64,000 bases of DNA from NCBI RefSeq assembly GCF_014042015.1, contig NZ_CP059493.1, positions 930,001 through 994,000 on the forward strand, given 5' to 3'. Origin of the DNA: Actinotalea sp. JY-7876 (lineage in GTDB: Bacteria; Actinomycetota; Actinomycetes; Actinomycetales; Cellulomonadaceae). The notes below the pieces were generated by a model that was not told the DNA's origin, ran no database searches, and saw nothing but the letters and a program-made list of their open reading frames with translations. Made by a program: the position numbers and the translations under genes. Positions 1 to 64,000 of this stretch are shown here, piece after piece. Each line of letters begins with the position of its first letter. Within the stretch, counting starts at the first letter, position 1.

Positions 1-45
1 GCCGGCGACCGCACGCGCGCCGACGAGAGCGACGTCGGGCGCCCG

Positions 46-51
46 TAGACT
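46..51 (+). promoter_or_regulatory. -10 box of ychF (TAGACT)
   Basis: TAGACT ends 8 bases before the GTG start of ychF, so transcription would begin at or next to the start codon. No clear -35 is visible. The rest of bases 1-59 holds no gene I can support. Confidence 0.45.
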
Positions 52-59
52 CGTCTCCC

Positions 60-1154
60 GTGGCTCTCACCATCGGCATCGTCGGCCTGCCCAACGTCGG
101 CAAGTCCACCCTCTTCAACGCGCTGACCCGCAACCAGGTCCTGGCGGCGAACTACCCGTTCGCGACCATCGAGCCGAACATCGGCGTCGTCCCGCTGCCG
201 GACCCCCGCCTGCAGACGCTCGCGGAGATCTTCGGCAGCGAGCGGATCGTCCCCGCGGTCGTCTCCTTCGTGGACATCGCCGGCATCGTGCGCGGCGCCA
301 GCGAGGGCGAGGGCCTGGGCAACAAGTTCCTGGCGAACATCCGCGAGGCGGACGCGATCTGCCAGGTGGTCAGGGCCTTCGCCGACGCCGACGTCGTGCA
401 CGTCGAGGGGCGGATCGACCCGGCCGACGACATCGAGACGATCAACACCGAGCTCGTCCTGGCCGACCTGCAGACGGTCGAGCGCGCCATCCCGCGCCTC
501 GAGAAGGAGGTCCGCGGCAAGAAGACGGACCCCGCCGTCCTCACGGCGGCCCAGCGCGCGCAGGAGGTGCTCGCCGAGGGCAGCACGCTGTTCGCCGCGC
601 AGGACCGCCTGACCAAGGCGGGCGTCGACCCGGCCGCGCTCCGCGAGCTCCAGCTCCTCACGACCAAGCCGTTCATCTACGTCTTCAACACCGACGACGC
701 CGGCCTCGCGGACGAGGCGATGAAGGCCAAGCTCACCGAGCTCGTGGCCCCGGCCGACTGCGTGTTCCTCGACGCGAAGCTCGAGTCCGAGCTCGTCGAG
801 CTCGAGCCCGAGGACGCGGCGGAGATGCTCGCCGAGTCCGGTCAGGCGGAGGCGGGGCTCGACCAGCTCGCCCGGGTCGGCTTCCACACCCTCGGCCTGC
901 AGACCTACCTCACGGCGGGGCCGAAGGAGGCCCGCGCCTGGACCATCCGCACGGGCTGGACCGCTCCCCAGGCCGCCGGCGTCATCCACACCGACTTCGA
1001 GCGCGGCTTCATCAAGGCCGAGGTCATCTCGTTCGACGACCTCGTCGAGGCCGGCTCCATCGCGGCCGCCCGGGCGGCCGGCAAGGCGCGCATCGAGGGC
1101 AAGGACTACGTCATGGCCGACGGCGACGTGGTGGAGTTCCGCTTCAACGTGTAG
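60..1154 (+). CDS. ychF: Redox-regulated ATPase YchF (Obg-like)
   Basis: YchF/Ola1-family P-loop nucleotidase of 364 residues, the usual length. It is known to bind ATP rather than GTP and to associate with ribosomes in the cytoplasm. The P-loop GLPNVGKS lies at residues 9-16, the G3 motif DIAG at 72-75, and the non-canonical G4 region NTDD at 210-213, in place of the NKxD that confers guanine specificity. A TGS domain fills about 281-363 and ends in the family's VMADGDVVEFRFNV. The GTG start is the only one that preserves the beginning of the G domain and has a -10 box directly upstream. It stands alone, followed by about 230 non-coding bases. Confidence 0.97.
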   Translation: MALTIGIVGLPNVGKSTLFNALTRNQVLAANYPFATIEPNIGVVPLPDPRLQTLAEIFGSERIVPAVVSFVDIAGIVRGASEGEGLGNKFLANIREADAICQVVRAFADADVVHVEGRIDPADDIETINTELVLADLQTVERAIPRLEKEVRGKKTDPAVLTAAQRAQEVLAEGSTLFAAQDRLTKAGVDPAALRELQLLTTKPFIYVFNTDDAGLADEAMKAKLTELVAPADCVFLDAKLESELVELEPEDAAEMLAESGQAEAGLDQLARVGFHTLGLQTYLTAGPKEARAWTIRTGWTAPQAAGVIHTDFERGFIKAEVISFDDLVEAGSIAAARAAGKARIEGKDYVMADGDVVEFRFNV

Positions 1155-1194
1155 TCGGGTCCGGTACGGCGACGGCTGGAGCACCGGAGACGGG

Positions 1195-1222
1195 TTGTCT
1201 CGTCGACGTCGGCGGCTATGCT
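1195..1222 (+). promoter_or_regulatory. Candidate promoter, TTGTCT-N16-TATGCT
   Basis: A -35-like TTGTCT (1195-1200) and a -10-like TATGCT (1217-1222) are separated by 16 bases. They lie in the gap between ychF and the next gene and would give a leader of about 155 bases. Only the motif match supports this. Confidence 0.35.
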
Positions 1223-1386
1223 GAGCGACGGTGGTTCGCGCCACCGACAGCACTTCCAGGTGACGATCACCTGAATCTTCTCGGAGAGGCCTGACACGTT
1301 CGGGACACGTCCGGTTGGGGTGCGGCGCACCGATGCGCCGACTTCATGTGGACGATGCTCGGCATCGGCCGACGAGAGGACAGCAC

Positions 1387-1749
1387 ATGCCGTCGAAGGA
1401 CGAGAAGAACCTCGCTCAGGTCATCGACAAGATCGCGAAGATGGACGAGCCGCGGCGTTCGATCGTGCAGCGCGTGCACGACGTCATCATGACCGCCGCT
1501 CCCGACCTGAAGCCGCGGATCTGGTACGGGATGCCGGCATACGCATTCTCGGCGAGCACCCCAGCCCTGGTGACACTGCGCAGCGACGATCGCCTCAACC
1601 TCGCGATCACTGAGAAGGCCGACTTCAGGCCCGCTGGCGGCGTGGATGGAGCCCTCATGCCGGCGGCCTGGTACTTCGAGAGCGTCGACGAAGCGACGGA
1701 GCAGCGCATCGCCGACATCGTCAGGCAGGTGACTACGCTCCGGCCATGA
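1387..1749 (+). CDS. DUF1801 / YdhG-like protein
   Basis: A 120-residue protein of the DUF1801 (YdhG-like) type, recognised from the pattern KPRIWYGMPAYAF followed by strands and a closing helical segment. The family is a small alpha/beta fold of unknown biochemical role, often found beside small-molecule modifying enzymes. I chose ATG 1387 because a purine-rich GAGAGGA sits 7 bases upstream; an in-frame extension to 1315 has no ribosome site and reads through atypical sequence. The TGA stop overlaps the next start (ATGA at 1746), so the two genes are probably translated together. Base composition is slightly lower in GC than the neighbours. Confidence 0.8.
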   Translation: MPSKDEKNLAQVIDKIAKMDEPRRSIVQRVHDVIMTAAPDLKPRIWYGMPAYAFSASTPALVTLRSDDRLNLAITEKADFRPAGGVDGALMPAAWYFESVDEATEQRIADIVRQVTTLRP

Positions 1750-2618
1750 GCGACGGCGACGCGGTGCAGCTCTGTTGCCTGCTCTGGGCCCGCGAGGGCG
1801 AGGCGGCCGGGCTCAGGGAGTACGAGGACCGTGTGCTGGCCCTGGTCCCGGAGCACGGGGGACAGGTGCTCCAGCGGCTCCAGAGCATCGCCGACGGGGG
1901 CCAGCCCACCGAGGTGCAGCTCTACCGCTTCCCCTCCCAGGCGTCCCTGGACTCCTACCTCGCCGATCCCCGGCGGCGTGCCCTCGCCGGTGAGCGCGAC
2001 CGGGTGGTGGGCAGGACGGAGCTCTTCCCTGTCGTCGCACTCGCGGCCTCGGATCGGCCACGAGCTCGAGTCGTGCCCGAAGGCCCGTCGGCAGAGTCCG
2101 CGACGCCTGCCTCTCCCAGGGCTTCCTCTGGGTGGGCGCGCGCGAGTGGCACCCCCGCCTGGGTCGCGGGACCCGACCGCCCGGTCCCGGACGACGTCGC
2201 GCGGCTCCTCGCCACGGTGCCCGAGTGGTTCGGGCGCGAGGAGTCCAACGCCGAGTACGTCGAGGCGGCCAGGACCAAGGAGACGTGGACGGTACGGGAC
2301 CACACCGGCCAGGTGCTCGGGGCGACCCTCGTCGACAGGCACTTCCCCCATGTCGCCGAGATCCACCTCATCGTGACCGATCGCACGCGCCACGGGTCGG
2401 GCGTCGGGACCGCGATGGTCGACGCCCTCGAGCGGGACGGCGCGGCCCGCGGCGTGCGGCTCCTCATGGTCAAGACGCTCGGCGCCTCGCACCCCGACGC
2501 CGGCTACGCCCGCACGCGCCGCTTCTACGAGGCCCGGGGCTTCCTCGCGCTCGAGGAGACGGACCTGTGGGGCGAGGACACCCCCTGCCTGATCATGGTC
2601 AAGCCACTGACGTCCTGA
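1746..2618 (+). CDS. DUF1330-like domain fused to GNAT acetyltransferase
   Basis: A 290-residue protein with two parts. Residues 1-95 look like a dimeric alpha/beta-barrel domain of the DUF1330/YCII kind (LYRFPSQASLDSYLADP, then a strand near VVGRTELFPV). Residues about 140-290 are a GNAT N-acetyltransferase: acidic start, PEWFGREESNAEYVE, the acetyl-CoA loop region GSGVGTAMVDALE, and the closing RRFYEARGFLALEET. A Pro/Ala/Ser-rich linker of about 45 residues joins them. Substrate unknown. It is coupled by a 4-base overlap to the DUF1801 gene. The join could be a real fusion or two genes merged by a frameshift in the linker. Confidence 0.75.
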   Translation: MSDGDAVQLCCLLWAREGEAAGLREYEDRVLALVPEHGGQVLQRLQSIADGGQPTEVQLYRFPSQASLDSYLADPRRRALAGERDRVVGRTELFPVVALAASDRPRARVVPEGPSAESATPASPRASSGWARASGTPAWVAGPDRPVPDDVARLLATVPEWFGREESNAEYVEAARTKETWTVRDHTGQVLGATLVDRHFPHVAEIHLIVTDRTRHGSGVGTAMVDALERDGAARGVRLLMVKTLGASHPDAGYARTRRFYEARGFLALEETDLWGEDTPCLIMVKPLTS

Positions 2619-2720
2619 GGCGGCGACGCGCGCCGCCCCGGATCGCCCGCCCGGGCACCGATCAGTTCTCCGCGCGGGCCGAGTCGTACCTCCCGCCGGT
2701 CCCACCACGGAGGAGCGAAC

Positions 2721-3365
2721 GTGCCACAGCTGCTACGAGTGCAGAACTTCAGCGTCTCGGCCGACGGCTACGGCGCCGGCGTCGACCAGACCCTCGAACG
2801 GCCCTTCGGCCAGGCGGACCCCGGCACGCTCCTCGCCTGGGCCATGGCGACCGCGAGCTGGCCGAACCGCACCTCACCGGGCGGCACGCGCGGGCTCGAC
2901 GACTACCTCACCCGCGACTTCGGCAACAACATCGGCGCCGAGGTCATGGGACGCAACAAGTTCGGCCCGCAGCGGGGGCCGTGGGCGGACCACGCGTGGC
3001 AGGGCTGGTGGGGTGACGAGCCTCCCTTCCACACGCCGGTCTTCGTGCTGACCCACCACCCGCGCCCGTCGTTCGCGCGGGGCGAGACGACCTTCCACTT
3101 CGTCGGGGGCGATCCCGCCGCGGTGCTCGCGCAGGCCCGCGCCGCCGCTGACGGACGGGACGTGCGCCTCGGTGGCGGCGCCCGGACGATCCGGGAGTTC
3201 CTCGACGCGGACCTGGTGGACACGATGCACGTGGCCGTCGCGCCGGTGAGCCTGGGCGCCGGCAGCCGGCTGTGGGAGCACCCCGACGAGCTCGACGACC
3301 GGTTCCACCACGAGGCGGTGCCGAGCACCAGCGGCGTCGTCCACCACCTCTTCTGGCGCCGGTGA
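2721..3365 (+). CDS. Dihydrofolate reductase-family (RibD C-terminal-like) protein
   Basis: 214 residues of the RibD C-terminal / DHFR-like fold. Residues 1-12 are the first strand (LLRVQNFSVSADGYG), VMGRNKFGPQRGPW near 75-88 resembles the NADPH-binding MGRxT region, FVLTHHPRP is the next strand, and DVRLGGGARTIREFL near 150-165 is the second dinucleotide-binding segment. Such stand-alone proteins are thought to be NADPH-dependent reductases of unknown substrate; a true folate role is not supported. GTG 2721 follows GGAGGAG at 2709-2715, a strong ribosome site. The stop overlaps the next gene's start by 4 bases. Confidence 0.85.
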   Translation: MPQLLRVQNFSVSADGYGAGVDQTLERPFGQADPGTLLAWAMATASWPNRTSPGGTRGLDDYLTRDFGNNIGAEVMGRNKFGPQRGPWADHAWQGWWGDEPPFHTPVFVLTHHPRPSFARGETTFHFVGGDPAAVLAQARAAADGRDVRLGGGARTIREFLDADLVDTMHVAVAPVSLGAGSRLWEHPDELDDRFHHEAVPSTSGVVHHLFWRR

Positions 3366-3901
3366 CGCGGCCGGTCCCGGCGGACGTGCGTCGCGCCACG
3401 ACCGACGACGTCCCCGCGATCCTGCTCGTCCGCGAGCGCGCCATCCGCGTCTCGGCCGCCGAGGTCTACGACGCCGCGACCGTCGACGCGTGGGCGTCCG
3501 GCGGCTCGTCCGAGCGCCTGCGGCACCTCGTCGCGCAGGCGCTCGGCGTCGTCGCGACGGTGGACGGGGAGGTCGTGGGCTGGGCGTGCCTCGAGGGCGA
3601 GGAGGTCCAGCAGCTCTACGTGCACCCCGAGCACGGCGGCCGGGGCGTCGCCCGCGCCATGTACGAGGCGCTGGAGCGCGCTGCGGTCGACAGCGGCACG
3701 GTCCGGCTGCGCACGACCGCGTCCCTGCGGTCCGCGCCCGCGTTCGACCGGTTCGGCTTCACGGAACGCTCGCGCGGGCCCGAACCGTTCCCCGGCGGGC
3801 CCGTGGAGGTCGTGCGGATGGGCAAGGAGCTCCGCGACGGCCCCGGTCCCACGGCCCCTCGGACGTCACCGGGAGGTCACCGGAAGATGTCCGGGATGTG
3901 A
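3362..3901 (+). CDS. GNAT family N-acetyltransferase
   Basis: 179-residue GNAT enzyme expected to transfer an acetyl group from acetyl-CoA to an unknown amine. Visible are the N-terminal strand VRRATTDDVPAILLVRE, the central strand VGWACLEGEEVQQLYVHPEH, the acetyl-CoA loop GGRGVARAMYEAL and the closing APAFDRFGFTER. The GTG start at 3362 overlaps the TGA of the reductase gene (GTGA), which suggests translational coupling. The last 20 or so residues (Pro/Gly-rich after the final strand) are probably disordered. Confidence 0.87.
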   Translation: MTRPVPADVRRATTDDVPAILLVRERAIRVSAAEVYDAATVDAWASGGSSERLRHLVAQALGVVATVDGEVVGWACLEGEEVQQLYVHPEHGGRGVARAMYEALERAAVDSGTVRLRTTASLRSAPAFDRFGFTERSRGPEPFPGGPVEVVRMGKELRDGPGPTAPRTSPGGHRKMSGM

Positions 3902-4025
3902 CGTCCCGCACGCGATCATGGCTCGTGTACCGCACGACGGTCCCAAATCTCACATGTCGAGACCTACTGCCCAGTATCAAATGGGTAACGATCAGCGAGC
4001 GCTTACCCGCGCGTCCCGGATGTCG

Positions 4026-4054
4026 GGATTTCAGGTTGTACGGTTGCGAAATCC
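4026..4054. promoter_or_regulatory. Inverted repeat upstream of importer operon
   Basis: GGATTTC (4026-4032) and GAAATCC (4048-4054) form perfect 7-base arms around a 15-base spacer, about 80 bases before the lipoprotein start. The stretch is unusually AT-rich for this genome. It may be an operator or part of a leader structure. Confidence 0.3.
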
Positions 4055-4130
4055 ACGGTGGACGACCTGCGCGCCCGAGCATCCCTCAGTGCCCGCACCG
4101 GCCGACCCCACATCCTTCCCAGGAGGAACA

Positions 4131-5987
4131 TTGAGGATCTCACGCAGGCTGGCGGCAACCGCCGTCGTCGCCGCGAGCGCGCTCGTGCTCGCCGGCTGCT
4201 CCGACGCCGGAGACAACGGCGAGAACGGCGGTGACGACGACAACGCCGGTATCAACACCGAGACCGCCGTCAACATCGCCTGGAACCAGCCCTTCTTCTC
4301 GTACAACAACAACAGCGCGACGGGCAACGCGACCGCCAACACGGTCGTGAAGTACCTGGTCGCGTCGTCGTTCAACTACTACGACGCCGACCTGAACCTC
4401 GTCCAGGACGAGTCGTACGGCACGTACGAGAAGACGTCGGACGACCCCCTGACGGTCGAGTACACGTTCGCCGACACCGCGGTGTGGTCGGACGGCGTGG
4501 AGCTGGACGGCCGCGACTTCCTCCTGGAGTGGGCCGCTCAGAGCCAGACGTTCAACAACGTCGAGGCCGAGACGGACGAGGACGGCAACGTCCTCAACCA
4601 GGAGGCGCTGGACGCCGGCGTGTACTTCGACGCCGTCTCCGCCTGCATGCCCCTGGTCGAGGAGACCCCCGAGGTCGACGACAAGAAGATCACGTTCGTG
4701 TGGTCCAAGCCGTTCGCCGACTGGGAGGTCTGCTCCACCGGCCCGACGCTGCCGGCGCACGTCGTCGGTCAGCGCGCCCTCGGCATCGAGGACGCCGAGG
4801 AGGCCAAGCAGGCGGTCGCGGACGCGATCACCGAGGGTGACGTCGACGCGCTGTCGAAGATCGCCAAGGTCTGGAGCCAGGACTTCAACTACACCGAGCT
4901 CCCGGACGACGAGGGCCTGTACCTCTCCTCGGCCGCGTACGTCATGTCGGAGTTCGTCACCGACCAGTACATGACGCTCGTCGCCAACGAGAACTACGAG
5001 GGTGACCTCGAGGCGCAGATCGAGACGGTCACCATCCGCTGGAACGGCGACCCGATGGGCCAGGTCCAGGCGCTGCAGAACGGTGAGGTCGACCTCATCA
5101 GCCCGCAGGCGACCGCTGACGTCCTGACCGCTCTCGAGGAGATCGAGGGCGTCGAGATCGTCACGTCCGACGAGGGCACGTACGAGCACGTCGACCTCCA
5201 GATGGGCAACGGCGGTCCGTTCGACCCCGCCGCCTACGGTGGCGACGCCGAGAAGGCCAAGGCCGTGCGCCAGGCGTTCCTCATGACGATCCCGCGTCAG
5301 GAGATCGTCGACACGCTCATCAAGCCGCTCAACCCGAACGCGGAGCTGCGCAACTCGTACACCGTCGTCCCCGGCTCGCCGATGTACGACGGCATCACCG
5401 AGGCGAACGGCATGGAGACGCTGTACGCCGAGCCGGACATCGCCGGTGCGCAGGCGCTGCTGGCCGAGGCCGGCGTCACCACGCCGGTCCCGGTGCGACT
5501 GCTGTTCGACCCGGACAACACGCGCCGCCAGAACGAGTACGAGCTGATCGCGGCCTCTGCGGCCGAGGCCGGCTTCACGGTCACCCCGTACCAGGTCCAG
5601 GTCGACTGGGGCACCGACCTGTCGAACTCCCCGGCGTTCTACGACGCGGCCCTGTTCGGCTGGCAGTCGCAGTCCACCGCGGTCTCGGAGTCGCAGGCGA
5701 ACTACATCACCGGCGGGGGCAACAACTACTACGGGTACTCCAACCCCGAGGTGGACGAGCTGTACTCGCAGCTCGAGGTCGAGACCGAGGTCGAGGCCCA
5801 GGAGGAGCTCCTCGCCCAGATCGAGACCCACCTGGTGGACGACGCGTTCGGTGTGACGATCTTCCAGTTCCCGGGCGTCACCGCCTGGAACCCGGAGAAG
5901 ATCTCCAACGTGAACAAGATCTCCATCTCGCCGACGATCTTCGCCGGCTTCTGGGAGTGGGCGGCCGGCGGCAGCGCCGCCGAGTGA
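4131..5987 (+). CDS. Peptide-type ABC transporter substrate-binding lipoprotein
   Basis: A 618-residue extracellular solute-binding protein of family 5 (OppA/DppA type), expected to be tethered outside the membrane and to deliver peptides or similar ligands to the downstream permeases. Residues 1-23 are a lipoprotein signal: RRLAATAVVAASALV, then the lipobox LAGC with the acylated Cys23. An acidic Gly/Asp/Asn linker follows. The start is TTG 4131, chosen because AGGAGG lies 5 bases upstream and because it begins exactly at the signal peptide; the longer reading frame from 3918 adds an implausible leader. The ligand cannot be told from sequence. Confidence 0.9.
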   Translation: MRISRRLAATAVVAASALVLAGCSDAGDNGENGGDDDNAGINTETAVNIAWNQPFFSYNNNSATGNATANTVVKYLVASSFNYYDADLNLVQDESYGTYEKTSDDPLTVEYTFADTAVWSDGVELDGRDFLLEWAAQSQTFNNVEAETDEDGNVLNQEALDAGVYFDAVSACMPLVEETPEVDDKKITFVWSKPFADWEVCSTGPTLPAHVVGQRALGIEDAEEAKQAVADAITEGDVDALSKIAKVWSQDFNYTELPDDEGLYLSSAAYVMSEFVTDQYMTLVANENYEGDLEAQIETVTIRWNGDPMGQVQALQNGEVDLISPQATADVLTALEEIEGVEIVTSDEGTYEHVDLQMGNGGPFDPAAYGGDAEKAKAVRQAFLMTIPRQEIVDTLIKPLNPNAELRNSYTVVPGSPMYDGITEANGMETLYAEPDIAGAQALLAEAGVTTPVPVRLLFDPDNTRRQNEYELIAASAAEAGFTVTPYQVQVDWGTDLSNSPAFYDAALFGWQSQSTAVSESQANYITGGGNNYYGYSNPEVDELYSQLEVETEVEAQEELLAQIETHLVDDAFGVTIFQFPGVTAWNPEKISNVNKISISPTIFAGFWEWAAGGSAAE

Positions 5988-6006
5988 CCTGCTGACACAC
6001 ACCCTG

Positions 6007-6036
6007 GCCGGGGGCGGGCGGTTGTCCGCCCCCGGC
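6007..6036 (+). terminator. GC-rich hairpin after the lipoprotein gene
   Basis: GCCGGGGGCGG (6007-6017) pairs perfectly with 6026-6036 across an 8-base loop, 20 bases after the stop codon. There is no T tract, as is common in this group. It may end transcription partly or protect the 3' end of the highly needed binding-protein mRNA. Confidence 0.55.
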
Positions 6037-6057
6037 ACCAGGACGTCACATCCCTGA

Positions 6058-6093
6058 CCGAGGGCGCCGGGGCGACCACCCCGGCGCCCTCGG
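6058..6093 (+). terminator. Second hairpin, perfect 15-bp stem
   Basis: Bases 6058-6072 and 6079-6093 are exact reverse complements with a 6-base loop, followed by TCGTGTG. Together with the hairpin 20 bases earlier it forms a tandem terminator between the binding protein and the permeases. Confidence 0.65.
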
Positions 6094-6207
6094 TCGTGTG
6101 ACGCCGCGCACGTCCGACGCCCGGACCGTGCGGATCGCCGTACCGCTGCCGTTAGGATCACCGGCTGTGGCGGCGACGTCACCTTGTCGACTGCGAGGAC
6201 CTCCCCC

Positions 6208-7728
6208 GTGCTGACCTTCCTCACCCGCCGCGCACTGGCCGGCCTCGTCACGCTCTTCGTGGCGATCTTCCTGATGTACCAGCTCGTCAACCGCGCCGTG
6301 GACCCCCTGGCCGACCTGCGCGAGAGCGCGGCGGCCAACAAGCAGCAGATGATCGCGCAGCGCACGGAGCTGCTGCAGCTGGACGTGAACCCCGTCGTGC
6401 GGTTCTTCCAGTGGTTCGCGAACGTGCTCACCGGCGACTTCGGCGTCGCGTGGCGCTCGGGCGAGCCGGTCAGCAAGCTGGTGCAGACGGCGATCGGCTC
6501 CACGCTCGAGCTCGTGGTCGCCGCGACGCTGCTCTCCCTCGTGCTCGGCGTCATCATCGGCATCATCTCCGCGCTTCGGCAGTACAGCGCGTTCGACTAC
6601 CTGATCATCTTCCTGTCCTTCCTGCTGTACTCGCTGCCCTCGTTCTGGGTCGCCGTGCTCCTCAAGCAGTGGGGGGCCATCGGCTTCAACGACTTCCTGC
6701 GTGACCCGCGCTTCAGCGGCCTCGCCATCGCGGTGCTCGCGGTCGTGGCGGGTGTCTTCTGGATGCTGGCCGTCGGCGGCACCGCGCGTCGCCGGGCCCA
6801 GACGTTCGCCCTCGCGGCGGCGGCGACCGCCGGGATGCTGCTGTTCCTGCAGCTGACCGACTGGTGGCTGCACCCCCGCATCGGCCCCGTGCTGCTCCTG
6901 GTCCTCGGTGGCGCGGTCGCCCTCGCGGTCACCGCGGTCTCTGCGGGCCTGCAGAACCGGCGCGCGCTCTACGCCGCGCTCACGTCCGTCGCCGTCGGCG
7001 TGGCGCTGTACTACCCGATGCAGCAGGTCTTCCGGGCCATCGGCGAGTCCCACCTGCTCATCGCGGGCCTCGGTCTGCTCACCGTCGCCGTGGGCGTCGG
7101 GATCGGCTACGCGTTCGGCGGACCGGACCGGGGCGTCTCGGCGCGCACGGCGGCGATCACGGCGTTCGTCGTCGGCGGGCTCATCTTCCTCGACCAGGTG
7201 ATGAAGGTCTGGCCGGCGTACTTCGACGCCCTGGGCGGCCGGCCCATCCCGACGTTCGGTGACCGGACGCCGAACCTCGGCGGCAACTACTGGGTGCAGG
7301 TGCTGGACTCCTTCACCCACCTGCTGCTGCCGACCCTGACCCTCATCCTCATCGCGTTCGCGGCCTACACCCGCTACTCGCGCTCGAGCATGCTCGAGGT
7401 GATGAACCAGGACTACATCCGCACGGCTCGTGCCAAGGGGCTGCCCGAGCGGCTCGTCGTCGTGCGGCACGGCTTCCGCAACAGCCTGATCCCGCTCGCG
7501 ACGATCGTGCCGATCGACATCATCACGCTCATCGGCGGCGCCGTCATCACCGAGGCGGTCTTCGCACGGCCAGGTATGGGGCAGCTGTTCATCACGTCGC
7601 TGCGCGACGCCGAGCTCGAGCCGGTGATGGCCTACCTCTTGATCACCGCCTCCTTGGCGATCATCGCGAACATCGTGGCCGACATCATCTACGCGGCCGT
7701 TGACCCCCGGATCAGGTTGGAAGCATGA
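6208..7728 (+). CDS. ABC transporter permease (OppB-like) with long membrane insertion
   Basis: A 506-residue inner-membrane permease of the peptide importer class. The N-terminus (LTFLTRRALAGLVTLFVAIFL) and the cytoplasmic EAA loop (EVMNQDYIRTARAKGLPERL, about 389-410) are typical of OppB. OppB proteins are about 310-340 residues; here about 180 extra residues (about 155-335) with roughly six hydrophobic segments lie between the third core helix and the EAA region. GTG 6208 is preferred over TTG 6184 because GAGGAC precedes it by 8 bases and the protein then begins at the canonical first helix. The stop overlaps the next gene (ATGA). Confidence 0.9.
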   Translation: MLTFLTRRALAGLVTLFVAIFLMYQLVNRAVDPLADLRESAAANKQQMIAQRTELLQLDVNPVVRFFQWFANVLTGDFGVAWRSGEPVSKLVQTAIGSTLELVVAATLLSLVLGVIIGIISALRQYSAFDYLIIFLSFLLYSLPSFWVAVLLKQWGAIGFNDFLRDPRFSGLAIAVLAVVAGVFWMLAVGGTARRRAQTFALAAAATAGMLLFLQLTDWWLHPRIGPVLLLVLGGAVALAVTAVSAGLQNRRALYAALTSVAVGVALYYPMQQVFRAIGESHLLIAGLGLLTVAVGVGIGYAFGGPDRGVSARTAAITAFVVGGLIFLDQVMKVWPAYFDALGGRPIPTFGDRTPNLGGNYWVQVLDSFTHLLLPTLTLILIAFAAYTRYSRSSMLEVMNQDYIRTARAKGLPERLVVVRHGFRNSLIPLATIVPIDIITLIGGAVITEAVFARPGMGQLFITSLRDAELEPVMAYLLITASLAIIANIVADIIYAAVDPRIRLEA

Positions 7729-8831
7729 GCACCTCCACGAACCCCGACGAGCACGTCGAGAACGCGATCGAGCTCAAGGAGGTCGCTGGCCTGTCCCAGG
7801 GGCAGATCGTCCGCCGGCGCTTCTTCCGGCACAAGGGCGCGCTGGCCGGTCTGACGATGCTCATCCTCGTGGCCGTCCTGGCCTTCTCGTCGGTGGGCGT
7901 CGGGCCGATCGACGGCTGGTGGCAGCACGGGGGCCGGGGGCCCATCGTCAACGCCGGCGGCGCACCGACGCTCAGCATGCCCACGTGGCTGGGCGGCTCG
8001 GGCTTCGAGATCGGCCAGCACCCCTTCGGGCAGGACGAGATCGGTCGCGACATGTTCTCCCAGGTGATGCTGGGCGTGCAGACGTCGCTCAAGGTCACGC
8101 TCGTGATCGGCCTGGTCGCGTGCCTCATCGGCGTGACCGTGGGGTCGCTCGCCGGGTTCTTCCGGGGCCGTGTCGAGACCATCCTCATGCGGACCACCGA
8201 CCTGTTCATCACGATCCCGACCATCGTCATCGGTGCCGTGATCGGCAAGCTCGCCGGCCAGGTCAGCTCGACGCTCTTCGCCGCCGCCATGGGCCTGATC
8301 CTGTGGACCGGCCTCGCACGCCTGGTGCGCGGCGAGTTCCTCACGCTCCGCGAGCGGGAGTTCGTCGACGCGGCGCGGGTCGCCGGGGCCAGCAGCCGAC
8401 GGATCATCTTCAAGCACATCCTGCCGAACGCGGTGGGCGTGATCATCGTCGCGACGACGCTGCTCATGAGCTCGGCGATCCTGCTCGAGACGGCCCTGTC
8501 CTACCTCGGGTTCGGCATCCAGCGCCCCGAGATCTCCCTGGGCCGGCTCATCAACGAGTACCAGTCGGCGTTCTCGACGCGCCCGTGGCTCTTCTGGTGG
8601 CCGGGCCTGTTCATCATCGTCATCGCGCTGAGCATCAACTTCATCGGTGACGGCCTGCGGGACGCGTTCGACCCGCGCCAGAAGCGCATCCCGAGCGTGC
8701 GGGCCATGGCGCGCGCGGGCGCCGGGGCGCCGCGCAAGACCATCAGCACCGACACCGAGCCGGTGCGTCCGTCCGACGGCCGGCCGGAGGGCGGCGCCGA
8801 CATCGCGCGCCGCCGCGGGGGCCCTCTGTGA
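7725..8831 (+). CDS. ABC transporter permease (OppC-like)
   Basis: A 368-residue partner permease. It has the OppC layout: a cytoplasmic N-terminus with RRRFFRHKGALAGL, a first helix near 38-58, an extracellular segment containing HPFGQDEIGRDMFSQ, a cluster of helices, the EAA loop EREFVDAARVAGASSRR, and last helices ending in SINFIGDGLRDAFDPR. About 50 residues rich in Ala, Arg and Pro follow the domain and are probably cytoplasmic and disordered. The 4-base ATGA overlap with the preceding permease indicates coupled synthesis of the heterodimer. Confidence 0.92.
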   Translation: MSTSTNPDEHVENAIELKEVAGLSQGQIVRRRFFRHKGALAGLTMLILVAVLAFSSVGVGPIDGWWQHGGRGPIVNAGGAPTLSMPTWLGGSGFEIGQHPFGQDEIGRDMFSQVMLGVQTSLKVTLVIGLVACLIGVTVGSLAGFFRGRVETILMRTTDLFITIPTIVIGAVIGKLAGQVSSTLFAAAMGLILWTGLARLVRGEFLTLREREFVDAARVAGASSRRIIFKHILPNAVGVIIVATTLLMSSAILLETALSYLGFGIQRPEISLGRLINEYQSAFSTRPWLFWWPGLFIIVIALSINFIGDGLRDAFDPRQKRIPSVRAMARAGAGAPRKTISTDTEPVRPSDGRPEGGADIARRRGGPL

Positions 8832-8851
8832 GGGCGGCATGCCGCGCGCGG

Positions 8852-9409
8852 TCACAGCACCCGCGACACCGCTGCCACGACGACGAGGCCGGCGGCGGCG
8901 AGCAGCGTCCCCGCGTGCCACGTCACGGTCGGCCGGATGCCGTGCTCCCTGGCGGTCTCCCGGGCGCCGTCGAGATGGCCGGCGGCGCGCAGCTCGGTGA
9001 GCCGCTCGTCGATGGCGTCGGCGGCGGCCTCGGCCGGCCCCTGCCGCCCTCGGCGCAGCGGCCGGGCGGTGTCGCTGGAGCGGGGCGCCGCCCAGGCGGT
9101 CCACTCGCCGGAGGTCGTGCGCACGACGAGGTTCCACCGCACGTCGGCGCCCTCGACGGTCGGCCACGGGATGCGGACGGTCCGCAGCACGTTGCGGATG
9201 ACGATCTCGCCGTCGGACACCTCGACGGCCGGCCGGGCGAAGAGCGCCCAGACGGCCAGCACGGCGAGGCCGGCGAGCGCCGCGCCGAGCACCAGGTCGC
9301 GGACCGCGACGGAGCCCGCGAGGCCCGCGACGGCGACGACGGCCGCCACAGCGGTGAGCGCGGTCAGGACGCGGCCGTAGCCGGAGGAGAACACGGACTC
9401 GGGTCGCAC
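8852..9409 (-). CDS. PH domain-containing membrane protein
   Basis: A 185-residue protein with two N-terminal membrane segments (residues about 12-32 and 36-56), then a small bacterial PH-like beta domain (about 58-125: VEVSDGEIVIRNVLRTVRIPWPTVEGADV, in pieces), a basic helical stretch and a C-terminal hydrophobic helix (about 165-184). Bacterial PH domains of this kind are found in many Actinobacteria; function unknown. GTG 9409 is preferred because a -10-like CAGCAT lies 6 bases upstream and the residues before it look non-coding. It lies antisense between the permease and ATPase genes of one importer, which breaks up that operon. Confidence 0.8.
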   Translation of the reverse strand: MRPESVFSSGYGRVLTALTAVAAVVAVAGLAGSVAVRDLVLGAALAGLAVLAVWALFARPAVEVSDGEIVIRNVLRTVRIPWPTVEGADVRWNLVVRTTSGEWTAWAAPRSSDTARPLRRGRQGPAEAAADAIDERLTELRAAGHLDGARETAREHGIRPTVTWHAGTLLAAAGLVVVAAVSRVL

Positions 9410-9495
9410 CGACCCATGCTGGCAGACGCGCGGACCGCCGCGAGCGGGCACGACCCGCTCGCGAGCGGCCGCAACCAGGAAGGATCCTGATCAAC

Positions 9496-11331
9496 GTGGC
9501 GATCGACACCTCCCCCGACGGGGGCCTCAAGACCGAGGCGCCCGTGCTGTCCGTGCGTGACCTCCGGGTCGACTTCTGGGTCGACGGCGAGTGGTTCCCC
9601 GCGGCGGTGGACATCAGCTACGACGTGCGTCCCGGCGAGGTCCTGGCGATCGTCGGTGAGTCGGGCTCCGGCAAGACGCAGTCGTCGATGTCGCTGCTGG
9701 GCCTCCTGCCGTCCAACGGCCGGGCCAGCGGCAGCGCCAAGCTGGGCGACCGCGAGCTCATCGGGATGTCGAGCGGCCGACTGCGCCGGATCCGCGGCAA
9801 GGAGATCGCGGTCATCTTCCAGGAGCCGATGACGGCCCTGAACCCCGTGTACACCGTGGGCTTCCAGATCGTGGAGACCCTGCGGGCGCACTTCGAGATC
9901 GGCCCGGCCGATGCCCGCGAGCGCGCGGTCGAGCTGCTGCGCCTGGTCGAGCTCCCGGATCCGGAGAAGCGGTTCCACTCCTACCCGCACCAGCTCTCGG
10001 GCGGCCAGCGGCAGCGCGCGATGATCGCCCAGGCGCTGGCGTGCGACCCCACCCTCCTCATCGCGGACGAGCCCACGACGGCGCTCGACGTCACCGTGCA
10101 GGCCGAGATCCTCAAGCTGATGCGCGACCTGCGGACCCGCATCAACTCGGGCATCGTGCTCATCACCCACGACATGGGTGTCGTCGCCGACATGGCGGAC
10201 CGGATCATCGTCATGAAGGACGGCCGGATCGTCGAGCAGGGCACGACCGCCCAGATCTTCGGGGCACCCCAGCACCCCTACACGATCAAGCTCCTCGACG
10301 CCGTCCCCCACCTGGGGCGGCACTCCGGTCCGCAGGCGCCGCAGGGCACGGCGGCGTCGCCGCAGGACACGATGGCGGAGCCGGCGTCGACCTCGCGCGA
10401 CATCGTCCTCGAGGCCAAGAACATGGTCATCGAGTACCCGGGCCGCCGCCGTACCGCGGCCTTCCGGGCCGTCGACGGCGTCGACCTGACGATCCGGCAG
10501 GGCGAGGTCGTCGGGCTCGTGGGTGAGTCGGGGTCGGGGAAGACCACGATCGGTCGTGCCGTCGTGGGACTCCTGCCCGTCACCGGCGGCGAGCTCACGA
10601 TCGTCGGGCAGAACATGGTCGGTGCGACGCGCAAGGACCTCATGCCCCTGCGCAGCAAGGTCGGCATCGTCTTCCAGGATCCGGGCTCGTCGCTCAACCC
10701 GCGGCTGCCCATCGGGGAGTCGATCGGTGAGCCGCTCATGCTGCACCGCGGCATCAAGGGCGAGGCGCTCAACCGGGAGATCGAGCGACTCCTCGACCAG
10801 GTGCAGCTCTCGCGTGCCATGCGCAACCGCTACCCGCACGAGCTCTCCGGCGGCCAGCGCCAGCGCGTGGGCATCGCCCGGGCGCTCTCGCTCGAGCCGA
10901 AGCTGCTGGTCGCCGACGAGCCGACGTCGGCCCTCGACGTCTCGGTGCAGGCGACGGTCCTCGACCTGTTCCGCGAGCTCCAGCGCGAGCACGGCTTCGC
11001 GTGCCTGTTCATCAGCCACGACCTCGCCGTGGTCGAGATGCTCTCCGACCGGATCGCGGTCATGCACCACGGCCGGCTGGTCGAGGTCGGCCCCACGGAC
11101 CAGGTGATCAACAGCCCGCGGGACCCGTACACCCAGCGCCTGCTGGCCGCCGTGCCCGTGCCCGACCCGGAGGCGCAGCGCGTCCGGCGGGAGACGCGCG
11201 ACGCGATGCTCGAGGCGCAGCGGCTCGAGATCCTGCGCGAGGAGGAGGAGGCCGCGCGGCTCGCCGCGCGTCAGGGCACGCACGGCGCGCACGTCGACGG
11301 CGGGGACCACCCCTCGGCGTCCGGCATCTGA
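9496..11331 (+). CDS. Dual ATP-binding ABC protein (OppD-OppF fusion)
   Basis: A 611-residue cytoplasmic protein joining both ATPases of a peptide importer. First half: Walker A GESGSGKT at 54-61 and signature LSGGQRQR at 167-174. Second half: Walker A GESGSGKT at 343-350 and signature LSGGQRQR at 450-457. Both halves carry ADEPT Walker B segments and the oligopeptide-type tail HPYTIKLL / DPYTQRLL. Both sites look intact. The start is GTG 9496 with AGGAAGG 12 bases upstream. It is separated from its permeases by the antisense PH gene, so it may have its own promoter. Confidence 0.95.
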   Translation: MAIDTSPDGGLKTEAPVLSVRDLRVDFWVDGEWFPAAVDISYDVRPGEVLAIVGESGSGKTQSSMSLLGLLPSNGRASGSAKLGDRELIGMSSGRLRRIRGKEIAVIFQEPMTALNPVYTVGFQIVETLRAHFEIGPADARERAVELLRLVELPDPEKRFHSYPHQLSGGQRQRAMIAQALACDPTLLIADEPTTALDVTVQAEILKLMRDLRTRINSGIVLITHDMGVVADMADRIIVMKDGRIVEQGTTAQIFGAPQHPYTIKLLDAVPHLGRHSGPQAPQGTAASPQDTMAEPASTSRDIVLEAKNMVIEYPGRRRTAAFRAVDGVDLTIRQGEVVGLVGESGSGKTTIGRAVVGLLPVTGGELTIVGQNMVGATRKDLMPLRSKVGIVFQDPGSSLNPRLPIGESIGEPLMLHRGIKGEALNREIERLLDQVQLSRAMRNRYPHELSGGQRQRVGIARALSLEPKLLVADEPTSALDVSVQATVLDLFRELQREHGFACLFISHDLAVVEMLSDRIAVMHHGRLVEVGPTDQVINSPRDPYTQRLLAAVPVPDPEAQRVRRETRDAMLEAQRLEILREEEEAARLAARQGTHGAHVDGGDHPSASGI

Positions 11332-11345
11332 CCCACCCCGTCCCA

Positions 11346-11391
11346 CGACCGGCTCGCCGGTTCGGCACCCGCCGAACCGGCGAGCCGGTCG
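11346..11391 (+). terminator. Strong terminator hairpin, 21-bp stem
   Basis: Bases 11346-11366 and 11371-11391 are exact reverse complements with a 4-base ACCC loop, starting 15 bases after the ATPase stop. This is the longest perfect hairpin I found in the window. Confidence 0.8.
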
Positions 11392-11442
11392 CATTCCCGG
11401 GGTGCGGCGGCCCTTCCGTCGGGCGCGGTTCGGTCGCTCAGG

Positions 11443-11448
11443 TAAGAT
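11443..11448 (+). promoter_or_regulatory. -10 box upstream of typA (TAAGAT)
   Basis: TAAGAT lies 51 bases before the typA start, just after the terminator of the importer operon. No convincing -35 is visible. Confidence 0.4.
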
Positions 11449-11499
11449 TGCTCGGCGCGCCCGACGACGCGGCGCCGGAAACCCCCTTCTTCTGCTGAG

Positions 11500-13422
11500 A
11501 TGAGTACCCGCATGCCTGTGCGCTCCGACCTGCGCAACGTGGCGATCGTCGCCCATGTCGACCACGGCAAGACCACCCTCGTCGACGCCATGCTGTGGCA
11601 GTCCGGCTCGTTCGGCTCGCACGCCCACGTCGACGAGCGCGCGATGGACTCCGGCGACCTGGAGCGTGAGAAGGGCATCACGATCCTCGCCAAGAACACG
11701 GCGATCCGGTACCGCGGCCCGGCGGCCGCCGCGGCGGGGGCGCCCGACGGCATCACGATCAACGTCATCGACACCCCGGGTCACGCCGACTTCGGTGGCG
11801 AGGTCGAGCGCGGCCTGTCGATGGTCGACGGCGTCGTCCTGCTGGTGGACGCCAGCGAGGGACCGCTGCCGCAGACCCGCTTCGTGCTGCGCAAGGCGCT
11901 GGCCGCGAAGCTCCCCGTGATCCTCCTCGTCAACAAGGTCGACCGCCCCGACTCCCGGATCGAGGAGGTCGTCCACGAGTCGACCGACCTGCTCCTCGGG
12001 CTCGCGAGCGACCTGCACGACGAGGTCCCGGACCTGGACCTCGACGCGATCCTCGACGTCCCGGTCGTCTACGCCGCGGCGAAGGCCGGGCGTGCGTCGC
12101 TCGAGCAGCCCGCCGACGGCACGCTGCCGGAGAACCCCGATCTCGAGCCGCTCTTCGCGACCATCCTCGAGAAGATCCCGGCGCCCACGTACGAGGAGGG
12201 CGCGCCCCTGCAGGCGCACGTCACCAACCTCGACGCGTCCCCGTTCCTCGGCCGTCTCGCGCTGCTCCGCGTCTTCAACGGGACCATCCGCAAGGGTCAG
12301 ACCGTCGCCTGGGCCCGCGCCGACGGCACGATGCAGAACGTCAAGATCACCGAGCTGCTCGAGACCAAGGCGCTCGACCGCGTCCCCACGGACGAGGCCG
12401 GTCCGGGCGACATCGTCGCCGTCGCGGGCATCGCCGACATCACGATCGGCGAGACGCTCACGGACCCGGCCGACCCGCGGCCGCTGCCGCTGATCACGGT
12501 CGACGACCCCGCCATCTCGATGACCATCGGCATCAACACCTCGCCGCTGGCCGGCAAGGGCGGCAAGGGGCACAAGGTCACGGCGCGGCAGGTGAAGGAC
12601 CGCCTGGACTCCGAGCTCATCGGCAACGTGTCCCTGCGCGTGCTCCCGACCGAGCGTCCCGACGCCTGGGAGGTCCAGGGCCGCGGCGAGCTCGCGCTGG
12701 CCATCCTGGTCGAGCAGATGCGGCGCGAGGGCTTCGAGCTGACCGTCGGCAAGCCGCAGGTGGTCACGCGGCAGGTCGACGGCAAGGTGCACGAGCCCAT
12801 GGAGCACATGACGATCGACGTGCCCGAGGAGTACCTCGGCGCGGTCACACAGCTCCTCGCGCAGCGCAAGGGCCGCATGGAGACCATGTCGAACCACGGC
12901 ACCGGGTGGGTCCGGATGGAGTTCGTCGTCCCCGCGCGCGGTCTCATCGGCTTCCGCACGCAGTTCCTCACGGAGACGCGCGGCACCGGCATCGCCTCCT
13001 CCATCGCGCACGGCTACGAGCCGTGGGCCGGCCCGATCGAGACCCGCAACACGGGCTCGCTCGTGGCCGACCGCGCCGGCAAGGTCACGCCCTTCGCGAT
13101 GATCAACCTGCAGGAGCGGGGCAGCTTCTTCGTCGAGCCCACGGCCGAGGTGTACGAGGGCCAGATCGTCGGTGAGAACTCGCGCAACGAGGACATGGAC
13201 GTGAACATCACCAAGGAGAAGAAGCTCACGAACATGCGGTCCTCGACGGCCGACAACTTCGAGAACCTCGTGCCGCCGCGCAAGCTGACGCTCGAGGAGT
13301 CGCTGGAGTTCGCGCGCGAGGACGAGTGCGTCGAGGTCACGCCCGAGGTCGTGCGGATCCGCAAGGTCGTGCTCGACCAGACCGAGCGCGCGCGCATCAC
13401 CTCCCGGGCCAAGCGTTCCTGA
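11500..13422 (+). CDS. typA: Translational GTPase TypA/BipA
   Basis: A 640-residue ribosome-binding GTPase of the EF-G-like superfamily that helps ribosome assembly and stress adaptation. The G domain begins with AHVDHGKTT (residues 18-26), then the EKGITI switch region, [11 protein letters not shown] and the specificity motif NKVDR. EF-G-like domains II, III and V and the TypA-specific C-terminal domain follow ([20 protein letters not shown] near 575-595). Length is normal. ATG 11500 is used; ATG 11512 is an in-frame alternative, and neither has a clear ribosome site. A strong hairpin follows the stop. Confidence 0.97.
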
Positions 13423-13429
13423 CGCCGCT

Positions 13430-13463
13430 GCACGGCCGGGCGCCCACGGGCGTCCGGCCGTGC
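13430..13463 (+). terminator. Hairpin after typA
   Basis: GCACGGCCGG (13430-13439) pairs with CCGGCCGTGC (13454-13463); one G-T pair and four further pairs extend the stem inward to a 4-base loop. It begins 7 bases after the typA stop. Confidence 0.65.
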
Positions 13464-13494
13464 GCGCCGCTGCCCCCACTGAGAGCCTGACCCG

Positions 13495-14430
13495 ATGGCG
13501 ACGACGACGCGGCGCGTGAGCGCGGGCGGCCTCCTCGCCGTCCACGCCCACCCCGACGACGAGACCCTCAGCACCGGCGCGCTGCTGGCCACGTGGGCCG
13601 CGGCGGGCCGCCCGGTCACGGTCGTCACGTGCACCCGGGGGGAGCGGGGCGAGGTCATCGGTGACGAGCTGGCGCACCTGGAGGGTGACGGACCGGCCCT
13701 GGCGGCGCACCGCGAGCACGAGCTCGCCGCGGCCCTGACCGCGCTCGGCGTGGCCGACCACACCTACCTCGACGCGCTGGCGGGCGCGCCCGGGCGGATC
13801 GAGGACTCGGGCATGGCCTGGCTCGCGGTCGGCAGGGCGGGGCCGGCGCCCGACCGTCCGCCGACGGCGTTCGCCGACGTCCCGCTCGACGTCGCCGCGC
13901 GTCCGCTCGCCGCCCTGCTGCTGGACCGGCGGCCCGACGTCGTCGTCGGGTACGAGCCCGACGGCGGCTACGGGCACCCCGACCACGTGCAGGCGCACCG
14001 GGTCCTGGCGCGTGCCGTGGACCTGGCCTCCGGCGCCGGCCACGCCCCGACGGTCCTGTGGGCCGCGCTGCCCGAGCCCGAGCTGAGGCGCGCGTACTCG
14101 GTCCTCGCCCGGGCGCCCTGGGACGGGATGGCCGCGCCCGACCCCGACGGGCCCCTGCCGTCGGCCGCGGTACCGGTCGCGGACATCGACGTCCGGGTCG
14201 AGGTCGCGCCGGTCCTCGACCGCGTGCTGGCCGCGCTCGACGCCCACGCCACGCAGGTCCAGGCGGTGCGCCGCGTCGAGGGCGGCGCCATGGTGGCCGG
14301 GCTGGCCCTGAGCAACGCGGTCCTGCAGCCCGTGCTCGCGCGAGAGTGCTACCGGTACCCGCCCGACCGCCGTGCCGCCGCGGCCGGGCGACACGTGCCA
14401 TGGCCCGACGGCGTCGCGACGGTAGCGTGA
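13495..14430 (+). CDS. mshB: Mycothiol deacetylase MshB
   Basis: A 311-residue zinc deacetylase that removes the acetyl group from N-acetylglucosaminyl-inositol, the second committed step of mycothiol synthesis in the cytoplasm. The family motif AHPDDE is at residues 18-23. By comparison with the mycobacterial enzyme, His19, Asp22 and His164 (in GYGHPDHVQAH) are the zinc ligands and Asp21 the general base. Mycothiol is made only by Actinobacteria, so this gene supports the taxonomic placement. The next gene follows 4 bases after the stop. Confidence 0.93.
   Translation: MATTTRRVSAGGLLAVHAHPDDETLSTGALLATWAAAGRPVTVVTCTRGERGEVIGDELAHLEGDGPALAAHREHELAAALTALGVADHTYLDALAGAPGRIEDSGMAWLAVGRAGPAPDRPPTAFADVPLDVAARPLAALLLDRRPDVVVGYEPDGGYGHPDHVQAHRVLARAVDLASGAGHAPTVLWAALPEPELRRAYSVLARAPWDGMAAPDPDGPLPSAAVPVADIDVRVEVAPVLDRVLAALDAHATQVQAVRRVEGGAMVAGLALSNAVLQPVLARECYRYPPDRRAAAAGRHVPWPDGVATVA
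14423..14428 (+). promoter_or_regulatory. -10-like box inside mshB end (TAGCGT)
   Basis: TAGCGT overlaps the last codons of mshB and ends 6 bases before GTG 14435. It could give a leaderless transcript of the membrane-protein gene in addition to readthrough from mshB. Confidence 0.35.
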
Positions 14431-14434
14431 CCGG

Positions 14435-14809
14435 GTGATCGACCTGACGGACGTGCGCGTCCTGCTCCGCCTCGCGGGCACCCTCCTCATCGGCGTCGTC
14501 GTCGGGGTCGTCGGCACCGCGGTGCACCGGTGGCACGAGCCCTGGGGGCTCGTGCTCGCGCTCGCCACGGTGCTGAGCGCAGGCGTCCTCGTGCGGGCAT
14601 GGGCGGGCTGGGCCGGCATGCTCGTGCTCGCCCTGGGCATCGTCACGACGGTCGCCGTGCTCGCGATGCGAGGCCCCGGGGGCGACGTGCTCGTCGCCGC
14701 CGAGCCCGTCGGCTACGTCTGGTACGGCGGGGCGCTCGTGGTCGGCCTCGCGGCGCTCGCGCCCGCGCGGTGGTTCAGCGACCGGCCCCTGGGCGGTCCC
14801 ACGGGGTGA
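14435..14809 (+). CDS. Small four-helix membrane protein
   Basis: A 124-residue protein with four predicted membrane helices: about 9-30 (LAGTLLIGVVVGVVGTAVH), 34-50, 52-72 (GWAGMLVLALGIVTTVAVLA) and 84-105. The loops are short and no catalytic motif is visible. A similar small protein, possibly of the DUF6113 type, often follows mshB in Actinobacteria (from memory, not checked). The GTG start lies 4 bases after mshB and has a -10-like box overlapping that gene's end. Function unknown; being beside mshB is the only clue. Confidence 0.7.
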   Translation: MIDLTDVRVLLRLAGTLLIGVVVGVVGTAVHRWHEPWGLVLALATVLSAGVLVRAWAGWAGMLVLALGIVTTVAVLAMRGPGGDVLVAAEPVGYVWYGGALVVGLAALAPARWFSDRPLGGPTG

Positions 14810-14823
14810 GCGGAGACGCCCCG

Positions 14824-14829
14824 TAGAAT
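14824..14829 (+). promoter_or_regulatory. -10 box of the VanW gene (TAGAAT)
   Basis: TAGAAT would start a leader of about 45 bases. That leader can fold into a GC hairpin (GCGGCGGG at 14835-14842 with CCCGCCGC at 14850-14857) ahead of the GGGGGAG ribosome site. Confidence 0.4.
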
Positions 14830-14881
14830 CGCGCGCGGCGGGCGTAGGCCCCGCCGCCGCTGCAGGGGGAGACGCACACCG

Positions 14882-17449
14882 ATGACCGACGGACGCACGC
14901 TCGACACCGCGCCGCCGACCGACGACGACGCGCCCCGCGAGCCGAGCCCCGCCATGCCGCCCGCGGACGCCGCGGACGCGCAGGAGCGCACCGAGACCGC
15001 GCACGCCGGACCGGCCGAGTCCGCCCCCGCCGGGGCGCCGGCCGAGGTCGAGCCGGGCGCCGACGAGCCGATCGCCGACGAGCCGATCGCCGACGAGGCC
15101 GGTGCCGACGAGCCGGCTGCTGACGGGGCCGGTGCCAACGAGCCGGCTGCTGACGAGCCGGCTGCTGACGAGGCCGGTGCTGACGAGCCGGCTGCTGAAG
15201 CGGCGTCGCCCGACGAGCCTGCTGCCGACGTGGCGGCCGAGGCGGAGGTGGCTGCCGACGAGCCTGCTGCCCACGAGCCGGCCGAGGCGGATACGTCCGC
15301 CGGCGAGCCCGCCGAGGCCGAGGCGTCCACTGAGCCTGGCGGCACCGAGCCCTCCGCCGGCGAGCCCGCGGCCGACGAGCCGCGTGCCGAGGAGTCCGCG
15401 GTGGGCGAGCCGTCGGCCGAGGCCGCCCCGGCTGCCACCGAGCGGCGGTCCGCGTGGCAGCCGCAGCCGTGGGAGGCGCCCACCGTCGTGATCCCGGCCG
15501 CCGCCCTCGAGGACCAGGAGCCCGCGTACGAGCCGGTGACGGCCGCGCCGGGCGAGCAGCGGGCGGACGAGGGCGCCGACGCTGCCGCGCCCGCGGCGTC
15601 CGGGCCGGCCGCCCCCGACCAGCCGGGGGCGCCGTCCGGGACGGGCGGCGAACCGACCACGGAGCCGCCGAGCGAGCCCGCCGGCGACCAGACGCAGGTG
15701 GTGCCCCCGTCGGGGCCCGACGCCGGTACCCGCAGCGGATCGCCGATCGACGGGTTCGAGGAGGAGACGCGGCGTCGGCGGTGGCCGCGTGCGCTCGGCA
15801 TCGCGGCGGCCGTCGTCGTCGTCCTCGCCGGGGCGTACGTCGGTGCGCTCTGGTTCTGGGCCGATCGCGTGCCGCCGGGCACGACGGTGGCCGGCGTGGA
15901 GATCGGCGGCCTGGACGCCGCAACGGCCCAGGAGACGCTCACCGACGCGCTCGCCGCTGCGACCACGGAGCCGATCCCCGTCGCCGCCGGCGAGAACCGG
16001 ACCACCATCGACCCCGCCGTCGCGGGGCTCTCCCTCGACGCCCCGGCGACCGTCGCGTCCGTCACGGGCTTCGACCTGCGGCCGCAGCGCCTGTGGCAGC
16101 AGGTCTTCGGCGCCGGACCCGCCGCGCCGGTGACCGACGTCGACGAGGACGCGCTCGGCAGCGCGGTCGAGGACGCCGCGGCCGCGCTCCGCGTGGAGCC
16201 CGTCGACGGCACGGTCCTGTTCGTCGACGGCCAGCCGGCGACGACCGCCCCCGTCGAGGGGATCGCGATCGACCCCGACGAGGCCACCGAGACGGTCCTC
16301 GAGGGCTGGCTCACCGCGGCACGCCCGCTCGAGCTGCCCACGGAGGTCGCCGAGCCGGAGATCGGGCAGGACGAGGTCGACCGCGCGCTCGCGGAGGTGG
16401 CCCGCCCGCTCGTCGCGGCGCCCGTCGTGGTCGCGATCGCCGACCAGCTCGCCGAGCTGCCGCCCGACGTGCTCGCGTCGACCGCGTCGTTCGTGCCGGA
16501 GGGCTCGCGGCTCGAGCTCGTGATGAACGGCGAGGCCCTCGTCGAGGAGGTCACGGCCCGGACGACCGGCCTGCTCACCAACCCCTCCGACGGCTCCTTC
16601 GCGTTCCAGGACGGCGTGCCGGTCATCGTGCCCGGGACGCCCGGCACCACGATCGACCCGGCCGCTCTGGCGTCGGCCGTCGCCGAGGCGGGCACCGGCG
16701 CCGACCGCACCGCGCCCGTCGAGCTCGTCCAGGTCGCTCCCACGCAGGGCGAGGCCGAGCTCCAGGCCCTGGGCGTCGTCGAGGTCGTGGGGGAGTTCTC
16801 CACGAACCTGACCAACGACTACGTCCGCACCCAGAACCTCATCAACGGCGCCGCGAAGATCAACGGCACGCTGGTCCGGCCGGGGGAGACGTTCAGCCTG
16901 ATCGAGGCGCTCGGCCCGGTCGACGGCGCCCACGGCTTCCACCAGGCGGGGGCCATCGTCAACGGCCTCCACCAGGACGCGTGGGGCGGCGGCCTCTCGC
17001 AGCTCTCGACGACGACGTACAACGCCGCGTTCCTGGCGGGCTACGAGGACGTCGAGCACAAGCCCCACAGCGAGTGGTTCAGCCGCTACCCCGAGGGTCG
17101 GGAGGCGACGATCTTCATCCCCACGCTCGACATGAAGTGGAAGAACAACACGCCCTACGGCGCGCTGGTGCAGGCGTGGGTCGGGGACGGCAAGACGCAC
17201 GTGCGGATCTGGAGCACCAAGTACTGGACGGTCGAGCACAGCACGAGCGCTCGTTCCAACCAGGTCTCGCCGACGACGACGTACTCCCAGGACCCGCGCT
17301 GCGAGCCGCAGTCGGCCGGCAACGGGGGCTTCCGGGTCACGGTGTACCGGAAGGTCTCGCGCGACGGCGTGGTCCACGAGGAGCGGTCGTGGCCGGTCAC
17401 CTACCGCCCGCAGAACCAGGTCGTCTGCGGGCCGCCGCCCGCCGGCTGA
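14882..17449 (+). CDS. VanW family cell-wall protein with acidic repeat region
   Basis: An 855-residue membrane-anchored protein. Residues 1-300 are low-complexity, rich in Ala, Glu, Asp and Pro, with repeats of the type ADEPA (about 60-185). One membrane helix at about 304-326 puts the rest outside. Residues about 330-630 hold paired putative peptidoglycan-binding domains (VAGVEIGGLDAATAQETL; later GTPGTTIDPAAL). The VanW domain spans about 635-770 (RPGETFSLIEALGPVDGAHGF in two pieces; GGGLSQLSTTTYNAAF). VanW proteins occur in glycopeptide-resistance clusters and widely in Gram-positives; their activity is unknown. ATG 14882 has GGGGGAG upstream. Confidence 0.9.
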   Translation: MTDGRTLDTAPPTDDDAPREPSPAMPPADAADAQERTETAHAGPAESAPAGAPAEVEPGADEPIADEPIADEAGADEPAADGAGANEPAADEPAADEAGADEPAAEAASPDEPAADVAAEAEVAADEPAAHEPAEADTSAGEPAEAEASTEPGGTEPSAGEPAADEPRAEESAVGEPSAEAAPAATERRSAWQPQPWEAPTVVIPAAALEDQEPAYEPVTAAPGEQRADEGADAAAPAASGPAAPDQPGAPSGTGGEPTTEPPSEPAGDQTQVVPPSGPDAGTRSGSPIDGFEEETRRRRWPRALGIAAAVVVVLAGAYVGALWFWADRVPPGTTVAGVEIGGLDAATAQETLTDALAAATTEPIPVAAGENRTTIDPAVAGLSLDAPATVASVTGFDLRPQRLWQQVFGAGPAAPVTDVDEDALGSAVEDAAAALRVEPVDGTVLFVDGQPATTAPVEGIAIDPDEATETVLEGWLTAARPLELPTEVAEPEIGQDEVDRALAEVARPLVAAPVVVAIADQLAELPPDVLASTASFVPEGSRLELVMNGEALVEEVTARTTGLLTNPSDGSFAFQDGVPVIVPGTPGTTIDPAALASAVAEAGTGADRTAPVELVQVAPTQGEAELQALGVVEVVGEFSTNLTNDYVRTQNLINGAAKINGTLVRPGETFSLIEALGPVDGAHGFHQAGAIVNGLHQDAWGGGLSQLSTTTYNAAFLAGYEDVEHKPHSEWFSRYPEGREATIFIPTLDMKWKNNTPYGALVQAWVGDGKTHVRIWSTKYWTVEHSTSARSNQVSPTTTYSQDPRCEPQSAGNGGFRVTVYRKVSRDGVVHEERSWPVTYRPQNQVVCGPPPAG
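15058..15440 (+). repeat. Coding tandem repeat, ADEPA-type units
   Basis: Imperfect in-frame repeats of about 12-36 bases encode runs of Ala-Asp-Glu-Pro. Many units use GCT for Ala where the rest of the gene prefers GCC or GCG, which suggests that one founding unit expanded by slippage or recombination. Confidence 0.75.
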
Positions 17450-17455
17450 GCCGCG

Positions 17456-17710
17456 TCAGTCGCCGCGCGGCCGCTCCCGGCGCGCCGGCGCGGGCGGGAC
17501 GACCTTGCCCAGCGCGATGTCGGGCGCGGGCACGTCCACGTCGCCGCGGCGCGTGCGCACCACCACGTGCGCCGCGTCGGCCGCGAGGAGCTCGCCCAGC
17601 ACGTCGGTGAAGCCACCCTCGGGCAGGCGGCGCCGGACGACGACCCGCGCGCCGACGGGCCACGCGGTCCACGGACCGGGTGGTGGGCCGGGCGGCGGAG
17701 AGGGGGGCAC
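17456..17710 (-). CDS. Small SH3-like domain protein
   Basis: An 84-residue protein: a Pro-rich start (1-14) followed by a compact beta domain (VGARVVVRRRLPEGGFTDV, then DVLGELLAADAAHVVVRTRRG and VDVPAPDIALGKVVPP). This resembles the SH3-like domain that begins Rv0428c-type acetyltransferases, but here it stands alone without an acetyltransferase. I chose GTG 17710 because TAGTAT, a good -10 box, lies 7 bases upstream; the longer frame to 18067 runs through the fdxA gene on the other strand and is not credible. Function unknown. It is divergent from fdxA and convergent with the VanW gene, 6 bases away. Confidence 0.65.
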   Translation of the reverse strand: MPPSPPPGPPPGPWTAWPVGARVVVRRRLPEGGFTDVLGELLAADAAHVVVRTRRGDVDVPAPDIALGKVVPPAPARRERPRGD

Positions 17711-17717
17711 GTGGGGG

Positions 17718-17723
17718 ATACTA
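17718..17723 (-). promoter_or_regulatory. -10 box of the SH3-like gene (TAGTAT)
   Basis: On the minus strand TAGTAT ends 7 bases before the GTG at 17710. The same bases lie about 60 bases upstream of fdxA, so the promoters of the two divergent genes must overlap or adjoin. Confidence 0.4.
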
Positions 17724-17782
17724 GGCGCGGCGCGCCAGCGCCCACCTCGCCGACCAGGCAGCCGCCTCTGGAGGGACCACCA

Positions 17783-18109
17783 GTGACCTACGTGATCGCC
17801 CAGCCGTGTGTGGACGTCAAGGACAAGGCCTGCATCGAGGAGTGTCCGGTCGACTGCATCTACGAGGGCAAGCGGTCGCTGTACATCCACCCCGACGAGT
17901 GCGTCGACTGCGGCGCGTGCGAGCCGGTCTGCCCCGTCGAGGCCATCTACTACGAGGACGACGTCCCCGGGCAGTGGAGCGAGTACTACAAGGCCAACGT
18001 CGAGTTCTTCGACGTCCTGGGCTCGCCCGGTGGCGCCGCCAAGCTCGGCGAGATCGACCGCGACCACCCGATCATCGCCGTGCTGCCGCCGCAGAACGGC
18101 ACCGCGTGA
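17783..18109 (+). CDS. fdxA: Seven-iron ferredoxin FdxA
   Basis: A 108-residue ferredoxin with one [3Fe-4S] and one [4Fe-4S] cluster, a soluble low-potential electron carrier. The first cluster region has Cys9, Cys17, Cys21 and Cys25, with the changed spacing typical of the three-iron site; the second has CVDCGACEPVC with Cys40, 43, 46 and 50. The long C-terminal tail (EYYKANVEFFDVLGSPGGA) is usual for actinobacterial FdxA. GTG 17783 follows GGAGGGAC. dapC follows 47 bases downstream on the same strand, a common arrangement in this phylum. Confidence 0.95.
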   Translation: MTYVIAQPCVDVKDKACIEECPVDCIYEGKRSLYIHPDECVDCGACEPVCPVEAIYYEDDVPGQWSEYYKANVEFFDVLGSPGGAAKLGEIDRDHPIIAVLPPQNGTA

Positions 18110-18156
18110 GCACGACGCTGGCCCGCCGGCGCGCGACCGGGCGCCGGGCGGTCTGA

Positions 18157-19284
18157 GTGGGCCTGCGCACCACCGACCTGCCCGAGTTCCCCTGGGACAC
18201 GCTCGCGCCGTACGCGGCGACGGCGCGTGCCCACCCCGACGGCATCGTCGACCTCTCGGTCGGCACCCCCGTCGACCCCACCCCCGCCGTCGTCCAGGAC
18301 GCGCTCGCCGCGGCCGCCGACGCGCCGGGGTACCCGACCGTCCACGGGCCTGCCGCCCTGCGCGAGGCCGTCGCCGCCTGGTACGCCCGCCGCCGCGGCG
18401 TCCCGGACCTCGACCCGGCCGCCGTCCTGCCCACGGTGGGCTCCAAGGAGCTCGTCGCGTGGCTCCCGTCGATGCTCGGCCTCGGCGCGGGCGACGTGGT
18501 CGTCCACCCCGAGACCGCCTACCCGACCTACGACGTGGGCGCGCGCCTCGCGGGCGCGCAGCCGCTGCCGGCCGACGACGTCGCCGCCTGGGCCGACCGC
18601 GGCGACGTCCGCCTGGTGTGGGTGAACTCGCCGGGCAACCCCACGGGTCGCGTGCTGGGCGTCGAGCAGCTGCGCGAGGTCGTCGAGGCCGCGCGGCGCA
18701 TCGGCGCCGTCGTGGCCGGCGACGAGTGCTACGCGCTGCTGCCCTGGGAGCGCCCCTGGACCGCGGACGGCGTCCCGAGCGTCCTCGACCCCCGCGTCAC
18801 GGGTGGCAGCCACGCGGGCGTGCTCGCGGTGCACTCGCTGTCGAAGCAGTCCAACCTCGCCGGGTACCGCGCGGCGTGGGTGGCGGGCGACCCCGCTGTG
18901 GTCGCACCGCTCGTGGAGCTGCGCCGCCACGCCGGGATGATGGTGCCCGCGCCGGTCCAGGCGGCCATGATCGCCGCCCTGTCCGACGACGCGCACGTCG
19001 ACGCCCAGCGTCAGCGGTACCGCCGTCGTCGCACGGTGCTGCGCGACGCCGTGCAGGCCGCCGGTCTGGAGGTCGACGGCTCCGACGCCGGCCTGTACCT
19101 GTGGGCCCGGGCCGCCGGCGCGGGCCAGGACTGCTGGGGGACCGTGGCGGACCTCGCCGACCTCGGGATCCTGGTCGCGCCGGGAGCCTTCTACGGCCCG
19201 GCGGGGGCGCGGCACGTGCGCATCGCCCTGACCGCCTCCGACGACGACGTCGCGCGCGCGGCTGCTCGCCTCACCGGGGCCTGA
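18157..19284 (+). CDS. dapC: Succinyldiaminopimelate transaminase DapC
   Basis: A 375-residue fold-type I aminotransferase, PLP-dependent and cytoplasmic, expected to make N-succinyl-L,L-diaminopimelate from the keto precursor in lysine and peptidoglycan synthesis. The PLP lysine is Lys230 in SLSKQSNLAGYR; the substrate-loop region VWVNSPGNPTGRVL and the motif AGDECYALL are also seen. The assignment over general aspartate transaminases rests on the actinobacterial fdxA-dapC arrangement and on dapD and dapE nearby. GTG 18157 is the start; no strong ribosome site is visible. Confidence 0.88.
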   Translation: MGLRTTDLPEFPWDTLAPYAATARAHPDGIVDLSVGTPVDPTPAVVQDALAAAADAPGYPTVHGPAALREAVAAWYARRRGVPDLDPAAVLPTVGSKELVAWLPSMLGLGAGDVVVHPETAYPTYDVGARLAGAQPLPADDVAAWADRGDVRLVWVNSPGNPTGRVLGVEQLREVVEAARRIGAVVAGDECYALLPWERPWTADGVPSVLDPRVTGGSHAGVLAVHSLSKQSNLAGYRAAWVAGDPAVVAPLVELRRHAGMMVPAPVQAAMIAALSDDAHVDAQRQRYRRRRTVLRDAVQAAGLEVDGSDAGLYLWARAAGAGQDCWGTVADLADLGILVAPGAFYGPAGARHVRIALTASDDDVARAAARLTGA

Positions 19285-19369
19285 GGCGCTACGCTTGACC
19301 CAGATTTGACCCCACCAAGAGGATTCGGCGGGGTGGGGAGCCCGCGCGAGGCCCGTCGCACCGGCCCGG

Positions 19370-19385
19370 TGTGACAGGCATCACG
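19370..19385. promoter_or_regulatory. CRP/GlxR-like site upstream of citrate synthase
   Basis: TGTGA-CAGGCA-TCACG matches the CRP/GlxR consensus TGTGA-N6-TCACA at nine of ten positions. It lies 148 bases before the citrate synthase start, in a 249-base gap that holds no gene. GlxR is known to control gltA in Corynebacterium, which makes the match meaningful, but binding is not shown here. Confidence 0.5.
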
Positions 19386-19533
19386 CCGCTCTCGGGACGT
19401 TCGGCCCCTTCTCGATGAGGTGGCCGGCGCACGTCGCAGGTACCGTCATCCTGGCCGACGAGGGCCATCACGCACGTCAGGACTGCTACGCCGAGGTACA
19501 CCCCAGCGTGCGGTCCCCTCGAGGAGGAACCCC

Positions 19534-20841
<1,308 letters not shown>

Positions 20842-20850
20842 CGCCCCGCC

Positions 20851-20867
20851 GAGCCCGCTGAGGGCTC
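20851..20867. terminator. Small hairpin between convergent genes
   Basis: GAGCCC-GCTGA-GGGCTC lies between the stop of citrate synthase and the stop of the minus-strand gene, whose stop codon it touches. The 6-bp stem is short, so it is at best a weak bidirectional terminator. Confidence 0.35.
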
Positions 20868-21855
20868 AGCCCGCGAGGGTGATCCGGACGACGCCTGTCG
20901 GCACCGGGTCACCCTCCGCGGCGTCCCAGGCGCCGCCGTCGCGGTCCCACGCCGTGGCGCCGTGCTGGACCAGCACGACGTCGTGCGGGGCGGCCACCGA
21001 GACGGCCCAGTGGGCCACGATCCAGGCCATGCGCTCGGCGTCCTCGTCGGACCCGAGCACGCCGGCGTCGACGTCCAGCGTTGCCCCGCCCTCGTCCGCG
21101 GCGCCGTGCGTCAGCGGCAGGCCCCCGAGGTCGCGCTCGACCCTGGCGGCCATCGCCGCGGGGTCACCCGCAGCCTCGGGCGGCGGCAGGGTGCACGTGA
21201 GGGCGCCCGGCGCGTAGCCGTACATCGCCGAGGCCCACGCGCGCGCGGACGCCTCGTGCTGCGCGTACGCGTCGGGGAAGCCCGACCGCTGGACGGCCTG
21301 CGCGGCCTCCGTGACGGCCATCTCCTCGTAGCCGGCGACCTTCACGAGGCCGTCGTAGAACGCGTTCGTGGCGTAGACGGGGTCCATCACCTGCTCGGGG
21401 GTGCCCCAGCCCTGCGAGGGCCGCTGCTGGAAGATGCCGAGCGAGTCGCGGTCCCCGTAGTCGATGTTGCGGAGCCGGGACTCCTGCATGCCGGTCGCGA
21501 TGGCGATCGTCGTGGCGCGCGCCGGCAGGCCACGCCGCACGCTCGTGGCCGCGAGCAGCGCCGCGGTGTCCGCCTGGTCGGTCTCGAGGTACCAGTCGGT
21601 GCCCTCGAGCGTCGCGGCGCAGCGCACCACGAGCGGCTCGGTGTCCAGGTGTCCCAGGTAGGCGGCGACCCCGAGGCCGGCCCCGGTGGCCACGGCGGCG
21701 AAGGCCGCCGTCCCGGCGACCGCGCGCACGACCCGGCCGCGGCGGCGGGGCGCTCGTCCGCGCGCAGCCGCGGCCGGCGCGGGCGTCGTGACGCGCGGGG
21801 GCGACGCGGTCCGCGGCGCGGCGGCGACGGGGCGCTGCGGGGGGCGCGACGGCAT
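20866..21855 (-). CDS. Membrane-anchored lytic transglycosylase-like protein
   Basis: A 329-residue protein with a Pro/Ala/Arg-rich N-terminus (1-48), one membrane helix (about 49-70, VVRAVAGTAAFAAVATGAGLG) and an exported domain. The stretch ATGMQESRLRNIDYGDRDSLG followed by IFQQRPSQGWG resembles the SLT/lysozyme core, in which a catalytic Glu is followed by a Ser-Leu-Gly-Ile-Phe-Gln segment. Homologues are often labelled heavy-metal transporter, which the sequence does not support. The ATG overlaps the dapD stop by 1 base (TGATG), so it is made together with a lysine/peptidoglycan enzyme, in keeping with a wall role. Catalysis is unproven. Confidence 0.78.
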   Translation of the reverse strand: MPSRPPQRPVAAAPRTASPPRVTTPAPAAAARGRAPRRRGRVVRAVAGTAAFAAVATGAGLGVAAYLGHLDTEPLVVRCAATLEGTDWYLETDQADTAALLAATSVRRGLPARATTIAIATGMQESRLRNIDYGDRDSLGIFQQRPSQGWGTPEQVMDPVYATNAFYDGLVKVAGYEEMAVTEAAQAVQRSGFPDAYAQHEASARAWASAMYGYAPGALTCTLPPPEAAGDPAAMAARVERDLGGLPLTHGAADEGGATLDVDAGVLGSDEDAERMAWIVAHWAVSVAAPHDVVLVQHGATAWDRDGGAWDAAEGDPVPTGVVRITLAG

Positions 21856-22802
21856 CAGTTGGCGTGCAGGTCCGGGTTGAGGGCGATGCCCGTACCCGTC
21901 CGGGCGAGAGCCTCGACCGCGCCGGTGACCGAGTTGCGGCGGAACAGCACGCCGTCGCGGCCGGCCAGCTCGCGCGCGGCGACGACGGTGGCCGAGCCGT
22001 CGCCGACCAGGGTGACCTTGGTGCCCGCGGTCAGGTACAGCCCTGCCTCGACGACGCAGTCGTCGCCCAGGGGGATCCCGAGCCCGGAGTTGGCGCCGAG
22101 GAGCGAGCGGCGGCCGATCGAGATCGTCTCGCGCCCGCCGCCCGAGAGCGTCCCCATGATGGACGCGCCCCCGCCGACGTCGCTGCCGTCTCCCACCACG
22201 ACGCCCTGCGAGATGCGGCCCTCGACCATGCACACGCCCAGGGTCCCGGCGTTGAAGTTGACGAAGCCCTCGTGCATGACTGTCGTCCCCTCGGCGAGGT
22301 GGGCCCCCAGACGCACGCGGTCGGCGTCGGCGATCCGCACCCCGCTCGGCAGCACGTAGTCGACCATGCGCGGGAACTTGTCGACGCCGTGGACGGTCGG
22401 CGCGACGCCGTGGGCGGCACGCAGGCGCAGGCGCGTGTCCTCGAACCCGTCGACCGCGCAGGGACCGCGGTCGGTCCACACGACGTTCGGGAGGACCCCG
22501 AAGAGCCCGTCGAGGTTCTGCGCGTTGGGCCGCACGAGGCGGTGGGAGAGCAGGTGCAGGCGCAGGTAGCCGTCCACCGTGTCCGTCGGGGGCTCGTCGA
22601 GGTCGACGTGGGCCGTCACGAGCTGCGTGCGCACGCGCCGCGCGGCGTCGGTGCCCTCGAGCGCGCGCAGGGCGGAGCGCTCGGCGTCGTCGGACCCGTC
22701 GGAGGGCGGCGTGCCCAGCACGGGGCGGGGGTACCAGACGTCCAGGACGGTGCCCTCGGGTGTGACGGTGGCCAGCCCGTGGGCCCAGGCGGTGCGGGTC
22801 AT
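21855..22802 (-). CDS. dapD: Tetrahydrodipicolinate N-succinyltransferase DapD
   Basis: A 315-residue trimeric acyltransferase that succinylates tetrahydrodipicolinate in the lysine/diaminopimelate pathway. The N-terminal domain carries [14 protein letters not shown]; the left-handed beta-helix of hexapeptide repeats covers about 170-270 ([38 protein letters not shown]). This is the actinobacterial class, as in Rv1201c. ATG 22802 has TACGCT 6 bases upstream and looks leaderless. It is divergent from dapE across only 63 bases. Confidence 0.94.
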
Positions 22803-22808
22803 GCAGCC

Positions 22809-22814
22809 AGCGTA
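22809..22814 (-). promoter_or_regulatory. -10 box of dapD (TACGCT)
   Basis: The minus-strand TACGCT ends 6 bases before the dapD ATG. With the dapE box on the other strand it defines a compact divergent promoter of 63 bases. Confidence 0.5.
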
Positions 22815-22853
22815 GATCGCGGACGTGCGCCGTCCTGCTCCGCGAGACGGTCG

Positions 22854-22859
22854 TAGGGT
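22854..22859 (+). promoter_or_regulatory. -10 box of dapE (TAGGGT)
   Basis: TAGGGT ends 6 bases before ATG 22866. No Shine-Dalgarno sequence is present between it and the start. Confidence 0.5.
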
Positions 22860-22865
22860 CGGGCC

Positions 22866-23966
22866 ATGAGCACCGGTACCCCCGTCCTGGACCTCCGCGG
22901 CGACGTCGTGCACCTCGCCCGGGCGCTGTGCGACATCCCCTCGGTCAGCGGCTCCGAGGCGTCGCTCGCCGACGCCGTCGAGGCCGCCCTGCGGACGGTG
23001 CCGCACCTGGAGGTGCTGCGCGACGGCGACGCGGTGGTGGCACGCACGAACGCCGGGCACGCCGAGCGGGTGGTGATCGCCGGGCACCTCGACACCGTCC
23101 CGGTCGCCGGGAACCTGCCGAGCGAGCTGCGGCCGACCCCGGACGGCGGCACGGAGCTGTGGGGGCGTGGGTCGGTCGACATGAAGGGTGGCGTGGCGGT
23201 CCAGCTCGCGGTCGCCGCTGCCGTCTCCCGCCCGACGCGGGACGTCACCTGGGTGTTCTACGACAACGAGGAGGTCGACGCGGACCGCAACGGGCTCGGC
23301 CGGCTCGTGCGCGAGCACCCGCAGTGGGTGCGGGGGGACTTCGCCGTCCTGTGCGAGCCCACGGCGGCCGCGATCGAGGGCGGCTGCAACGGGACGTTGC
23401 GGGCGCAGGTCCGGGTGACGGGACGGGCCGCCCACTCGGGTCGCGCGTGGCTGGGCGTCAACGCGATCCACGGCGCGGCGCCCGTCCTCGCGCGCCTGGC
23501 CGAGTACGAGCCCCGCGCCGTCGACGTCGACGGCCTCGTCTACCGCGAGGGCCTGAACGCGGTGGCGATCTCGGGGGGCATCGCGGGCAACGTCATCCCG
23601 GACGAGTGCGTGGTGACGGTCAACTACCGCTTCGCGCCGGAGCGGAGCCTCGAGGCGGCGCAGGCGCACGTGCGCTCGGTCTTCGACGGGTTCGAGGTGA
23701 CGTTCACCGACGGCGCGCCCGGGGCGCGCCCGGGGCTCGACCACCCCGCCGCTGCCGCGTTCGCGGCGGCCGTCGCGGGCCTGTCGGGCCGGCCGCCGGC
23801 GGCCAAGGAGGGCTGGACGGACGTCGCACGCTTCTCCGAGCTCGGTGTCCCCGCCGTGAACTTCGGCCCCGGTGACCCGACGCTCGCCCACGCCGACGAC
23901 GAGCGGTGCCCGACGGACCAGATCCAGGCGTGCGCCGACGGGCTCCGGGCCTGGCTGACCTCCTAG
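22866..23966 (+). CDS. dapE: Succinyl-diaminopimelate desuccinylase DapE
   Basis: A 366-residue zinc-dependent M20 hydrolase that releases succinate to give L,L-diaminopimelate. Metal and catalytic motifs are [12 protein letters not shown] (about 77-88), [10 protein letters not shown] (about 101-110) and the NEEVD segment near 135, with the dimerisation lid domain inserted at about 175-290. With dapC and dapD in the same 6 kb, three succinylase-branch steps are clustered. The C-terminal [12 protein letters not shown] holds the last zinc ligand. Confidence 0.95.
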
Positions 23967-23969
23967 AGT
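23964..23969 (+). promoter_or_regulatory. -10 box of the LOG-family gene (TAGAGT)
   Basis: TAGAGT begins inside the dapE stop codon (TAG 23964-23966) and ends 7 bases before ATG 23977. This allows separate, leaderless expression of the downstream genes. Confidence 0.45.
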
Positions 23970-23976
23970 CGGGGGC

Positions 23977-24819
23977 ATGACGCACGCGAACGGTGAGGCA
24001 GACGACAACCTGACGGGCGGTTACCGCAAGGGCCCGGTGCTCCTGCGCCGCGGGATGGTGCCCCAGACCACGAGTGACCAGAACCTGCTCGCGCACGGCA
24101 CCGACGCGGACTGGGTGCACTCCGACCCGTGGCGCGTGATGCGCATCCAGAGCGAGTTCGTGGAGGGCTTCGGGGCCCTGGCCGAGGTCGGTCCGGCCGT
24201 GAGCGTGTTCGGCTCGGCCCGGACGAAGCCCGGCGCACCCGACTACGAGCTCGGCGTGCAGATCGGTCGCGGCCTCGTCGAGGCCGGGTACGCCGTCATC
24301 ACCGGTGGCGGCCCGGGGATCATGGAGGCGGCCAACAAGGGCGCGTCCGAGGCGGGCGGGCTCTCCGTCGGCCTCGGGATCGAGCTGCCCTTCGAGCAGG
24401 GCATGAACCGCTGGGTCGACCTGGGCGTCAACTTCCGCTACTTCTTCGCGCGCAAGACGATGTTCGTCAAGTACGCGCAGGGCTTCGTCGTCCTCCCGGG
24501 CGGCTTCGGGACCTTCGACGAGCTCTTCGAGTCCCTGACGCTCGTGCAGACCCACAAGGTCACGGAGTTCCCGATCGTGCTCGTGGGCACCTCCTACTGG
24601 CAGGGCCTCATCGACTGGCTGCGAGGTCCGGTCCTCGAGCGCGGCACGATCAGCGCGAAGGACCTCGACCTCATCCAGCTCGTCGACGACCCGGGCGAGG
24701 CCGTGCGGCTCGTGTGCGAGCACAGCGCGCGCCTGCGCGCCGAGGAGGAGGCCGTGCGCGCGAACGCCGCCGCCGAGCAGGAGGCGATGCGCGCCGGCTC
24801 GGGCGCCTCGCCCGCGTGA
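23977..24819 (+). CDS. LOG family (TIGR00730) Rossmann-fold protein
   Basis: A 280-residue protein of the LOG/YvdD family, long mislabelled lysine decarboxylase. Characterised members are cytokinin-type nucleoside 5'-monophosphate phosphoribohydrolases. The defining motif PGGFGTFDE is at about residues 172-180, and [14 protein letters not shown] at about 110-123 forms the nucleotide loop. The extra N-terminal 65 residues and the charged C-terminal tail are typical of the actinobacterial long form (as in Rv1205). The next gene starts within its stop codon (GTGA). Confidence 0.9.
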
Positions 24820-25763
24820 GCCACGTCCCGCCGCCGGGCGTGCCGCTGCGCCTGCGAGGGCGGGTCCTGGCGCCGGGTCGCCCGGCCGTCATGGCCGTCG
24901 TGAACCGGACGCCGGACTCCTTCTACGCGGCGGCACGCGCGGCCGACGACGACGCCGCGCTCGCGGCCGTCGCACGCGCCGTCGCGGACGGCGCCGACCT
25001 CGTGGACATCGGCGGGGTGCGTGCGGGCCGGGGCGCCGAGGTCGACGTCGCCGAGGAGATCCGGCGCGTGGTGCCCCTGGTCGCGGCGGTGCGGCGCGCG
25101 TTCCCCGACCTGCCGATCAGCGTCGACACCTGGCGCGGGGAGGTCGCGACGGCCGCGGCGCAGGCCGGGGCGGACCTCGTCAACGACACCTGGGCGGGGT
25201 ACGACCCGACGTTGGTCGATGTCGCGGCGCGTCACGGCATGGGCCTGGTGTGCTCGCACACGGGCGGCCTGCCGCCGCGCACCGACCCGCTGCGGCCCGA
25301 GTACCCGCTCGCGCCGCCCTCGGACGCGACCGGCGCCGGTGCCGGCGTCGGGACCGACCCCCGCGACGGCGTCGTCCAGGACGTCCTGGCGACGCTCGGC
25401 GCGGCGGCGGCGCGTGCGGTCGCCGCCGGCGTCGACCCCGCGTCGGTGCTCGTCGACCCGACGCACGACTTCGGCAAGACGACGTGGCACTCGCTGCACC
25501 TGACGCGCTGGACGGGTGCCCTCGTGGGCCTCGGGTTCCCCGTGCTCATGGCCCTGAGCCGCAAGGACTTCGTGGGGGAGTCCCTCGACCTGCCCGTCGA
25601 GGAGCGTCTCGAGGGCACGCTGGCCGCCACGGCGGTGGCCGCGTGGCTCGGTGCGACCGTCTTCCGGGCGCACGACGTGCGCGCGACCCGGCGCGTCGCC
25701 GAGATGGTCGCGGTCGTGCGCGGCGACCTGCCGCCGGCCCGAGCGGTGCGCGGGCTCGCGTGA
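24816..25763 (+). CDS. Dihydropteroate synthase paralogue (FolP2-like)
   Basis: A 315-residue TIM-barrel protein of the pterin-binding family. DHPS landmarks are present but altered: NRTPDSF (about 28-34), VDIGGVRAG in place of the usual IGGESTRPG, SVDTWR, NDTWAG in place of NDI, DPTHDFGKT in place of the GIGFGK loop, and a closing RAHDV. This pattern resembles the mycobacterial second copy FolP2 (Rv1207), for which normal DHPS activity has been questioned. GTG 24816 overlaps the LOG stop by 4 bases, and the mannosyltransferase overlaps its own stop, so the three genes form one coupled unit. Confidence 0.88.
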   Translation: MSHVPPPGVPLRLRGRVLAPGRPAVMAVVNRTPDSFYAAARAADDDAALAAVARAVADGADLVDIGGVRAGRGAEVDVAEEIRRVVPLVAAVRRAFPDLPISVDTWRGEVATAAAQAGADLVNDTWAGYDPTLVDVAARHGMGLVCSHTGGLPPRTDPLRPEYPLAPPSDATGAGAGVGTDPRDGVVQDVLATLGAAAARAVAAGVDPASVLVDPTHDFGKTTWHSLHLTRWTGALVGLGFPVLMALSRKDFVGESLDLPVEERLEGTLAATAVAAWLGATVFRAHDVRATRRVAEMVAVVRGDLPPARAVRGLA

Positions 25764-27097
25764 CCGGGGCTCGCGCGGCGGGGGCGCAGGACGTCCCGGA
25801 GCGTGCGAGGTGGTCGCCGGCGAGCTGGCCCTGGTGGGCGCAGGTGCTCGCTGTCCACGCCGCCGCGCGCGCCGTCACCGCCGTGCTGCTCCTGGTCGTC
25901 GCGGAGCGCCAGGCAGAGAACCTCTGGACGCCCGCGTCGCCGTCGTACCCGCAGTACACGGGCCTGATGTGGGACGCGAGCTGGTACCGGACCATCGCCG
26001 AGCAGGGCTACCCCGCCGAGCTGCCGCTCGGGGAGGACGGCCGCGTGCAGCAGAACGCGTGGGCCTTCTTCCCGCTCTACCCGGCGCTCGTCCGGCTCGT
26101 CACCGTCCTCACCGGGCAGCCGTGGCAGGTCGCGGCCCCGACGCTGTCGCTGGTGCTCGGCGCCGCGGCGATGCTCGCCGTGCACCGGGCGGTCTCGCTC
26201 GGGCTGGCCTCGCCGGCGCTCCCGGTGCCGGGCCGGGTGGTGCCGGGCGGAGCGGCGGGGTCCGGCGGCGGCGCCCGCCTGCCCGAGGGGGTCCGGCGCC
26301 ACGTGCCGCTGGTGACCGTGGCGGTGCTCACCACCGGGGCGGCCGCGCCGGTGCTCCAGGTGGCCTACACCGAGTCGCTCGCGCTGCTGCTGCTCGCGTG
26401 CGCGCTGTGGTGCGTCATGCGGCGGCGCTACCTGCTCGCCGTCCCCGTCGTGCTCGCCCTCGGGCTGACGCGTGCCGTCGCGCTGCCCCTGACGGTCGCG
26501 GTGCTGGCGCACGGGTGGGCGCGGTGGCGCGAGCAGCGCGGCGCCGGCCCCGGCGGCGCCGGCCCCGGCGGGGCCTGGGCGCCGGGGGAGCCGCTGCGGC
26601 TCGGCGTGCTGGCGGCGGCGGCAGGGCTGTCGGGGGTCCTGTGGCCCGCCGTCGTCGCGCTCGCGACCGGGCGGGCGGACGCGTACCCGGCGACGCAGGC
26701 GGCGTGGCGCGGGACCGGCGACGTCGTGCCCCTCGTCCCGTGGGTGCAGGTGGGGCAGTGGCTCCTGGGCCCCTGGGCCGTGCCGGCCCTCGTCGTGGTG
26801 GCGCTCGGGCTGGTCGCCCTGCTCCTCAGCCCGCCGCTCGCCCGGCTGGGGGCGGCCCTGCACGGCTGGACGGCGGGCTACCTCGCCTACCTCGTCCTCG
26901 TGCTCGAGCCCGGGACGAGCCTCGTCCGGTTCGGCCTCCTCGCCTTTCCCGTCGCCGGGGTCGTCGCGCAGCTGTGCCTGCGTGCCCGGTGGCCGCGCTC
27001 CGCCGTGGCGGTCGTCGTCCTGCTCGGGCTGCTCGCCCAGCTCCTGTGGCTCGACGAGCTCTGGCGGCTGGTACCGCCGTCCGGGTGGCCGCCGTGA
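25760..27097 (+). CDS. PIG-V-like mannosyltransferase, polytopic membrane protein
   Basis: A 445-residue membrane protein with about ten helices. The first extracytoplasmic loop has WDASWYRTIAEQGYP, and AFFPLYPALVR follows, the hallmarks of PIG-V/GT-C mannosyltransferases, which use polyprenyl-phosphate mannose to extend glycolipids or glycoproteins outside the membrane. The catalytic Asp is expected in WDASW. A Gly/Pro-rich loop of variable sequence sits near 160-180 and another near 255-275. It starts with GTG inside the stop of the folP-like gene. The acceptor is unknown; phosphatidylinositol mannosides or lipoglycans are reasonable in this group. Confidence 0.85.
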   Translation: MTGARAAGAQDVPERARWSPASWPWWAQVLAVHAAARAVTAVLLLVVAERQAENLWTPASPSYPQYTGLMWDASWYRTIAEQGYPAELPLGEDGRVQQNAWAFFPLYPALVRLVTVLTGQPWQVAAPTLSLVLGAAAMLAVHRAVSLGLASPALPVPGRVVPGGAAGSGGGARLPEGVRRHVPLVTVAVLTTGAAAPVLQVAYTESLALLLLACALWCVMRRRYLLAVPVVLALGLTRAVALPLTVAVLAHGWARWREQRGAGPGGAGPGGAWAPGEPLRLGVLAAAAGLSGVLWPAVVALATGRADAYPATQAAWRGTGDVVPLVPWVQVGQWLLGPWAVPALVVVALGLVALLLSPPLARLGAALHGWTAGYLAYLVLVLEPGTSLVRFGLLAFPVAGVVAQLCLRARWPRSAVAVVVLLGLLAQLLWLDELWRLVPPSGWPP

Positions 27098-27181
27098 CGG
27101 CCTGGGCCGCGTCCGGGCGCGGGCGCGGCCCGATGACCGGTACAGGTCCCGTTGAGGTGACGCCCGGTGCGCCGCGTGAAC

Positions 27182-27187
27182 TAGACT
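27182..27187 (+). promoter_or_regulatory. -10 box of the DUF3117 gene (TAGACT)
   Basis: TAGACT lies 185 bases before the start, so the transcript would carry a GC-rich leader of about 180 bases (27190-27372). That leader holds several possible hairpins but no reading frame I trust. Confidence 0.4.
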
Positions 27188-27372
27188 GATCTCGGACATC
27201 CGTCCCCCAGCGACGCACGGGCCATCGCCTGCACGCACAGCTCGGACCTGCGGCCCCGCCGCTGCGTCCGCGCCGGGTGCGCACGGCGCGGGCGCGCGCG
27301 GGCGCATCGGTGAGAGCCCCGGGCTCCCACCGACACGGGTGGCGGGACGCGACCGACGAGAAGGGGCCACCG

Positions 27373-27540
27373 ATGGCTGCGATGAAGCCGAGGACGGGCG
27401 ATGGACCGCTCGAGGTCACGAAGGAGGGGCGCGGCATCGTCATGCGCGTGCCGCTCGAGGGCGGCGGCCGCCTGGTCGTCGAGCTCAACGCGACCGAGGC
27501 CCGCGAGCTCGGCGAGGCGCTCAGCTCCGTCGTGAGCTGA
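27373..27540 (+). CDS. DUF3117 small protein
   Basis: A 55-residue protein: MAAMKPRTGDGPLEVTKEGR, then GIVMRVPLEGGGRLVVELNA and a short C-terminal helix ending in SSVVS. This is the strongly conserved DUF3117 family found across Actinobacteria (Rv1211 in M. tuberculosis); its function is unknown. ATG 27373 has AAGGGG 8 bases upstream; an upstream in-frame start at 27277 is not conserved in character. It is followed after 5 bases by pepA. Confidence 0.93.
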   Translation: MAAMKPRTGDGPLEVTKEGRGIVMRVPLEGGGRLVVELNATEARELGEALSSVVS

Positions 27541-27545
27541 GGCCC

Positions 27546-29168
27546 GTGCCCGCACCAGCACGGCGTCCTGGCGGGCGCCGCGACGACGCGACGGCGCGGC
27601 GCCGGACCGACCCGCCCGTCGTCGCACCGCTGCCCGACGTCGTGGTCGCGCGCGGCACCGTGGCGACGACGACGCTGCTCCTCGAGGACGACGTCGACGC
27701 GCTCGTGCTGCCGGTGGGCCCGGCGGGCGAGTCCGAGGATGGCGTCCAGCCGCGCGTCGGCGTGGCCGACGCGACCGTCCGGTACGGGGTCGACCTGGCC
27801 GACCTCGCCGAGCGCGCCGAGCTGACGGGCGCAGCGGGCGAGGCCCACACGGTGCACCTGCCCCGCGCGTCCGGCGCCGGGACGTTCCCGTGGTCCGACC
27901 TGCCCCACCGCATCGTGCTCGTCGGCACCGGATCCGGCTCCACCCGCGACCTGCGGCGGGCGGGCGCGGCCGTCGCCCGCAGCACCCGCGGGCTGCGCCG
28001 GGTCGTGGCGACGCTCGGCGCCGACGGCAGCGCCGAGGACGTGCGCGCCGTCGTCGAGGGCTACCTGCTCGGTGCCTACCGCCACCCGAGCCGCGCGACG
28101 AGCGAGCCCGCGCGTCCCGCGGCCGAGGCGCTCGTGCTGCTGGGCCGCCAGCCGGAGCCCGCTGTGGCGGCGGCGCGCGTGTCCGCCGAGGCGACCTGGA
28201 TCGCGCGCACGCTCACCGTGACGCCGTCGGACACCAAGAACCCGGCGTGGCTCGCGACGCAGGTCCAGCGGCTCGCCACGGCGCCCGGTCTGTCGGTCGA
28301 GGTGCTCGACGAGGCGCAGCTCGCGGCCCGGGGCTTCGGCGGGATCGTCGCCGTCGGCAGCGGGTCGGCGAGCCCGCCGCGCCTGGTCACCGTGCGGTAC
28401 GACCCGGACGGTGCCGGCACGGGTCCCGGGTCGGGCACCCACGTCGTCGTCGTCGGCAAGGGCATCACGTACGACACGGGCGGCATCTCGATCAAGCCGC
28501 GCGAGGCGATGGTCGCGATGAAGACGGACATGGCGGGTGCCGCCGTCGCGCTCGCGACGGTGCTCGGCGCCGCGCGGGCCGGGGTGCGTCACCGTGTCAC
28601 GGCCCTCCTGCCGCTCGCGGAGAACGCGGTCGGCGCCTCGTCCTACCGGCCCGGGGACGTCGTCACGGTGCACGGCGGCACGACGGTCGAGGTGACCAAC
28701 ACCGACGCCGAGGGGCGCATGGTGCTCGCCGACGCCCTCAGCCACGCCGACGCCGCGCTCGACCCGGACGTCGTGGTGGACGTGGCGACGCTCACGGGCG
28801 CCGCCACCCTCGGCCTGGGCCGCCAGCACGGCGCGCTGTACACGGCGGACGACGACCTCGCGCGCGCGCTGGAGACGGCCGGCCGGGAGTCCGGGGAGCT
28901 GCTGTGGCGGATGCCGCTCGTGGAGGACTACCGCACGGCCCTGGACTCGTCGGTGGCCGACATCCGGCACGTCCCGTCCGACCCGAGGGTGGGGGGCGGC
29001 TCCATCACGGCCGCGCTCTTCCTGCAGCGGTTCGCCGGCGGACGGCGCTGGGCGCACCTGGACATCGCCGGGCCCGCCCGCTCGACGGCGGCCGCCCACG
29101 AGGTGCCCGAAGGCGCCACGGGCTTCGGCGCCCGGCTCCTGCTGCGCTGGCTCGACGACCTGCGCTGA
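27546..29168 (+). CDS. pepA: Leucyl aminopeptidase (M17)
   Basis: A 540-residue cytosolic aminopeptidase with two metal ions that trims N-terminal residues from peptides. The N-terminal regulatory domain covers about 30-180 and the catalytic domain about 200-540. Key sites are GKGITYDTGGISIKP (Lys305 is a metal/catalytic residue), the second loop MKTDMAGAA and the signature NTDAEGR at 385-391. The first 25 residues are basic and low-complexity. GTG 27546 has no obvious ribosome site, so it is probably coupled to DUF3117. It converges on the O-methyltransferase gene through a shared hairpin. Confidence 0.92.
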   Translation: MPAPARRPGGRRDDATARRRTDPPVVAPLPDVVVARGTVATTTLLLEDDVDALVLPVGPAGESEDGVQPRVGVADATVRYGVDLADLAERAELTGAAGEAHTVHLPRASGAGTFPWSDLPHRIVLVGTGSGSTRDLRRAGAAVARSTRGLRRVVATLGADGSAEDVRAVVEGYLLGAYRHPSRATSEPARPAAEALVLLGRQPEPAVAAARVSAEATWIARTLTVTPSDTKNPAWLATQVQRLATAPGLSVEVLDEAQLAARGFGGIVAVGSGSASPPRLVTVRYDPDGAGTGPGSGTHVVVVGKGITYDTGGISIKPREAMVAMKTDMAGAAVALATVLGAARAGVRHRVTALLPLAENAVGASSYRPGDVVTVHGGTTVEVTNTDAEGRMVLADALSHADAALDPDVVVDVATLTGAATLGLGRQHGALYTADDDLARALETAGRESGELLWRMPLVEDYRTALDSSVADIRHVPSDPRVGGGSITAALFLQRFAGGRRWAHLDIAGPARSTAAAHEVPEGATGFGARLLLRWLDDLR

Positions 29169-29181
29169 CGGGGCTCAGCGC
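29162..29181. terminator. Bidirectional hairpin between pepA and the O-methyltransferase
   Basis: GCGCTGA (29162-29168) and TCAGCGC (29175-29181) form a perfect 7-bp stem around CGGGGC. The two arms contain the stop codons of the two convergent genes. Confidence 0.5.
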
Positions 29182-29807
29182 TTGGCGGCGAGGAGCAGGC
29201 CGTCGCCCGTCGGGAGCATCGCCGGGACCAGTCGCTCGTCCTCGCGGATCGCGCGGGACACCTCCCGCAGGGCGGTGGTGACCTCGTCACGCCGGGCGGG
29301 ATCGGGGACGCGGTCGTTGCCGAGCGCGTGCGCGATCGCCAGCACGCCGCCGGGGCGCAGGAGCCGCAGGGCCTGGGTGACGTGGTCGGCCAGGTCGAGC
29401 GGGTCGGCGTCGGCGAGCACGACGTCGTAGGCGCCGTCGGTCAGGCGGGGCAGCACCTCGGCGGCGCGTCCCGTGATGGTGCGGGCCCGGGTGGAGCGGA
29501 CGCCCGCCTCGGCGAACGCCGCCTTCGCGGCCCGCTGGTGCTCGGCCTCGCTGTCGATGGTCGTCAGGACGCCGTCGGGCGCCATGCCGCGCAGGAGCCA
29601 CAGGCCGGAGACCCCGGCGCCCGTACCGATCTCGACCACGGCGGTGGCGCGCGTCGCGGCGGCCACGAGCTGCAGCGCAGCCCCCGTCCCGGGGGACACG
29701 GCGCCGCAGCCGAGCTGCGCCGCCCGGTCCGTCGCGCGCAGCAGGGTCTCGTCGAGCGACCGGAAGTCCTCGCCGTGGGCCCAGCTGGCCGACTTGTCCG
29801 TGGCGAT
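29175..29807 (-). CDS. O-methyltransferase, apparent ATC start
   Basis: SAM-dependent methyltransferase of the catechol O-methyltransferase-like class, as found beside sigE in mycobacteria (Rv1220c). The SAM loop EIGTGAGVSG and the acidic IDSEAEHQ are clear, as is VLADADPLDL. The only standard start codon in frame is GTG 29699, giving 174 residues and cutting off the first helices. An ideal AGGAGGA (29812-29818) is placed 4 bases before an ATC at 29807. From there the protein is 210 residues and opens with ATDKSASWAHGEDF, which looks like the normal N-terminus of the family. I therefore place the start at ATC. Substrate unknown. Confidence 0.75.
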   Translation of the reverse strand: MATDKSASWAHGEDFRSLDETLLRATDRAAQLGCGAVSPGTGAALQLVAAATRATAVVEIGTGAGVSGLWLLRGMAPDGVLTTIDSEAEHQRAAKAAFAEAGVRSTRARTITGRAAEVLPRLTDGAYDVVLADADPLDLADHVTQALRLLRPGGVLAIAHALGNDRVPDPARRDEVTTALREVSRAIREDERLVPAMLPTGDGLLLAAKR

Positions 29808-29811
29808 GGTG

Positions 29812-29818
29812 TCCTCCT
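29812..29818 (-). promoter_or_regulatory. Ribosome site that decides the ATC start
   Basis: AGGAGGA on the minus strand is the best Shine-Dalgarno match near this gene, at standard spacing from ATC 29807. No ATG, GTG or TTG in this frame lies between it and GTG 29699, more than 100 bases downstream. Confidence 0.6.
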
Positions 29819-29926
29819 GCGGTGCGTGCGGTCCGGCGCCGGTCGGCGAACATCGGACCCGTCGATGCTAGTGCGCGGCGGCCACCGGCACGTGACGAAC
29901 CGCCGCGACGCGCGGCGTCCGGAGCC

Positions 29927-29953
29927 GGGAACACCGGGGACCGGCCGCTCGTT
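29927..29953 (+). promoter_or_regulatory. ECF sigma promoter upstream of sigE
   Basis: GGGAACA (29927-29933), a 16-base spacer and CGTT (29950-29953) match the GGGAAC-N16/17-CGTT pattern of promoters read by stress ECF sigma factors (SigE, SigH, SigR) in Actinobacteria. It lies 86 bases before the sigE start, which suggests autoregulation. Confidence 0.55.
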
Positions 29954-30039
29954 CCACGGAAGAGCGGGACGAGTGCGAGACTCGACCCGAGGCGGGGCGC
30001 GACGCGCCGGCGCCCACCACGACAGGAAGGCACGACCCG

Positions 30040-30696
30040 GTGCGACCGGTACTCCGCGGACGCCGCGGCAGCGGCGCCATCGGCGCGAGCGCTGTCGACA
30101 CCGTCGACACCGCACCGGCACCGGCCGCCGGGGCCGAGGCGCCCTACCAGCCGCCCAGCTGGGAGCAGATCGTCGCCGAGCACTCCGGACGCGTCTACCG
30201 GCTCGCGTACCGCCTCACCGGCAACCAGCACGACGCCGAGGACCTCACGCAGGAGACGTTCGTCCGGGTCTTCCGCTCGCTGCACTCGTACTCGCCCGGC
30301 ACCTTCGAGGGCTGGCTGCACCGCATCACCACGAACCTGTTCCTCGACCAGGTCCGCCGCAAGAAGCGGATCCGGATGGAGCCGCTGGGCGAGGAGACGA
30401 GCCACCTCGCCGGCAGGCTCGCGAGCCCAGCGGGGCCGGGGACGCCGGAGCGCGGCTACGAGCACGCGAACCTCGACCACGACGTCCAGCGCGCGCTCGA
30501 CGCGCTGGCGCCCGACTTCCGCGCCGCCGTCGTGCTCTGCGACATCGAGGGCCTGTCGTACGAGGAGATCGCCGCGACCCTGGGCATCAAGCTGGGCACC
30601 GTGCGCTCGCGGATCCACCGCGCCCGTGCGCAGCTGCGCACGTCGCTGGCTCACCGTGCGCCGGACGCACCCTTCGCCGCGGAGGACCGGGGATGA
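30040..30696 (+). CDS. sigE: ECF RNA polymerase sigma factor SigE
   Basis: A 218-residue group 4 sigma factor. Region 2 spans about 43-112 ([49 protein letters not shown]) and binds the -10 element. Region 4 spans about 150-205 ([20 protein letters not shown]) and binds GGAAC at -35. The N-terminal 35 residues are low-complexity. GTG 30040 has GGAAGG about 10 bases upstream. The gene overlaps its zinc anti-sigma gene by 4 bases and is followed by htrA, the same order as sigE-rseA-htrA-tatB in mycobacteria, an envelope-stress module. Confidence 0.94.
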
Positions 30697-31721
30697 GCCA
30701 CCTCGGGTCGCGGTTGAGCGCGTACGTCGACGGGCAGCTGTCGCCCGACGACGTGGAGGAGGTGCTCACGCACGTCGCCGCGTGCCCGGAGTGCCACGAC
30801 GAGCTCGCCGCGGCCCGCGCCGCCCGGCACCGGCTCGCGACGGCAGCGCACGTCCCCGTCGACCCCGCCCTGACCGCCCGGCTGCTGGCGCTCGGTGCCG
30901 CCGGCTGCGGCCAGCGCGCCCCCGACCGCGTGCGGGTCGACGTCGGGTCCTCCGTGCCGATGCCCGGGAGCCGTCCCGCGCGCATCCCCGCGGACTGCCT
31001 CCGGGGCGAGGTCGTGCGCGCGAAGAGCTCCACGCGCGTGCTCGTCGGCGCGGTCGGGGTCGGCATCGCGGCGGTCGCGCTCGTCGCCCTCGGCGTCCAG
31101 CCGCTCGTGGCACCGCCCGCCCACCCGGCGCACGCGCTGACCCTGCTCGGCCGCGCGTCGGCGTCGGCCCCTGCGCCGGACCTCGCGTCCGGGGGCGGGG
31201 AGTCGCCGGCCGTCGGCGGGTCGGACGGCGGGTCCGCGGCCGGGGCGGCGGCCGTCGTGTCCTGGTCCGGCGCCACGGACGACGCGACGGTGCCGACGGG
31301 TGCCGACGCCGTCCTGGCGTGGATGCAGGACGAGGGATGGACGGTCCCGAGCCAGTTCCCGGACGGGTACGACGTGTGCGCCGTGCGCGTCGGGGTGGAC
31401 GGCACCGACGCCCTCGAGGTGGACCTCGCCGGCCCGGAGGGCACGATCGTCCTCACCGAGCAGCACGGCCGCCTCGACCGTGCGGCCGTGGCCGGCACGC
31501 CGCTCGTCGCCGTGGGTGACCGGGAGGTGCACCTCCTGTCGGACGCGCCGTGGCACGTCGTGTGGCAGTCGGGCGGCACGGTGGTCAGCGTGGTGGCGCA
31601 GGACCACTCCCCGGCGGTCGACCAGCTCGTGACCGCGTACCCCGACCGCGCCTACGACGACCGGGTGGCGGCGAGACTCGCGCGCGGCTGGGACGTGGTC
31701 GCGGGAACATGGGCACCGTGA
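30693..31721 (+). CDS. rseA: Anti-sigma factor with zinc-finger domain (RseA-like)
   Basis: A 342-residue protein that should hold SigE inactive. The ZAS motif is His27-x3-Cys31-x2-Cys34 (HVAACPEC) in the N-terminal 45 residues. A hydrophobic segment at about 116-138 ([19 protein letters not shown]) could span the membrane, placing a Ser/Gly-rich linker and a folded domain of about 130 residues outside. The mycobacterial RseA lacks such a large outer domain, so here signal sensing may be direct. The start overlaps the sigE stop (ATGA); the stop overlaps the htrA start. Confidence 0.87.
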
Positions 31722-33295
31722 GCACACCCGAGCCCGACCGCGGGCAGCCCGTGCCCGGCAGCGCCGACGAGCCGACCGGCGCCGCGGGGTCGACGCCGCC
31801 GGGCGACGCGGCCCCGGTGAACCCGTTCGCGCCGCCGTCGACCCACCGGACGCCGCAGGAGCACGCCGCGCCGAGCGCGGTCCCCGGCGGCGCTGCCGGA
31901 GCGGTGCCGCCCGCCGCGTCCGCGGCGCAGCGTTCGCCCTTCGCCCCGCCGCTGCCGGGCGAGACGTCGTCGGCGCCGGCCGGTCCCGCGCCGACGTCAG
32001 GGCCAGCGCCGACGCCCGCGGCCTCGCCGACGCCCGGGCCAGCGCCGACCCCCGCGGCGTCGCCCGACCGCGCGCCGGCTCCCGAGCAGCCGGCTGCCAC
32101 GGGGCTCGCACAGCTCTTCGGGGACCAGGGGCCCGCGCCCGAGGGCGAGGACGCCCCGGCGGCGACGGACAGCTGGGGTCGACCCGTCGCTGCGCGGCGC
32201 GAGCGCCGCGGTCTCGCGGTCGTGTGGGTGGTGCCGCTGCTCGTGCTCTCGCTCCTCGCGGGCGCCGCCGGCGGCGTCGTCGCGGACCGCTGGTCGGAGA
32301 GCCGGCGCCCGAGCGACGCCGCGCTGCCCGAGCCCGTCGGCAGCGGCGTCTCCGGCGAGCTCGAGGGCGTCGCCGCGGTCGCCGCGGCCGTGCTGCCGAG
32401 CGTGGTGTCCATCGAGGTCCGTGGCCAGGGCGGCCAGGGCACCGGGTCGGGCTTCGTGCTCCGCGACGACGGCTACATCCTGACGAACAACCACGTCGTG
32501 GCGGCGGCCGCGGACGGCGGAGAGGTCGTCGTCGTGCTGGCCGACGGCGCTCAGGAGCCGGCCGAGATCGTCGGGCGGACCGCCGCGTACGACCTGGCCG
32601 TGCTCAAGATCGACCGGACGGACCTCACGCCCCTCGTGCTCGGTGACTCGGACGCGGTCGTCGTCGGCGACCCCGTCGTGGCGATCGGCGCCCCGCTCGG
32701 GCTCCAGGGGACGGTCACCACGGGCATCGTCAGCGCCCTCAACCGGCCCGTCTCGGCGGGTGGTGGGGCCGAGGAGACGGCCTTCATCAACGCCATCCAG
32801 ACCGACGCTGCGATCAACCCCGGCAACTCCGGCGGACCCCTGGTGGACGCGGCCGGCGAGGTCATCGGCATCAACTCCGCCATCGCGCAGCGACCCGGGG
32901 CCGGCGGCGCCTCGGGCAGCATCGGCCTCGGCTTCGCGATCACCTCCAACCAGGCCCGGCACACGGCGGCGGAGCTCATCGAGACCGGTTCGGCGACGTA
33001 CCCGGTCATCGGTGTCCTGCTCGACTCGCGCTACGAGGGCGAGGGCGTCCAGGTCTCGGCCGAGGCGCAGAACGGCACGCCCGCCGTGACGCCGGACGGC
33101 CCGGCGGACCGCGCGGGCATCGAGCCCGGCGACGTCATCGTCGCGATCGACGGTCGCCCGGTCACGGAGGACGACGAGCTCATCGTCGCCATCCGGGCCA
33201 AGGCTCCGGGGGACGCGATCACCCTGACCGTCCGCAGCGGGGACGACGAGCGCGACGTGCGTGTGGTGCTCGACCAGACCACGGGCGCGCAGTAG
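31718..33295 (+). CDS. htrA: Membrane-anchored HtrA/DegP serine protease
   Basis: A 525-residue envelope protease and quality-control factor. Residues 1-160 are Pro/Ala-rich with a repeated PAPTPAASP-type motif and cytoplasmic. One helix (about 167-190, VVWVVPLLVLSLLAGAAGG) anchors it. The trypsin-like domain has the triad His259 (TNNHVVA), Asp292 (YDLAVLKID) and Ser371 (NPGNSGGPL); one PDZ domain fills about 425-515. I chose GTG 31718 because it overlaps the anti-sigma stop as GTGA, the coupling used throughout this region; ATG 31709 would add three residues. Together with sigE and rseA it should respond to misfolded exported proteins. Confidence 0.92.
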   Translation: MSTPEPDRGQPVPGSADEPTGAAGSTPPGDAAPVNPFAPPSTHRTPQEHAAPSAVPGGAAGAVPPAASAAQRSPFAPPLPGETSSAPAGPAPTSGPAPTPAASPTPGPAPTPAASPDRAPAPEQPAATGLAQLFGDQGPAPEGEDAPAATDSWGRPVAARRERRGLAVVWVVPLLVLSLLAGAAGGVVADRWSESRRPSDAALPEPVGSGVSGELEGVAAVAAAVLPSVVSIEVRGQGGQGTGSGFVLRDDGYILTNNHVVAAAADGGEVVVVLADGAQEPAEIVGRTAAYDLAVLKIDRTDLTPLVLGDSDAVVVGDPVVAIGAPLGLQGTVTTGIVSALNRPVSAGGGAEETAFINAIQTDAAINPGNSGGPLVDAAGEVIGINSAIAQRPGAGGASGSIGLGFAITSNQARHTAAELIETGSATYPVIGVLLDSRYEGEGVQVSAEAQNGTPAVTPDGPADRAGIEPGDVIVAIDGRPVTEDDELIVAIRAKAPGDAITLTVRSGDDERDVRVVLDQTTGAQ

Positions 33296-33328
33296 GTGCG
33301 GCCTCGGCGTCGCGCCGGGACCCGCGGC

Positions 33329-33334
33329 TAGTCT
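33329..33334 (+). promoter_or_regulatory. -10 box of tatB (TAGTCT)
   Basis: TAGTCT ends 6 bases before GTG 33341, so tatB may be transcribed separately from htrA with no leader. Confidence 0.45.
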
Positions 33335-33340
33335 GACCGC

Positions 33341-35458
<2,118 letters not shown>

Positions 35459-35485
35459 CCCGCGGCGCGCCACCAGGCCGCGCGC

Positions 35486-35669
35486 GGAGCCTCGTCCCGC
35501 GGAGCGGAGCGTCGTGCCGTTGCGCGGAGCGTCGTGCCCGCTGCGGAGCGCCGTGCCCGCTGCGGCGCCCGGTGCCGGAGCGTCGTGCCGTTGTGCGGAG
35601 TGTCGTGCCCGCTGCGGTGCGCCGTGCCCGTGTGCGGAGCGTCGTGCCGCCACCGTGGAGCGTCGTGCC
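35486..35669 (+). repeat. Left repeat array, ten GGAGCGTCGTGCC-type units
   Basis: Ten copies of a 13-base core in one orientation, starting at 35486, 35506, 35526, 35545, 35564, 35577, 35597, 35616, 35636 and 35657. Five are exact (35506, 35526, 35577, 35636, 35657); the others differ at one to four bases. Spacing is 19-21 bases except for one interval of 13. No gene is credible in this 370-base gap: the repeats read open in every frame as Cys/Arg/Ala-rich peptides only because of their composition. Confidence 0.88.
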
Positions 35670-35702
35670 GCGACATGCCGGCGTGTCCCGGCACCACGCT
35701 CC
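35657..35702. repeat. Left inner palindrome of the repeat module
   Basis: The last forward unit (35657-35670) faces a reverse unit (35689-35702), forming a 14-bp stem with one mismatch around an 18-base loop. A closely similar sequence lies on the other side of the nuclease gene at 36820-36869. Confidence 0.75.
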
Positions 35703-35752
35703 GCGCTCGGAGAGGGCGGCACGGTGTGGGGCTACCGGGTGGATCGCACGGG

Positions 35753-35777
35753 CTGTGGAGGACGGCGTCGTCCACAG
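35753..35777. promoter_or_regulatory. 25-base near-perfect palindrome upstream of the nuclease gene
   Basis: CTGTGGAGGACG-G-CGTCGTCCACAG: 12-base arms with a single mismatch, ending 51 bases before the ATG. Its place and symmetry suit an operator for a winged-helix regulator, possibly the gene's own product. The outer TGTGGA/TCCACA halves also resemble parts of DnaA boxes. Confidence 0.5.
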
Positions 35778-35828
35778 GCGCTCGAGGCCCTCCCGCGGCG
35801 CGTAGGCCCGGTGCCCGACCCTGTCGGC

Positions 35829-36779
35829 ATGACCCCTGCCGTGTCCCTCGCCGTCGAACGGTCGAGCCGTGCCCGACGCGCTCGCGGCCCCGTGCTCGTC
35901 CCGCTCCGACGGGGCGTCTGGGCGCCGGCCGGCACGGACCCGACGGACGCGGACCTACGGATCGCGGCGGTCGCGGCGCAGCTGCCGGCCCACGCCGTCG
36001 TCGGCGGGTGGGCGGCAGCACGGCTGCACGAGGTGACGGCGGGCGGGCGGGACCCGGTCTTCGACGGCGGGCCGCGGTGGGAGGAGAGGCCGATCGGCCG
36101 CGGGCGGTGCGCGCGCGTGCTCGTCTGCGCCGCGCGTGACAGCAGGCTCACCCACCGGCCGGACGTGCGCGTGTTCCGGAGCCCTGTCCCCGACGGCCAG
36201 CGCGAGCGCGTCCTCGGGATGACCGTGGCGTCCGCGGTACGGTCGGCGTTCGACATGGCGCGACTGCTTCCCGTGACGTCGGGGGTCATCGCCGTCGACC
36301 GGATGCTGGCGCTGCGGCTGATGACGATCGACGACCTCGCCCTGCTCGTCGCCGCCCCGGGCAGGTGGCAGGGAAGGCCGGCCGCGCGCCGCGTGCTCAC
36401 GCTGTGCGACGCCGGCGCCGAGTCACCGCAGGAGTCGGTGCTCAGACTGCTCTGGGTGGGCGCCGGGCTGCCACGTCCGCGTGCCAACGTCGAGGTCCTG
36501 GACCGGGACGGCCGCTTCGTGGCCCGCGTCGACCTCCTCGACCCGGATGCCGGCGTCGTGGCGGAGTACGACGGCGGCTACCACTCGGGCAGCGATCGCC
36601 GCAGCCGGGACGCCGCCCGGCAGGAGACGCTCGAGCGGCTGGGACTCGTCGTCGTGCGTGCCACGTCGGTCGACCTGGAGGACGGGGGTGCGCGCGCCTG
36701 GCAGATGCGACTGCGGGCGGCCTACGGCCGTGCGGCACGCCGACCGGGTGACGAGCGCCGCTGGGTCATCGGCCCCTGA
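35829..36779 (+). CDS. DUF559 nuclease-like protein with AbiEi-like N-terminus
   Basis: A 316-residue protein. Residues about 20-130 resemble the AbiEi antitoxin/winged-helix region of many actinobacterial proteins (LRRGVWAPAG; LPAHAVVGGWAAARLHEV). The C-terminal third is a DUF559/Vsr-like PD-(D/E)xK domain: Glu202 (SPQESVLRLLW), Asp235 (ARVDLLDPD), Glu246 and Asp248 (VAEYDGGYH), then a helix-strand ending LGLVVVRATSVDL. The acidic residues are all kept, so it may cut DNA, but family function is unknown. ATG 35829 is chosen because upstream in-frame starts fall within the repeat array. The gene is bracketed by short repeats in opposite orientation. Confidence 0.82.
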   Translation: MTPAVSLAVERSSRARRARGPVLVPLRRGVWAPAGTDPTDADLRIAAVAAQLPAHAVVGGWAAARLHEVTAGGRDPVFDGGPRWEERPIGRGRCARVLVCAARDSRLTHRPDVRVFRSPVPDGQRERVLGMTVASAVRSAFDMARLLPVTSGVIAVDRMLALRLMTIDDLALLVAAPGRWQGRPAARRVLTLCDAGAESPQESVLRLLWVGAGLPRPRANVEVLDRDGRFVARVDLLDPDAGVVAEYDGGYHSGSDRRSRDAARQETLERLGLVVVRATSVDLEDGGARAWQMRLRAAYGRAARRPGDERRWVIGP

Positions 36780-36819
36780 GGTCGCCGCAGGCGCCGGGGA
36801 CCGCCCCGCGCCGGCCAGC

Positions 36820-36869
36820 GTGGAGCCTCGTGCCGCGACGCGCCGGCGTGTCGGCGCACGCCGCTCCAC
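36820..36869. repeat. Right inner palindrome of the repeat module
   Basis: GTGGAGC (36820-36826) pairs with GCTCCAC (36863-36869), with further pairing inside. The first 30 or so bases match the left palindrome at 35655 apart from three differences. It begins 41 bases after the nuclease stop. Confidence 0.7.
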
Positions 36870-36875
36870 GGTCGG

Positions 36876-36983
36876 GGCACGACGCTCCGCACGGGGCACG
36901 ACGCTCCGCACGGGGCACGACGCTCCGCACGGGGCACGACGCTCCGCACGGGGCGCGACGCTCCGTACACGGGACAGCGCTCC
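36876..36983 (-). repeat. Right repeat array, exact 19-base period, opposite orientation
   Basis: GGCACGACGCTCC, the reverse complement of the left core, starts at 36876, 36895, 36914 and 36933 (all exact) and 36952 (one mismatch), with a degenerate copy near 36971-36983. The period is exactly 19 bases. It fills the gap between the nuclease gene and the end of sdhB, which run toward each other. Confidence 0.9.
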
Positions 36984-37010
36984 GCGCTCGGGACGACGGC
37001 CCGGAGCGGC

Positions 37011-37058
37011 GGGTGCGCGGGTGTGCGGGGTGAGCCGGGTGGGACGGGTGAGGTGGGG
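37011..37058 (+). other. G-run cluster (possible G-quadruplex)
   Basis: Seven runs of three or four G (37011, 37019, 37027, 37037, 37041, 37046 and 37055) lie within 48 bases with loops of 1-6 bases, just past the sdhB stop. Such a stretch could form a G-quadruplex on the plus strand or in transcripts reading out of the nuclease gene. Confidence 0.5.
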
Positions 37059-37064
37059 CCTCGG

Positions 37065-37832
37065 TCAGAACGCGCGGGTGATCATCGCGCGCTTGACCTC
37101 CTGGATGGCCTTGGTGACCTCGATGCCGCGGGGGCACGCCTCGGTGCAGTTGAAGATCGTGCGGCAGCGCCACACGCCTTCCTTGTCGTTGAGGATCTCG
37201 AGGCGCTGGGCGCCGCCCTCGTCGCGGCTGTCGAAGATGAAGCGGTGCGCGTTGACGATGGCCGCGGGGCCGAAGTACTGGCCGTCGTTCCAGAACACCG
37301 GGCACGACGACGTGCACGCGGCGCACAGGATGCACTTGGTCGTGTCGTCGAAGCGCTCGCGCTGCTCGGGGGACTGGAGGCGCTCGGCCGAGGGCTGGTT
37401 CCCGCTCGTGATGAGGAACGGCATGATCTCGCGGTAGGAGGCGAAGAACGGCTCCATGTCGACGACGAGGTCCTTCTGGACCGGCAGGCCCTTGATGGGC
37501 TCGACGACGATCGGCTTGCGGATGTCGAGGTCCTTGAGCAGGGCCTTGCACGCCAGCCGGTTGCGTCCGTTGATCCGCATCGCGTCGGAGCCGCAGATGC
37601 CGTGCGCGCACGAGCGGCGGAAGGTCAGCGACCCGTCGACCTCCCACTTGATCTTGTGCATCGCGTCGAGCACGCGGTCCGTGCCGTGGGCCGTGACCGT
37701 GAAGTTCTCCCAGTACGCGCCGACCTCGGGCGCGTCCGGGTTGAAGCGGCGGATGCGGAGGGTGACCTCGAAGGTGGGGACGGCGCCGGCCTCAGGGGCG
37801 GGCGCGGCCTCGCGGGTGTCCAGGGCGGTCAT
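37065..37832 (-). CDS. sdhB: Succinate dehydrogenase iron-sulfur subunit SdhB
   Basis: A 255-residue subunit passing electrons from flavin to quinone through three clusters. The [2Fe-2S] site is RRSCAHGICGSDAM with a later CKAL cysteine; the [4Fe-4S] and [3Fe-4S] sites are CILCAACTSSCP and CRTIFNCTEACPRG. It sits on the cytoplasmic membrane face with SdhA. Its ATG overlaps the sdhA stop by one base (TGATG), so the two are co-translated. It is the last gene of the sdhC-D-A-B operon. Confidence 0.96.
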   Translation of the reverse strand: MTALDTREAAPAPEAGAVPTFEVTLRIRRFNPDAPEVGAYWENFTVTAHGTDRVLDAMHKIKWEVDGSLTFRRSCAHGICGSDAMRINGRNRLACKALLKDLDIRKPIVVEPIKGLPVQKDLVVDMEPFFASYREIMPFLITSGNQPSAERLQSPEQRERFDDTTKCILCAACTSSCPVFWNDGQYFGPAAIVNAHRFIFDSRDEGGAQRLEILNDKEGVWRCRTIFNCTEACPRGIEVTKAIQEVKRAMITRAF

Positions 37833-39613
37833 CAGTACTTGCGCTCCATCGGCTGGTAGCGGGTCATGGTCACGGGCTTGGTGTCCAGCCGGATGTGCGT
37901 CTCGCCCGGTACCCCGGTCGCCTTCGCGTAGGCCATGGTGTGCTTCATGTAGTTCTCGTCGTCGCGCGTCGGGAAGTCCTCCCGGAAGTGTCCCCCGCGG
38001 GACTCCTGTCGCGCGAGCGCACCGACGACGACGACCTCGGCCAGGTCGAGCAGGAAGCCCAGCTCGACCGCCTCGAGGAGGTCCGTGTTGAACCGCCGGC
38101 CCTTGTCCTGGACGCCGACGTTCAGGTAGCGCTTCTTCAGGGCCCGCACGTCGGCGAGCGCCTGGGTGAGGGACTCCTCGGTGCGGAAGACCTGGGCGTT
38201 CGCGTCCATGGTCTCCTGCAGCGCGCGGCGCAGGTCGGACACGCGCTCGTCGGCCGCGGCGCCGCGCATGCGCTCGAGCTCCGTGACGACGGCGGCCGTC
38301 GGGTCCTCCGGCAGCTCGACCCACGGCGCGGTCGCCGCGTAGGCGGCGGCCGCGATGCCGGCGCGCTTGCCGAAGACGTTGATGTCCAGCAGCGAGTTCG
38401 TGCCGAGGCGGTTGGAGCCGTGGACCGAGACGCACGCGACCTCGCCGGCGGCGAAGAGCCCGTGGATGCGGTCGGTGTTGTTGCGCAGCACCTCGGCGTC
38501 GATGGTCGTCGGCACGCCGCCCATGGCGTAGTGCGCGGTCGGGTACACCGGGACGGGCTCGGTGTAGGGCTCGATGCCCAGGTAGGTGCGCGCGAACTCG
38601 GTGATGTCCGGCAGCTTGGCGTCGATGTGCGCGGGCTCGAGGTGCGTGAGGTCGAGCAGCACGTAGTCCTTGTTCGGGCCGCAGCCGCGGCCCTCACGGA
38701 CCTCGTTCGCCATCGAGCGCGCGACGATGTCGCGCGGCGCGAGGTCCTTGATGGTCGGGGCGTACCGCTCCATGAAGCGCTCGCCCTCGCTGTTGCGCAG
38801 GATGCCGCCCTCGCCGCGCGCGGCCTCCGAGAGCAGGATGCCCAGGCCCGCGAGGCCTGTCGGGTGGAACTGGAAGAACTCCATGTCCTCGAGCGGGATG
38901 CCGCGCCGCAGCGCGAGCGCCATGCCGTCACCCGTGAGGGTGTGGGCGTTCGACGTCGTCTTGAAGATCTTGCCCGCGCCGCCGGTCGCGAAGACGACGG
39001 ACTTGGCGCGGAAGACGTGGATCTCGCCCGTCGCGAGCTCGTAGGCGACCACGCCGCTCACGGCGACCGGCTCGCCGTCGGGCACGTCGCCCGTCGCGAG
39101 GTCGTGCGTGAGGAGCACGTCGAGCACGTAGAACTCGTTGAAGAACTCGACGTCCTGCTTGACGCACTGCTGGTAGAGCGTCTGCAGGATCATGTGCCCC
39201 GTGCGGTCCGCGGCGTAGCAGGACCGGCGCACGGCGGCCTCGCCGTGGTTGCGGGTGTGGCCACCGAACCGGCGCTGGTCGATCTTGCCCTCGGGCGTCC
39301 GGTTGAACGGCAGGCCCATGCGCTCCAGGTCGAGGACCGCGTCGATGGCCTCCTTGGCCATCACCTCGGCCGCGTCCTGGTCGACGAGGTAGTCACCGCC
39401 CTTGACGGTGTCGAAGGTGTGCCACTCCCAGTTGTCGTCCTCGACGTTCGCGAGGGCGGCGCACATGCCGCCCTGCGCCGCGCCCGTGTGCGAGCGCGTC
39501 GGGTACAGCTTGGTGAGCACCGCGGTGCGGGCGCGGGTCGAGGACTCGAGCGCCGCCCGCATCCCCGCGCCGCCGGCACCGACGATGACGACGTCGTACT
39601 GGTGGGTCTGCAT
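37832..39613 (-). CDS. sdhA: Succinate dehydrogenase flavoprotein subunit SdhA
   Basis: A 593-residue flavoprotein oxidising succinate to fumarate. The Rossmann FAD site is [14 protein letters not shown] (residues 8-21), and His42 in SHTGAAQGG is the residue that links FAD covalently. The capping domain holds the substrate residues ([20 protein letters not shown]), and HPTGL appears as expected. Length is normal. It lies 27 bases after sdhD. Confidence 0.97.
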
Positions 39614-39640
39614 CAGGGTGTTCGGTCCTTGTCTCGTGCT

Positions 39641-40105
39641 TCAGGCGGTGCAGAAGGAGGGCAGGAGGTCCGCCGGGGCGCCGGCGGGGCACGGCTCGAA
39701 CGTGTAGATCACGAGGGTGCCGAGCACGACGACGACGACGAACGACAGGTACAGCGCGCTCTTGAGCACGATGCGCGTGCCGGTCCGCTCCGCGTAGTCG
39801 TTGATGATCGTCCGCACGCCGTTGGTGCCGTGGATCATCGCGAGCCAGAGCATCAGCAGGTCCCAGACCTGCCACAGCGGGGAGGCCCACTTGCCGGCCA
39901 CGAAGCCGAAGTCGATGGCGTTGATGCCGTCACCGTCGATGAGGTTCATGAACAGGTGACCGAAGATCAGGACGAGCAGGAGCGCGCCCGATCCCCGCAT
40001 GAACATCCAGCCGTAGAGCTCGTAGTTCGTGCGGCTCGTGCGGCGCCCGGAGCGCGGGCTGCGCGGCGCGGCGACGGCCGGCGCGTGCGTGGCGAGATCG
40101 GGCAT
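39641..40105 (-). CDS. sdhD: Succinate dehydrogenase membrane anchor SdhD
   Basis: A 154-residue membrane subunit with three helices (about 36-56, 74-98, 118-140). GHLFMNLI in the first and LAMIHGTNGVRTIINDYAE in the second carry the histidines typical of haem/quinone sites. A basic, Pro-rich N-terminus of 28 residues precedes. The ATG overlaps the sdhC stop by one base. The C-terminal sequence PADLLPSFCTA is not a known motif. Confidence 0.92.
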   Translation of the reverse strand: MPDLATHAPAVAAPRSPRSGRRTSRTNYELYGWMFMRGSGALLLVLIFGHLFMNLIDGDGINAIDFGFVAGKWASPLWQVWDLLMLWLAMIHGTNGVRTIINDYAERTGTRIVLKSALYLSFVVVVVLGTLVIYTFEPCPAGAPADLLPSFCTA

Positions 40106-40485
40106 CAGTGCCCCCCGAAGACGTTCATGAGGTGCCGCGGCAGGAAGCCCGCCATGGTCACGACGAAGAGGCCGATGACGATCCAGAGCATGACCCGCTG
40201 GTAGCGCGGTCCCTGCGACCAGAAGTCGATCAGCATGACGCGGATGCCGTTGAAGGCGTGGAAGACGATGGCGGCGACGAGGCCGGCCTCGCCGAGGCCC
40301 ATCACGGGGTTCTTGTACGTGCCGATGACCGCGTTGTACGCCTCGGGGGAGACCCGGACCAGCGAGGTGTCGAGCACGTGCACGAGGAGGAAGAAGAAGA
40401 TGAGGAAGCCGGTCACGCGGTGCGCGACCCAGGACCACATCCCCTCGCGGCCGCGGTAGAGCGTGCCAGCCGGTGCTTCGGGCAC
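40105..40485 (-). CDS. sdhC: Succinate dehydrogenase cytochrome b556 subunit SdhC
   Basis: A 126-residue membrane subunit. GTLYRGREGMWSWVAHRVTG leads into the first helix, with the Ser and Arg residues used at the quinone site; LLVHVLDTSLV holds a haem-ligand histidine candidate, and FHAFNGIRVMLID is the second conserved helix. GTG 40485 is the start, because GGAGGAA precedes it by 7 bases; the longer frame to 41163 reads back through manC. It is the first gene of the operon. Confidence 0.93.
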   Translation of the reverse strand: MPEAPAGTLYRGREGMWSWVAHRVTGFLIFFFLLVHVLDTSLVRVSPEAYNAVIGTYKNPVMGLGEAGLVAAIVFHAFNGIRVMLIDFWSQGPRYQRVMLWIVIGLFVVTMAGFLPRHLMNVFGGH

Positions 40486-40643
40486 TGGAGATTCCTCCCG
40501 GGCGGGTAGAGAGACGTCGTCGTCCGGCCCGGGCCGCGCACGGCGCGCCCCAGGACCCGGAGTCACTGTAGGGCCGACTCTAGCTTCGGCCCGAGCACAC
40601 GAGCGCCCGCTGTCGAGGGACACGGGTCCCGCTCGGGACGGTT

Positions 40644-40659
40644 TGTGACCAACGACACA
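40644..40659. promoter_or_regulatory. Possible CRP/GlxR-like site between sdhC and manC
   Basis: TGTGA-CCAACG-ACACA matches TGTGA-N6-TCACA at nine of ten positions. It lies 158 bases upstream of sdhC and 40 upstream of manC. The known GlxR control of sdh genes in Corynebacterium gives some weight to the match. The rest of the 214-base divergent gap shows no gene. Confidence 0.35.
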
Positions 40660-40699
40660 GATCGGCCGGGCTCCCGGCGACCTGGCAGGATCGCCTCCC

Positions 40700-41830
40700 A
40701 TGACGGACGAGTCCACGACCGCGGCCCTCATCCCGGGATTCCGGGCGATCGTGCCCGCGGGTGGCGCCGGCACGCGGCTCTGGCCCCTCTCGCGCGCGGG
40801 GGCGCCGAAGTTCCTGCACGACCTGACCGGGACGGGGCGGACCCTCCTGCAGGGGACGGTCGACCGGCTGCTCCCGCTCACCGGGCCCGACGGCGTGGTG
40901 GTGGTCACCGGGCGGGCGCACGAGGACGCCGTCCGCGCGCAGGTGCCCGAGCTGGGCGCCGGGGCGGTGCTCGCGGAGCCGTCGCCGCGCGACTCCATGG
41001 CCGCCATCGGCCTCGCCGCCGCGGTCCTCGCCCGCCGCGAGGGCGACGTCGTCGTGGGCTCGTTCGCGGCGGACCACGTCATCGACGCGGGCCCCGGCTT
41101 CACCACGGCGGTCCGGGAGGCCGTCGCGGCGGCCCGCGCGGGGTACGTGGTCACGGTCGGCATCCCGGCGAGCAGCCCGTCGACCGCCTTCGGCTACGTG
41201 CACCAGGGCGAGCCCCTCGGGCTCGCCGACGCGCCGGGCGCACGCCACGTGGTCGACTTCACCGAGAAGCCGGACGCCGAGACCGCCGCGGCGTACCTGG
41301 CGACGGGGGAGTACCGCTGGAACGCCGGCATGTTCGTGGTGCGGGCGGAGGTGCTCCTCGGCCACCTCGAGCGGCAGCACCCCCAGCTCCACGCCGGGCT
41401 GCTCGAGATCGCGGCGGCGTGGGACACGCCCGACCGCGACGACGTCCTGGCGCGCGTGTGGCCGGGCCTGCTGCGGATCGCGATCGACCACGCCATCGCC
41501 GAGCCGGTCGCGGCCGAGGGCGGCGTCGCGGTCGTCGACGGCGCCTTCAGCTGGGACGACGTCGGCGACTTCGCGTCGCTCGGCGACCTGCTGCCGGCGG
41601 ACGAGCACGGCACCCGCGTCCTCGGGCCGGCCGACGACGCGCTGGCGCTCGACGCGACCGGCGCCCTCGTGGTGCCTGGGACCGGACGCCTGGTGGCCGT
41701 CCTCGGGCTCGACGACGTCGTGGTGGTCGACACGCCCGACGCGCTCCTGGTCACGACCCGCGCGCGGGCGCAGGGGCTCAAGGCGGTGGTGGACACGGTC
41801 CGCGAGCGGGGCCGCACGGACCTGCTCTGA
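40700..41830 (+). CDS. manC: Mannose-1-phosphate guanylyltransferase
   Basis: A 376-residue nucleotidyltransferase making GDP-mannose from mannose-1-phosphate and GTP. The signature loop AIVPAGGAGTRLWPLSR (about 16-32) ends with the catalytic Arg/Lys region GAPKFLHDL. GSFAADHVI (about 120-128) binds metal and sugar, DFTEKPD (about 190) is the sugar-binding strand, and FSWDDVGDFASL is typical of ManC. The type II isomerase half seen in ManC-ManA fusions is absent. GDP-mannose would feed mannosyltransferases such as the PIG-V protein in this window. Confidence 0.93.
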   Translation: MTDESTTAALIPGFRAIVPAGGAGTRLWPLSRAGAPKFLHDLTGTGRTLLQGTVDRLLPLTGPDGVVVVTGRAHEDAVRAQVPELGAGAVLAEPSPRDSMAAIGLAAAVLARREGDVVVGSFAADHVIDAGPGFTTAVREAVAAARAGYVVTVGIPASSPSTAFGYVHQGEPLGLADAPGARHVVDFTEKPDAETAAAYLATGEYRWNAGMFVVRAEVLLGHLERQHPQLHAGLLEIAAAWDTPDRDDVLARVWPGLLRIAIDHAIAEPVAAEGGVAVVDGAFSWDDVGDFASLGDLLPADEHGTRVLGPADDALALDATGALVVPGTGRLVAVLGLDDVVVVDTPDALLVTTRARAQGLKAVVDTVRERGRTDLL

Positions 41831-41851
41831 GGCGGTGCGGGCGCGACGAAC

Positions 41852-41857
41852 TAGGCT
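41852..41857 (+). promoter_or_regulatory. -10 box of the M20D gene (TAGGCT)
   Basis: TAGGCT ends 6 bases before GTG 41864 and lies in the short gap after manC. Confidence 0.45.
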
Positions 41858-41863
41858 CGGCGC

Positions 41864-43099
41864 GTGCTGGACTCCGCCCCCACCGTCCCGGTCGACCACC
41901 TGAACGGGCTGGTCGACGCCCTCGTCGACGAGCTCGTCGAGATCCGCCGCGACCTGCACGCTCACCCGGAGGTCGCCCGCACCGAGCGGCGCACCTCGGA
42001 CCTCGTCGCGGACCGCCTGCGCCGCGCCGGGCTGAGCCCGCGCATGCTGCCGGGCACGGGCGTGGTGTGCGACCTCGGGCCGAGCCCCGTGGCGACCGGC
42101 CGCCGACGCATCGCGCTGCGCGCCGACCTCGACGCGCTGCCCGTGCCGGACGTCTGCCGCCACCCGTGGCGCTCGACCGTCCCCGGCCTCTCGCACGCGT
42201 GCGGGCACGACGTGCACGTCGCCGCCGTCCTGGGGGCCGGGCTCGTGCTCGCCCGGCTCGCCGAGGAGGGCCGCCTCGCGACGGGCGTGCGGCTCGTCTT
42301 CCAGCCCGCGGAGGAGGTCCAGCCCGGCGGCGCCCTGGACATCATCGAGGCCGGGGCGATGGACGGCGTGTCCCAGGTCTTCGCGGTGCACTGCGACCCG
42401 AAGCTCGACGTCGGCCGTGTGGGCACGCGCATCGGCCCGATCACCTCGGCGTCGGACCCCGTCACGGTGACGTTGACGGGCGCCGGCGGCCACACGTCGC
42501 GCCCCCACCTGACGGCCGACGTCGTCTTCGCGCTCGGCCAGGTCATCACGCAGGTCCCCGCGGTGCTGGGCCGGCGCCTGGACCCGCGCTCGGGCGTGAA
42601 CCTCACCTGGGGGCAGGTCCACGCGGGCAGCGCGAGCAACGCGATCCCCGCGAGCGGCACGGTCCGGGGCACCCTGCGCTGCCTCGAGGGGCGTGCGTGG
42701 GAGGAGGCGTCCGCGGTGCTGCGGGAGGCCGTCGAGCAGGTCGTCGCGCCCTACGGCGTCGACGTCGACGTGCAGCACCTGCGCGGCGTGCCGCCCGTCG
42801 ACAACGACGCCGCCTCGACGCGCCTGCTCGACGCGGCCGCCCGCGAGGTGCTCGGCAGGCACTCGGTCGAGCTCACCGAGCAGTCGCTCGGCGGCGAGGA
42901 CTTCGCGTGGCTCCTCACGCGCGCACCGGGTGCCATGGCGCGCCTGGGCACGCGGGTGCCGGGCGGGCGCACCTTCGACCTGCACCAGGGCGACCTCGAC
43001 GTCGACGAGCGCGCGATCGGCGTCGGCGCCCGGCTGCTGGCGCGGGTCGCGGTGCTGGCCGGCAACGACGCGGCGGCCGCGCCGGCGTCGCCCGCCTGA
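41864..43099 (+). CDS. M20D amidohydrolase (AmiA/AmiB-like)
   Basis: A 411-residue metal-dependent amidohydrolase of the IAA-amino-acid hydrolase / carboxypeptidase Ss1 class. Landmarks: IRRDLHAHPEVA (about 30-40), ALRADLDALPVPD, SHACGHDVHVAAVLGAG with the metal-bridging Cys/His, VFQPAEEVQPGGA with the catalytic Glu pair, and SLGGEDFAWL near the C-terminus. The lid domain carries the dimer contact GAGGHTSRPH. Substrates are N-acylated amino acids or small peptides, not definable here. The mycobacterial sdh region also carries such genes (amiA1, amiB1). Confidence 0.9.
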   Translation: MLDSAPTVPVDHLNGLVDALVDELVEIRRDLHAHPEVARTERRTSDLVADRLRRAGLSPRMLPGTGVVCDLGPSPVATGRRRIALRADLDALPVPDVCRHPWRSTVPGLSHACGHDVHVAAVLGAGLVLARLAEEGRLATGVRLVFQPAEEVQPGGALDIIEAGAMDGVSQVFAVHCDPKLDVGRVGTRIGPITSASDPVTVTLTGAGGHTSRPHLTADVVFALGQVITQVPAVLGRRLDPRSGVNLTWGQVHAGSASNAIPASGTVRGTLRCLEGRAWEEASAVLREAVEQVVAPYGVDVDVQHLRGVPPVDNDAASTRLLDAAAREVLGRHSVELTEQSLGGEDFAWLLTRAPGAMARLGTRVPGGRTFDLHQGDLDVDERAIGVGARLLARVAVLAGNDAAAAPASPA

Positions 43100-43320
43100 G
43101 TCCGGCCGCGCGCGGCGGAGGCCCCGCCAACATTCCGGTTGCGTAACGACCCCTCGTTCGTACCAGCCGGTAACAATCGCGCCCTCGGCGGGAGTTATGG
43201 TTTCGCCGTACACCAGTCGGTCAGGTGCCACTGGTGCGGAGCACGCCCGAGGAACGCCGCACATCCCCCGCAGCACCCGTCGAGCGCGCCCGGTCGGCTG
43301 ACACAAACAGGAGTGACGAC

Positions 43321-44439
43321 GTGAAGAGACTGACGCGAGCAGCGGTGCTGACGGCCGCCGCAGCACTGACCCTGAGTGCCTGTGGCGCGGCCCCCGAGGA
43401 GGAGACCGAGTCGACCGCCGGTACCGAGGAGACGGCCGAGGCGACCGTCGACTTCACCGCGTGCATGGTCTCGGACGAGGGCGGCTTCGACGACGCGTCC
43501 TTCAACGAGTCCGGCTTCCTGGGCCTCGAGCGTGCCAAGGAGGAGCTCGGCATCGAGACCCGCACGGCCGAGTCGTCCGACCCCGGCCAGTACACGGCCA
43601 ACGTCGACTCGATGGTCCAGGAGGGCTGCGACCTCATCATCGGCGTCGGCTTCGCGCTCGAGGACCCGATCCAGGCCGCGGCCGAGGCGAACCCGGACAT
43701 CCAGTTCGCGCTCGTCGACAGCGCGTTCAGCGCCGACGACTTCAGCCCCGTCACGCTCGACAACGCCAAGCCCCTCCTGTTCAACACGCAGGAGGCCGCG
43801 TACCTCGCCGGCTACCTCGCGGCGGGCACGAGCGAGACCGGCACCGTCGCGACGTACGGCGGCCTGCCCTTCCCGTCCGTCACGATCTTCATGGACGGCT
43901 TCGTGGACGGCGTCGAGAAGTTCAACGAGGACAACGGCGCGTCCGTCGCCGTCCTCGGGTGGGACAAGGAGGCCCAGAACGGCTCCATGATCGGCGACTT
44001 CAGCAACACCGAGGGCGGCCGCACCACCACCGAGCAGTTCATCGCCTCGGGCGCGGACGTCATCCTCCCGGTCGCCGGCCCCGTCGGCGCGGGCTCGCTC
44101 AACGCCGCCTCGCAGGCCGACGGCGTCTCGGTCATCTGGGTCGACTCGGACGGCTACGAGCAGGAGTCCAACGCGGACACCAAGAACCTCATCCTGACCT
44201 CGGTCATCAAGCAGATCGGCACCGCCGTGTTCGACACGATCGCCTCGGCGGTCGACGGCGAGTTCTCGAACGAGCCGTACGTGGGCACGCTGGAGAACGG
44301 TGGCGTGGACCTCGCGCCGCTGCACGACTTCGAGAGCACGGTCGACCCGGCGCTCGTCGAGCAGGTCGACGCCCTGCGCGAGCAGATCATCAACGGCGAG
44401 ATCGTCGTCGAGTCGCCCTCGGCGACGCCCGTCGAGTGA
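43321..44439 (+). CDS. BMP family nucleoside-binding lipoprotein
   Basis: A 372-residue lipoprotein of the basic membrane protein (PnrA/TmpC) family, the outside receptor of a nucleoside ABC importer. The signal KRLTRAAVLTAAAALTL ends in the lipobox LSAC with acylated Cys21, then an acidic Glu/Thr-rich linker. Core motifs are DEGGFDDASFNESGFLGLE (start of lobe 1), DLIIGVGFALEDPIQAAA, LFNTQEAAYLAGYLA and VIWVDSDGYEQ. GTG 43321 is the start at the signal peptide. Its ATPase and two permeases follow, and nucleoside-salvage enzymes lie after them. The 221 bases upstream are comparatively AT-rich and should hold the promoter, but no clear box pair is visible. Confidence 0.92.
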   Translation: MKRLTRAAVLTAAAALTLSACGAAPEEETESTAGTEETAEATVDFTACMVSDEGGFDDASFNESGFLGLERAKEELGIETRTAESSDPGQYTANVDSMVQEGCDLIIGVGFALEDPIQAAAEANPDIQFALVDSAFSADDFSPVTLDNAKPLLFNTQEAAYLAGYLAAGTSETGTVATYGGLPFPSVTIFMDGFVDGVEKFNEDNGASVAVLGWDKEAQNGSMIGDFSNTEGGRTTTEQFIASGADVILPVAGPVGAGSLNAASQADGVSVIWVDSDGYEQESNADTKNLILTSVIKQIGTAVFDTIASAVDGEFSNEPYVGTLENGGVDLAPLHDFESTVDPALVEQVDALREQIINGEIVVESPSATPVE

Positions 44440-44470
44440 GCTAGATCTCACTCGAGAGCATGACGCAGGT

Positions 44471-44500
44471 GGTGGCCCGGGGCGCACGCCCCGGGCCACC
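44471..44500 (+). terminator. Hairpin after the BMP lipoprotein gene
   Basis: Bases 44471-44483 and 44488-44500 are exact reverse complements (GGTGGCCCGGGGC arm) with a 4-base loop, 32 bases after the stop. It may lower expression of the transporter genes relative to the binding protein. Confidence 0.7.
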
Positions 44501-44569
44501 GGCCTGTGTAGCACGAAGCCTCCGCGTCCCCGTCGGGACGAGGTCCTGCCGGGCGCATGGGCGCGTCAC

Positions 44570-44575
44570 TAGGCT
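44570..44575 (+). promoter_or_regulatory. -10-like box before the nucleoside ABC ATPase (TAGGCT)
   Basis: TAGGCT lies 78 bases before ATG 44654 and after the hairpin, so the ATPase and permeases may have a second promoter. Confidence 0.35.
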
Positions 44576-44653
44576 CGGGACAGCAGGAGCACCACCACCG
44601 TTCGGGAAGGGCGACGACGCCGTGACGCAGGTACAGCCGGGCGAGGACACGCC

Positions 44654-46228
44654 ATGAGGCTCCAGCTCGAGGGGATCACGAAGCGGTTCGGTCCGCTCGT
44701 GGCCAACAACGCCATCAGCCTGACCTTCGAGCCGGGGGAGATCCACGCCCTGCTCGGGGAGAACGGCGCGGGCAAGTCCACGCTGATGAACGTCCTGTAC
44801 GGCCTCTACCGGCCGGACGAGGGCCAGATCGTCATCGACGGCGAGCCCGTGTCCTTCACGGGTCCCGGCCAGGCCATGGCCGCCGGGATCGGCATGGTGC
44901 ACCAGCACTTCATGCTCGTCCCGGTCTTCACGGTCGCGGAGAACGTCGTGCTCGGCCACGAGCCGACGTCGGGCGGCGGCCTCATCGACCTGGCGCGGGC
45001 CCGCGCCCTGGTGCGCGAGATCTCGGACCGGTTCGGCTTCGCGGTCGACCCGGACGCGCTGGTCGAGGACCTGCCGGTCGGGGTCCAGCAGCGCGTCGAG
45101 ATCATCAAGGCGCTGAGCCGCGACGCGAAGATCCTCATCCTCGACGAGCCCACGGCGGTCCTCACGCCGCAGGAGACCGACGAGCTCATCGCGATCATGC
45201 GCCAGCTCAAGGACGCCGGGACCTCGATCGTCTTCATCACGCACAAGCTGCGCGAGGTCCGCGCCGTGGCCGACCGGATCTCGGTCATCCGGCGCGGGAC
45301 CGTCGTCGGCACCGCGGACCCCAGCGACAGCGAGGCGAAGCTCGCCTCGCTCATGGTCGGCCGCACGGTCGACCTGGGCGTGGACAAGCAGCCGACCGAC
45401 CCGGGCGACGCGACCTTCCAGGTGCGCGACCTGACGGTCATCGACCCCAGCGGGGCGCGCGTGGTCGACGGGGTGAGCCTCGACGTCCACCGCAGCGAGA
45501 TCCTCGCGATCGCCGGTGTCCAGGGCAACGGGCAGTCCGAGCTCGCCGAGGCGATCCTGGGCCTGCGCAGCGCGTCCGGCGGCTCGATCACGCTCGACGG
45601 GAACGAGCTCCTCGGCCGCAGCGTCGACGAGGTCCTGCGCGCGGGTGTCGGCTTCGTCCCCGAGGACCGCAGCACCGACGGCCTGATCTCGTCCTTCTCC
45701 ATCGCGGAGAACCTCATCCTCGACCTGCACGGCGAGAAGCCGTTCGCCAGCTACGGGTCGCTGTCCCCGTCGCGGGTGGCCGCGAACGCGGCACGCGCGG
45801 TCCAGGAGTTCGACGTCCGCCTCACCTCGGTGCACGACCCCATCAGCACGCTGTCGGGGGGCAACCAGCAGAAGGTCGTCCTCGCGCGGGAGATGTCCCG
45901 GCCGCTGCGCCTGCTCGTCGCGAGCCAGCCCACGCGCGGCCTCGACGTGGGCTCCATCGAGTTCGTGCACAAGCGGATCGTCGCCGAGCGCGACCACGGC
46001 ACGCCCGTGGTGATCATCTCCACCGAGCTCGACGAGGTCCTCGCCCTCGCCGACCGCATCGCGGTGATGTACCGGGGCAAGGTCGTCGGCGTCGTGCCGG
46101 GCAGCACGAGCCGTGACGTCCTCGGCCTGATGATGGCCGGCGCGCCGCTCGAGGAGGCCCAGCGCGGGGCCGCTTCCCACCACACCGCCCTCAGCGAGGC
46201 CGGAACGATCGACGGGATCCCCCTGTGA
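44654..46228 (+). CDS. Nucleoside ABC transporter ATPase (two domains)
   Basis: A 524-residue sugar/nucleoside-type double ATPase. The first domain is complete: Walker A GENGAGKST (about 36-44), a Q-loop region followed by HQHF, signature LPVGVQQRVEI and Walker B ILILDEPTAVL. The second is degenerate: GVQGNGQSE lacks the Walker A lysine and LLVASQPTRGLD replaces the Walker B acidic pair, while LSGGNQQKV is kept. One inactive site is normal for this class. ATG 44654 is the start. The stop overlaps the first permease start by 4 bases. Confidence 0.94.
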   Translation: MRLQLEGITKRFGPLVANNAISLTFEPGEIHALLGENGAGKSTLMNVLYGLYRPDEGQIVIDGEPVSFTGPGQAMAAGIGMVHQHFMLVPVFTVAENVVLGHEPTSGGGLIDLARARALVREISDRFGFAVDPDALVEDLPVGVQQRVEIIKALSRDAKILILDEPTAVLTPQETDELIAIMRQLKDAGTSIVFITHKLREVRAVADRISVIRRGTVVGTADPSDSEAKLASLMVGRTVDLGVDKQPTDPGDATFQVRDLTVIDPSGARVVDGVSLDVHRSEILAIAGVQGNGQSELAEAILGLRSASGGSITLDGNELLGRSVDEVLRAGVGFVPEDRSTDGLISSFSIAENLILDLHGEKPFASYGSLSPSRVAANAARAVQEFDVRLTSVHDPISTLSGGNQQKVVLAREMSRPLRLLVASQPTRGLDVGSIEFVHKRIVAERDHGTPVVIISTELDEVLALADRIAVMYRGKVVGVVPGSTSRDVLGLMMAGAPLEEAQRGAASHHTALSEAGTIDGIPL

Positions 46229-47460
46229 GCACCACCGACACGCTCGTCGCGCCGTCCGCGCAGCCGAGCACACCGACGGGCCGCGGCGGGCCCGGTCTCC
46301 TGCAGCGCGTCCTGGACGCCTCGTGGCTGACGATCACGCTCGCGATCGTCATGGCCCTCATCGCGTCCTCCGTGCTGATCGCCGCCGCGAACGCCGAGGT
46401 GCAGGACGCGGCCGTCTACTTCTTCTCGCGGCCCACGGACCTCCTCACCGCGGCATGGGACGCCGTCTACTCGGCGTACTCCGCGCTCTTCCGCGGCGCC
46501 GTCTTCGACTACCAGGCCGAGGGCCTGCGGCGGGTCCGGCCGATCACCGAGACGATGACGGCGTCCGTGCCGCTCATCCTCGCCGGCCTCGGCCTCGCGG
46601 TCGCGTTCCGTTCGGGGCTGTTCAACATCGGTGCGCAGGGCCAGGTGCTCATGGGCGCCGCGGCGGCGACCTTCTTCGGCATCACCTTCACCCTGCCGGT
46701 CGTGCTCCACGTCGTGGCCGCGTGCGTCGCGGCGATCGTCGTCGGGGCCCTCTGGGCGGGCATCGCCGGCTTCCTCAAGGCCCGGACGGGGGCGAACGAG
46801 GTCATCGTCACGATCATGCTCAACTCGATCGCGACCTACCTCGTGGCGTTCCTGCTGACCACGACCGTGCTGCGCCAGGGCGGGACCCGCCCGATCTCGC
46901 CCCCGGTCGGGCCGAACTCGCTCATGCCCCGCATGCTGGGCGAGCAGTTCCGGCTGCACTGGGGCTTCGTCGTCGCGCTGCTCGCGGCGGTCGCCGTGTG
47001 GTGGCTCATGGAGCGCTCGGTGCTCGGGTTCCAGTTCCGGGCGGTCGGGGCCAACCAGCGCGCCGCCCGCACGGCCGGCATCCGCGTCAACGTCGTGTTC
47101 GTCACGGTCATGCTCGTCGCCGGTGGCCTGGCGGGCCTCGGCGGCGCGATGCAGATCCTCGGCACGGACCGGACGCTGCAGGAGTCGAGCGCCGGCAACA
47201 TCGGCTTCGACGCCATCACCGTCGCACTGCTGGGGCGCTCGAAGCCGGTCGGCACGGTCCTGGCTGCGCTGCTGTTCGGTGCCCTGCGCGCCGGATCGCC
47301 GCTCATGCAGACCTCGGCCGACACCCCGATCGACATCATCCTCGTCATCCAGGCCTCGATCGTGCTGCTCATCGCGGCGCCCGTCCTGGTCCGCGAGCTC
47401 TCCCCGCTGCACCGGATCGCGCAGCTCTTCGGCTACCGCATGAAGGAGGCCAGCGCATGA
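46225..47460 (+). CDS. Nucleoside ABC transporter permease 1
   Basis: A 411-residue membrane protein of the BPD_transp_2 family. After a first helix (about 31-53) and an outer loop comes GLGLAVAFRSGLFNIGAQGQ, the conserved FNIGxxGQ motif of nucleoside and branched-chain permeases; KARTGANEVIVTIMLNSIA and the cytoplasmic VGANQRAARTAGI loop contact the ATPase. It has 9-10 helices. The GTG start overlaps the ATPase stop and its own stop overlaps permease 2 (ATGA). Confidence 0.93.
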   Translation: MSTTDTLVAPSAQPSTPTGRGGPGLLQRVLDASWLTITLAIVMALIASSVLIAAANAEVQDAAVYFFSRPTDLLTAAWDAVYSAYSALFRGAVFDYQAEGLRRVRPITETMTASVPLILAGLGLAVAFRSGLFNIGAQGQVLMGAAAATFFGITFTLPVVLHVVAACVAAIVVGALWAGIAGFLKARTGANEVIVTIMLNSIATYLVAFLLTTTVLRQGGTRPISPPVGPNSLMPRMLGEQFRLHWGFVVALLAAVAVWWLMERSVLGFQFRAVGANQRAARTAGIRVNVVFVTVMLVAGGLAGLGGAMQILGTDRTLQESSAGNIGFDAITVALLGRSKPVGTVLAALLFGALRAGSPLMQTSADTPIDIILVIQASIVLLIAAPVLVRELSPLHRIAQLFGYRMKEASA

Positions 47461-48752
47461 GCATCCAGATCGATCCCGTGCCCAGCACGGTCGTCGAACC
47501 CGCCGGTGCGGGCGCCCAGGCACGCATCTCCTGGCGCGGCCCGGTCCTCTACCTCGGCGTCGGGCTCCTCGCGCTCGTCGTCTTCGGGCTCCTGACGCCG
47601 AGCGGGGACACCACCCGCTTCCTCGTCGCGACGAGCACCGACATGGTCCACATCGCCACGTTCGGGGTCCCGTCGCGGGCGACGGCGCTCGTGCTGTCCC
47701 TGCTCGCCCTCGGCCTCGGTGGCTGGGCCACCTGGCTCACCGCGAACCGCAGGACGGTCCCCACGTGGGTCCAGCTGACGTTCGGCGGCGTCGTCCTCCT
47801 GGCCTTCCTGGTGTGGGTGATGGCCGGGAACAGCAACGCGATGCCGTTGACCGTGCTCCTCACGGGTGCGCTGACGCTCGCCGTCCCGCTGGTCTTCGGC
47901 TCGCTCGCCGGCCTGCTGTGCGAGCGGTCGGGCATCATCAACATCGCGATCGAGGGCCAGTTCCTGGCCGGCGCGTTCCTCGCCGTCGTCGTCGCGAGCC
48001 TGACCGAGAACCCCTACGCGGGGCTGATCGCGGCGCCCGTCGCCGGCGCGCTCGTCGGCGCGGTGCTCGTGATGTTCGCGGTGCGCTACTGGATCGACCA
48101 GATCATCGTCGGCGTCGTGCTCAACGTGCTCGTCGTGGGCGTGACCAACTACCTGTTCTCGACGGTCCTGTCGGAGAACACCGACGCGTTGAACTCGCCG
48201 CCCCGGCTGCCCACCCTGGCCATCCCGGTGCTGTCCGAGATCCCCGTGCTGGGACCGGTGCTCTTCAAGCACTCGATCATCGTCTACCTCATGTACGTCG
48301 TCGTGGCGGTGCTCCAGGTGATGGTGTTCCGCAGCCGCTGGGGCCTGCGGATGCGCGCCGTCGGCGAGCACCCGAAGGCGGCGGACACGGTGGGCATCAA
48401 GGTCAACCGGACGCGTGTGCTGAACACCGTGCTGGGCGGCGCGGTCGCCGGGCTCGGCGGCGCCGCGCTCGTCTCGGCCGGGCTCGCCTTCAACAAGGAG
48501 CTGACGAGCGGCAAGGGCTACATCGCGCTCGCCGCCATGATCCTGGGCCGGTGGAGCCCCAAGGGCGCCCTCGCGGCCGCCCTGCTGTTCGGCTTCGCGG
48601 ACTCGCTGCGCCAGGTGCTCAACAACCTCGGCTCGCCCGTCCCCAGCCAGTTCCTCTCGATGCTCCCGTACCTCGCGACGATCTTCGCCGTCGCCGGCCT
48701 CGTGGGACGCGTCCGCGCGCCCGCCGCCGAGGGCATCCCCTACAAGAATTGA
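47457..48752 (+). CDS. Nucleoside ABC transporter permease 2
   Basis: A 431-residue BPD_transp_2 permease, partner of the preceding one. It has extra N-terminal helices (about 28-50 and 75-125) before the core. Core motifs are GSLAGLLCERSGIINIAIEG (the nucleoside-transporter version of the FNIGxxGQ element), YWIDQIIVGVVLNVLVVGVT and the ATPase-contact loop VGEHPKAADTVGI. It ends 7 bases before cdd, which ties import to pyrimidine salvage. Confidence 0.93.
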   Translation: MSIQIDPVPSTVVEPAGAGAQARISWRGPVLYLGVGLLALVVFGLLTPSGDTTRFLVATSTDMVHIATFGVPSRATALVLSLLALGLGGWATWLTANRRTVPTWVQLTFGGVVLLAFLVWVMAGNSNAMPLTVLLTGALTLAVPLVFGSLAGLLCERSGIINIAIEGQFLAGAFLAVVVASLTENPYAGLIAAPVAGALVGAVLVMFAVRYWIDQIIVGVVLNVLVVGVTNYLFSTVLSENTDALNSPPRLPTLAIPVLSEIPVLGPVLFKHSIIVYLMYVVVAVLQVMVFRSRWGLRMRAVGEHPKAADTVGIKVNRTRVLNTVLGGAVAGLGGAALVSAGLAFNKELTSGKGYIALAAMILGRWSPKGALAAALLFGFADSLRQVLNNLGSPVPSQFLSMLPYLATIFAVAGLVGRVRAPAAEGIPYKN

Positions 48753-48759
48753 GGCTCTC

Positions 48760-49170
48760 GTGACCCGCCAGACCCCCGACGTCGACTGGGAGGCGCTGCG
48801 CGCTGCCGCCCGCGACGTGATGACCCGGGCGTACGTGCCCTACTCCGAGTTCCCGGTCGGCTGCGCCGCGCTCGTCGACGACGGCCGTGTCGTCGTCGGC
48901 TGCAACGTGGAGAACGCCTCGTACGGCGTGGGCCTGTGCGCGGAGTGCGCTCTCGTCGGTGCGCTGCACACCTCCGGCGGCGGGCGCCTCGTGGCGTTCG
49001 CGTGCGTGGACCGGCACGGCAACGCGCTGATGCCCTGCGGCCGGTGCCGCCAGCTGCTGTGGGAGGCGGGTGGCCCCACGCTGCTCGTCGACACGGTGAG
49101 CGGGATCCGCCCGATGACCGAGGTGCTGCCGGACGCCTTCGGGCCGGCCGACCTGGTGGAGCGGGCATGA
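48760..49170 (+). CDS. cdd: Cytidine deaminase
   Basis: A 136-residue homotetramer-class zinc enzyme converting cytidine and deoxycytidine to uridine forms. The zinc site is Cys60 in CAE (Glu62 is the proton shuttle) with Cys93 and Cys96 in PCGRC. The substrate loop GCNVENASYGVGLCAE is intact. GTG 48760 has only weak ribosome-site similarity (GAGG 7 bases upstream). It lies between the transporter permease and deoA and overlaps deoA by 4 bases. Confidence 0.95.
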   Translation: MTRQTPDVDWEALRAAARDVMTRAYVPYSEFPVGCAALVDDGRVVVGCNVENASYGVGLCAECALVGALHTSGGGRLVAFACVDRHGNALMPCGRCRQLLWEAGGPTLLVDTVSGIRPMTEVLPDAFGPADLVERA

Positions 49171-50474
49171 GCGCCGCACCGCGCCACGAGGCGCACGACG
49201 CCGTGGACGTCATCCGCACCAAGCGCGACGGCGGCCGGCTCGACGACGCCCAGATCGACTGGGTCGTCGACGCCTACACCCGCGGGGTCGTGGCGGAGGA
49301 GCAGATGGCCGCGCTCGCGATGGCGATCCTGCTCAACGGCATGGAGCGGGCCGAGATCGCCCGCTGGACCGCCGCGATGATCGCCTCGGGCGAGCGGCTG
49401 GACTTCTCCGGCCTCTCGCGTCCGACGGCGGACAAGCACTCCACCGGCGGCGTGGGCGACAAGATCACGCTGCCCCTCGCGCCGCTGGTCGCGGCCTACG
49501 GCGTCGCCGTCCCGCAGCTGTCCGGGCGCGGCCTCGGCCACACCGGCGGCACGCTCGACAAGCTCGAGGCGATCCCCGGCTGGCGCGCGGCGCTGACCAA
49601 CGACGAGATGATGCGCCAGCTCGAGGACGTGGGCGCGGTCATCTGCCAGGCGGGCTCGGGCCTGGCGCCCGCCGACCGCAAGCTCTACGCCCTGCGCGAC
49701 GTGACGGGGACGGTCGAGGCCATCCCGCTCATCGCCAGCTCGATCATGAGCAAGAAGATCGCCGAGGGCACGGGCTCGCTCGTCCTCGACGTCAAGGTCG
49801 GCAGCGGCGCGTTCATGAAGGACCTCGACCGCGCGTCGGAGCTCGCCCGGACGATGGTCGAGCTCGGCACCGACGCCGGTGTGCGCACCGTCGCGCTGCT
49901 CACCGACATGTCGACGCCGCTCGGCCTGACCGCGGGCAACGCGCTCGAGGTCCGCGAGTCGGTCGAGGTGCTGGCCGGCGGCGGCCCGCCCGACGTCGTG
50001 GAGCTGACCGTGGCCCTGGCCCGGGAGATGCTCGCCTCGGCCGGTCGCGACGACGTCGACCCGGCGGACGCGCTCGCCGACGGCCGCGCGATGGACGTGT
50101 GGCGGCGCATGATCGCCGCCCAGGGCGGCGACCCTGACGCCGCGCTGCCGGTGGCGCGCGAGACCGAGGTGGTCTTCGCGCCGGCCGACGGCGTGCTCGT
50201 CGAGCTCGACGCGCTCGCGGTCGGCGTCGCGGCGTGGCGCCTGGGCGCCGGCCGTGCGCGCCGCGAGGACGTGGTCCAGGCGGGTGCGGGCGTCGAGCTG
50301 CACGCCAAGCCCGGCGCGCTCGTGCGCGCCGGCGAGCCGCTGATGACGCTGCACACGGACACCCCCGAGCGGTTCGAGCGTGCCCGGGAGGCCCTCGCGG
50401 ACGCCGTGACGATCGCGCCCGAGGGCGACCGGCCCGCGCGCCGCCTCGTGCTCGACCGGGTGGCGGCGGACTGA
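49167..50474 (+). CDS. deoA: Thymidine (pyrimidine nucleoside) phosphorylase
   Basis: A 435-residue homodimeric phosphorylase cutting thymidine, and perhaps uridine, to base and pentose-1-phosphate. The family signature is SGRGLGHTGGTLDKLEAIPG (about 116-135); DKHSTGGVGDKITLPLAP holds the phosphate loop and KVGSGAFMK the catalytic Lys region. The C-terminal PYNP domain has the ADGVLVELDALAVG segment. ATG 49167 overlaps the cdd stop (ATGA). Confidence 0.95.
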   Translation: MSAAPRHEAHDAVDVIRTKRDGGRLDDAQIDWVVDAYTRGVVAEEQMAALAMAILLNGMERAEIARWTAAMIASGERLDFSGLSRPTADKHSTGGVGDKITLPLAPLVAAYGVAVPQLSGRGLGHTGGTLDKLEAIPGWRAALTNDEMMRQLEDVGAVICQAGSGLAPADRKLYALRDVTGTVEAIPLIASSIMSKKIAEGTGSLVLDVKVGSGAFMKDLDRASELARTMVELGTDAGVRTVALLTDMSTPLGLTAGNALEVRESVEVLAGGGPPDVVELTVALAREMLASAGRDDVDPADALADGRAMDVWRRMIAAQGGDPDAALPVARETEVVFAPADGVLVELDALAVGVAAWRLGAGRARREDVVQAGAGVELHAKPGALVRAGEPLMTLHTDTPERFERAREALADAVTIAPEGDRPARRLVLDRVAAD

Positions 50475-50482
50475 GCCCCGCC

Positions 50483-51442
50483 GTGGGCCTGCAGCTGACG
50501 ACCCTCCTGCACCGCGCCGTGCGCGGTCGGGAGGTCGTCGCGGCGGGCCCACCGCGGGCGGACGGGCCGCCGGTGGGCGTCGCGGACCTGCGCGACGTCA
50601 CCGCGGCGCGCGTGCGGGCGCTGGTGGCCGACGCCGACCGCGTCCGGTTCGACGCGCTCGTGGCCGGGTCCGACGACGCCGTCGTGCTGCGGCGGGCGCT
50701 GGCGGCGACCGCCTCGGTGGACGCCGTGGCGGAGCTCGCCGGGGCGCTGGCACGGTCGACGCCGGGGGACCGGCGCGCCGTGCGCGACCCCGTGCCCTCG
50801 ATGGCGCGCCAGGGGCGCCAGAGCGACGGGACGACCTGCGGCTCGTCGGTCCTGGCGATGCTCGCCGCCCACGGCGACCCCACGCTCGCGCTCTGGCTCG
50901 CGACGGGGACCGTGCTCGCGTCCGCGCGGCCGCCCGAGCTCTCGGGCGCGCCCGACGCCGCGCTCGACCGGCTCGCCGAGGCCCCGCGCGAGGCCCGCTT
51001 CGCGGCGGTGCAGCGCGTGCTGCGCCGGCGCACGAGCGCGCGCGCCGTGCTCGGGCTGGCGTGGCCGCCCCGGTACGGGACCCCGCCGTGGACCGCCGCG
51101 CGGACGGCCCGCTTCCTCGGCGTGACGTACGACCACCGCCCGCTCGACGACACGGACGCGGCCCACCTCGCCGGGGCGCTCGCCGAGGTCGGGACCGCCC
51201 TGGACGCGGGCGTCCCCGTGCCGCTCTACAGCGGCGGCGACACCGCCCGGGGGTGGGACACCGCGCTGCCGCGCCACGTGGTGCTCGCGTTCGCCCGGGA
51301 CGACGCCGGGTGGCACGTGTGGGAGCCGGGGGCGGGGGCCGTGGTGGTCGCGGACCGCCGGGCGCTGACGTCCGGGCGCCCGCACGCCGCGCTCGGCCAC
51401 TGGGACCACCTCGCCTGGGTGCTCGCCCCGCGCCTGCGGTGA
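50483..51442 (+). CDS. Uncharacterised protein with C39/papain-like pattern
   Basis: A 319-residue protein with no family I can name firmly. RQGRQSDGTTCGSSVLAML (Gln113, Cys119) looks like the oxyanion-hole Gln and nucleophile Cys of C39/papain-like enzymes. ALPRHVVLAF puts His265 in the right place, and HVWEPGAGAVVV (Glu281) could supply the third residue. The region between (about 130-240) is helical and Ala/Arg-rich. No signal peptide or membrane helix is seen. GTG 50483 lies 8 bases after deoA. It could be a cytoplasmic peptidase or a non-enzymatic relative; a link to nucleoside salvage is only positional. Confidence 0.6.
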   Translation: MGLQLTTLLHRAVRGREVVAAGPPRADGPPVGVADLRDVTAARVRALVADADRVRFDALVAGSDDAVVLRRALAATASVDAVAELAGALARSTPGDRRAVRDPVPSMARQGRQSDGTTCGSSVLAMLAAHGDPTLALWLATGTVLASARPPELSGAPDAALDRLAEAPREARFAAVQRVLRRRTSARAVLGLAWPPRYGTPPWTAARTARFLGVTYDHRPLDDTDAAHLAGALAEVGTALDAGVPVPLYSGGDTARGWDTALPRHVVLAFARDDAGWHVWEPGAGAVVVADRRALTSGRPHAALGHWDHLAWVLAPRLR

Positions 51443-51536
51443 GGGGCCGCGGGTGGCGGCCCGGTGTGGCGTTCGACACGATGGGAGCGGGCCGGTACCC
51501 CGCCGCCCGCGCCTGACGACGGACGAGGAGGACGCG

Positions 51537-51758
51537 ATGAGCACGATCCCTGGTGACAGCTCGTGGGCGGACGCGGGCCTGGTCCCGCCGGACAACGCGC
51601 AGGTCCCCGGCTCGGAGAGCACGACCGTCCCGGTCGACCCCGAGCACCAGCCGGCCGCGCCGCGGCCCGACCTGCGGGACGAGGCCGCCGAGGGCGACGT
51701 CGTCGAGCAGGCGCAGGAGGTCCCCGACGACGGCTCGGACGAGTACCCCGCGCGGTGA
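51537..51758 (+). CDS. Small acidic, probably disordered protein
   Basis: A 73-residue protein rich in Asp, Glu, Pro and Ser with almost no aromatic residues (one Trp, one Tyr) and no predicted fold: MSTIPGDSSWADAGLVPPDN, ending in DDGSDEYPAR. The call rests on a good ribosome site (GAGGAGG just upstream of ATG 51537) and on its independent position between two genes. Similar short acidic proteins are common in this group, without known function. Confidence 0.6.
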   Translation: MSTIPGDSSWADAGLVPPDNAQVPGSESTTVPVDPEHQPAAPRPDLRDEAAEGDVVEQAQEVPDDGSDEYPAR

Positions 51759-51778
51759 AGGAGGGCCCCGCGGCCCGA

Positions 51779-51784
51779 TAACGT
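51779..51784 (+). promoter_or_regulatory. -10 box of add (TAACGT)
   Basis: TAACGT ends 7 bases before ATG 51792 and overlaps the alternative GTG 51783, which supports the later start. Confidence 0.4.
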
Positions 51785-51791
51785 GGCGCCC

Positions 51792-52934
51792 ATGAGTCGT
51801 TCCGCAAGCCGTTCGAGCACACCGCTCACCACCGAGGAGATCACGGCGCTGCCGAAGGTCCTCCTGCACGACCACCTGGACGGCGGCCTGCGCCCGGCCA
51901 CGATCGTCGACATCGCGGCGCAGGTGGGTCACGCGCTGCCCACCACCGACGTCGAGGACCTCGGGCGGTGGTTCGTCGAGGCCGCGAGCTCCGGCTCGCT
52001 CCCGCGCTACCTCGAGACGTTCGACCACACCATCGCGGTCATGCAGCGGCCCGAGGACCTGCGCCGCGTCGCGCGCGAGGCGGTCGTGGACCTCGCCGCC
52101 GACGGCGTCGTGTACGCCGAGCAGCGCTACGCGCCCGAGCAGCACCTGCGCGCCGGGCTGAGCCTGCAGGACGTCGTCGATGCCGTGGGCCAGGGCCTCG
52201 CGGAGGGCGTCGCCGAGGCGGCCGCCGCCGGGCGGACCATCCGTGTGGGCCAGCTGCTCACCGCGATGCGCCACGCCGACCGCGGCCAGGAGATCGCCGA
52301 GCTCGCGCTCGCCAACCGCGACCGGGGCGTGGTCGGCTTCGACATCGCCGGCGCCGAGGACGGCTTCCCGCCGTCGCGCCACGCGTCGGCGTTCCGCACG
52401 CTGCGGTACGCGCACTTCCCGGTGACCATCCACGCGGGCGAGGCCGCGGGCCTCGACTCGATCGCCGAGGCGCTCCACGTCGGTGGCGCCCTGCGTCTGG
52501 GGCACGGGGTCCGGATCGCCGACGACATCACCTTCGGCGAGCCCACGGAGCAGGACCCGCTCGGCCTCGAGAAGGCCACGCTCGGCCCGCTCGCCCACTG
52601 GGTGCGGGACCAGCAGGTGCCGCTCGAGCTGTGCCCGACGTCGAACGTCCAGACGGGTGCGGCGGCGTCCGTCGCGAGTCACCCGATCACCGCGCTCGCG
52701 GCCCTGGGCTCCGCCGTCACCGTGAACACCGACAACCGGCTGATGTCCGGCACGTCCATGACGCGCGAGATGCAGCGCCTCGTCGACGAGGCCGGCTGGA
52801 CGCTCGCCGACCTGCACGACGCGACCCTCACCGCGGCGTGGAACGCCTTCCTCCACCACGACGAGCGGCAGGCGCTCGTCGAGGACGTCATCGATCCCGC
52901 GTGGACCGCGGGGAAGGGCCGGCACCGCGCATGA
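51792..52934 (+). CDS. add: Adenosine deaminase
   Basis: A 380-residue zinc TIM-barrel enzyme converting adenosine and deoxyadenosine to inosine forms. Metal ligands are His26 and His28 in LLHDHLDGG, the His of TIHAGEAAG (about 218, with the catalytic Glu after it) and the Asp of [20 protein letters not shown] is the second His motif. It is of the longer actinobacterial type. Inosine would go to the purine nucleoside phosphorylase at 58.2-59.1 kb. The stop overlaps deoC by 4 bases. Confidence 0.94.
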
Positions 52935-53641
52935 GCACTGCCCAGGACCGTCAGACCGTCGCCAGGCTGGTCGACCACACGCTGCTGAAGCCGGAGGCGA
53001 CCCCGGCCGACGTCGAGGCCCTCCTGCGCGAGGCGCACCGGCTCGGCGTGTACGCCGTCTGCGTGTCGCCCTCGATGCTGCCGCTCGAGCCGCCCCCGGG
53101 CGTCCTCGTCGCGACGGTGTGCGGGTTCCCGTCCGGCAAGCACCACAGCGAGATCAAGGCGGCCGAGGCCGCCCGGGCCGTCGCGGACGGCGCGGACGAG
53201 GTCGACATGGTCATCGACCTGGGCGCCGCGCTCGCGGGCGACTGGGACCGCGTGCAGGCCGACATCGCCGCCGTGCGTGCGGCCGTGCCGGCGCCGCGCG
53301 TGCTCAAGGTCATCATCGAGTCGGCCGCGCTGCCGGACGACGGCGTCGTGGCCGCGTGCCGCGCGGCCGAGGCGGCGGGCGCCGACTTCGTCAAGACCTC
53401 CACGGGCTTCCACCCGGCGGGCGGGGCGAGCGTGCACGCCGTCGAGCTCATGGCGGCGACCGTGGGCGGTCGCCTCGGCGTGAAGGCGTCGGGCGGCATC
53501 CGCACGGCCGCGGCGGCCCGCGCGCTGATCGCGGCCGGCGCCACGCGCCTCGGCCTGTCCGGGACGGCGGCGGTGCTCGACGGCCTGGACGCCCCGGGGA
53601 CGGACGCCGACGCCGACGCGGCCGCCGGCACCGGGTACTGA
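52931..53641 (+). CDS. deoC: Deoxyribose-phosphate aldolase
   Basis: A 236-residue class I aldolase splitting 2-deoxyribose-5-phosphate to acetaldehyde and glyceraldehyde-3-phosphate, the last step of deoxynucleoside catabolism. The Schiff-base lysine is Lys155 in FVKTSTGF, with Lys185 in GVKASGGIR and Asp93 in EVDMVIDLG. The N-terminus [12 protein letters not shown] is typical. Translation is coupled to add through ATGA. Confidence 0.95.
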
Positions 53642-53651
53642 GCCCGGGGAC

Positions 53652-54437
53652 GTGACGCGCGCGCAGGAGCGGCCCTACCTCGACCACCCGGGGCCGCTCC
53701 CGCTCGCGCACCGCGGGTTCTCGCCCGCGGGGCTCGAGAACTCGATGGCGGCGTTCGCCGCGGCCGTCGACCTCGGGTTCCGCTACGTCGAGACCGATGT
53801 CCACGCCACGGCCGACGGCGTGCTGGTGGCGTTCCACGACGAGACGCTCGACCGGGTGACGGACGGGTCGGGCCGGGTCGACCGGCTGCCCTCCTCGACG
53901 GTGCTGCGGGCCCGCATCGGCGGTGTCGAGCCGGTACCGAGGTTCGAGGACCTGCTGGGGACGTGGCCGGACCTGCGGGTCAACGTCGACGTCAAGAGCG
54001 AGGGCGCCGTGGCGCCGCTGGCGGAGGCGGTCGAGCGCACGCGCGCGCACGACCGCGTGTGCGTGGCGTCGTTCTCCGACGCGCGCCGCCGGGCCGTCGT
54101 GCGACGCCTGTCCCGCCCGGTCGCGACGTCGGCCGGCACGCGCGCGACGGCGGCGTTCCGGGCCGCGGTGGCGGCCCGCTCCGCGGCGGCGGTCCGGCGC
54201 GCGCTGCGCGACGTCGACTGCCTCCAGGTCCCCGAGCGCTACGGCCGCCTCCGGGTGGTCACGGCCGCGACCGTCGCCGCCGCCCACCGCGCGGGCGCGC
54301 AGGTCCACGTGTGGACCGTGGACGACCCGGCCGACATGCACCGCCTGCTCGACCTCGGCGTGGACGGCCTCGTGACGGACCGCGCCGACCTGCTGCGGGA
54401 TGTGCTCGTCGCGCGGGGGCAGTGGGTCCGGCCCTGA
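53652..54437 (+). CDS. Glycerophosphodiester phosphodiesterase
   Basis: A 261-residue GDPD-family TIM-barrel enzyme hydrolysing glycerophosphodiesters to glycerol-3-phosphate. The catalytic motif LAHRGFSPAGLENSMAAF (about 17-34) and YVETDVHATADGVLVAFHDE (about 48-67) carry the catalytic His residues and the metal-binding Glu and Asp; VHVWTVDDPADMHRLLDLGV ends the barrel. There is no signal peptide, so it is cytoplasmic. GTG 53652 follows GGGGA. It converges with surE 8 bases away. Confidence 0.9.
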   Translation: MTRAQERPYLDHPGPLPLAHRGFSPAGLENSMAAFAAAVDLGFRYVETDVHATADGVLVAFHDETLDRVTDGSGRVDRLPSSTVLRARIGGVEPVPRFEDLLGTWPDLRVNVDVKSEGAVAPLAEAVERTRAHDRVCVASFSDARRRAVVRRLSRPVATSAGTRATAAFRAAVAARSAAAVRRALRDVDCLQVPERYGRLRVVTAATVAAAHRAGAQVHVWTVDDPADMHRLLDLGVDGLVTDRADLLRDVLVARGQWVRP

Positions 54438-54444
54438 CGGCGGC

Positions 54445-55212
54445 TCAGCCCAGCGGGCCCTCGACCTCCGGGAACCCCGGGGCGGGGACCGCCCACGGCG
54501 CCCGCAGCACCGTCGCGGTCGCCCAGCCCGCGGCCGCGAGCCCGGCGTCCGAGCCGGCGTCGGCGGTCGGGTCGAGCTCGGCGTAGCGCACCCGCACCGC
54601 CCCGTCGGCGCCGGGCCGGTCGATGCGCGCCTCGACCGCGCCGAAGTCCGCGAGGGGCGCCACGCGGATGCCGCGCAGCCGGTGCGCCGGCAGGTCCGGG
54701 ACGTTGAGGTTGAGCACGCCCGCGCGGGGCTCGCGCGCCTCGAGCCAGCCCAGGGCGTGCGACGCGACGACGCCGGCCGTGGCCCAGTGCTCCGGGTGGG
54801 CGGTGATGATCGAGACGGCCATCGCGCGGATCCCGTGCGTCACGGCCGACGTCGCCGCGCCCACGGTCCCGGAGTGGATGACGGCGTTGCCCGTGTTGGG
54901 CCCGCGGTTCACACCGGACAGGACCAGGTCGGGCCGCGGGCCGAACCCCTCGTACGCCGCCAGGAAGGTGATGAGCGCGGGCGCCGCCGCGACGGCGTAG
55001 GACTCGACGTCGTCGGCGAGCCCGGGCGCCCGCCGCGGCTCGACGACGACGCGGCCGTCGCGCTCGATCCCGAAGAGCGACGCGGAGGCGCCGGAGTACT
55101 CGGTGGCGGGCGCCGCGACGACGACCTCGTACCCGGCCGCCGCGGCGACCTGCGCCAGGACGGCCAGCCCGGGGGAGTCGATGCCGTCGTCGTTGGTGAC
55201 CAGCGCCCTCAT
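54445..55212 (-). CDS. surE: 5'/3'-nucleotidase SurE
   Basis: A 255-residue metal-dependent nucleoside monophosphate phosphatase. The acidic metal motif TNDDGIDSPG is at about 6-15; the Ser/Asn ligands are in PATEYSGASAS and LVLSGVNRGPNTGNAVIHSG, followed by TVGAA. It would release nucleosides from nucleotides, which fits the salvage theme nearby. The ATG overlaps the stop of the PfkB gene by 4 bases, so the two form an operon. Confidence 0.93.
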   Translation of the reverse strand: MRALVTNDDGIDSPGLAVLAQVAAAAGYEVVVAAPATEYSGASASLFGIERDGRVVVEPRRAPGLADDVESYAVAAAPALITFLAAYEGFGPRPDLVLSGVNRGPNTGNAVIHSGTVGAATSAVTHGIRAMAVSIITAHPEHWATAGVVASHALGWLEAREPRAGVLNLNVPDLPAHRLRGIRVAPLADFGAVEARIDRPGADGAVRVRYAELDPTADAGSDAGLAAAGWATATVLRAPWAVPAPGFPEVEGPLG

Positions 55213-56225
55213 GCTGCTCCCTCCTCGAGCGGCTCGACGGTGACGCGCTCCACGAAGCGCTCGATCTGGTCCCGGTGGCCGGTCGCCAGGCCGCGCCGGG
55301 TCACGTTGAGCGCGCCCGCCGCCGCCCCGAGGCGGACCGCCTCGAGCAGCTCGAGGCCGCGTCCCAGCCCGACCGTGACGGCCGCCGTCAGCGAGTCGCC
55401 GGCGCCGCGGTGGTCGACGGTCGAGACCGGGGGAGCCGTGACCTGCCAGGCGCCCTCGCGCGTGACGACGAGGGTGCCCTCCGCGGCGCGGGAGACGACC
55501 ATCGCGCCCACGCGTCCGCGGCCCTCGTCCTCGGCGTCGTCGGAGCGGGCGTCGTCCGCGTGCTCGCCCGCCAGCACGGCCCGGGCGCCCGCGAGCAGCT
55601 GCGCGAGCTCCGGTCCCTCGGCCAGGCCGGCGTCCACCATCTCGCTGTGGCTCATCTTGAGGACGTCGAGGCCCTCGGCCACCACGGCGAGCGCGGCGTC
55701 GCCCGAGAGGTCGGCCACGACCGTGCTCCCGTTGCGGCGCAGGTCGCGGGCCACCCGGGCGAGGAAGTCGGCGGGCACGGTGTCGGGCGGGTCCGCGCCG
55801 GTGAGCGCGACGACGTCGGCCTCGAGAGCCTCGACCAGGAGCGTGCCGAAGAGGTCGTCGAGCTCGTGGCGGCCGAGCGGCGTCGGGTCCGCCGCCGCGA
55901 GCTCCTCGCGCTCGCCCGGCTCGCCGGCGTCGTCCCGGGAGCGGCGGTCGTGCACGTAGGCGCCGTTGCTGCCGTCGTAGCGCGTCGCCCGCAGGTCCAC
56001 GCCCTCCCGGGCCGCGAGGTGCTGCGCGGCGGCGCCCGTCTCGCCCGCGAACGGTCCGCACGCCACGACGCGGGCGCCGAGCACGGACGCCATGCGGGCG
56101 AGCCACAGCCCCTGGCCCCCGGGGTGCACGTGGATCTCCGGTCCCGAGCCGTGGGCGGAGTCCTCGACCGTCACGGTCAGCAGCGAGGTCAGGGCCAGCA
56201 CGCACACGCGCGGCTCGTCGGTCAC
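55209..56225 (-). CDS. PfkB-family sugar kinase
   Basis: A 338-residue kinase of the ribokinase/1-phosphofructokinase family. HPGGQGLWLARMASVLGA is the N-terminal sugar loop, STVVADLSGDAALA and LKMSHSEM the middle region, and DHRGAGDSLTAAVTVGLGRG the C-terminal signature with the GAGD anion hole and catalytic Asp. Overall closest to 1-phosphofructokinase/tagatose-6-phosphate kinases. An acidic insertion of about 15 residues (near 225-240) is unusual. GTG 56225 has GGAGG upstream. Substrate uncertain; coupling to surE suggests a pentose or nucleoside product. Confidence 0.85.
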   Translation of the reverse strand: MTDEPRVCVLALTSLLTVTVEDSAHGSGPEIHVHPGGQGLWLARMASVLGARVVACGPFAGETGAAAQHLAAREGVDLRATRYDGSNGAYVHDRRSRDDAGEPGEREELAAADPTPLGRHELDDLFGTLLVEALEADVVALTGADPPDTVPADFLARVARDLRRNGSTVVADLSGDAALAVVAEGLDVLKMSHSEMVDAGLAEGPELAQLLAGARAVLAGEHADDARSDDAEDEGRGRVGAMVVSRAAEGTLVVTREGAWQVTAPPVSTVDHRGAGDSLTAAVTVGLGRGLELLEAVRLGAAAGALNVTRRGLATGHRDQIERFVERVTVEPLEEGAA

Positions 56226-56309
56226 GTCCTACCTCCGTGGTCGGGGATGCCGTGCGACAGCACAGCATCAACCGGCGCGGCGCGCAGCCCGAGGCGTCGG
56301 CGCCGCGCG

Positions 56310-56339
56310 CCCGGGAGCCCGGGTGTCCGGGCTCCCGGG
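56310..56339 (-). terminator. Hairpin after the phosphosugar mutase gene
   Basis: Bases 56310-56322 and 56327-56339 form a perfect 13-bp stem with a GTGT loop, 9 bases beyond the stop codon at 56348. It separates the PNP/mutase operon from the PfkB/surE operon. Confidence 0.7.
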
Positions 56340-56347
56340 GCGTCCGG

Positions 56348-58210
56348 TCAGAGCCCGAGGGCCGCCGCGACGTCCGCCCGGACCGCGTCGAGCCGCTGGC
56401 GGGCGCGCGTGCGCGCGGCGCCGACGGGGTCGGACGCGTCGCCGTCGTCGGTCACCGGGACGATGACCTCGAGGTAGCACTTGACCTTGGGCTCGGTGCC
56501 GCTCGGGCGCACGATGACGCGTGTGCCGTCCTGGGCCACGAGCCGGAGCCCGTCCGTCGGCGGCAGCGCATCCGGGCCCTCGCCGCCGTCGGCGAGGTCG
56601 ACGACCTCGACCACGGGCGAGCCGGCCAGCGTGGCCGGCGGGGCCTCGCGGACGCGGGCCATGGTCGCCGGGATCTGGGCGAGGTCCGTGAACCTGGCGG
56701 ACAGCTGGTCGGTGAGGTGCAGCCCGTGCTCGACGGCGAGGTCGTCGAGCAGGTCGACGAGGGTGCGTCCACGCACCCTCGTCCCGGCCGCGAGCTGGGC
56801 GATCAGGAGGGCGGCGCTGAGGCCGTCCTTGTCCCGCACGCGCGCCGGGTCGACGCAGTAGCCGAGCGCCTCCTCGTAGCCGAAGACGAGGCCCTCCACG
56901 CGCGAGATCCACTTGAACCCCGTGAGCGTCGCGCGGTGCGCGAGGCCGTGCGACGCCGCGATGCGGCCGAGCAGGCGCGAGGACACGATCGAGTTCGCCA
57001 GCACGCCCGGCGTGCCGTCGGGGTGCCGGCCGTCGGGGTGCGCCGCGGCGAACCGCGCGGCGCGGTCCTGGCCGAGGAGCGCGCCGACCTCGTCACCGTG
57101 CAGCATGCGCCAGCCCCGTGCGGCCGCCGTGCCCGCGGTGGCCGACGTCGCGTGCGCGAGCCGGGGGTCGCGCACCGCGACCGCGCACCGGTCGGCGTCG
57201 GGGTCGTTGGCGAGCACCAGGTCGGCGTCGAGCTCCTCCGCGAGCGCGAGCGCGAGGTCGATCGCGCCCGGCTCCTCGGGGTTCGGGAACGCGACGGTCG
57301 GGAAGCGCGGGTCCGGCAGCGCCTGCTCCGGGACGATGTGCAGGTCCGTGAAGCCGGCGCCGCGCAGCAGCCGCTCGGCCGTGTGCCCGCCGACGCCGTG
57401 CAGCGGCGTCAGGACGATCCGCAGGTCCCGCGGGCCGTCGGGGTCGGCGAGCGCGCCGACGGCGGTGAGGTAGCCCTCGACGATCTCCTCACCGAGAACG
57501 GCCCAGCCGGACTCGGTCCGCGGTACCGAGGCGACGGACTCGACGGCCGCGATGCACCGGGCGATCTCGGCGTCGTACGGCGGGATGATCTGCGCGCCCT
57601 GGCCGCTGTCGGTGACGACCCGTCCGCCGAGGTAGACCTTGTAGCCGTTGTCCTGCGGCGGGTTGTGGCTGGCCGTGACCATGACGCCGGCGTCGGCGTC
57701 CAGCAGCCGCACGGCGTACGCGAGCACGGGGGTGGGCAGGGGCTCGGGGAGCAGGAGGGCGTGGCCCCCCGCGGCCGTGACGACCCCGGCGGTGTCCCGC
57801 GCGAACCGCTCGGAGCCGTAGCGCGCGTCGTAGCCGATGACCACCCGGGGCCCTTCGACGACGACGCCGCCGCCCTCGCCCCGGCGCGCCTCGAGCGCGT
57901 CACGCAGGTACCGCACGAGGCCCGCGGCCGCCCGGATGACGACGGCGCGGTTCATGCGGTTCGGGCCGCCGCCCATCGCGCCGCGCAGGCCCGCGGTGCC
58001 GAACTCGAGCGGTCCGCGGAAGCGGTCGGCGAGCTCGGCGCGTGCGACGGAGCGCAGCTCCTCGTCGGCGTCGTCCTGCGCGGTCGTCAGCAGCGTGCGC
58101 AGGTGCGCGGCGGTCTGCGGGTCGGGGTCGTCGGCCACCCAGGCCTCGACCTGTGCGACGAGCGCGGGGTCGAGCGGCTGGTCCGGCCGGTCGGCGGTGG
58201 GGGGCGCCAT
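56348..58210 (-). CDS. Phosphosugar mutase (PGM2-like, probable phosphopentomutase)
   Basis: A 620-residue alpha-D-phosphohexomutase-superfamily enzyme. The phosphoserine is Ser181 in VTASHNPPQDNGYK; the metal loop is NDPDADRCAVAV, the sugar loop GYEEALGYCVD, and the phosphate-binding loop IVRPSGTEPKVKCY. Length and the early GLRGAMGGGPNRMN segment match the PGM2/PmmB class rather than the shorter ManB class. It overlaps the PNP stop by one base (TGATG). Usual labels are phosphomannomutase or phosphoglucomutase, but this coupling suggests pentose-1-phosphate to pentose-5-phosphate conversion. No DeoB-type gene is present in the window. Confidence 0.92.
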   Translation of the reverse strand: MAPPTADRPDQPLDPALVAQVEAWVADDPDPQTAAHLRTLLTTAQDDADEELRSVARAELADRFRGPLEFGTAGLRGAMGGGPNRMNRAVVIRAAAGLVRYLRDALEARRGEGGGVVVEGPRVVIGYDARYGSERFARDTAGVVTAAGGHALLLPEPLPTPVLAYAVRLLDADAGVMVTASHNPPQDNGYKVYLGGRVVTDSGQGAQIIPPYDAEIARCIAAVESVASVPRTESGWAVLGEEIVEGYLTAVGALADPDGPRDLRIVLTPLHGVGGHTAERLLRGAGFTDLHIVPEQALPDPRFPTVAFPNPEEPGAIDLALALAEELDADLVLANDPDADRCAVAVRDPRLAHATSATAGTAAARGWRMLHGDEVGALLGQDRAARFAAAHPDGRHPDGTPGVLANSIVSSRLLGRIAASHGLAHRATLTGFKWISRVEGLVFGYEEALGYCVDPARVRDKDGLSAALLIAQLAAGTRVRGRTLVDLLDDLAVEHGLHLTDQLSARFTDLAQIPATMARVREAPPATLAGSPVVEVVDLADGGEGPDALPPTDGLRLVAQDGTRVIVRPSGTEPKVKCYLEVIVPVTDDGDASDPVGAARTRARQRLDAVRADVAAALGL

Positions 58211-59055
58211 CAGATCCGCCCCACGACGTCGGCGAGCAGGCGGCTGATGCGCGGCGCGGCCGCCTGGCCGGCCTCGATCACCTCGGCGTGCGAGAGCGCC
58301 TCGGCCCCGATGCCGGCGGCCAGGTTGGTCACGAGCGAGAGCCCCAGGACCTCGAGCCCGGCGTGCCGTGCGGCGATGGCCTCGAGCGTGGTGGACATGC
58401 CCACGAGGTCGGCGCCCATGACGCCCGCCATGCGGACCTCCGCGGGGGTCTCGTAGTGGGGCCCGCGGAACTGGGCGTAGACGCCCTCCGGCAGCGAGGC
58501 GTCGACCTCGTGCGCCACGTCCCGCAGCCGCTGGCTGTACAGGTCGGTGAGGTCGACGAACGTGGCGCCTTCCAGCGGCGACGTCGCCGTGAGGTTGAGG
58601 TGGTCGCGGATGAGCACGGGGGTACCCGGCGCCCACGCCGGGTCGAGGCCGCCGCAGCCGTTGGTGAGCACGACGACGCCCGCGCCGGCCGCGGCCGCGG
58701 TGCGCACGCCGTGCACGACGCGCCGCACGCCGCGGCCCTCGTACAGGTGGGTGCGCGACCCGAGCACGAGCGCGTGCCGGCCGTCCGCGAGCCGGATCGA
58801 GCGGGTGGTCGCGACGTGCCCGGGGACCGCGGGGGCGCTGAAGCCGGGGAGCTCGTGGCTCGGGATCTCGGCGACCGTCTCGCCCAGCAGGTCGGCCGCG
58901 CCGCCCCAGCCGGAGCCGAGCACGAGGGCGACGTCGTGCGACGCGATCCCCGTCCGCTCGGCGAGGACGGCGGCGGCCTCGCGGGCCACCTCGAACGGGT
59001 CGGTGGCGGGGTCGTCGAGGGTGGTGAGCGGCCCGGTGCCGTGTGGTGCTGTCAT
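58210..59055 (-). CDS. punA: Purine nucleoside phosphorylase
   Basis: A 281-residue trimeric-class PNP cleaving inosine and guanosine to base and (deoxy)ribose-1-phosphate. The phosphate loop is LVLGSGWGG (about 45-53, with Trp in place of the usual Leu), then ELPGFSAPAVPGH, SRTHLYEG, the base site NGCGGLDPAWAPG, GPHYETPAE and MSTTLEAIAARH. ATG 59055 has TAGCCT 6 bases upstream and looks leaderless. It is divergent from lpdA across 84 bases. The product sugar-phosphate goes to the coupled mutase. Confidence 0.94.
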   Translation of the reverse strand: MTAPHGTGPLTTLDDPATDPFEVAREAAAVLAERTGIASHDVALVLGSGWGGAADLLGETVAEIPSHELPGFSAPAVPGHVATTRSIRLADGRHALVLGSRTHLYEGRGVRRVVHGVRTAAAAGAGVVVLTNGCGGLDPAWAPGTPVLIRDHLNLTATSPLEGATFVDLTDLYSQRLRDVAHEVDASLPEGVYAQFRGPHYETPAEVRMAGVMGADLVGMSTTLEAIAARHAGLEVLGLSLVTNLAAGIGAEALSHAEVIEAGQAAAPRISRLLADVVGRI

Positions 59056-59061
59056 GCAGCG

Positions 59062-59067
59062 AGGCTA
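59062..59067 (-). promoter_or_regulatory. -10 box of PNP (TAGCCT)
   Basis: The minus-strand TAGCCT ends 6 bases before the PNP ATG. Confidence 0.5.
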
Positions 59068-59127
59068 TCGGTGACCCGGCCCGGACGTGGGGCCACGCGG
59101 TCGGGACGCGTCCGCGGCGCCCGACGG

Positions 59128-59133
59128 CACAAT
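59128..59133 (+). promoter_or_regulatory. -10 box of lpdA (CACAAT)
   Basis: CACAAT ends 6 bases before GTG 59140. With the PNP box it forms a divergent leaderless promoter pair. Confidence 0.4.
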
Positions 59134-59139
59134 GGGGCC

Positions 59140-60594
59140 GTGACCGCAACGACACCCGGCCTCGCCACGCCCGTCCCCGCCCCCGAGCGGCCGCCCGGAC
59201 GGCCGGCCCCGAAGGTCGTCGTCGTCGGCGGTGGTCCCGGCGGCTACGAGGCGGCCCTGGTGGCGTGCCGGTCGGGTGCCGACGTCACGCTGGTCGAGCG
59301 GCAGGGCCTCGGCGGTGCGGCGGTGCTCACCGACGTCGTGCCCTCCAAGACGCTCATCGCGACGGCGGAGTGGATGACCATCGCCGACCGCGCGTCGGAC
59401 CTCGGCATCCGCACGGTGGGCCTGCCGACCGACACCCCGCTGCGGGGGCACGAGGTGGACCTCGGCCTGGTCAACGCCCGGGTCGTCGAGCTGGCGGCCG
59501 CGCAGTCCGCGGACATCCGCACCCGCCTGGAGGCCGAGGGCGTCACCCTGGTCGAGGGCACCGCCAGGCTGGACGGGCCCGAGCGCGTGGTCACCGACGG
59601 GGGCGGGTCGTTCGACGCCGACGTCGTGCTGCTGGCGACCGGGGCGACGCCCCGCTGCCTGCCCGAGGCGATGCCCGACGGCGAGCGCATCCTCACCTGG
59701 ACGCAGCTCTACACCCTGACCGACCTGCCCGAGCGCCTGATCGTGGTCGGGTCCGGCGTCACGGGCGCCGAGTTCGCCGGCGCCTACAACGCGCTGGGCG
59801 CCGACGTCGTCCTGGTCTCCTCGCGTGACCGGGTGCTGCCGGGGGAGGACGCCGACGCCGCCGAGCTCATCGAGGGCGTCTTCACGTCCCGCGGCATGAC
59901 GGTGATGAGCCGTTCCCGCGCCGCGGGGGTGACCCGCCGGGGCGACGGCGTGGAGGTCACGCTCGCGGACGGGCGGGTGGTCGAGGGGTCGCACTGCCTC
60001 ATGGCGGTCGGCGCCGTCCCGAGCACCGAGGGCCTCGGGCTCGAGGAGGCCGGCGTCGTGCTCGGCAAGGGCGGCTACATCGAGGTCGACAAGGTCTCGC
60101 GCACGAGCGCGCGCGGCGTCTACGCCGCCGGGGACTGCACCGGCGTCCTGCCCCTGGCGTCGGTCGCCGCGATGCAGGGGCGGATCGCCATGGCGCACGC
60201 GCTCGGCGACGCCGTGACGCCGCTCGACGTCAGTGAGGTCGCGGCCAACATCTTCACGGCGCCGGAGATCGCCACCGTGGGCCGCTCGCAGCGCCAGCTC
60301 GAGGAGATGGGCGCGCGGTTCGTCGTCAGCACGCTGCCGCTGGCCCGCAACCCGCGCGCGAAGATGCTGGGCATCCGCGACGGGTTCGTGAAGATCTTCG
60401 CGCACAGCACAACGGGCATCGTCATCGGCGGGGTCGTGGTGGCGCCGCGCGCCGGCGAGCTGATCTTCCCCCTGACCCTCGCCGTCAACCACCGCCTCAC
60501 GGTGGACCAGATCGCCGACTCGTTCACCGTGTACCCGTCGCTGTCGGGAACCATCGCCGAGGTGGCCCGCGTGCTGCACACACGCGCGGAGTAG
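59140..60594 (+). CDS. lpdA: NAD(P)H-quinone reductase of the LpdA type
   Basis: A 484-residue flavoprotein disulfide reductase-fold protein. The FAD loop is VVVVGGGPGGYEAA (about 26-39), the NAD(P) loop VVGSGVTGAEFAGAY (about 204-218), and the second FAD segment YAAGDCTGVLPLAS. The redox-active Cys pair of true dihydrolipoamide dehydrogenases is missing: GLGGAAVLTDVVPSK stands where GGTCLNxGCIPSK would be. This matches mycobacterial LpdA (Rv3303c), which reduces quinones. The C-terminal HxxxxE catalytic motif is also altered. GTG 59140 follows a -10 box directly. Confidence 0.9.
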   Translation: MTATTPGLATPVPAPERPPGRPAPKVVVVGGGPGGYEAALVACRSGADVTLVERQGLGGAAVLTDVVPSKTLIATAEWMTIADRASDLGIRTVGLPTDTPLRGHEVDLGLVNARVVELAAAQSADIRTRLEAEGVTLVEGTARLDGPERVVTDGGGSFDADVVLLATGATPRCLPEAMPDGERILTWTQLYTLTDLPERLIVVGSGVTGAEFAGAYNALGADVVLVSSRDRVLPGEDADAAELIEGVFTSRGMTVMSRSRAAGVTRRGDGVEVTLADGRVVEGSHCLMAVGAVPSTEGLGLEEAGVVLGKGGYIEVDKVSRTSARGVYAAGDCTGVLPLASVAAMQGRIAMAHALGDAVTPLDVSEVAANIFTAPEIATVGRSQRQLEEMGARFVVSTLPLARNPRAKMLGIRDGFVKIFAHSTTGIVIGGVVVAPRAGELIFPLTLAVNHRLTVDQIADSFTVYPSLSGTIAEVARVLHTRAE

Positions 60595-60626
60595 CCGGGC
60601 CGAGCAGCCGAGGGCTCCGGCGCGCC

Positions 60627-61061
60627 TCAGCCCAGCAGGGCGCGCAGGCCGGGCCACGCGCCGGCGAACGCGGGGAGCAGCGGCCGGTCGGCCACCGCGT
60701 CGACGTCGACCCAGGCGACCTCGAGGCTCTCCGCGTCGGTCGGGCGCACGTCGTGGGGGCCCGTCGCCCGCGCGACGACGGTGGTGTAGCGCCACGGGCC
60801 GTGGTCGAGCACCACCGCGTCGTGGATCTCGAGGGCCGCGGGGTCGATGCCGGCCTCCTCGGCGGCCTCCCGGACCGCGCCCTGCTCGGGCGTCTCGCCA
60901 GGGGCGAGCGCGCCGCCCGGCAGGGCCCACGTGCCGCCGTGGTCGGACCACAGGGCCCGGTGCTGGAGCACCACCTGCGTGCGCCCGCCCGCGGACCGGT
61001 GCAGCAGCAGGCCCGCGGCCCCGTGGGTGCCCCAGTGCCGCCGCCCGCAGGCGCACTGCAC
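60627..61061 (-). CDS. NUDIX hydrolase with N-terminal CACGRRHW segment
   Basis: At least 144 residues. The NUDIX box GGALAPGETPEQGAVREAAEEAG (two pieces: GGALAPGETPEQGAVREA and EEAG) is complete with its REAAEE core, so it should hydrolyse a nucleoside diphosphate-X bond in the presence of Mg. The N-terminal VQCACGRRHWGTHGAAGLLL is the known leader of this actinobacterial group. GTG 61061 is used as a conservative start, but it cuts into that leader. CTG 61109, in frame and overlapping the stop of the carboxylase gene as CTGA, would give 160 residues with GDAWVQCACG intact and may be the true start. Confidence 0.82.
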   Translation of the reverse strand: MQCACGRRHWGTHGAAGLLLHRSAGGRTQVVLQHRALWSDHGGTWALPGGALAPGETPEQGAVREAAEEAGIDPAALEIHDAVVLDHGPWRYTTVVARATGPHDVRPTDAESLEVAWVDVDAVADRPLLPAFAGAWPGLRALLG

Positions 61062-61105
61062 CCAGGCGTCGCCGGAGTGGCGGTGGTGGGCCGCCGGTGC
61101 GCCGG

Positions 61106-62896
61106 TCAGCCGACGATCTCGCAGATCGCGGTGCCGGCGCTCACGCTCGACCCGACGCCGGCCGTCAGGCGCTGCACGGTCCCGGCGCGGTGCGCCACCA
61201 GCGGCTGCTCCATCTTCATGGCCTCGAGGACCACGACGAGGTCGCCCTCGGCCACCTCCGCGCCGTCCGCCACCGCGACCTTGACGATCGTCCCCTGCAT
61301 CGGCGACGCGAGGGTCGTGCCGTTGCCCCCGACGGCGCGCACGGCGCCGCGGGCGCCCGCGGCCCGGCGCGGTCGCGCGGTCCCGGGCCGCCCGCGCCCG
61401 CCGCCGAGGCCGAGCCCGGCGGGCAGGACGACCTCGATGCGCTTGCCGCCGACCTCGACGACCACGCGCTCGGTGCGCCGCTCCTGCGGCTCGTCGTCGC
61501 CCGTCCTGTCGGGCGTGGCGCCGAGCGCGGCGACCGTGTCCGCGAACTCGGTCTCGATCCACCGCGTGTGGATGGTGAACGGCTCCTGCGGGTCCGCGGG
61601 GACGAAGGCGGGGGAATCGAGGACGGCCCGGTGGAAGGGGACGACCGTGGGGATGCCGACCACCTCGAGCTCGGCCAGCGCCCGGCGGGCGCGCTCGACC
61701 GCCTGCCGGCGCGTCGCGCCCGTGACGACGAGCTTGGCGATCATCGAGTCGAAGGCGCCAGAGACCGTGTCGCCCTCGACGACGCCGCTGTCCACGCGGA
61801 CACCGGGGCCGGCGGGAAGGCGCAGGCGCGTGATCCGGCCGGGGGAGGGCAGGAAGCCGCGGGCCGGGTCCTCGCCGTTGATCCGGAACTCGATCGAGTG
61901 GCCGCGCACGGCGACCTGGTCGTAGCCGAGGGGCTCGCCGGCGGCGATGCGCAGCTGCTCGCGCACGAGGTCGATGCCCGTGACCTCCTCCGTCACCGGG
62001 TGCTCGACCTGCAGGCGGGTGTTGACCTCGAGGAAGGAGACGGTGCCGTCGCGCGCGACGAGGAACTCGCAGGTCCCGGCGCCGACGTAGCCGGCCTCGC
62101 GCAGGATCGCGATCGACGCGTCGCGCAGGAGCGTCTCCTGCGCCGGGGTGAGGAACGGCGCGGGCGCCTCCTCGACGAGCTTCTGGTGGCGGCGCTGGAG
62201 CGAGCAGTCCCGGGTCGAGACGACGACGACCGTGCCGTGCTGGTCCGCGAGGCACTGCGTCTCGACGTGGCGCGGCGCGTCGAGGTAGCGCTCGACGAAG
62301 CACTCGCCCCGCCCGAACGCCGCCGTCGCCTCCCGGACGGCGGAGTCGTAGAGCTCCGCGATCTCGGCGGCCTCGCGCGCGACCTTCAGGCCACGGCCGC
62401 CGCCGCCGAACGCCGCCTTGATCGCGATGGGCAGGCCGTGCTCCTCGGCGAACGCCTGCACCTCCTCGGCCCCCGTGACGGGGTCGGGCGTGCCCGCGAC
62501 GAGCGGCGCGCCGGCGCGGTGTGCGATGTGGCGCGCGCTGACCTTGTCGCCGAGCGCCTCGATGGCGGCGGGCGGCGGGCCGATCCAGGTCAGCCCGGCG
62601 TCGATCACCGCCTGCGCGAAGCCCGCGTTCTCGGCGAGGAAGCCGTACCCGGGGTGGACGGCGTCGGCGCCCGAGCGGCGGGCGACGTCGAGCAGCTTGG
62701 CGACGTCGAGGTACGTCTCGGCCGCGCGGGTGCCGCCGAGCGCGAACGCCTCGCCCGCGAGCGCGACGTGCAGGGCCTCGCGGTCCTGGTCGGCGTAGAC
62801 CGCGACGCTCGCGATGCCGGCGTCGGCGCAGGCCCGGGCGATGCGGACGGCGATCTCACCACGGTTGGCGATCAGGACCTTGTGGATTCCGGGCAC
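61106..62896 (-). CDS. accA3: Acyl-CoA carboxylase alpha chain (biotin carboxylase + BCCP)
   Basis: A 596-residue fusion of biotin carboxylase (about 1-450) and a biotin carrier domain. ATP-grasp landmarks are [14 protein letters not shown], the glycine-rich loop [16 protein letters not shown] and [20 protein letters not shown]; the carrier motif EAMKMEQP has the biotinylated Lys561. It carboxylates biotin for acetyl- or propionyl-CoA carboxylase, with a beta subunit encoded elsewhere. The start is GTG 62896 with TACGGT 5 bases upstream. The NUDIX gene follows on the same strand. Confidence 0.95.
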
Positions 62897-62901
62897 GGCT
62901 C

Positions 62902-62907
62902 ACCGTA
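62902..62907 (-). promoter_or_regulatory. -10 box of the carboxylase gene (TACGGT)
   Basis: The minus-strand TACGGT ends 5 bases before the GTG start. Confidence 0.4.
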
Positions 62908-62998
62908 ACGTCACGCGCCCCGCCCGTTCACGCACCGGACGCGGCGTCGTCGCACCTTGTACGGATCCACAACCGGCGTCGGCCGGGCTTTGTCGGGA

Positions 62999-63670
62999 TC
63001 AGCCACGCCAGAGGCGGTGCAGCGGCAGCCCGAGCTCGGCGAGCAGCTCGCGCAGCAGGGGCAGGCTCAGCCCCACGACGCCGTGGTGGTCACCCTCGAT
63101 CCCCGTGACGAACGGGCCTCCCAGGCCGTCGACGGTGAAGGCACCCGCGACCTTGAGGGGCTCGCCCGTCGCGACGTAGGCGTCGATCTCCTCGTCGGAC
63201 AGGTCCGCGAAGTGCACCACCGTGGAGGACACGCCGCCCACGGTGCCGCCGCTGCCGGCGCCCGGGCCGACGGGCCGCAGGTCCACGAGCCAGTGCCCGG
63301 TGTGGAGGACGCCGCTCCGGCCGCGCATCGTGCGCCACCGCTCGACCGCCTGCGCGGCGTCGGCCGGCTTGCCGAACGCACGCCCGTCGAGCTCCAGCAT
63401 CGAGTCGCACCCCACGACGACGACGTCGTCCGCGTCCTCGACGCCGGCCTCACCCAGCGCGTCCTCGTCGAGGCGGCCGGCGACGTCCTGGGCCTTGGCG
63501 TGGGCGAGGAGCAGCACCGCGTCGGCGGGGTCCAGGGGCCCGTCCGTCGACGAGGCCGCCAGGACGGCGTCCTCGTCGACCCGGGACACCTGCACGACGG
63601 CGTCGATGCCGGCCGAGCGGAGCAGGGCGCGGCGGGCGGGGGAGGCGGAGGCGAGCACGAGGGAGGTCAC
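62999..63670 (-). CDS. maf: Maf-like nucleotide pyrophosphatase
   Basis: A 223-residue Maf/YhdE-family protein, a house-cleaning enzyme that hydrolyses non-canonical or canonical nucleoside triphosphates. The N-terminal motif VLASASPARRALLRSAG (about 5-21) is typical, VVGCDSMLELDGRAFGKP the metal site, SGVLHTGHWLVDL the middle strand, and GGPFVTGIEGDHHGVVGLSLP the C-terminal signature. The proline-rich linker near 145 (GPGAGSGGTVGG) is an extra. GTG 63670 has TACCCT 6 bases upstream. Confidence 0.93.
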   Translation of the reverse strand: MTSLVLASASPARRALLRSAGIDAVVQVSRVDEDAVLAASSTDGPLDPADAVLLLAHAKAQDVAGRLDEDALGEAGVEDADDVVVVGCDSMLELDGRAFGKPADAAQAVERWRTMRGRSGVLHTGHWLVDLRPVGPGAGSGGTVGGVSSTVVHFADLSDEEIDAYVATGEPLKVAGAFTVDGLGGPFVTGIEGDHHGVVGLSLPLLRELLAELGLPLHRLWRG

Positions 63671-63676
63671 CGCGGC

Positions 63677-63682
63677 AGGGTA
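63677..63682 (-). promoter_or_regulatory. -10 box of maf (TACCCT)
   Basis: The minus-strand TACCCT ends 6 bases before the maf GTG and lies in the 67-base gap to the DUF885 gene. Confidence 0.45.
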
Positions 63683-63737
63683 GCCGCGGCGACCTCCCGT
63701 CGCGTCGTCGGGCGCGGGCGCCCTCGGGTGCGTCCGG

Positions 63738-64000
63738 TCAGCGCGCGAGCGCCTCGCGCAGCACGTCCAGGCCCACCGAGCCGAGAGCCAGCGAACGGGC
63801 GTGGAACGCGCGCAGGTCGAACTCCTCGCCGCGCGTGGCCGCGGCGGCCGCCGCCTCGTCGCGCGCCGTCTCCCAGAGGCGCTGGCCGATCTTGTACGCC
63901 GGCGCCTGGCCGCCCCAGCCCAGGTAGCGGTTCAGCTCGAAGCGCAGGAACGCCTCGGGCATGTTGACGTTCGCGGACAGGAAGTCCCACGCCTTGTCGG
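63738..64000 (-). CDS. DUF885 family protein, C-terminal part
   Basis: The last 86 residues of a minus-strand gene whose start lies beyond the right edge. RFELNRYLGWGGQAPAYKIG followed by QRLWETARDEA matches the conserved C-terminus of DUF885 proteins, in which the ExxRY...PGQA..Y..G pattern is typical (here GGQA). DUF885 proteins are long (over 500 residues), distantly related to zinc metallopeptidases and of uncertain substrate. The end FDLRAFHARSLALGSVGLDV is also usual. Only the tail is seen, so nothing can be said about the active site. Confidence 0.82.
   Translation of the reverse strand, partial: DKAWDFLSANVNMPEAFLRFELNRYLGWGGQAPAYKIGQRLWETARDEAAAAAATRGEEFDLRAFHARSLALGSVGLDVLREALAR

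What the first reader, a model, noticed from the sequence alone, without database searches (positions are those of the whole stretch)
35486..36983. Nuclease-like gene bracketed by two repeat arrays in opposite orientation
Seen: ten copies of a 13-base core (GGAGCGTCGTGCC) lie upstream of the DUF559/AbiEi-like gene, all on the plus strand with about 19-20 base spacing. Downstream are about six copies of its reverse complement with an exact 19-base period. The gene-proximal end of each array is a palindrome of one forward and one reverse unit. I noticed the core nowhere else in the window. Inference: gene and repeats may be one module, either a selfish element whose nuclease recognises the repeats (compare RAYT/REP systems), a set of operator sites for the winged-helix part, or a source of small structured RNAs.
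Basis: partly seen in the sequence, partly recalled or inferred. Interest (0 to 1): 0.85.

Follow-up and report, generated by a model that had tools for sequence, protein, structure and literature searches.

The report
Nuclease gene bracketed by cognate palindromes
A small DNA-cutting-enzyme-like gene in this bacterium sits between two copies of a palindromic DNA repeat that is also scattered through the genome, and most of its relatives examined in other Actinobacteria sit between palindromes of their own, which suggests a gene-plus-repeat partnership that I found described nowhere.

Summary
In detail: 9 exact cores in the window against 0.04 expected. The repeats are not unique to this gene. 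They are a dispersed palindromic family (a head of about 46-60 bp, usually with a tail of half-site repeats): 44 exact cores genome-wide.

The link to the gene is nevertheless specific. It encodes an AbiEi-like/DUF559 (Vsr-type PD-(D/E)XK) protein. Of 19 genomes of the genus, the 7 with a close homologue are the only ones with four or more repeat matches. Matching flanks bracket most examined members of the protein family, often with different palindromes: 46 of 63 loci against 1 of 40 shifted controls, and 47 of 75 named loci against 0 of 300 swaps, at E<=1e-10. Two further families are dispersed in the genome with the gene and nearly absent from the other genomes searched. In one relative 21 copies are 61-62 bp with sharp ends, and their arms co-vary.

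Best reading: a REP/RAYT-like system built on a nuclease unrelated to Y1 transposases. Palindrome recognition is likely; nuclease-driven spread is inferred. Nine paper searches found no description.

The parts
35486..35648 (+). tail of the upstream element: direct array of the 13-bp half-site, mostly at 19-21 bp steps, pointing to the palindrome
35649..35709 (-). head of the upstream element: palindrome (core pair 35657 + / 35690 -), with the tail on its left
35829..36779 (+). AbiEi-like/DUF559 (Vsr-type PD-(D/E)XK) protein, 316 aa (P0001); D235, E246 and D248 are the conserved residues taken as the active site
   Evidence: start codon chosen, not proven
36815..36875 (+). head of the downstream element: palindrome (core pair 36822 + / 36855 -), with the tail on its right
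36876..36985 (-). tail of the downstream element: five reverse half-sites at exactly 19 bp, then decayed units

Best explanation
The gene and its two bracketing palindromes form one compact unit (palindrome, about 100 bp, gene, about 15 bp, palindrome). The protein recognises its own family's palindrome through an AbiEi-like N-terminal region (inferred: AbiEi proteins bind inverted repeats). Its Vsr-type nuclease domain nicks or cuts at the palindrome, perhaps as a hairpin or cruciform. Repair or replication then copies the palindrome to new intergenic sites and occasionally moves the gene with it. This is the layout of a RAYT/REP 'REPtron', made with an unrelated enzyme. Shown: the bracketing, the dispersal, the match between gene and repeat across genomes, the conserved putative active-site residues, the gene at different sites and the empty sites. 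Inferred: binding, cutting and copying.
For: Bracketing: matching flank sequence at E<=1e-10 in 46 of 63 homologue loci against 1 of 40 controls; match in both orientations at E<=1e-5 in 40 of 63 against 0 of 40. Named set: E<=1e-10 in 47 of 75 against 0 of 300 swapped pairs; both orientations at E<=1e-5 in 42 of 75 against 2 of 300; without 7 loci already in the first set, 40 of 68. Geometry in 48 loci with E<=1e-8: 5' element a median 108 bp before the start, 3' element a median 15 bp from the stop, within 83 bp in 44 of 48. Dispersal of cognate palindromes: 23 heads in G000 and at least 25 in G030 (my count from the list); own paralogue family 24 places in G000 and none in 18 congeners; L082 family 12 places in G080, 1 in its congener G060, none in 12 others. 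Presence match: 11 of 12 genomes with a close homologue (E<=1e-40) have 4 or more R1 matches, against 5 of 107 without. Similar proteins have similar palindromes: rho 0.205, 0 of 1000 permutations. Movement: the gene lies beside ligT in 6 of 19 genomes; in 9 ligT and sdhB are only 8-103 bp apart; G011 has two facing elements there without a gene, and its gene, again bracketed, lies at a site that is empty in G008 and G017. G030 copies: 20 of 21 exactly 61 bp, sharp ends; 98.5% of cells paired, 32 compensatory cells against 11 shuffled, 0 of 500. Putative catalytic residues conserved: D235 98%, E246 97%, E202 95% of 63. No Y1_Tnp match in the genome.
Against: No biochemistry. 15 of 63 loci show no bracket at E<=1e-8, among them the close homologues in G061, G074 and G090, whose genomes do hold 4-6 R1 matches. 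At laxer cut-offs the flank test loses power: E<=1e-5 50 of 63 against 9 of 40, E<=1e-3 60 of 63 against 27 of 40. G065 has a homologue and a bracket but no R1 match. Five genomes without a close homologue have 10-24 R1 matches (G051, G053, G062, G081, G089), not examined, and eight more have 1-3. In G000's own family arm covariation is weak: score 9 of 500 shuffles as high, and several pairs are unpaired in 6-8 of 17 copies. No consistent target-site duplication in 21 G030 copies. No structure could be predicted. Relatedness of genomes is not removed from the association or the similarity test. P0001's own domain matches are weak.
Confidence: 0.6

Rival explanations
1. The palindromes are operators. 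The AbiEi-like part is a repressor that controls its own gene through the upstream palindrome and other genes through the dispersed ones; the nuclease domain has another job.
For: AbiEi and Rv2827c autoregulate by binding 23-bp inverted repeats in their promoters (PMC7319586, passages). The upstream palindrome ends a median 108 bp before the start codon. Half-sites recur at 18-22 bp, about two helical turns: 31% of 184 elements against 5% shuffled. L082 copies hold four nearly invariant 10-bp sites.
Against: A second palindrome lies within 83 bp of the stop codon in 44 of 48 bracketed loci. Of 57 classed places (those flanking the genes included), convergent gaps, which hold no promoter, are over-represented (19 of 57 against 7 of 59 window gaps, p 0.007) and divergent gaps are not (6 of 57 against 6 of 59). 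Operators do not explain clean 61-bp copies with co-varying arms.
Confidence: 0.2
2. The palindromes are 3'-end elements (terminators or RNA stabilisers) spread by something else, and the gene merely tends to insert between them.
For: Location next to stop codons: within 80 bp in 13 of 13 R1 clusters; convergent gaps over-represented. They can fold into hairpins (z -1.9 and -3.2 for the two window heads, -8.3 and -14.1 for two others). REPs have the same location (PMC3733652, passages).
Against: Different protein subfamilies have different palindromes, and similar proteins similar ones. The two families searched are absent or nearly absent from other genomes. Gene-to-palindrome distances are too regular for random insertion.
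Confidence: 0.1
3. A defence system: the nuclease attacks foreign DNA and the palindromes mark or protect self, or hold the enzyme.
For: PADLOC AbiEi models match the N-terminal half of paralogues (E 7e-12 for L015 and 7e-14 for L016). A DUF559 Vsr-like protein of Caulobacter is linked to a DNA methyltransferase (PMC12907096, start of abstract and one passage).
Against: P0001 itself matches defence models only marginally (E 0.006 or worse). The neighbours are a 2'-5' RNA ligase family gene and an iron-sulfur protein gene with sdhB-like domains, not a methyltransferase or toxin. Palindrome numbers seem far too low to protect a 3.5-Mb genome (inference).
Confidence: 0.07

Closest known systems
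RAYT/REP systems (REPtrons; TnpA-REP)
   Same: Gene bordered by two palindromes of one family, gene usually single-copy, palindromes dispersed between genes near 3' ends, palindromicity kept by complementary changes (PMC2817692, PMC3733652, PMC8266576: passages)
   Different: Protein is of the DUF559/Vsr-type PD-(D/E)XK kind with an AbiEi-like N-terminus, not a Y1/HuH transposase; no Y1_Tnp match in the genome. Palindromes longer (about 46-76 bp in those read), in some families built of half-sites about 20 bp apart, without a GTAG foot in the three families looked at. Actinobacteria.
AbiEi antitoxins (type IV TA, AbiE)
   Same: N-terminal similarity in paralogues; inverted repeats upstream of the gene
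   Different: Fused to a nuclease domain, no toxin gene next to it here, a second palindrome downstream, dispersed copies
Vsr / DUF559 / MTES_1575 nucleases
   Same: Conserved D...ExD residues and domain matches
   Different: No title or abstract start among the 14 held papers that name DUF559 mentions such a repeat link (listing; passages of one read)
BOX elements and MITEs
   Same: Short non-autonomous modular repeats with a variable number of inner units (recalled)
   Different: No transposase with matching ends was identified; the bracketed gene encodes a different enzyme type

Membership tests
RAYT/REP | Y1/HuH tyrosine transposase related to IS200/IS605 | tested here: not met
   no PF01797 match (E<=0.001) in the genome; 5 of 14 control genomes ring; Pfam finds DUF559/MTES_1575-like
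[quoted passage not shown]
   flanked in 48 of 63 loci at E<=1e-8, but best match inverted in 26 and direct in 22 of these (orientation of a near-perfect palindrome is ambiguous); inverted at the window locus
RAYT/REP | cognate palindromes dispersed between genes | tested here: met
RAYT/REP | GTAG or CGTC tag at the foot of the palindrome | tested here: not met
   by eye only: no such tag at the foot of the G000, G030 or G080 copies
AbiE toxin-antitoxin | AbiEi-like DNA-binding domain | tested here: inconclusive
   P0001: AbiEi E 0.022; paralogues to E 7e-14
AbiE toxin-antitoxin | adjacent AbiEii nucleotidyltransferase toxin | tested here: not met
   neighbours are a 2'-5' RNA ligase family gene and an Fer2_3/Fer4 (sdhB-like) gene
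PD-(D/E)XK / Vsr-type nuclease | conserved catalytic acidic residues | tested here: met
   D235 98%, E246 97%, D248 92%, E202 95% of 63; D235 and E246 invariant in 39; their catalytic role is assigned by analogy
PD-(D/E)XK / Vsr-type nuclease | three-dimensional fold | not tested
   structure prediction not available; nearest PDB profile match an endonuclease-like protein at E 0.02
DDE-type insertion sequence or MITE | target-site duplication | tested here: inconclusive
   21 G030 copies: one has a 4-bp match, none a longer one; old copies could have lost it

The most novel reading that the evidence does not exclude
AbiEi-like/DUF559 proteins are the enzymes of a widespread, independently evolved class of REP-type systems in Actinobacteria. 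Each protein recognises and spreads its own palindrome family with a Vsr-type nicking nuclease instead of a Y1 transposase, and one genome can hold several such pairs side by side.
Probability: 0.55. Interest if true: 0.9.

Novelty: new variant of a known kind. Interest (0 to 1): 0.84.

Why it matters
Many of the actinobacterial genomes searched encode several DUF559/AbiEi-like proteins of unknown role, and their palindromes lie unexplained between genes. If the pairing is causal it gives both a job, shows that REP-like dispersal evolved with a second enzyme type, and offers dozens of matched protein/DNA-site pairs whose predicted binding and cleavage can be tested directly. It also bears on the open question of how REP-type repeats move.

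Tried and rejected
Repeats exclusive to this gene: rejected. RAYT in the same genome: no match. Known RNA family: no match. PHROG (phage) families: no match for three of the proteins. Single-protein search of genome contigs found no relative; the alignment query worked. Hairpin-type covariation: weak in G000's family, strong in G030. Two earlier counts on A4 used a wrong inner register (corrected). DUF559 remnant between the two elements at G011's ligT site: only chance-level matches (E 0.6-0.7). Homologues of L090 on plasmids: 4 of 72,556 records, none covering 80% of the query. Foreign base composition of the gene: none obvious. Divergent gaps avoided by the elements: not so against the window's own gaps.

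Full report
OBSERVATION. The window (64 kb of a 3.55-Mb single-contig genome) holds nine exact copies of GGAGCGTCGTGCC, against 0.04 expected in shuffles, all around one gene. With mismatches allowed they form two arrays in opposite orientation, each ending on the gene side in a 46-bp palindrome (forward and reverse cores 33 bp apart). The genome is probably an Actinotalea relative: contigs of its congeners G008, G011 and G013 have the same lengths as named Actinotalea records, and one of G014 the length of a Cellulomonas sp. record. The window's own record is not named.

THE ELEMENT. The core occurs 44 times exactly in the genome. I fetched 12 further places: 11 hold palindromes or clusters, and one (L023) is an isolated core inside a called gene. 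They share one design: a palindromic head (consensus CGAGCGTGGAGCGTCGTGCCGCGACACGCCGGCGTGTCGCGGCACGACGCTCCACGCTCG) and usually a tail of half-sites, mostly on one side, typically spaced 21, 20, 19, 19... bp. Counting from the list, 23 heads lie in the genome, in 15 clusters including the two at the gene; at most 45 candidates were scored, so this is a floor.

GENE. 35829-36779 encodes 316 aa. Pfam gives a sub-threshold DUF559 match; relatives give MTES_1575, AbiEi_4 and PADLOC AbiEi matches. In 63 homologues D235, E246, D248 and E202 are 92-98% conserved. dN/dS to the G011 homologue (72% identical) is about 0.21 (dN 0.19, dS 0.89), so the protein is kept under selection. At the shared ligT site the G008 homologue is far more diverged at silent sites (dS 0.91, near saturation) than the neighbouring ligT (0.38), as expected if the gene has been replaced there.

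GENOME-LEVEL ASSOCIATION. A covariance model of 17 heads (R1) was run on 119 genomes (both strands of a palindrome count) and the protein on the same genomes in two parts (59, 60). Taking E<=1e-40 as a close homologue, 11 of 12 genomes with one have four or more R1 matches, against 5 of 107 without (Fisher 5e-11); eight more of the 107 have 1-3 matches. Within the genus it is 7 of 7 against 0 of 12; G002, among the 12, has 2 matches. Relatedness of genomes is not corrected for. The exception with a homologue is G065, whose gene is bracketed by a different repeat. The five genomes with many matches but no close homologue are G051, G053, G062, G081 and G089; their matches were not examined.

BRACKETING AS A GENERAL RULE. 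A self-comparison of 33 homologue loci showed matching, mostly palindromic repeats on both sides of most, with sequences that differ between subfamilies. As a test I compared the upstream and downstream 1.5 kb of 63 homologue loci and of 40 control loci shifted 20 kb along the same contigs. Matches at E<=1e-10 occur in 46 of 63 against 1 of 40; matches in both orientations (the mark of a palindrome) at E<=1e-5 in 40 of 63 against 0 of 40. Laxer cut-offs discriminate less (E<=1e-5 50 of 63 against 9 of 40; E<=1e-3 60 of 63 against 27 of 40). Some controls lie near elements or other DUF559 genes by chance (for example L113); they were kept. In 79 named loci from a second source (Cellulomonas, Nocardioides, Mycobacterium, Hoyosella, Kineococcus and others) 75 had enough flank: 47 match at E<=1e-10 against 0 of 300 swapped pairs, and 42 match in both orientations at E<=1e-5 against 2 of 300. 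Four of five further homologues fetched later also show matching flanks; the fifth lies near a contig end. Not bracketed: 15 of 63 at E<=1e-8, including the close homologues L061, L062 and L063, where R1 finds no flanking element either. In a tree of 34 proteins the 30 bracketed ones are spread over all deep branches.

MODULE GEOMETRY. In the 48 loci with E<=1e-8 the 5' element ends a median 108 bp before the chosen start codon (quartiles 87 and 183) and the 3' element begins a median 15 bp from the stop (quartiles -2 and 37; 44 of 48 within 83 bp; in the rest the best match is a more distant copy). The best flank match is inverted in 26 and direct in 22. Half-sites recur at 18-22 bp in 31% of 184 elements against 5% shuffled. 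Ten copies of the G080 family share four 10-bp sites (CGAGATCGAC and its complement; each base the same in at least 9 of 10), the two in each arm 20 bp apart.

COGNATE DISPERSAL. The palindrome of an own-genome paralogue (L015) occurs at 24 places in G000 and in none of 18 congeners. The palindrome of L082 occurs at 12 places in G080, once in a congener and in none of 12 other genomes. More similar proteins have more similar palindromes (Spearman 0.205, 0 of 1000 permutations; 48 loci, relatedness not removed). The four homologues of G000 lie on three branches (L015 and L016 are sisters, 57% identical) and have different flanking repeats.

MOVEMENT. ligT (LigT-type domains) lies near sdhB (Fer2_3/Fer4 domains) in the genus. 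The gene with its flanking elements lies beside ligT in 6 of 19 genomes (G000, G008, G009, G013, G014, G017), with sdhB seen on the other side in the four whose stretch reaches it; in 9 genomes the ligT and sdhB matches are only 8-103 bp apart; three have about 1 kb of something else that I did not examine. G011 has no gene there but two facing elements in 575 bp. Its homologue lies between an AlkZ-like glycosylase gene and a SpoIIM gene, again bracketed, and these two genes are 58 bp apart in G008 and about 50 in G017. Loss and regain are not excluded, but the bracketed gene has occupied different sites.

CLEAN COPIES. In G030 (another genus of the family; protein 52% identical) I read 21 of the 24 dispersed copies in the list, and the one beside the gene. 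Located by their end motifs, 20 of the 21 are exactly 61 bp and one is 62; identity drops at once outside. On 21 aligned sequences (20 dispersed copies plus the gene-flanking one; the 62-bp copy left out; 20 distinct) 98.5% of cells pair, seven pairs change on both sides, and 32 cells are compensatory against 11.2 in shuffles (0 of 500 as high); slid structures score at most 0.048 against 0.157. So palindromicity is maintained, by selection on a hairpin/cruciform or by copying between arms. Outer flanks are C-rich on the left and G-rich on the right, with no consistent target duplication. In G000's own family the evidence for pairing is weak.

WHERE COPIES SIT. With a simple codon-usage gene finder of my own I classed 59 places, those flanking the genes included: 15 clusters (R1, G000), 13 of 24 places (L015 family), 10 of 12 (L082 family) and 21 (G030). 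They are 19 convergent, 32 same-direction, 6 divergent, 1 at a stretch edge, and 1 overlapping a weak gene call. The window's own gaps are 7 convergent, 46 same-direction and 6 divergent of 59: convergent gaps are over-represented (p 0.007), divergent ones not avoided (p 1). Thirteen of 13 R1 clusters lie within 80 bp of a stop codon; in G030 the median of 17 measured distances is 16 bp. This resembles REPs (PMC3733652, passages).

MECHANISM. AbiEi and Rv2827c bind 23-bp inverted repeats in their promoters (PMC7319586, passages), so palindrome recognition by the N-terminal part is a fair inference. Vsr-type enzymes nick DNA (recalled), which would let a cell survive tens of target sites. I infer recognition of the palindrome, nicking at or near it, and copying during repair or replication. 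Only recognition has indirect support, from half-site conservation and protein/palindrome co-variation; nicking and copying are inferences from layout and conserved residues.

KNOWN OR NEW. The layout resembles that of REPtrons: gene bordered by palindromes, usually single-copy, palindromes dispersed (PMC2817692, PMC8266576: passages). The defining enzyme was not found and the bracketed protein is of another family, so this is not a member. Nine paper searches (listings) and passages of six papers showed no report linking DUF559 or AbiEi-like nucleases to dispersed palindromes; the library lacks most subscription journals and all bioRxiv preprints. I rate it a new variant of a known kind; proof that the nuclease spreads the repeats would make it a new class.

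Noticed in passing
L022:3842-4104 (G000:C1 about 1392.3-1392.6 kb): Degenerate tail units of the window's repeat family are amplified as an 83-bp tandem unit (four cores at 83-bp steps).
   Followed up: no
L014 (G000:C1:1283567): The fourth DUF559 homologue of the genome has inverted flank repeats that look like terminal inverted repeats rather than palindromes.
   Followed up: partly
L158/L159 (G080:C1:61753 and 62521): Two L082-family palindromes about 0.7 kb apart with no DUF559 match in L158/L159; possibly a bracket that lost its gene.
   Followed up: partly
G030 copies, L282-L301: Sequence around the 61-bp elements is C-rich before and G-rich after, as if they sat within older C...G inverted tracts such as terminators.
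   Followed up: no
G008:C75 and L034: G008 carries a high-scoring G000-type palindrome cluster although its own gene is flanked by a diverged type: perhaps a relic of an earlier resident gene.
   Followed up: no
window 35649-36875 palindrome centres: The centre consensus CGCCGGCG fits YGCCGGCR, the methylation site linked to the Caulobacter DUF559 protein VsrA (start of abstract); other families such as L082 and L090 lack it, so probably coincidence.
   Followed up: no
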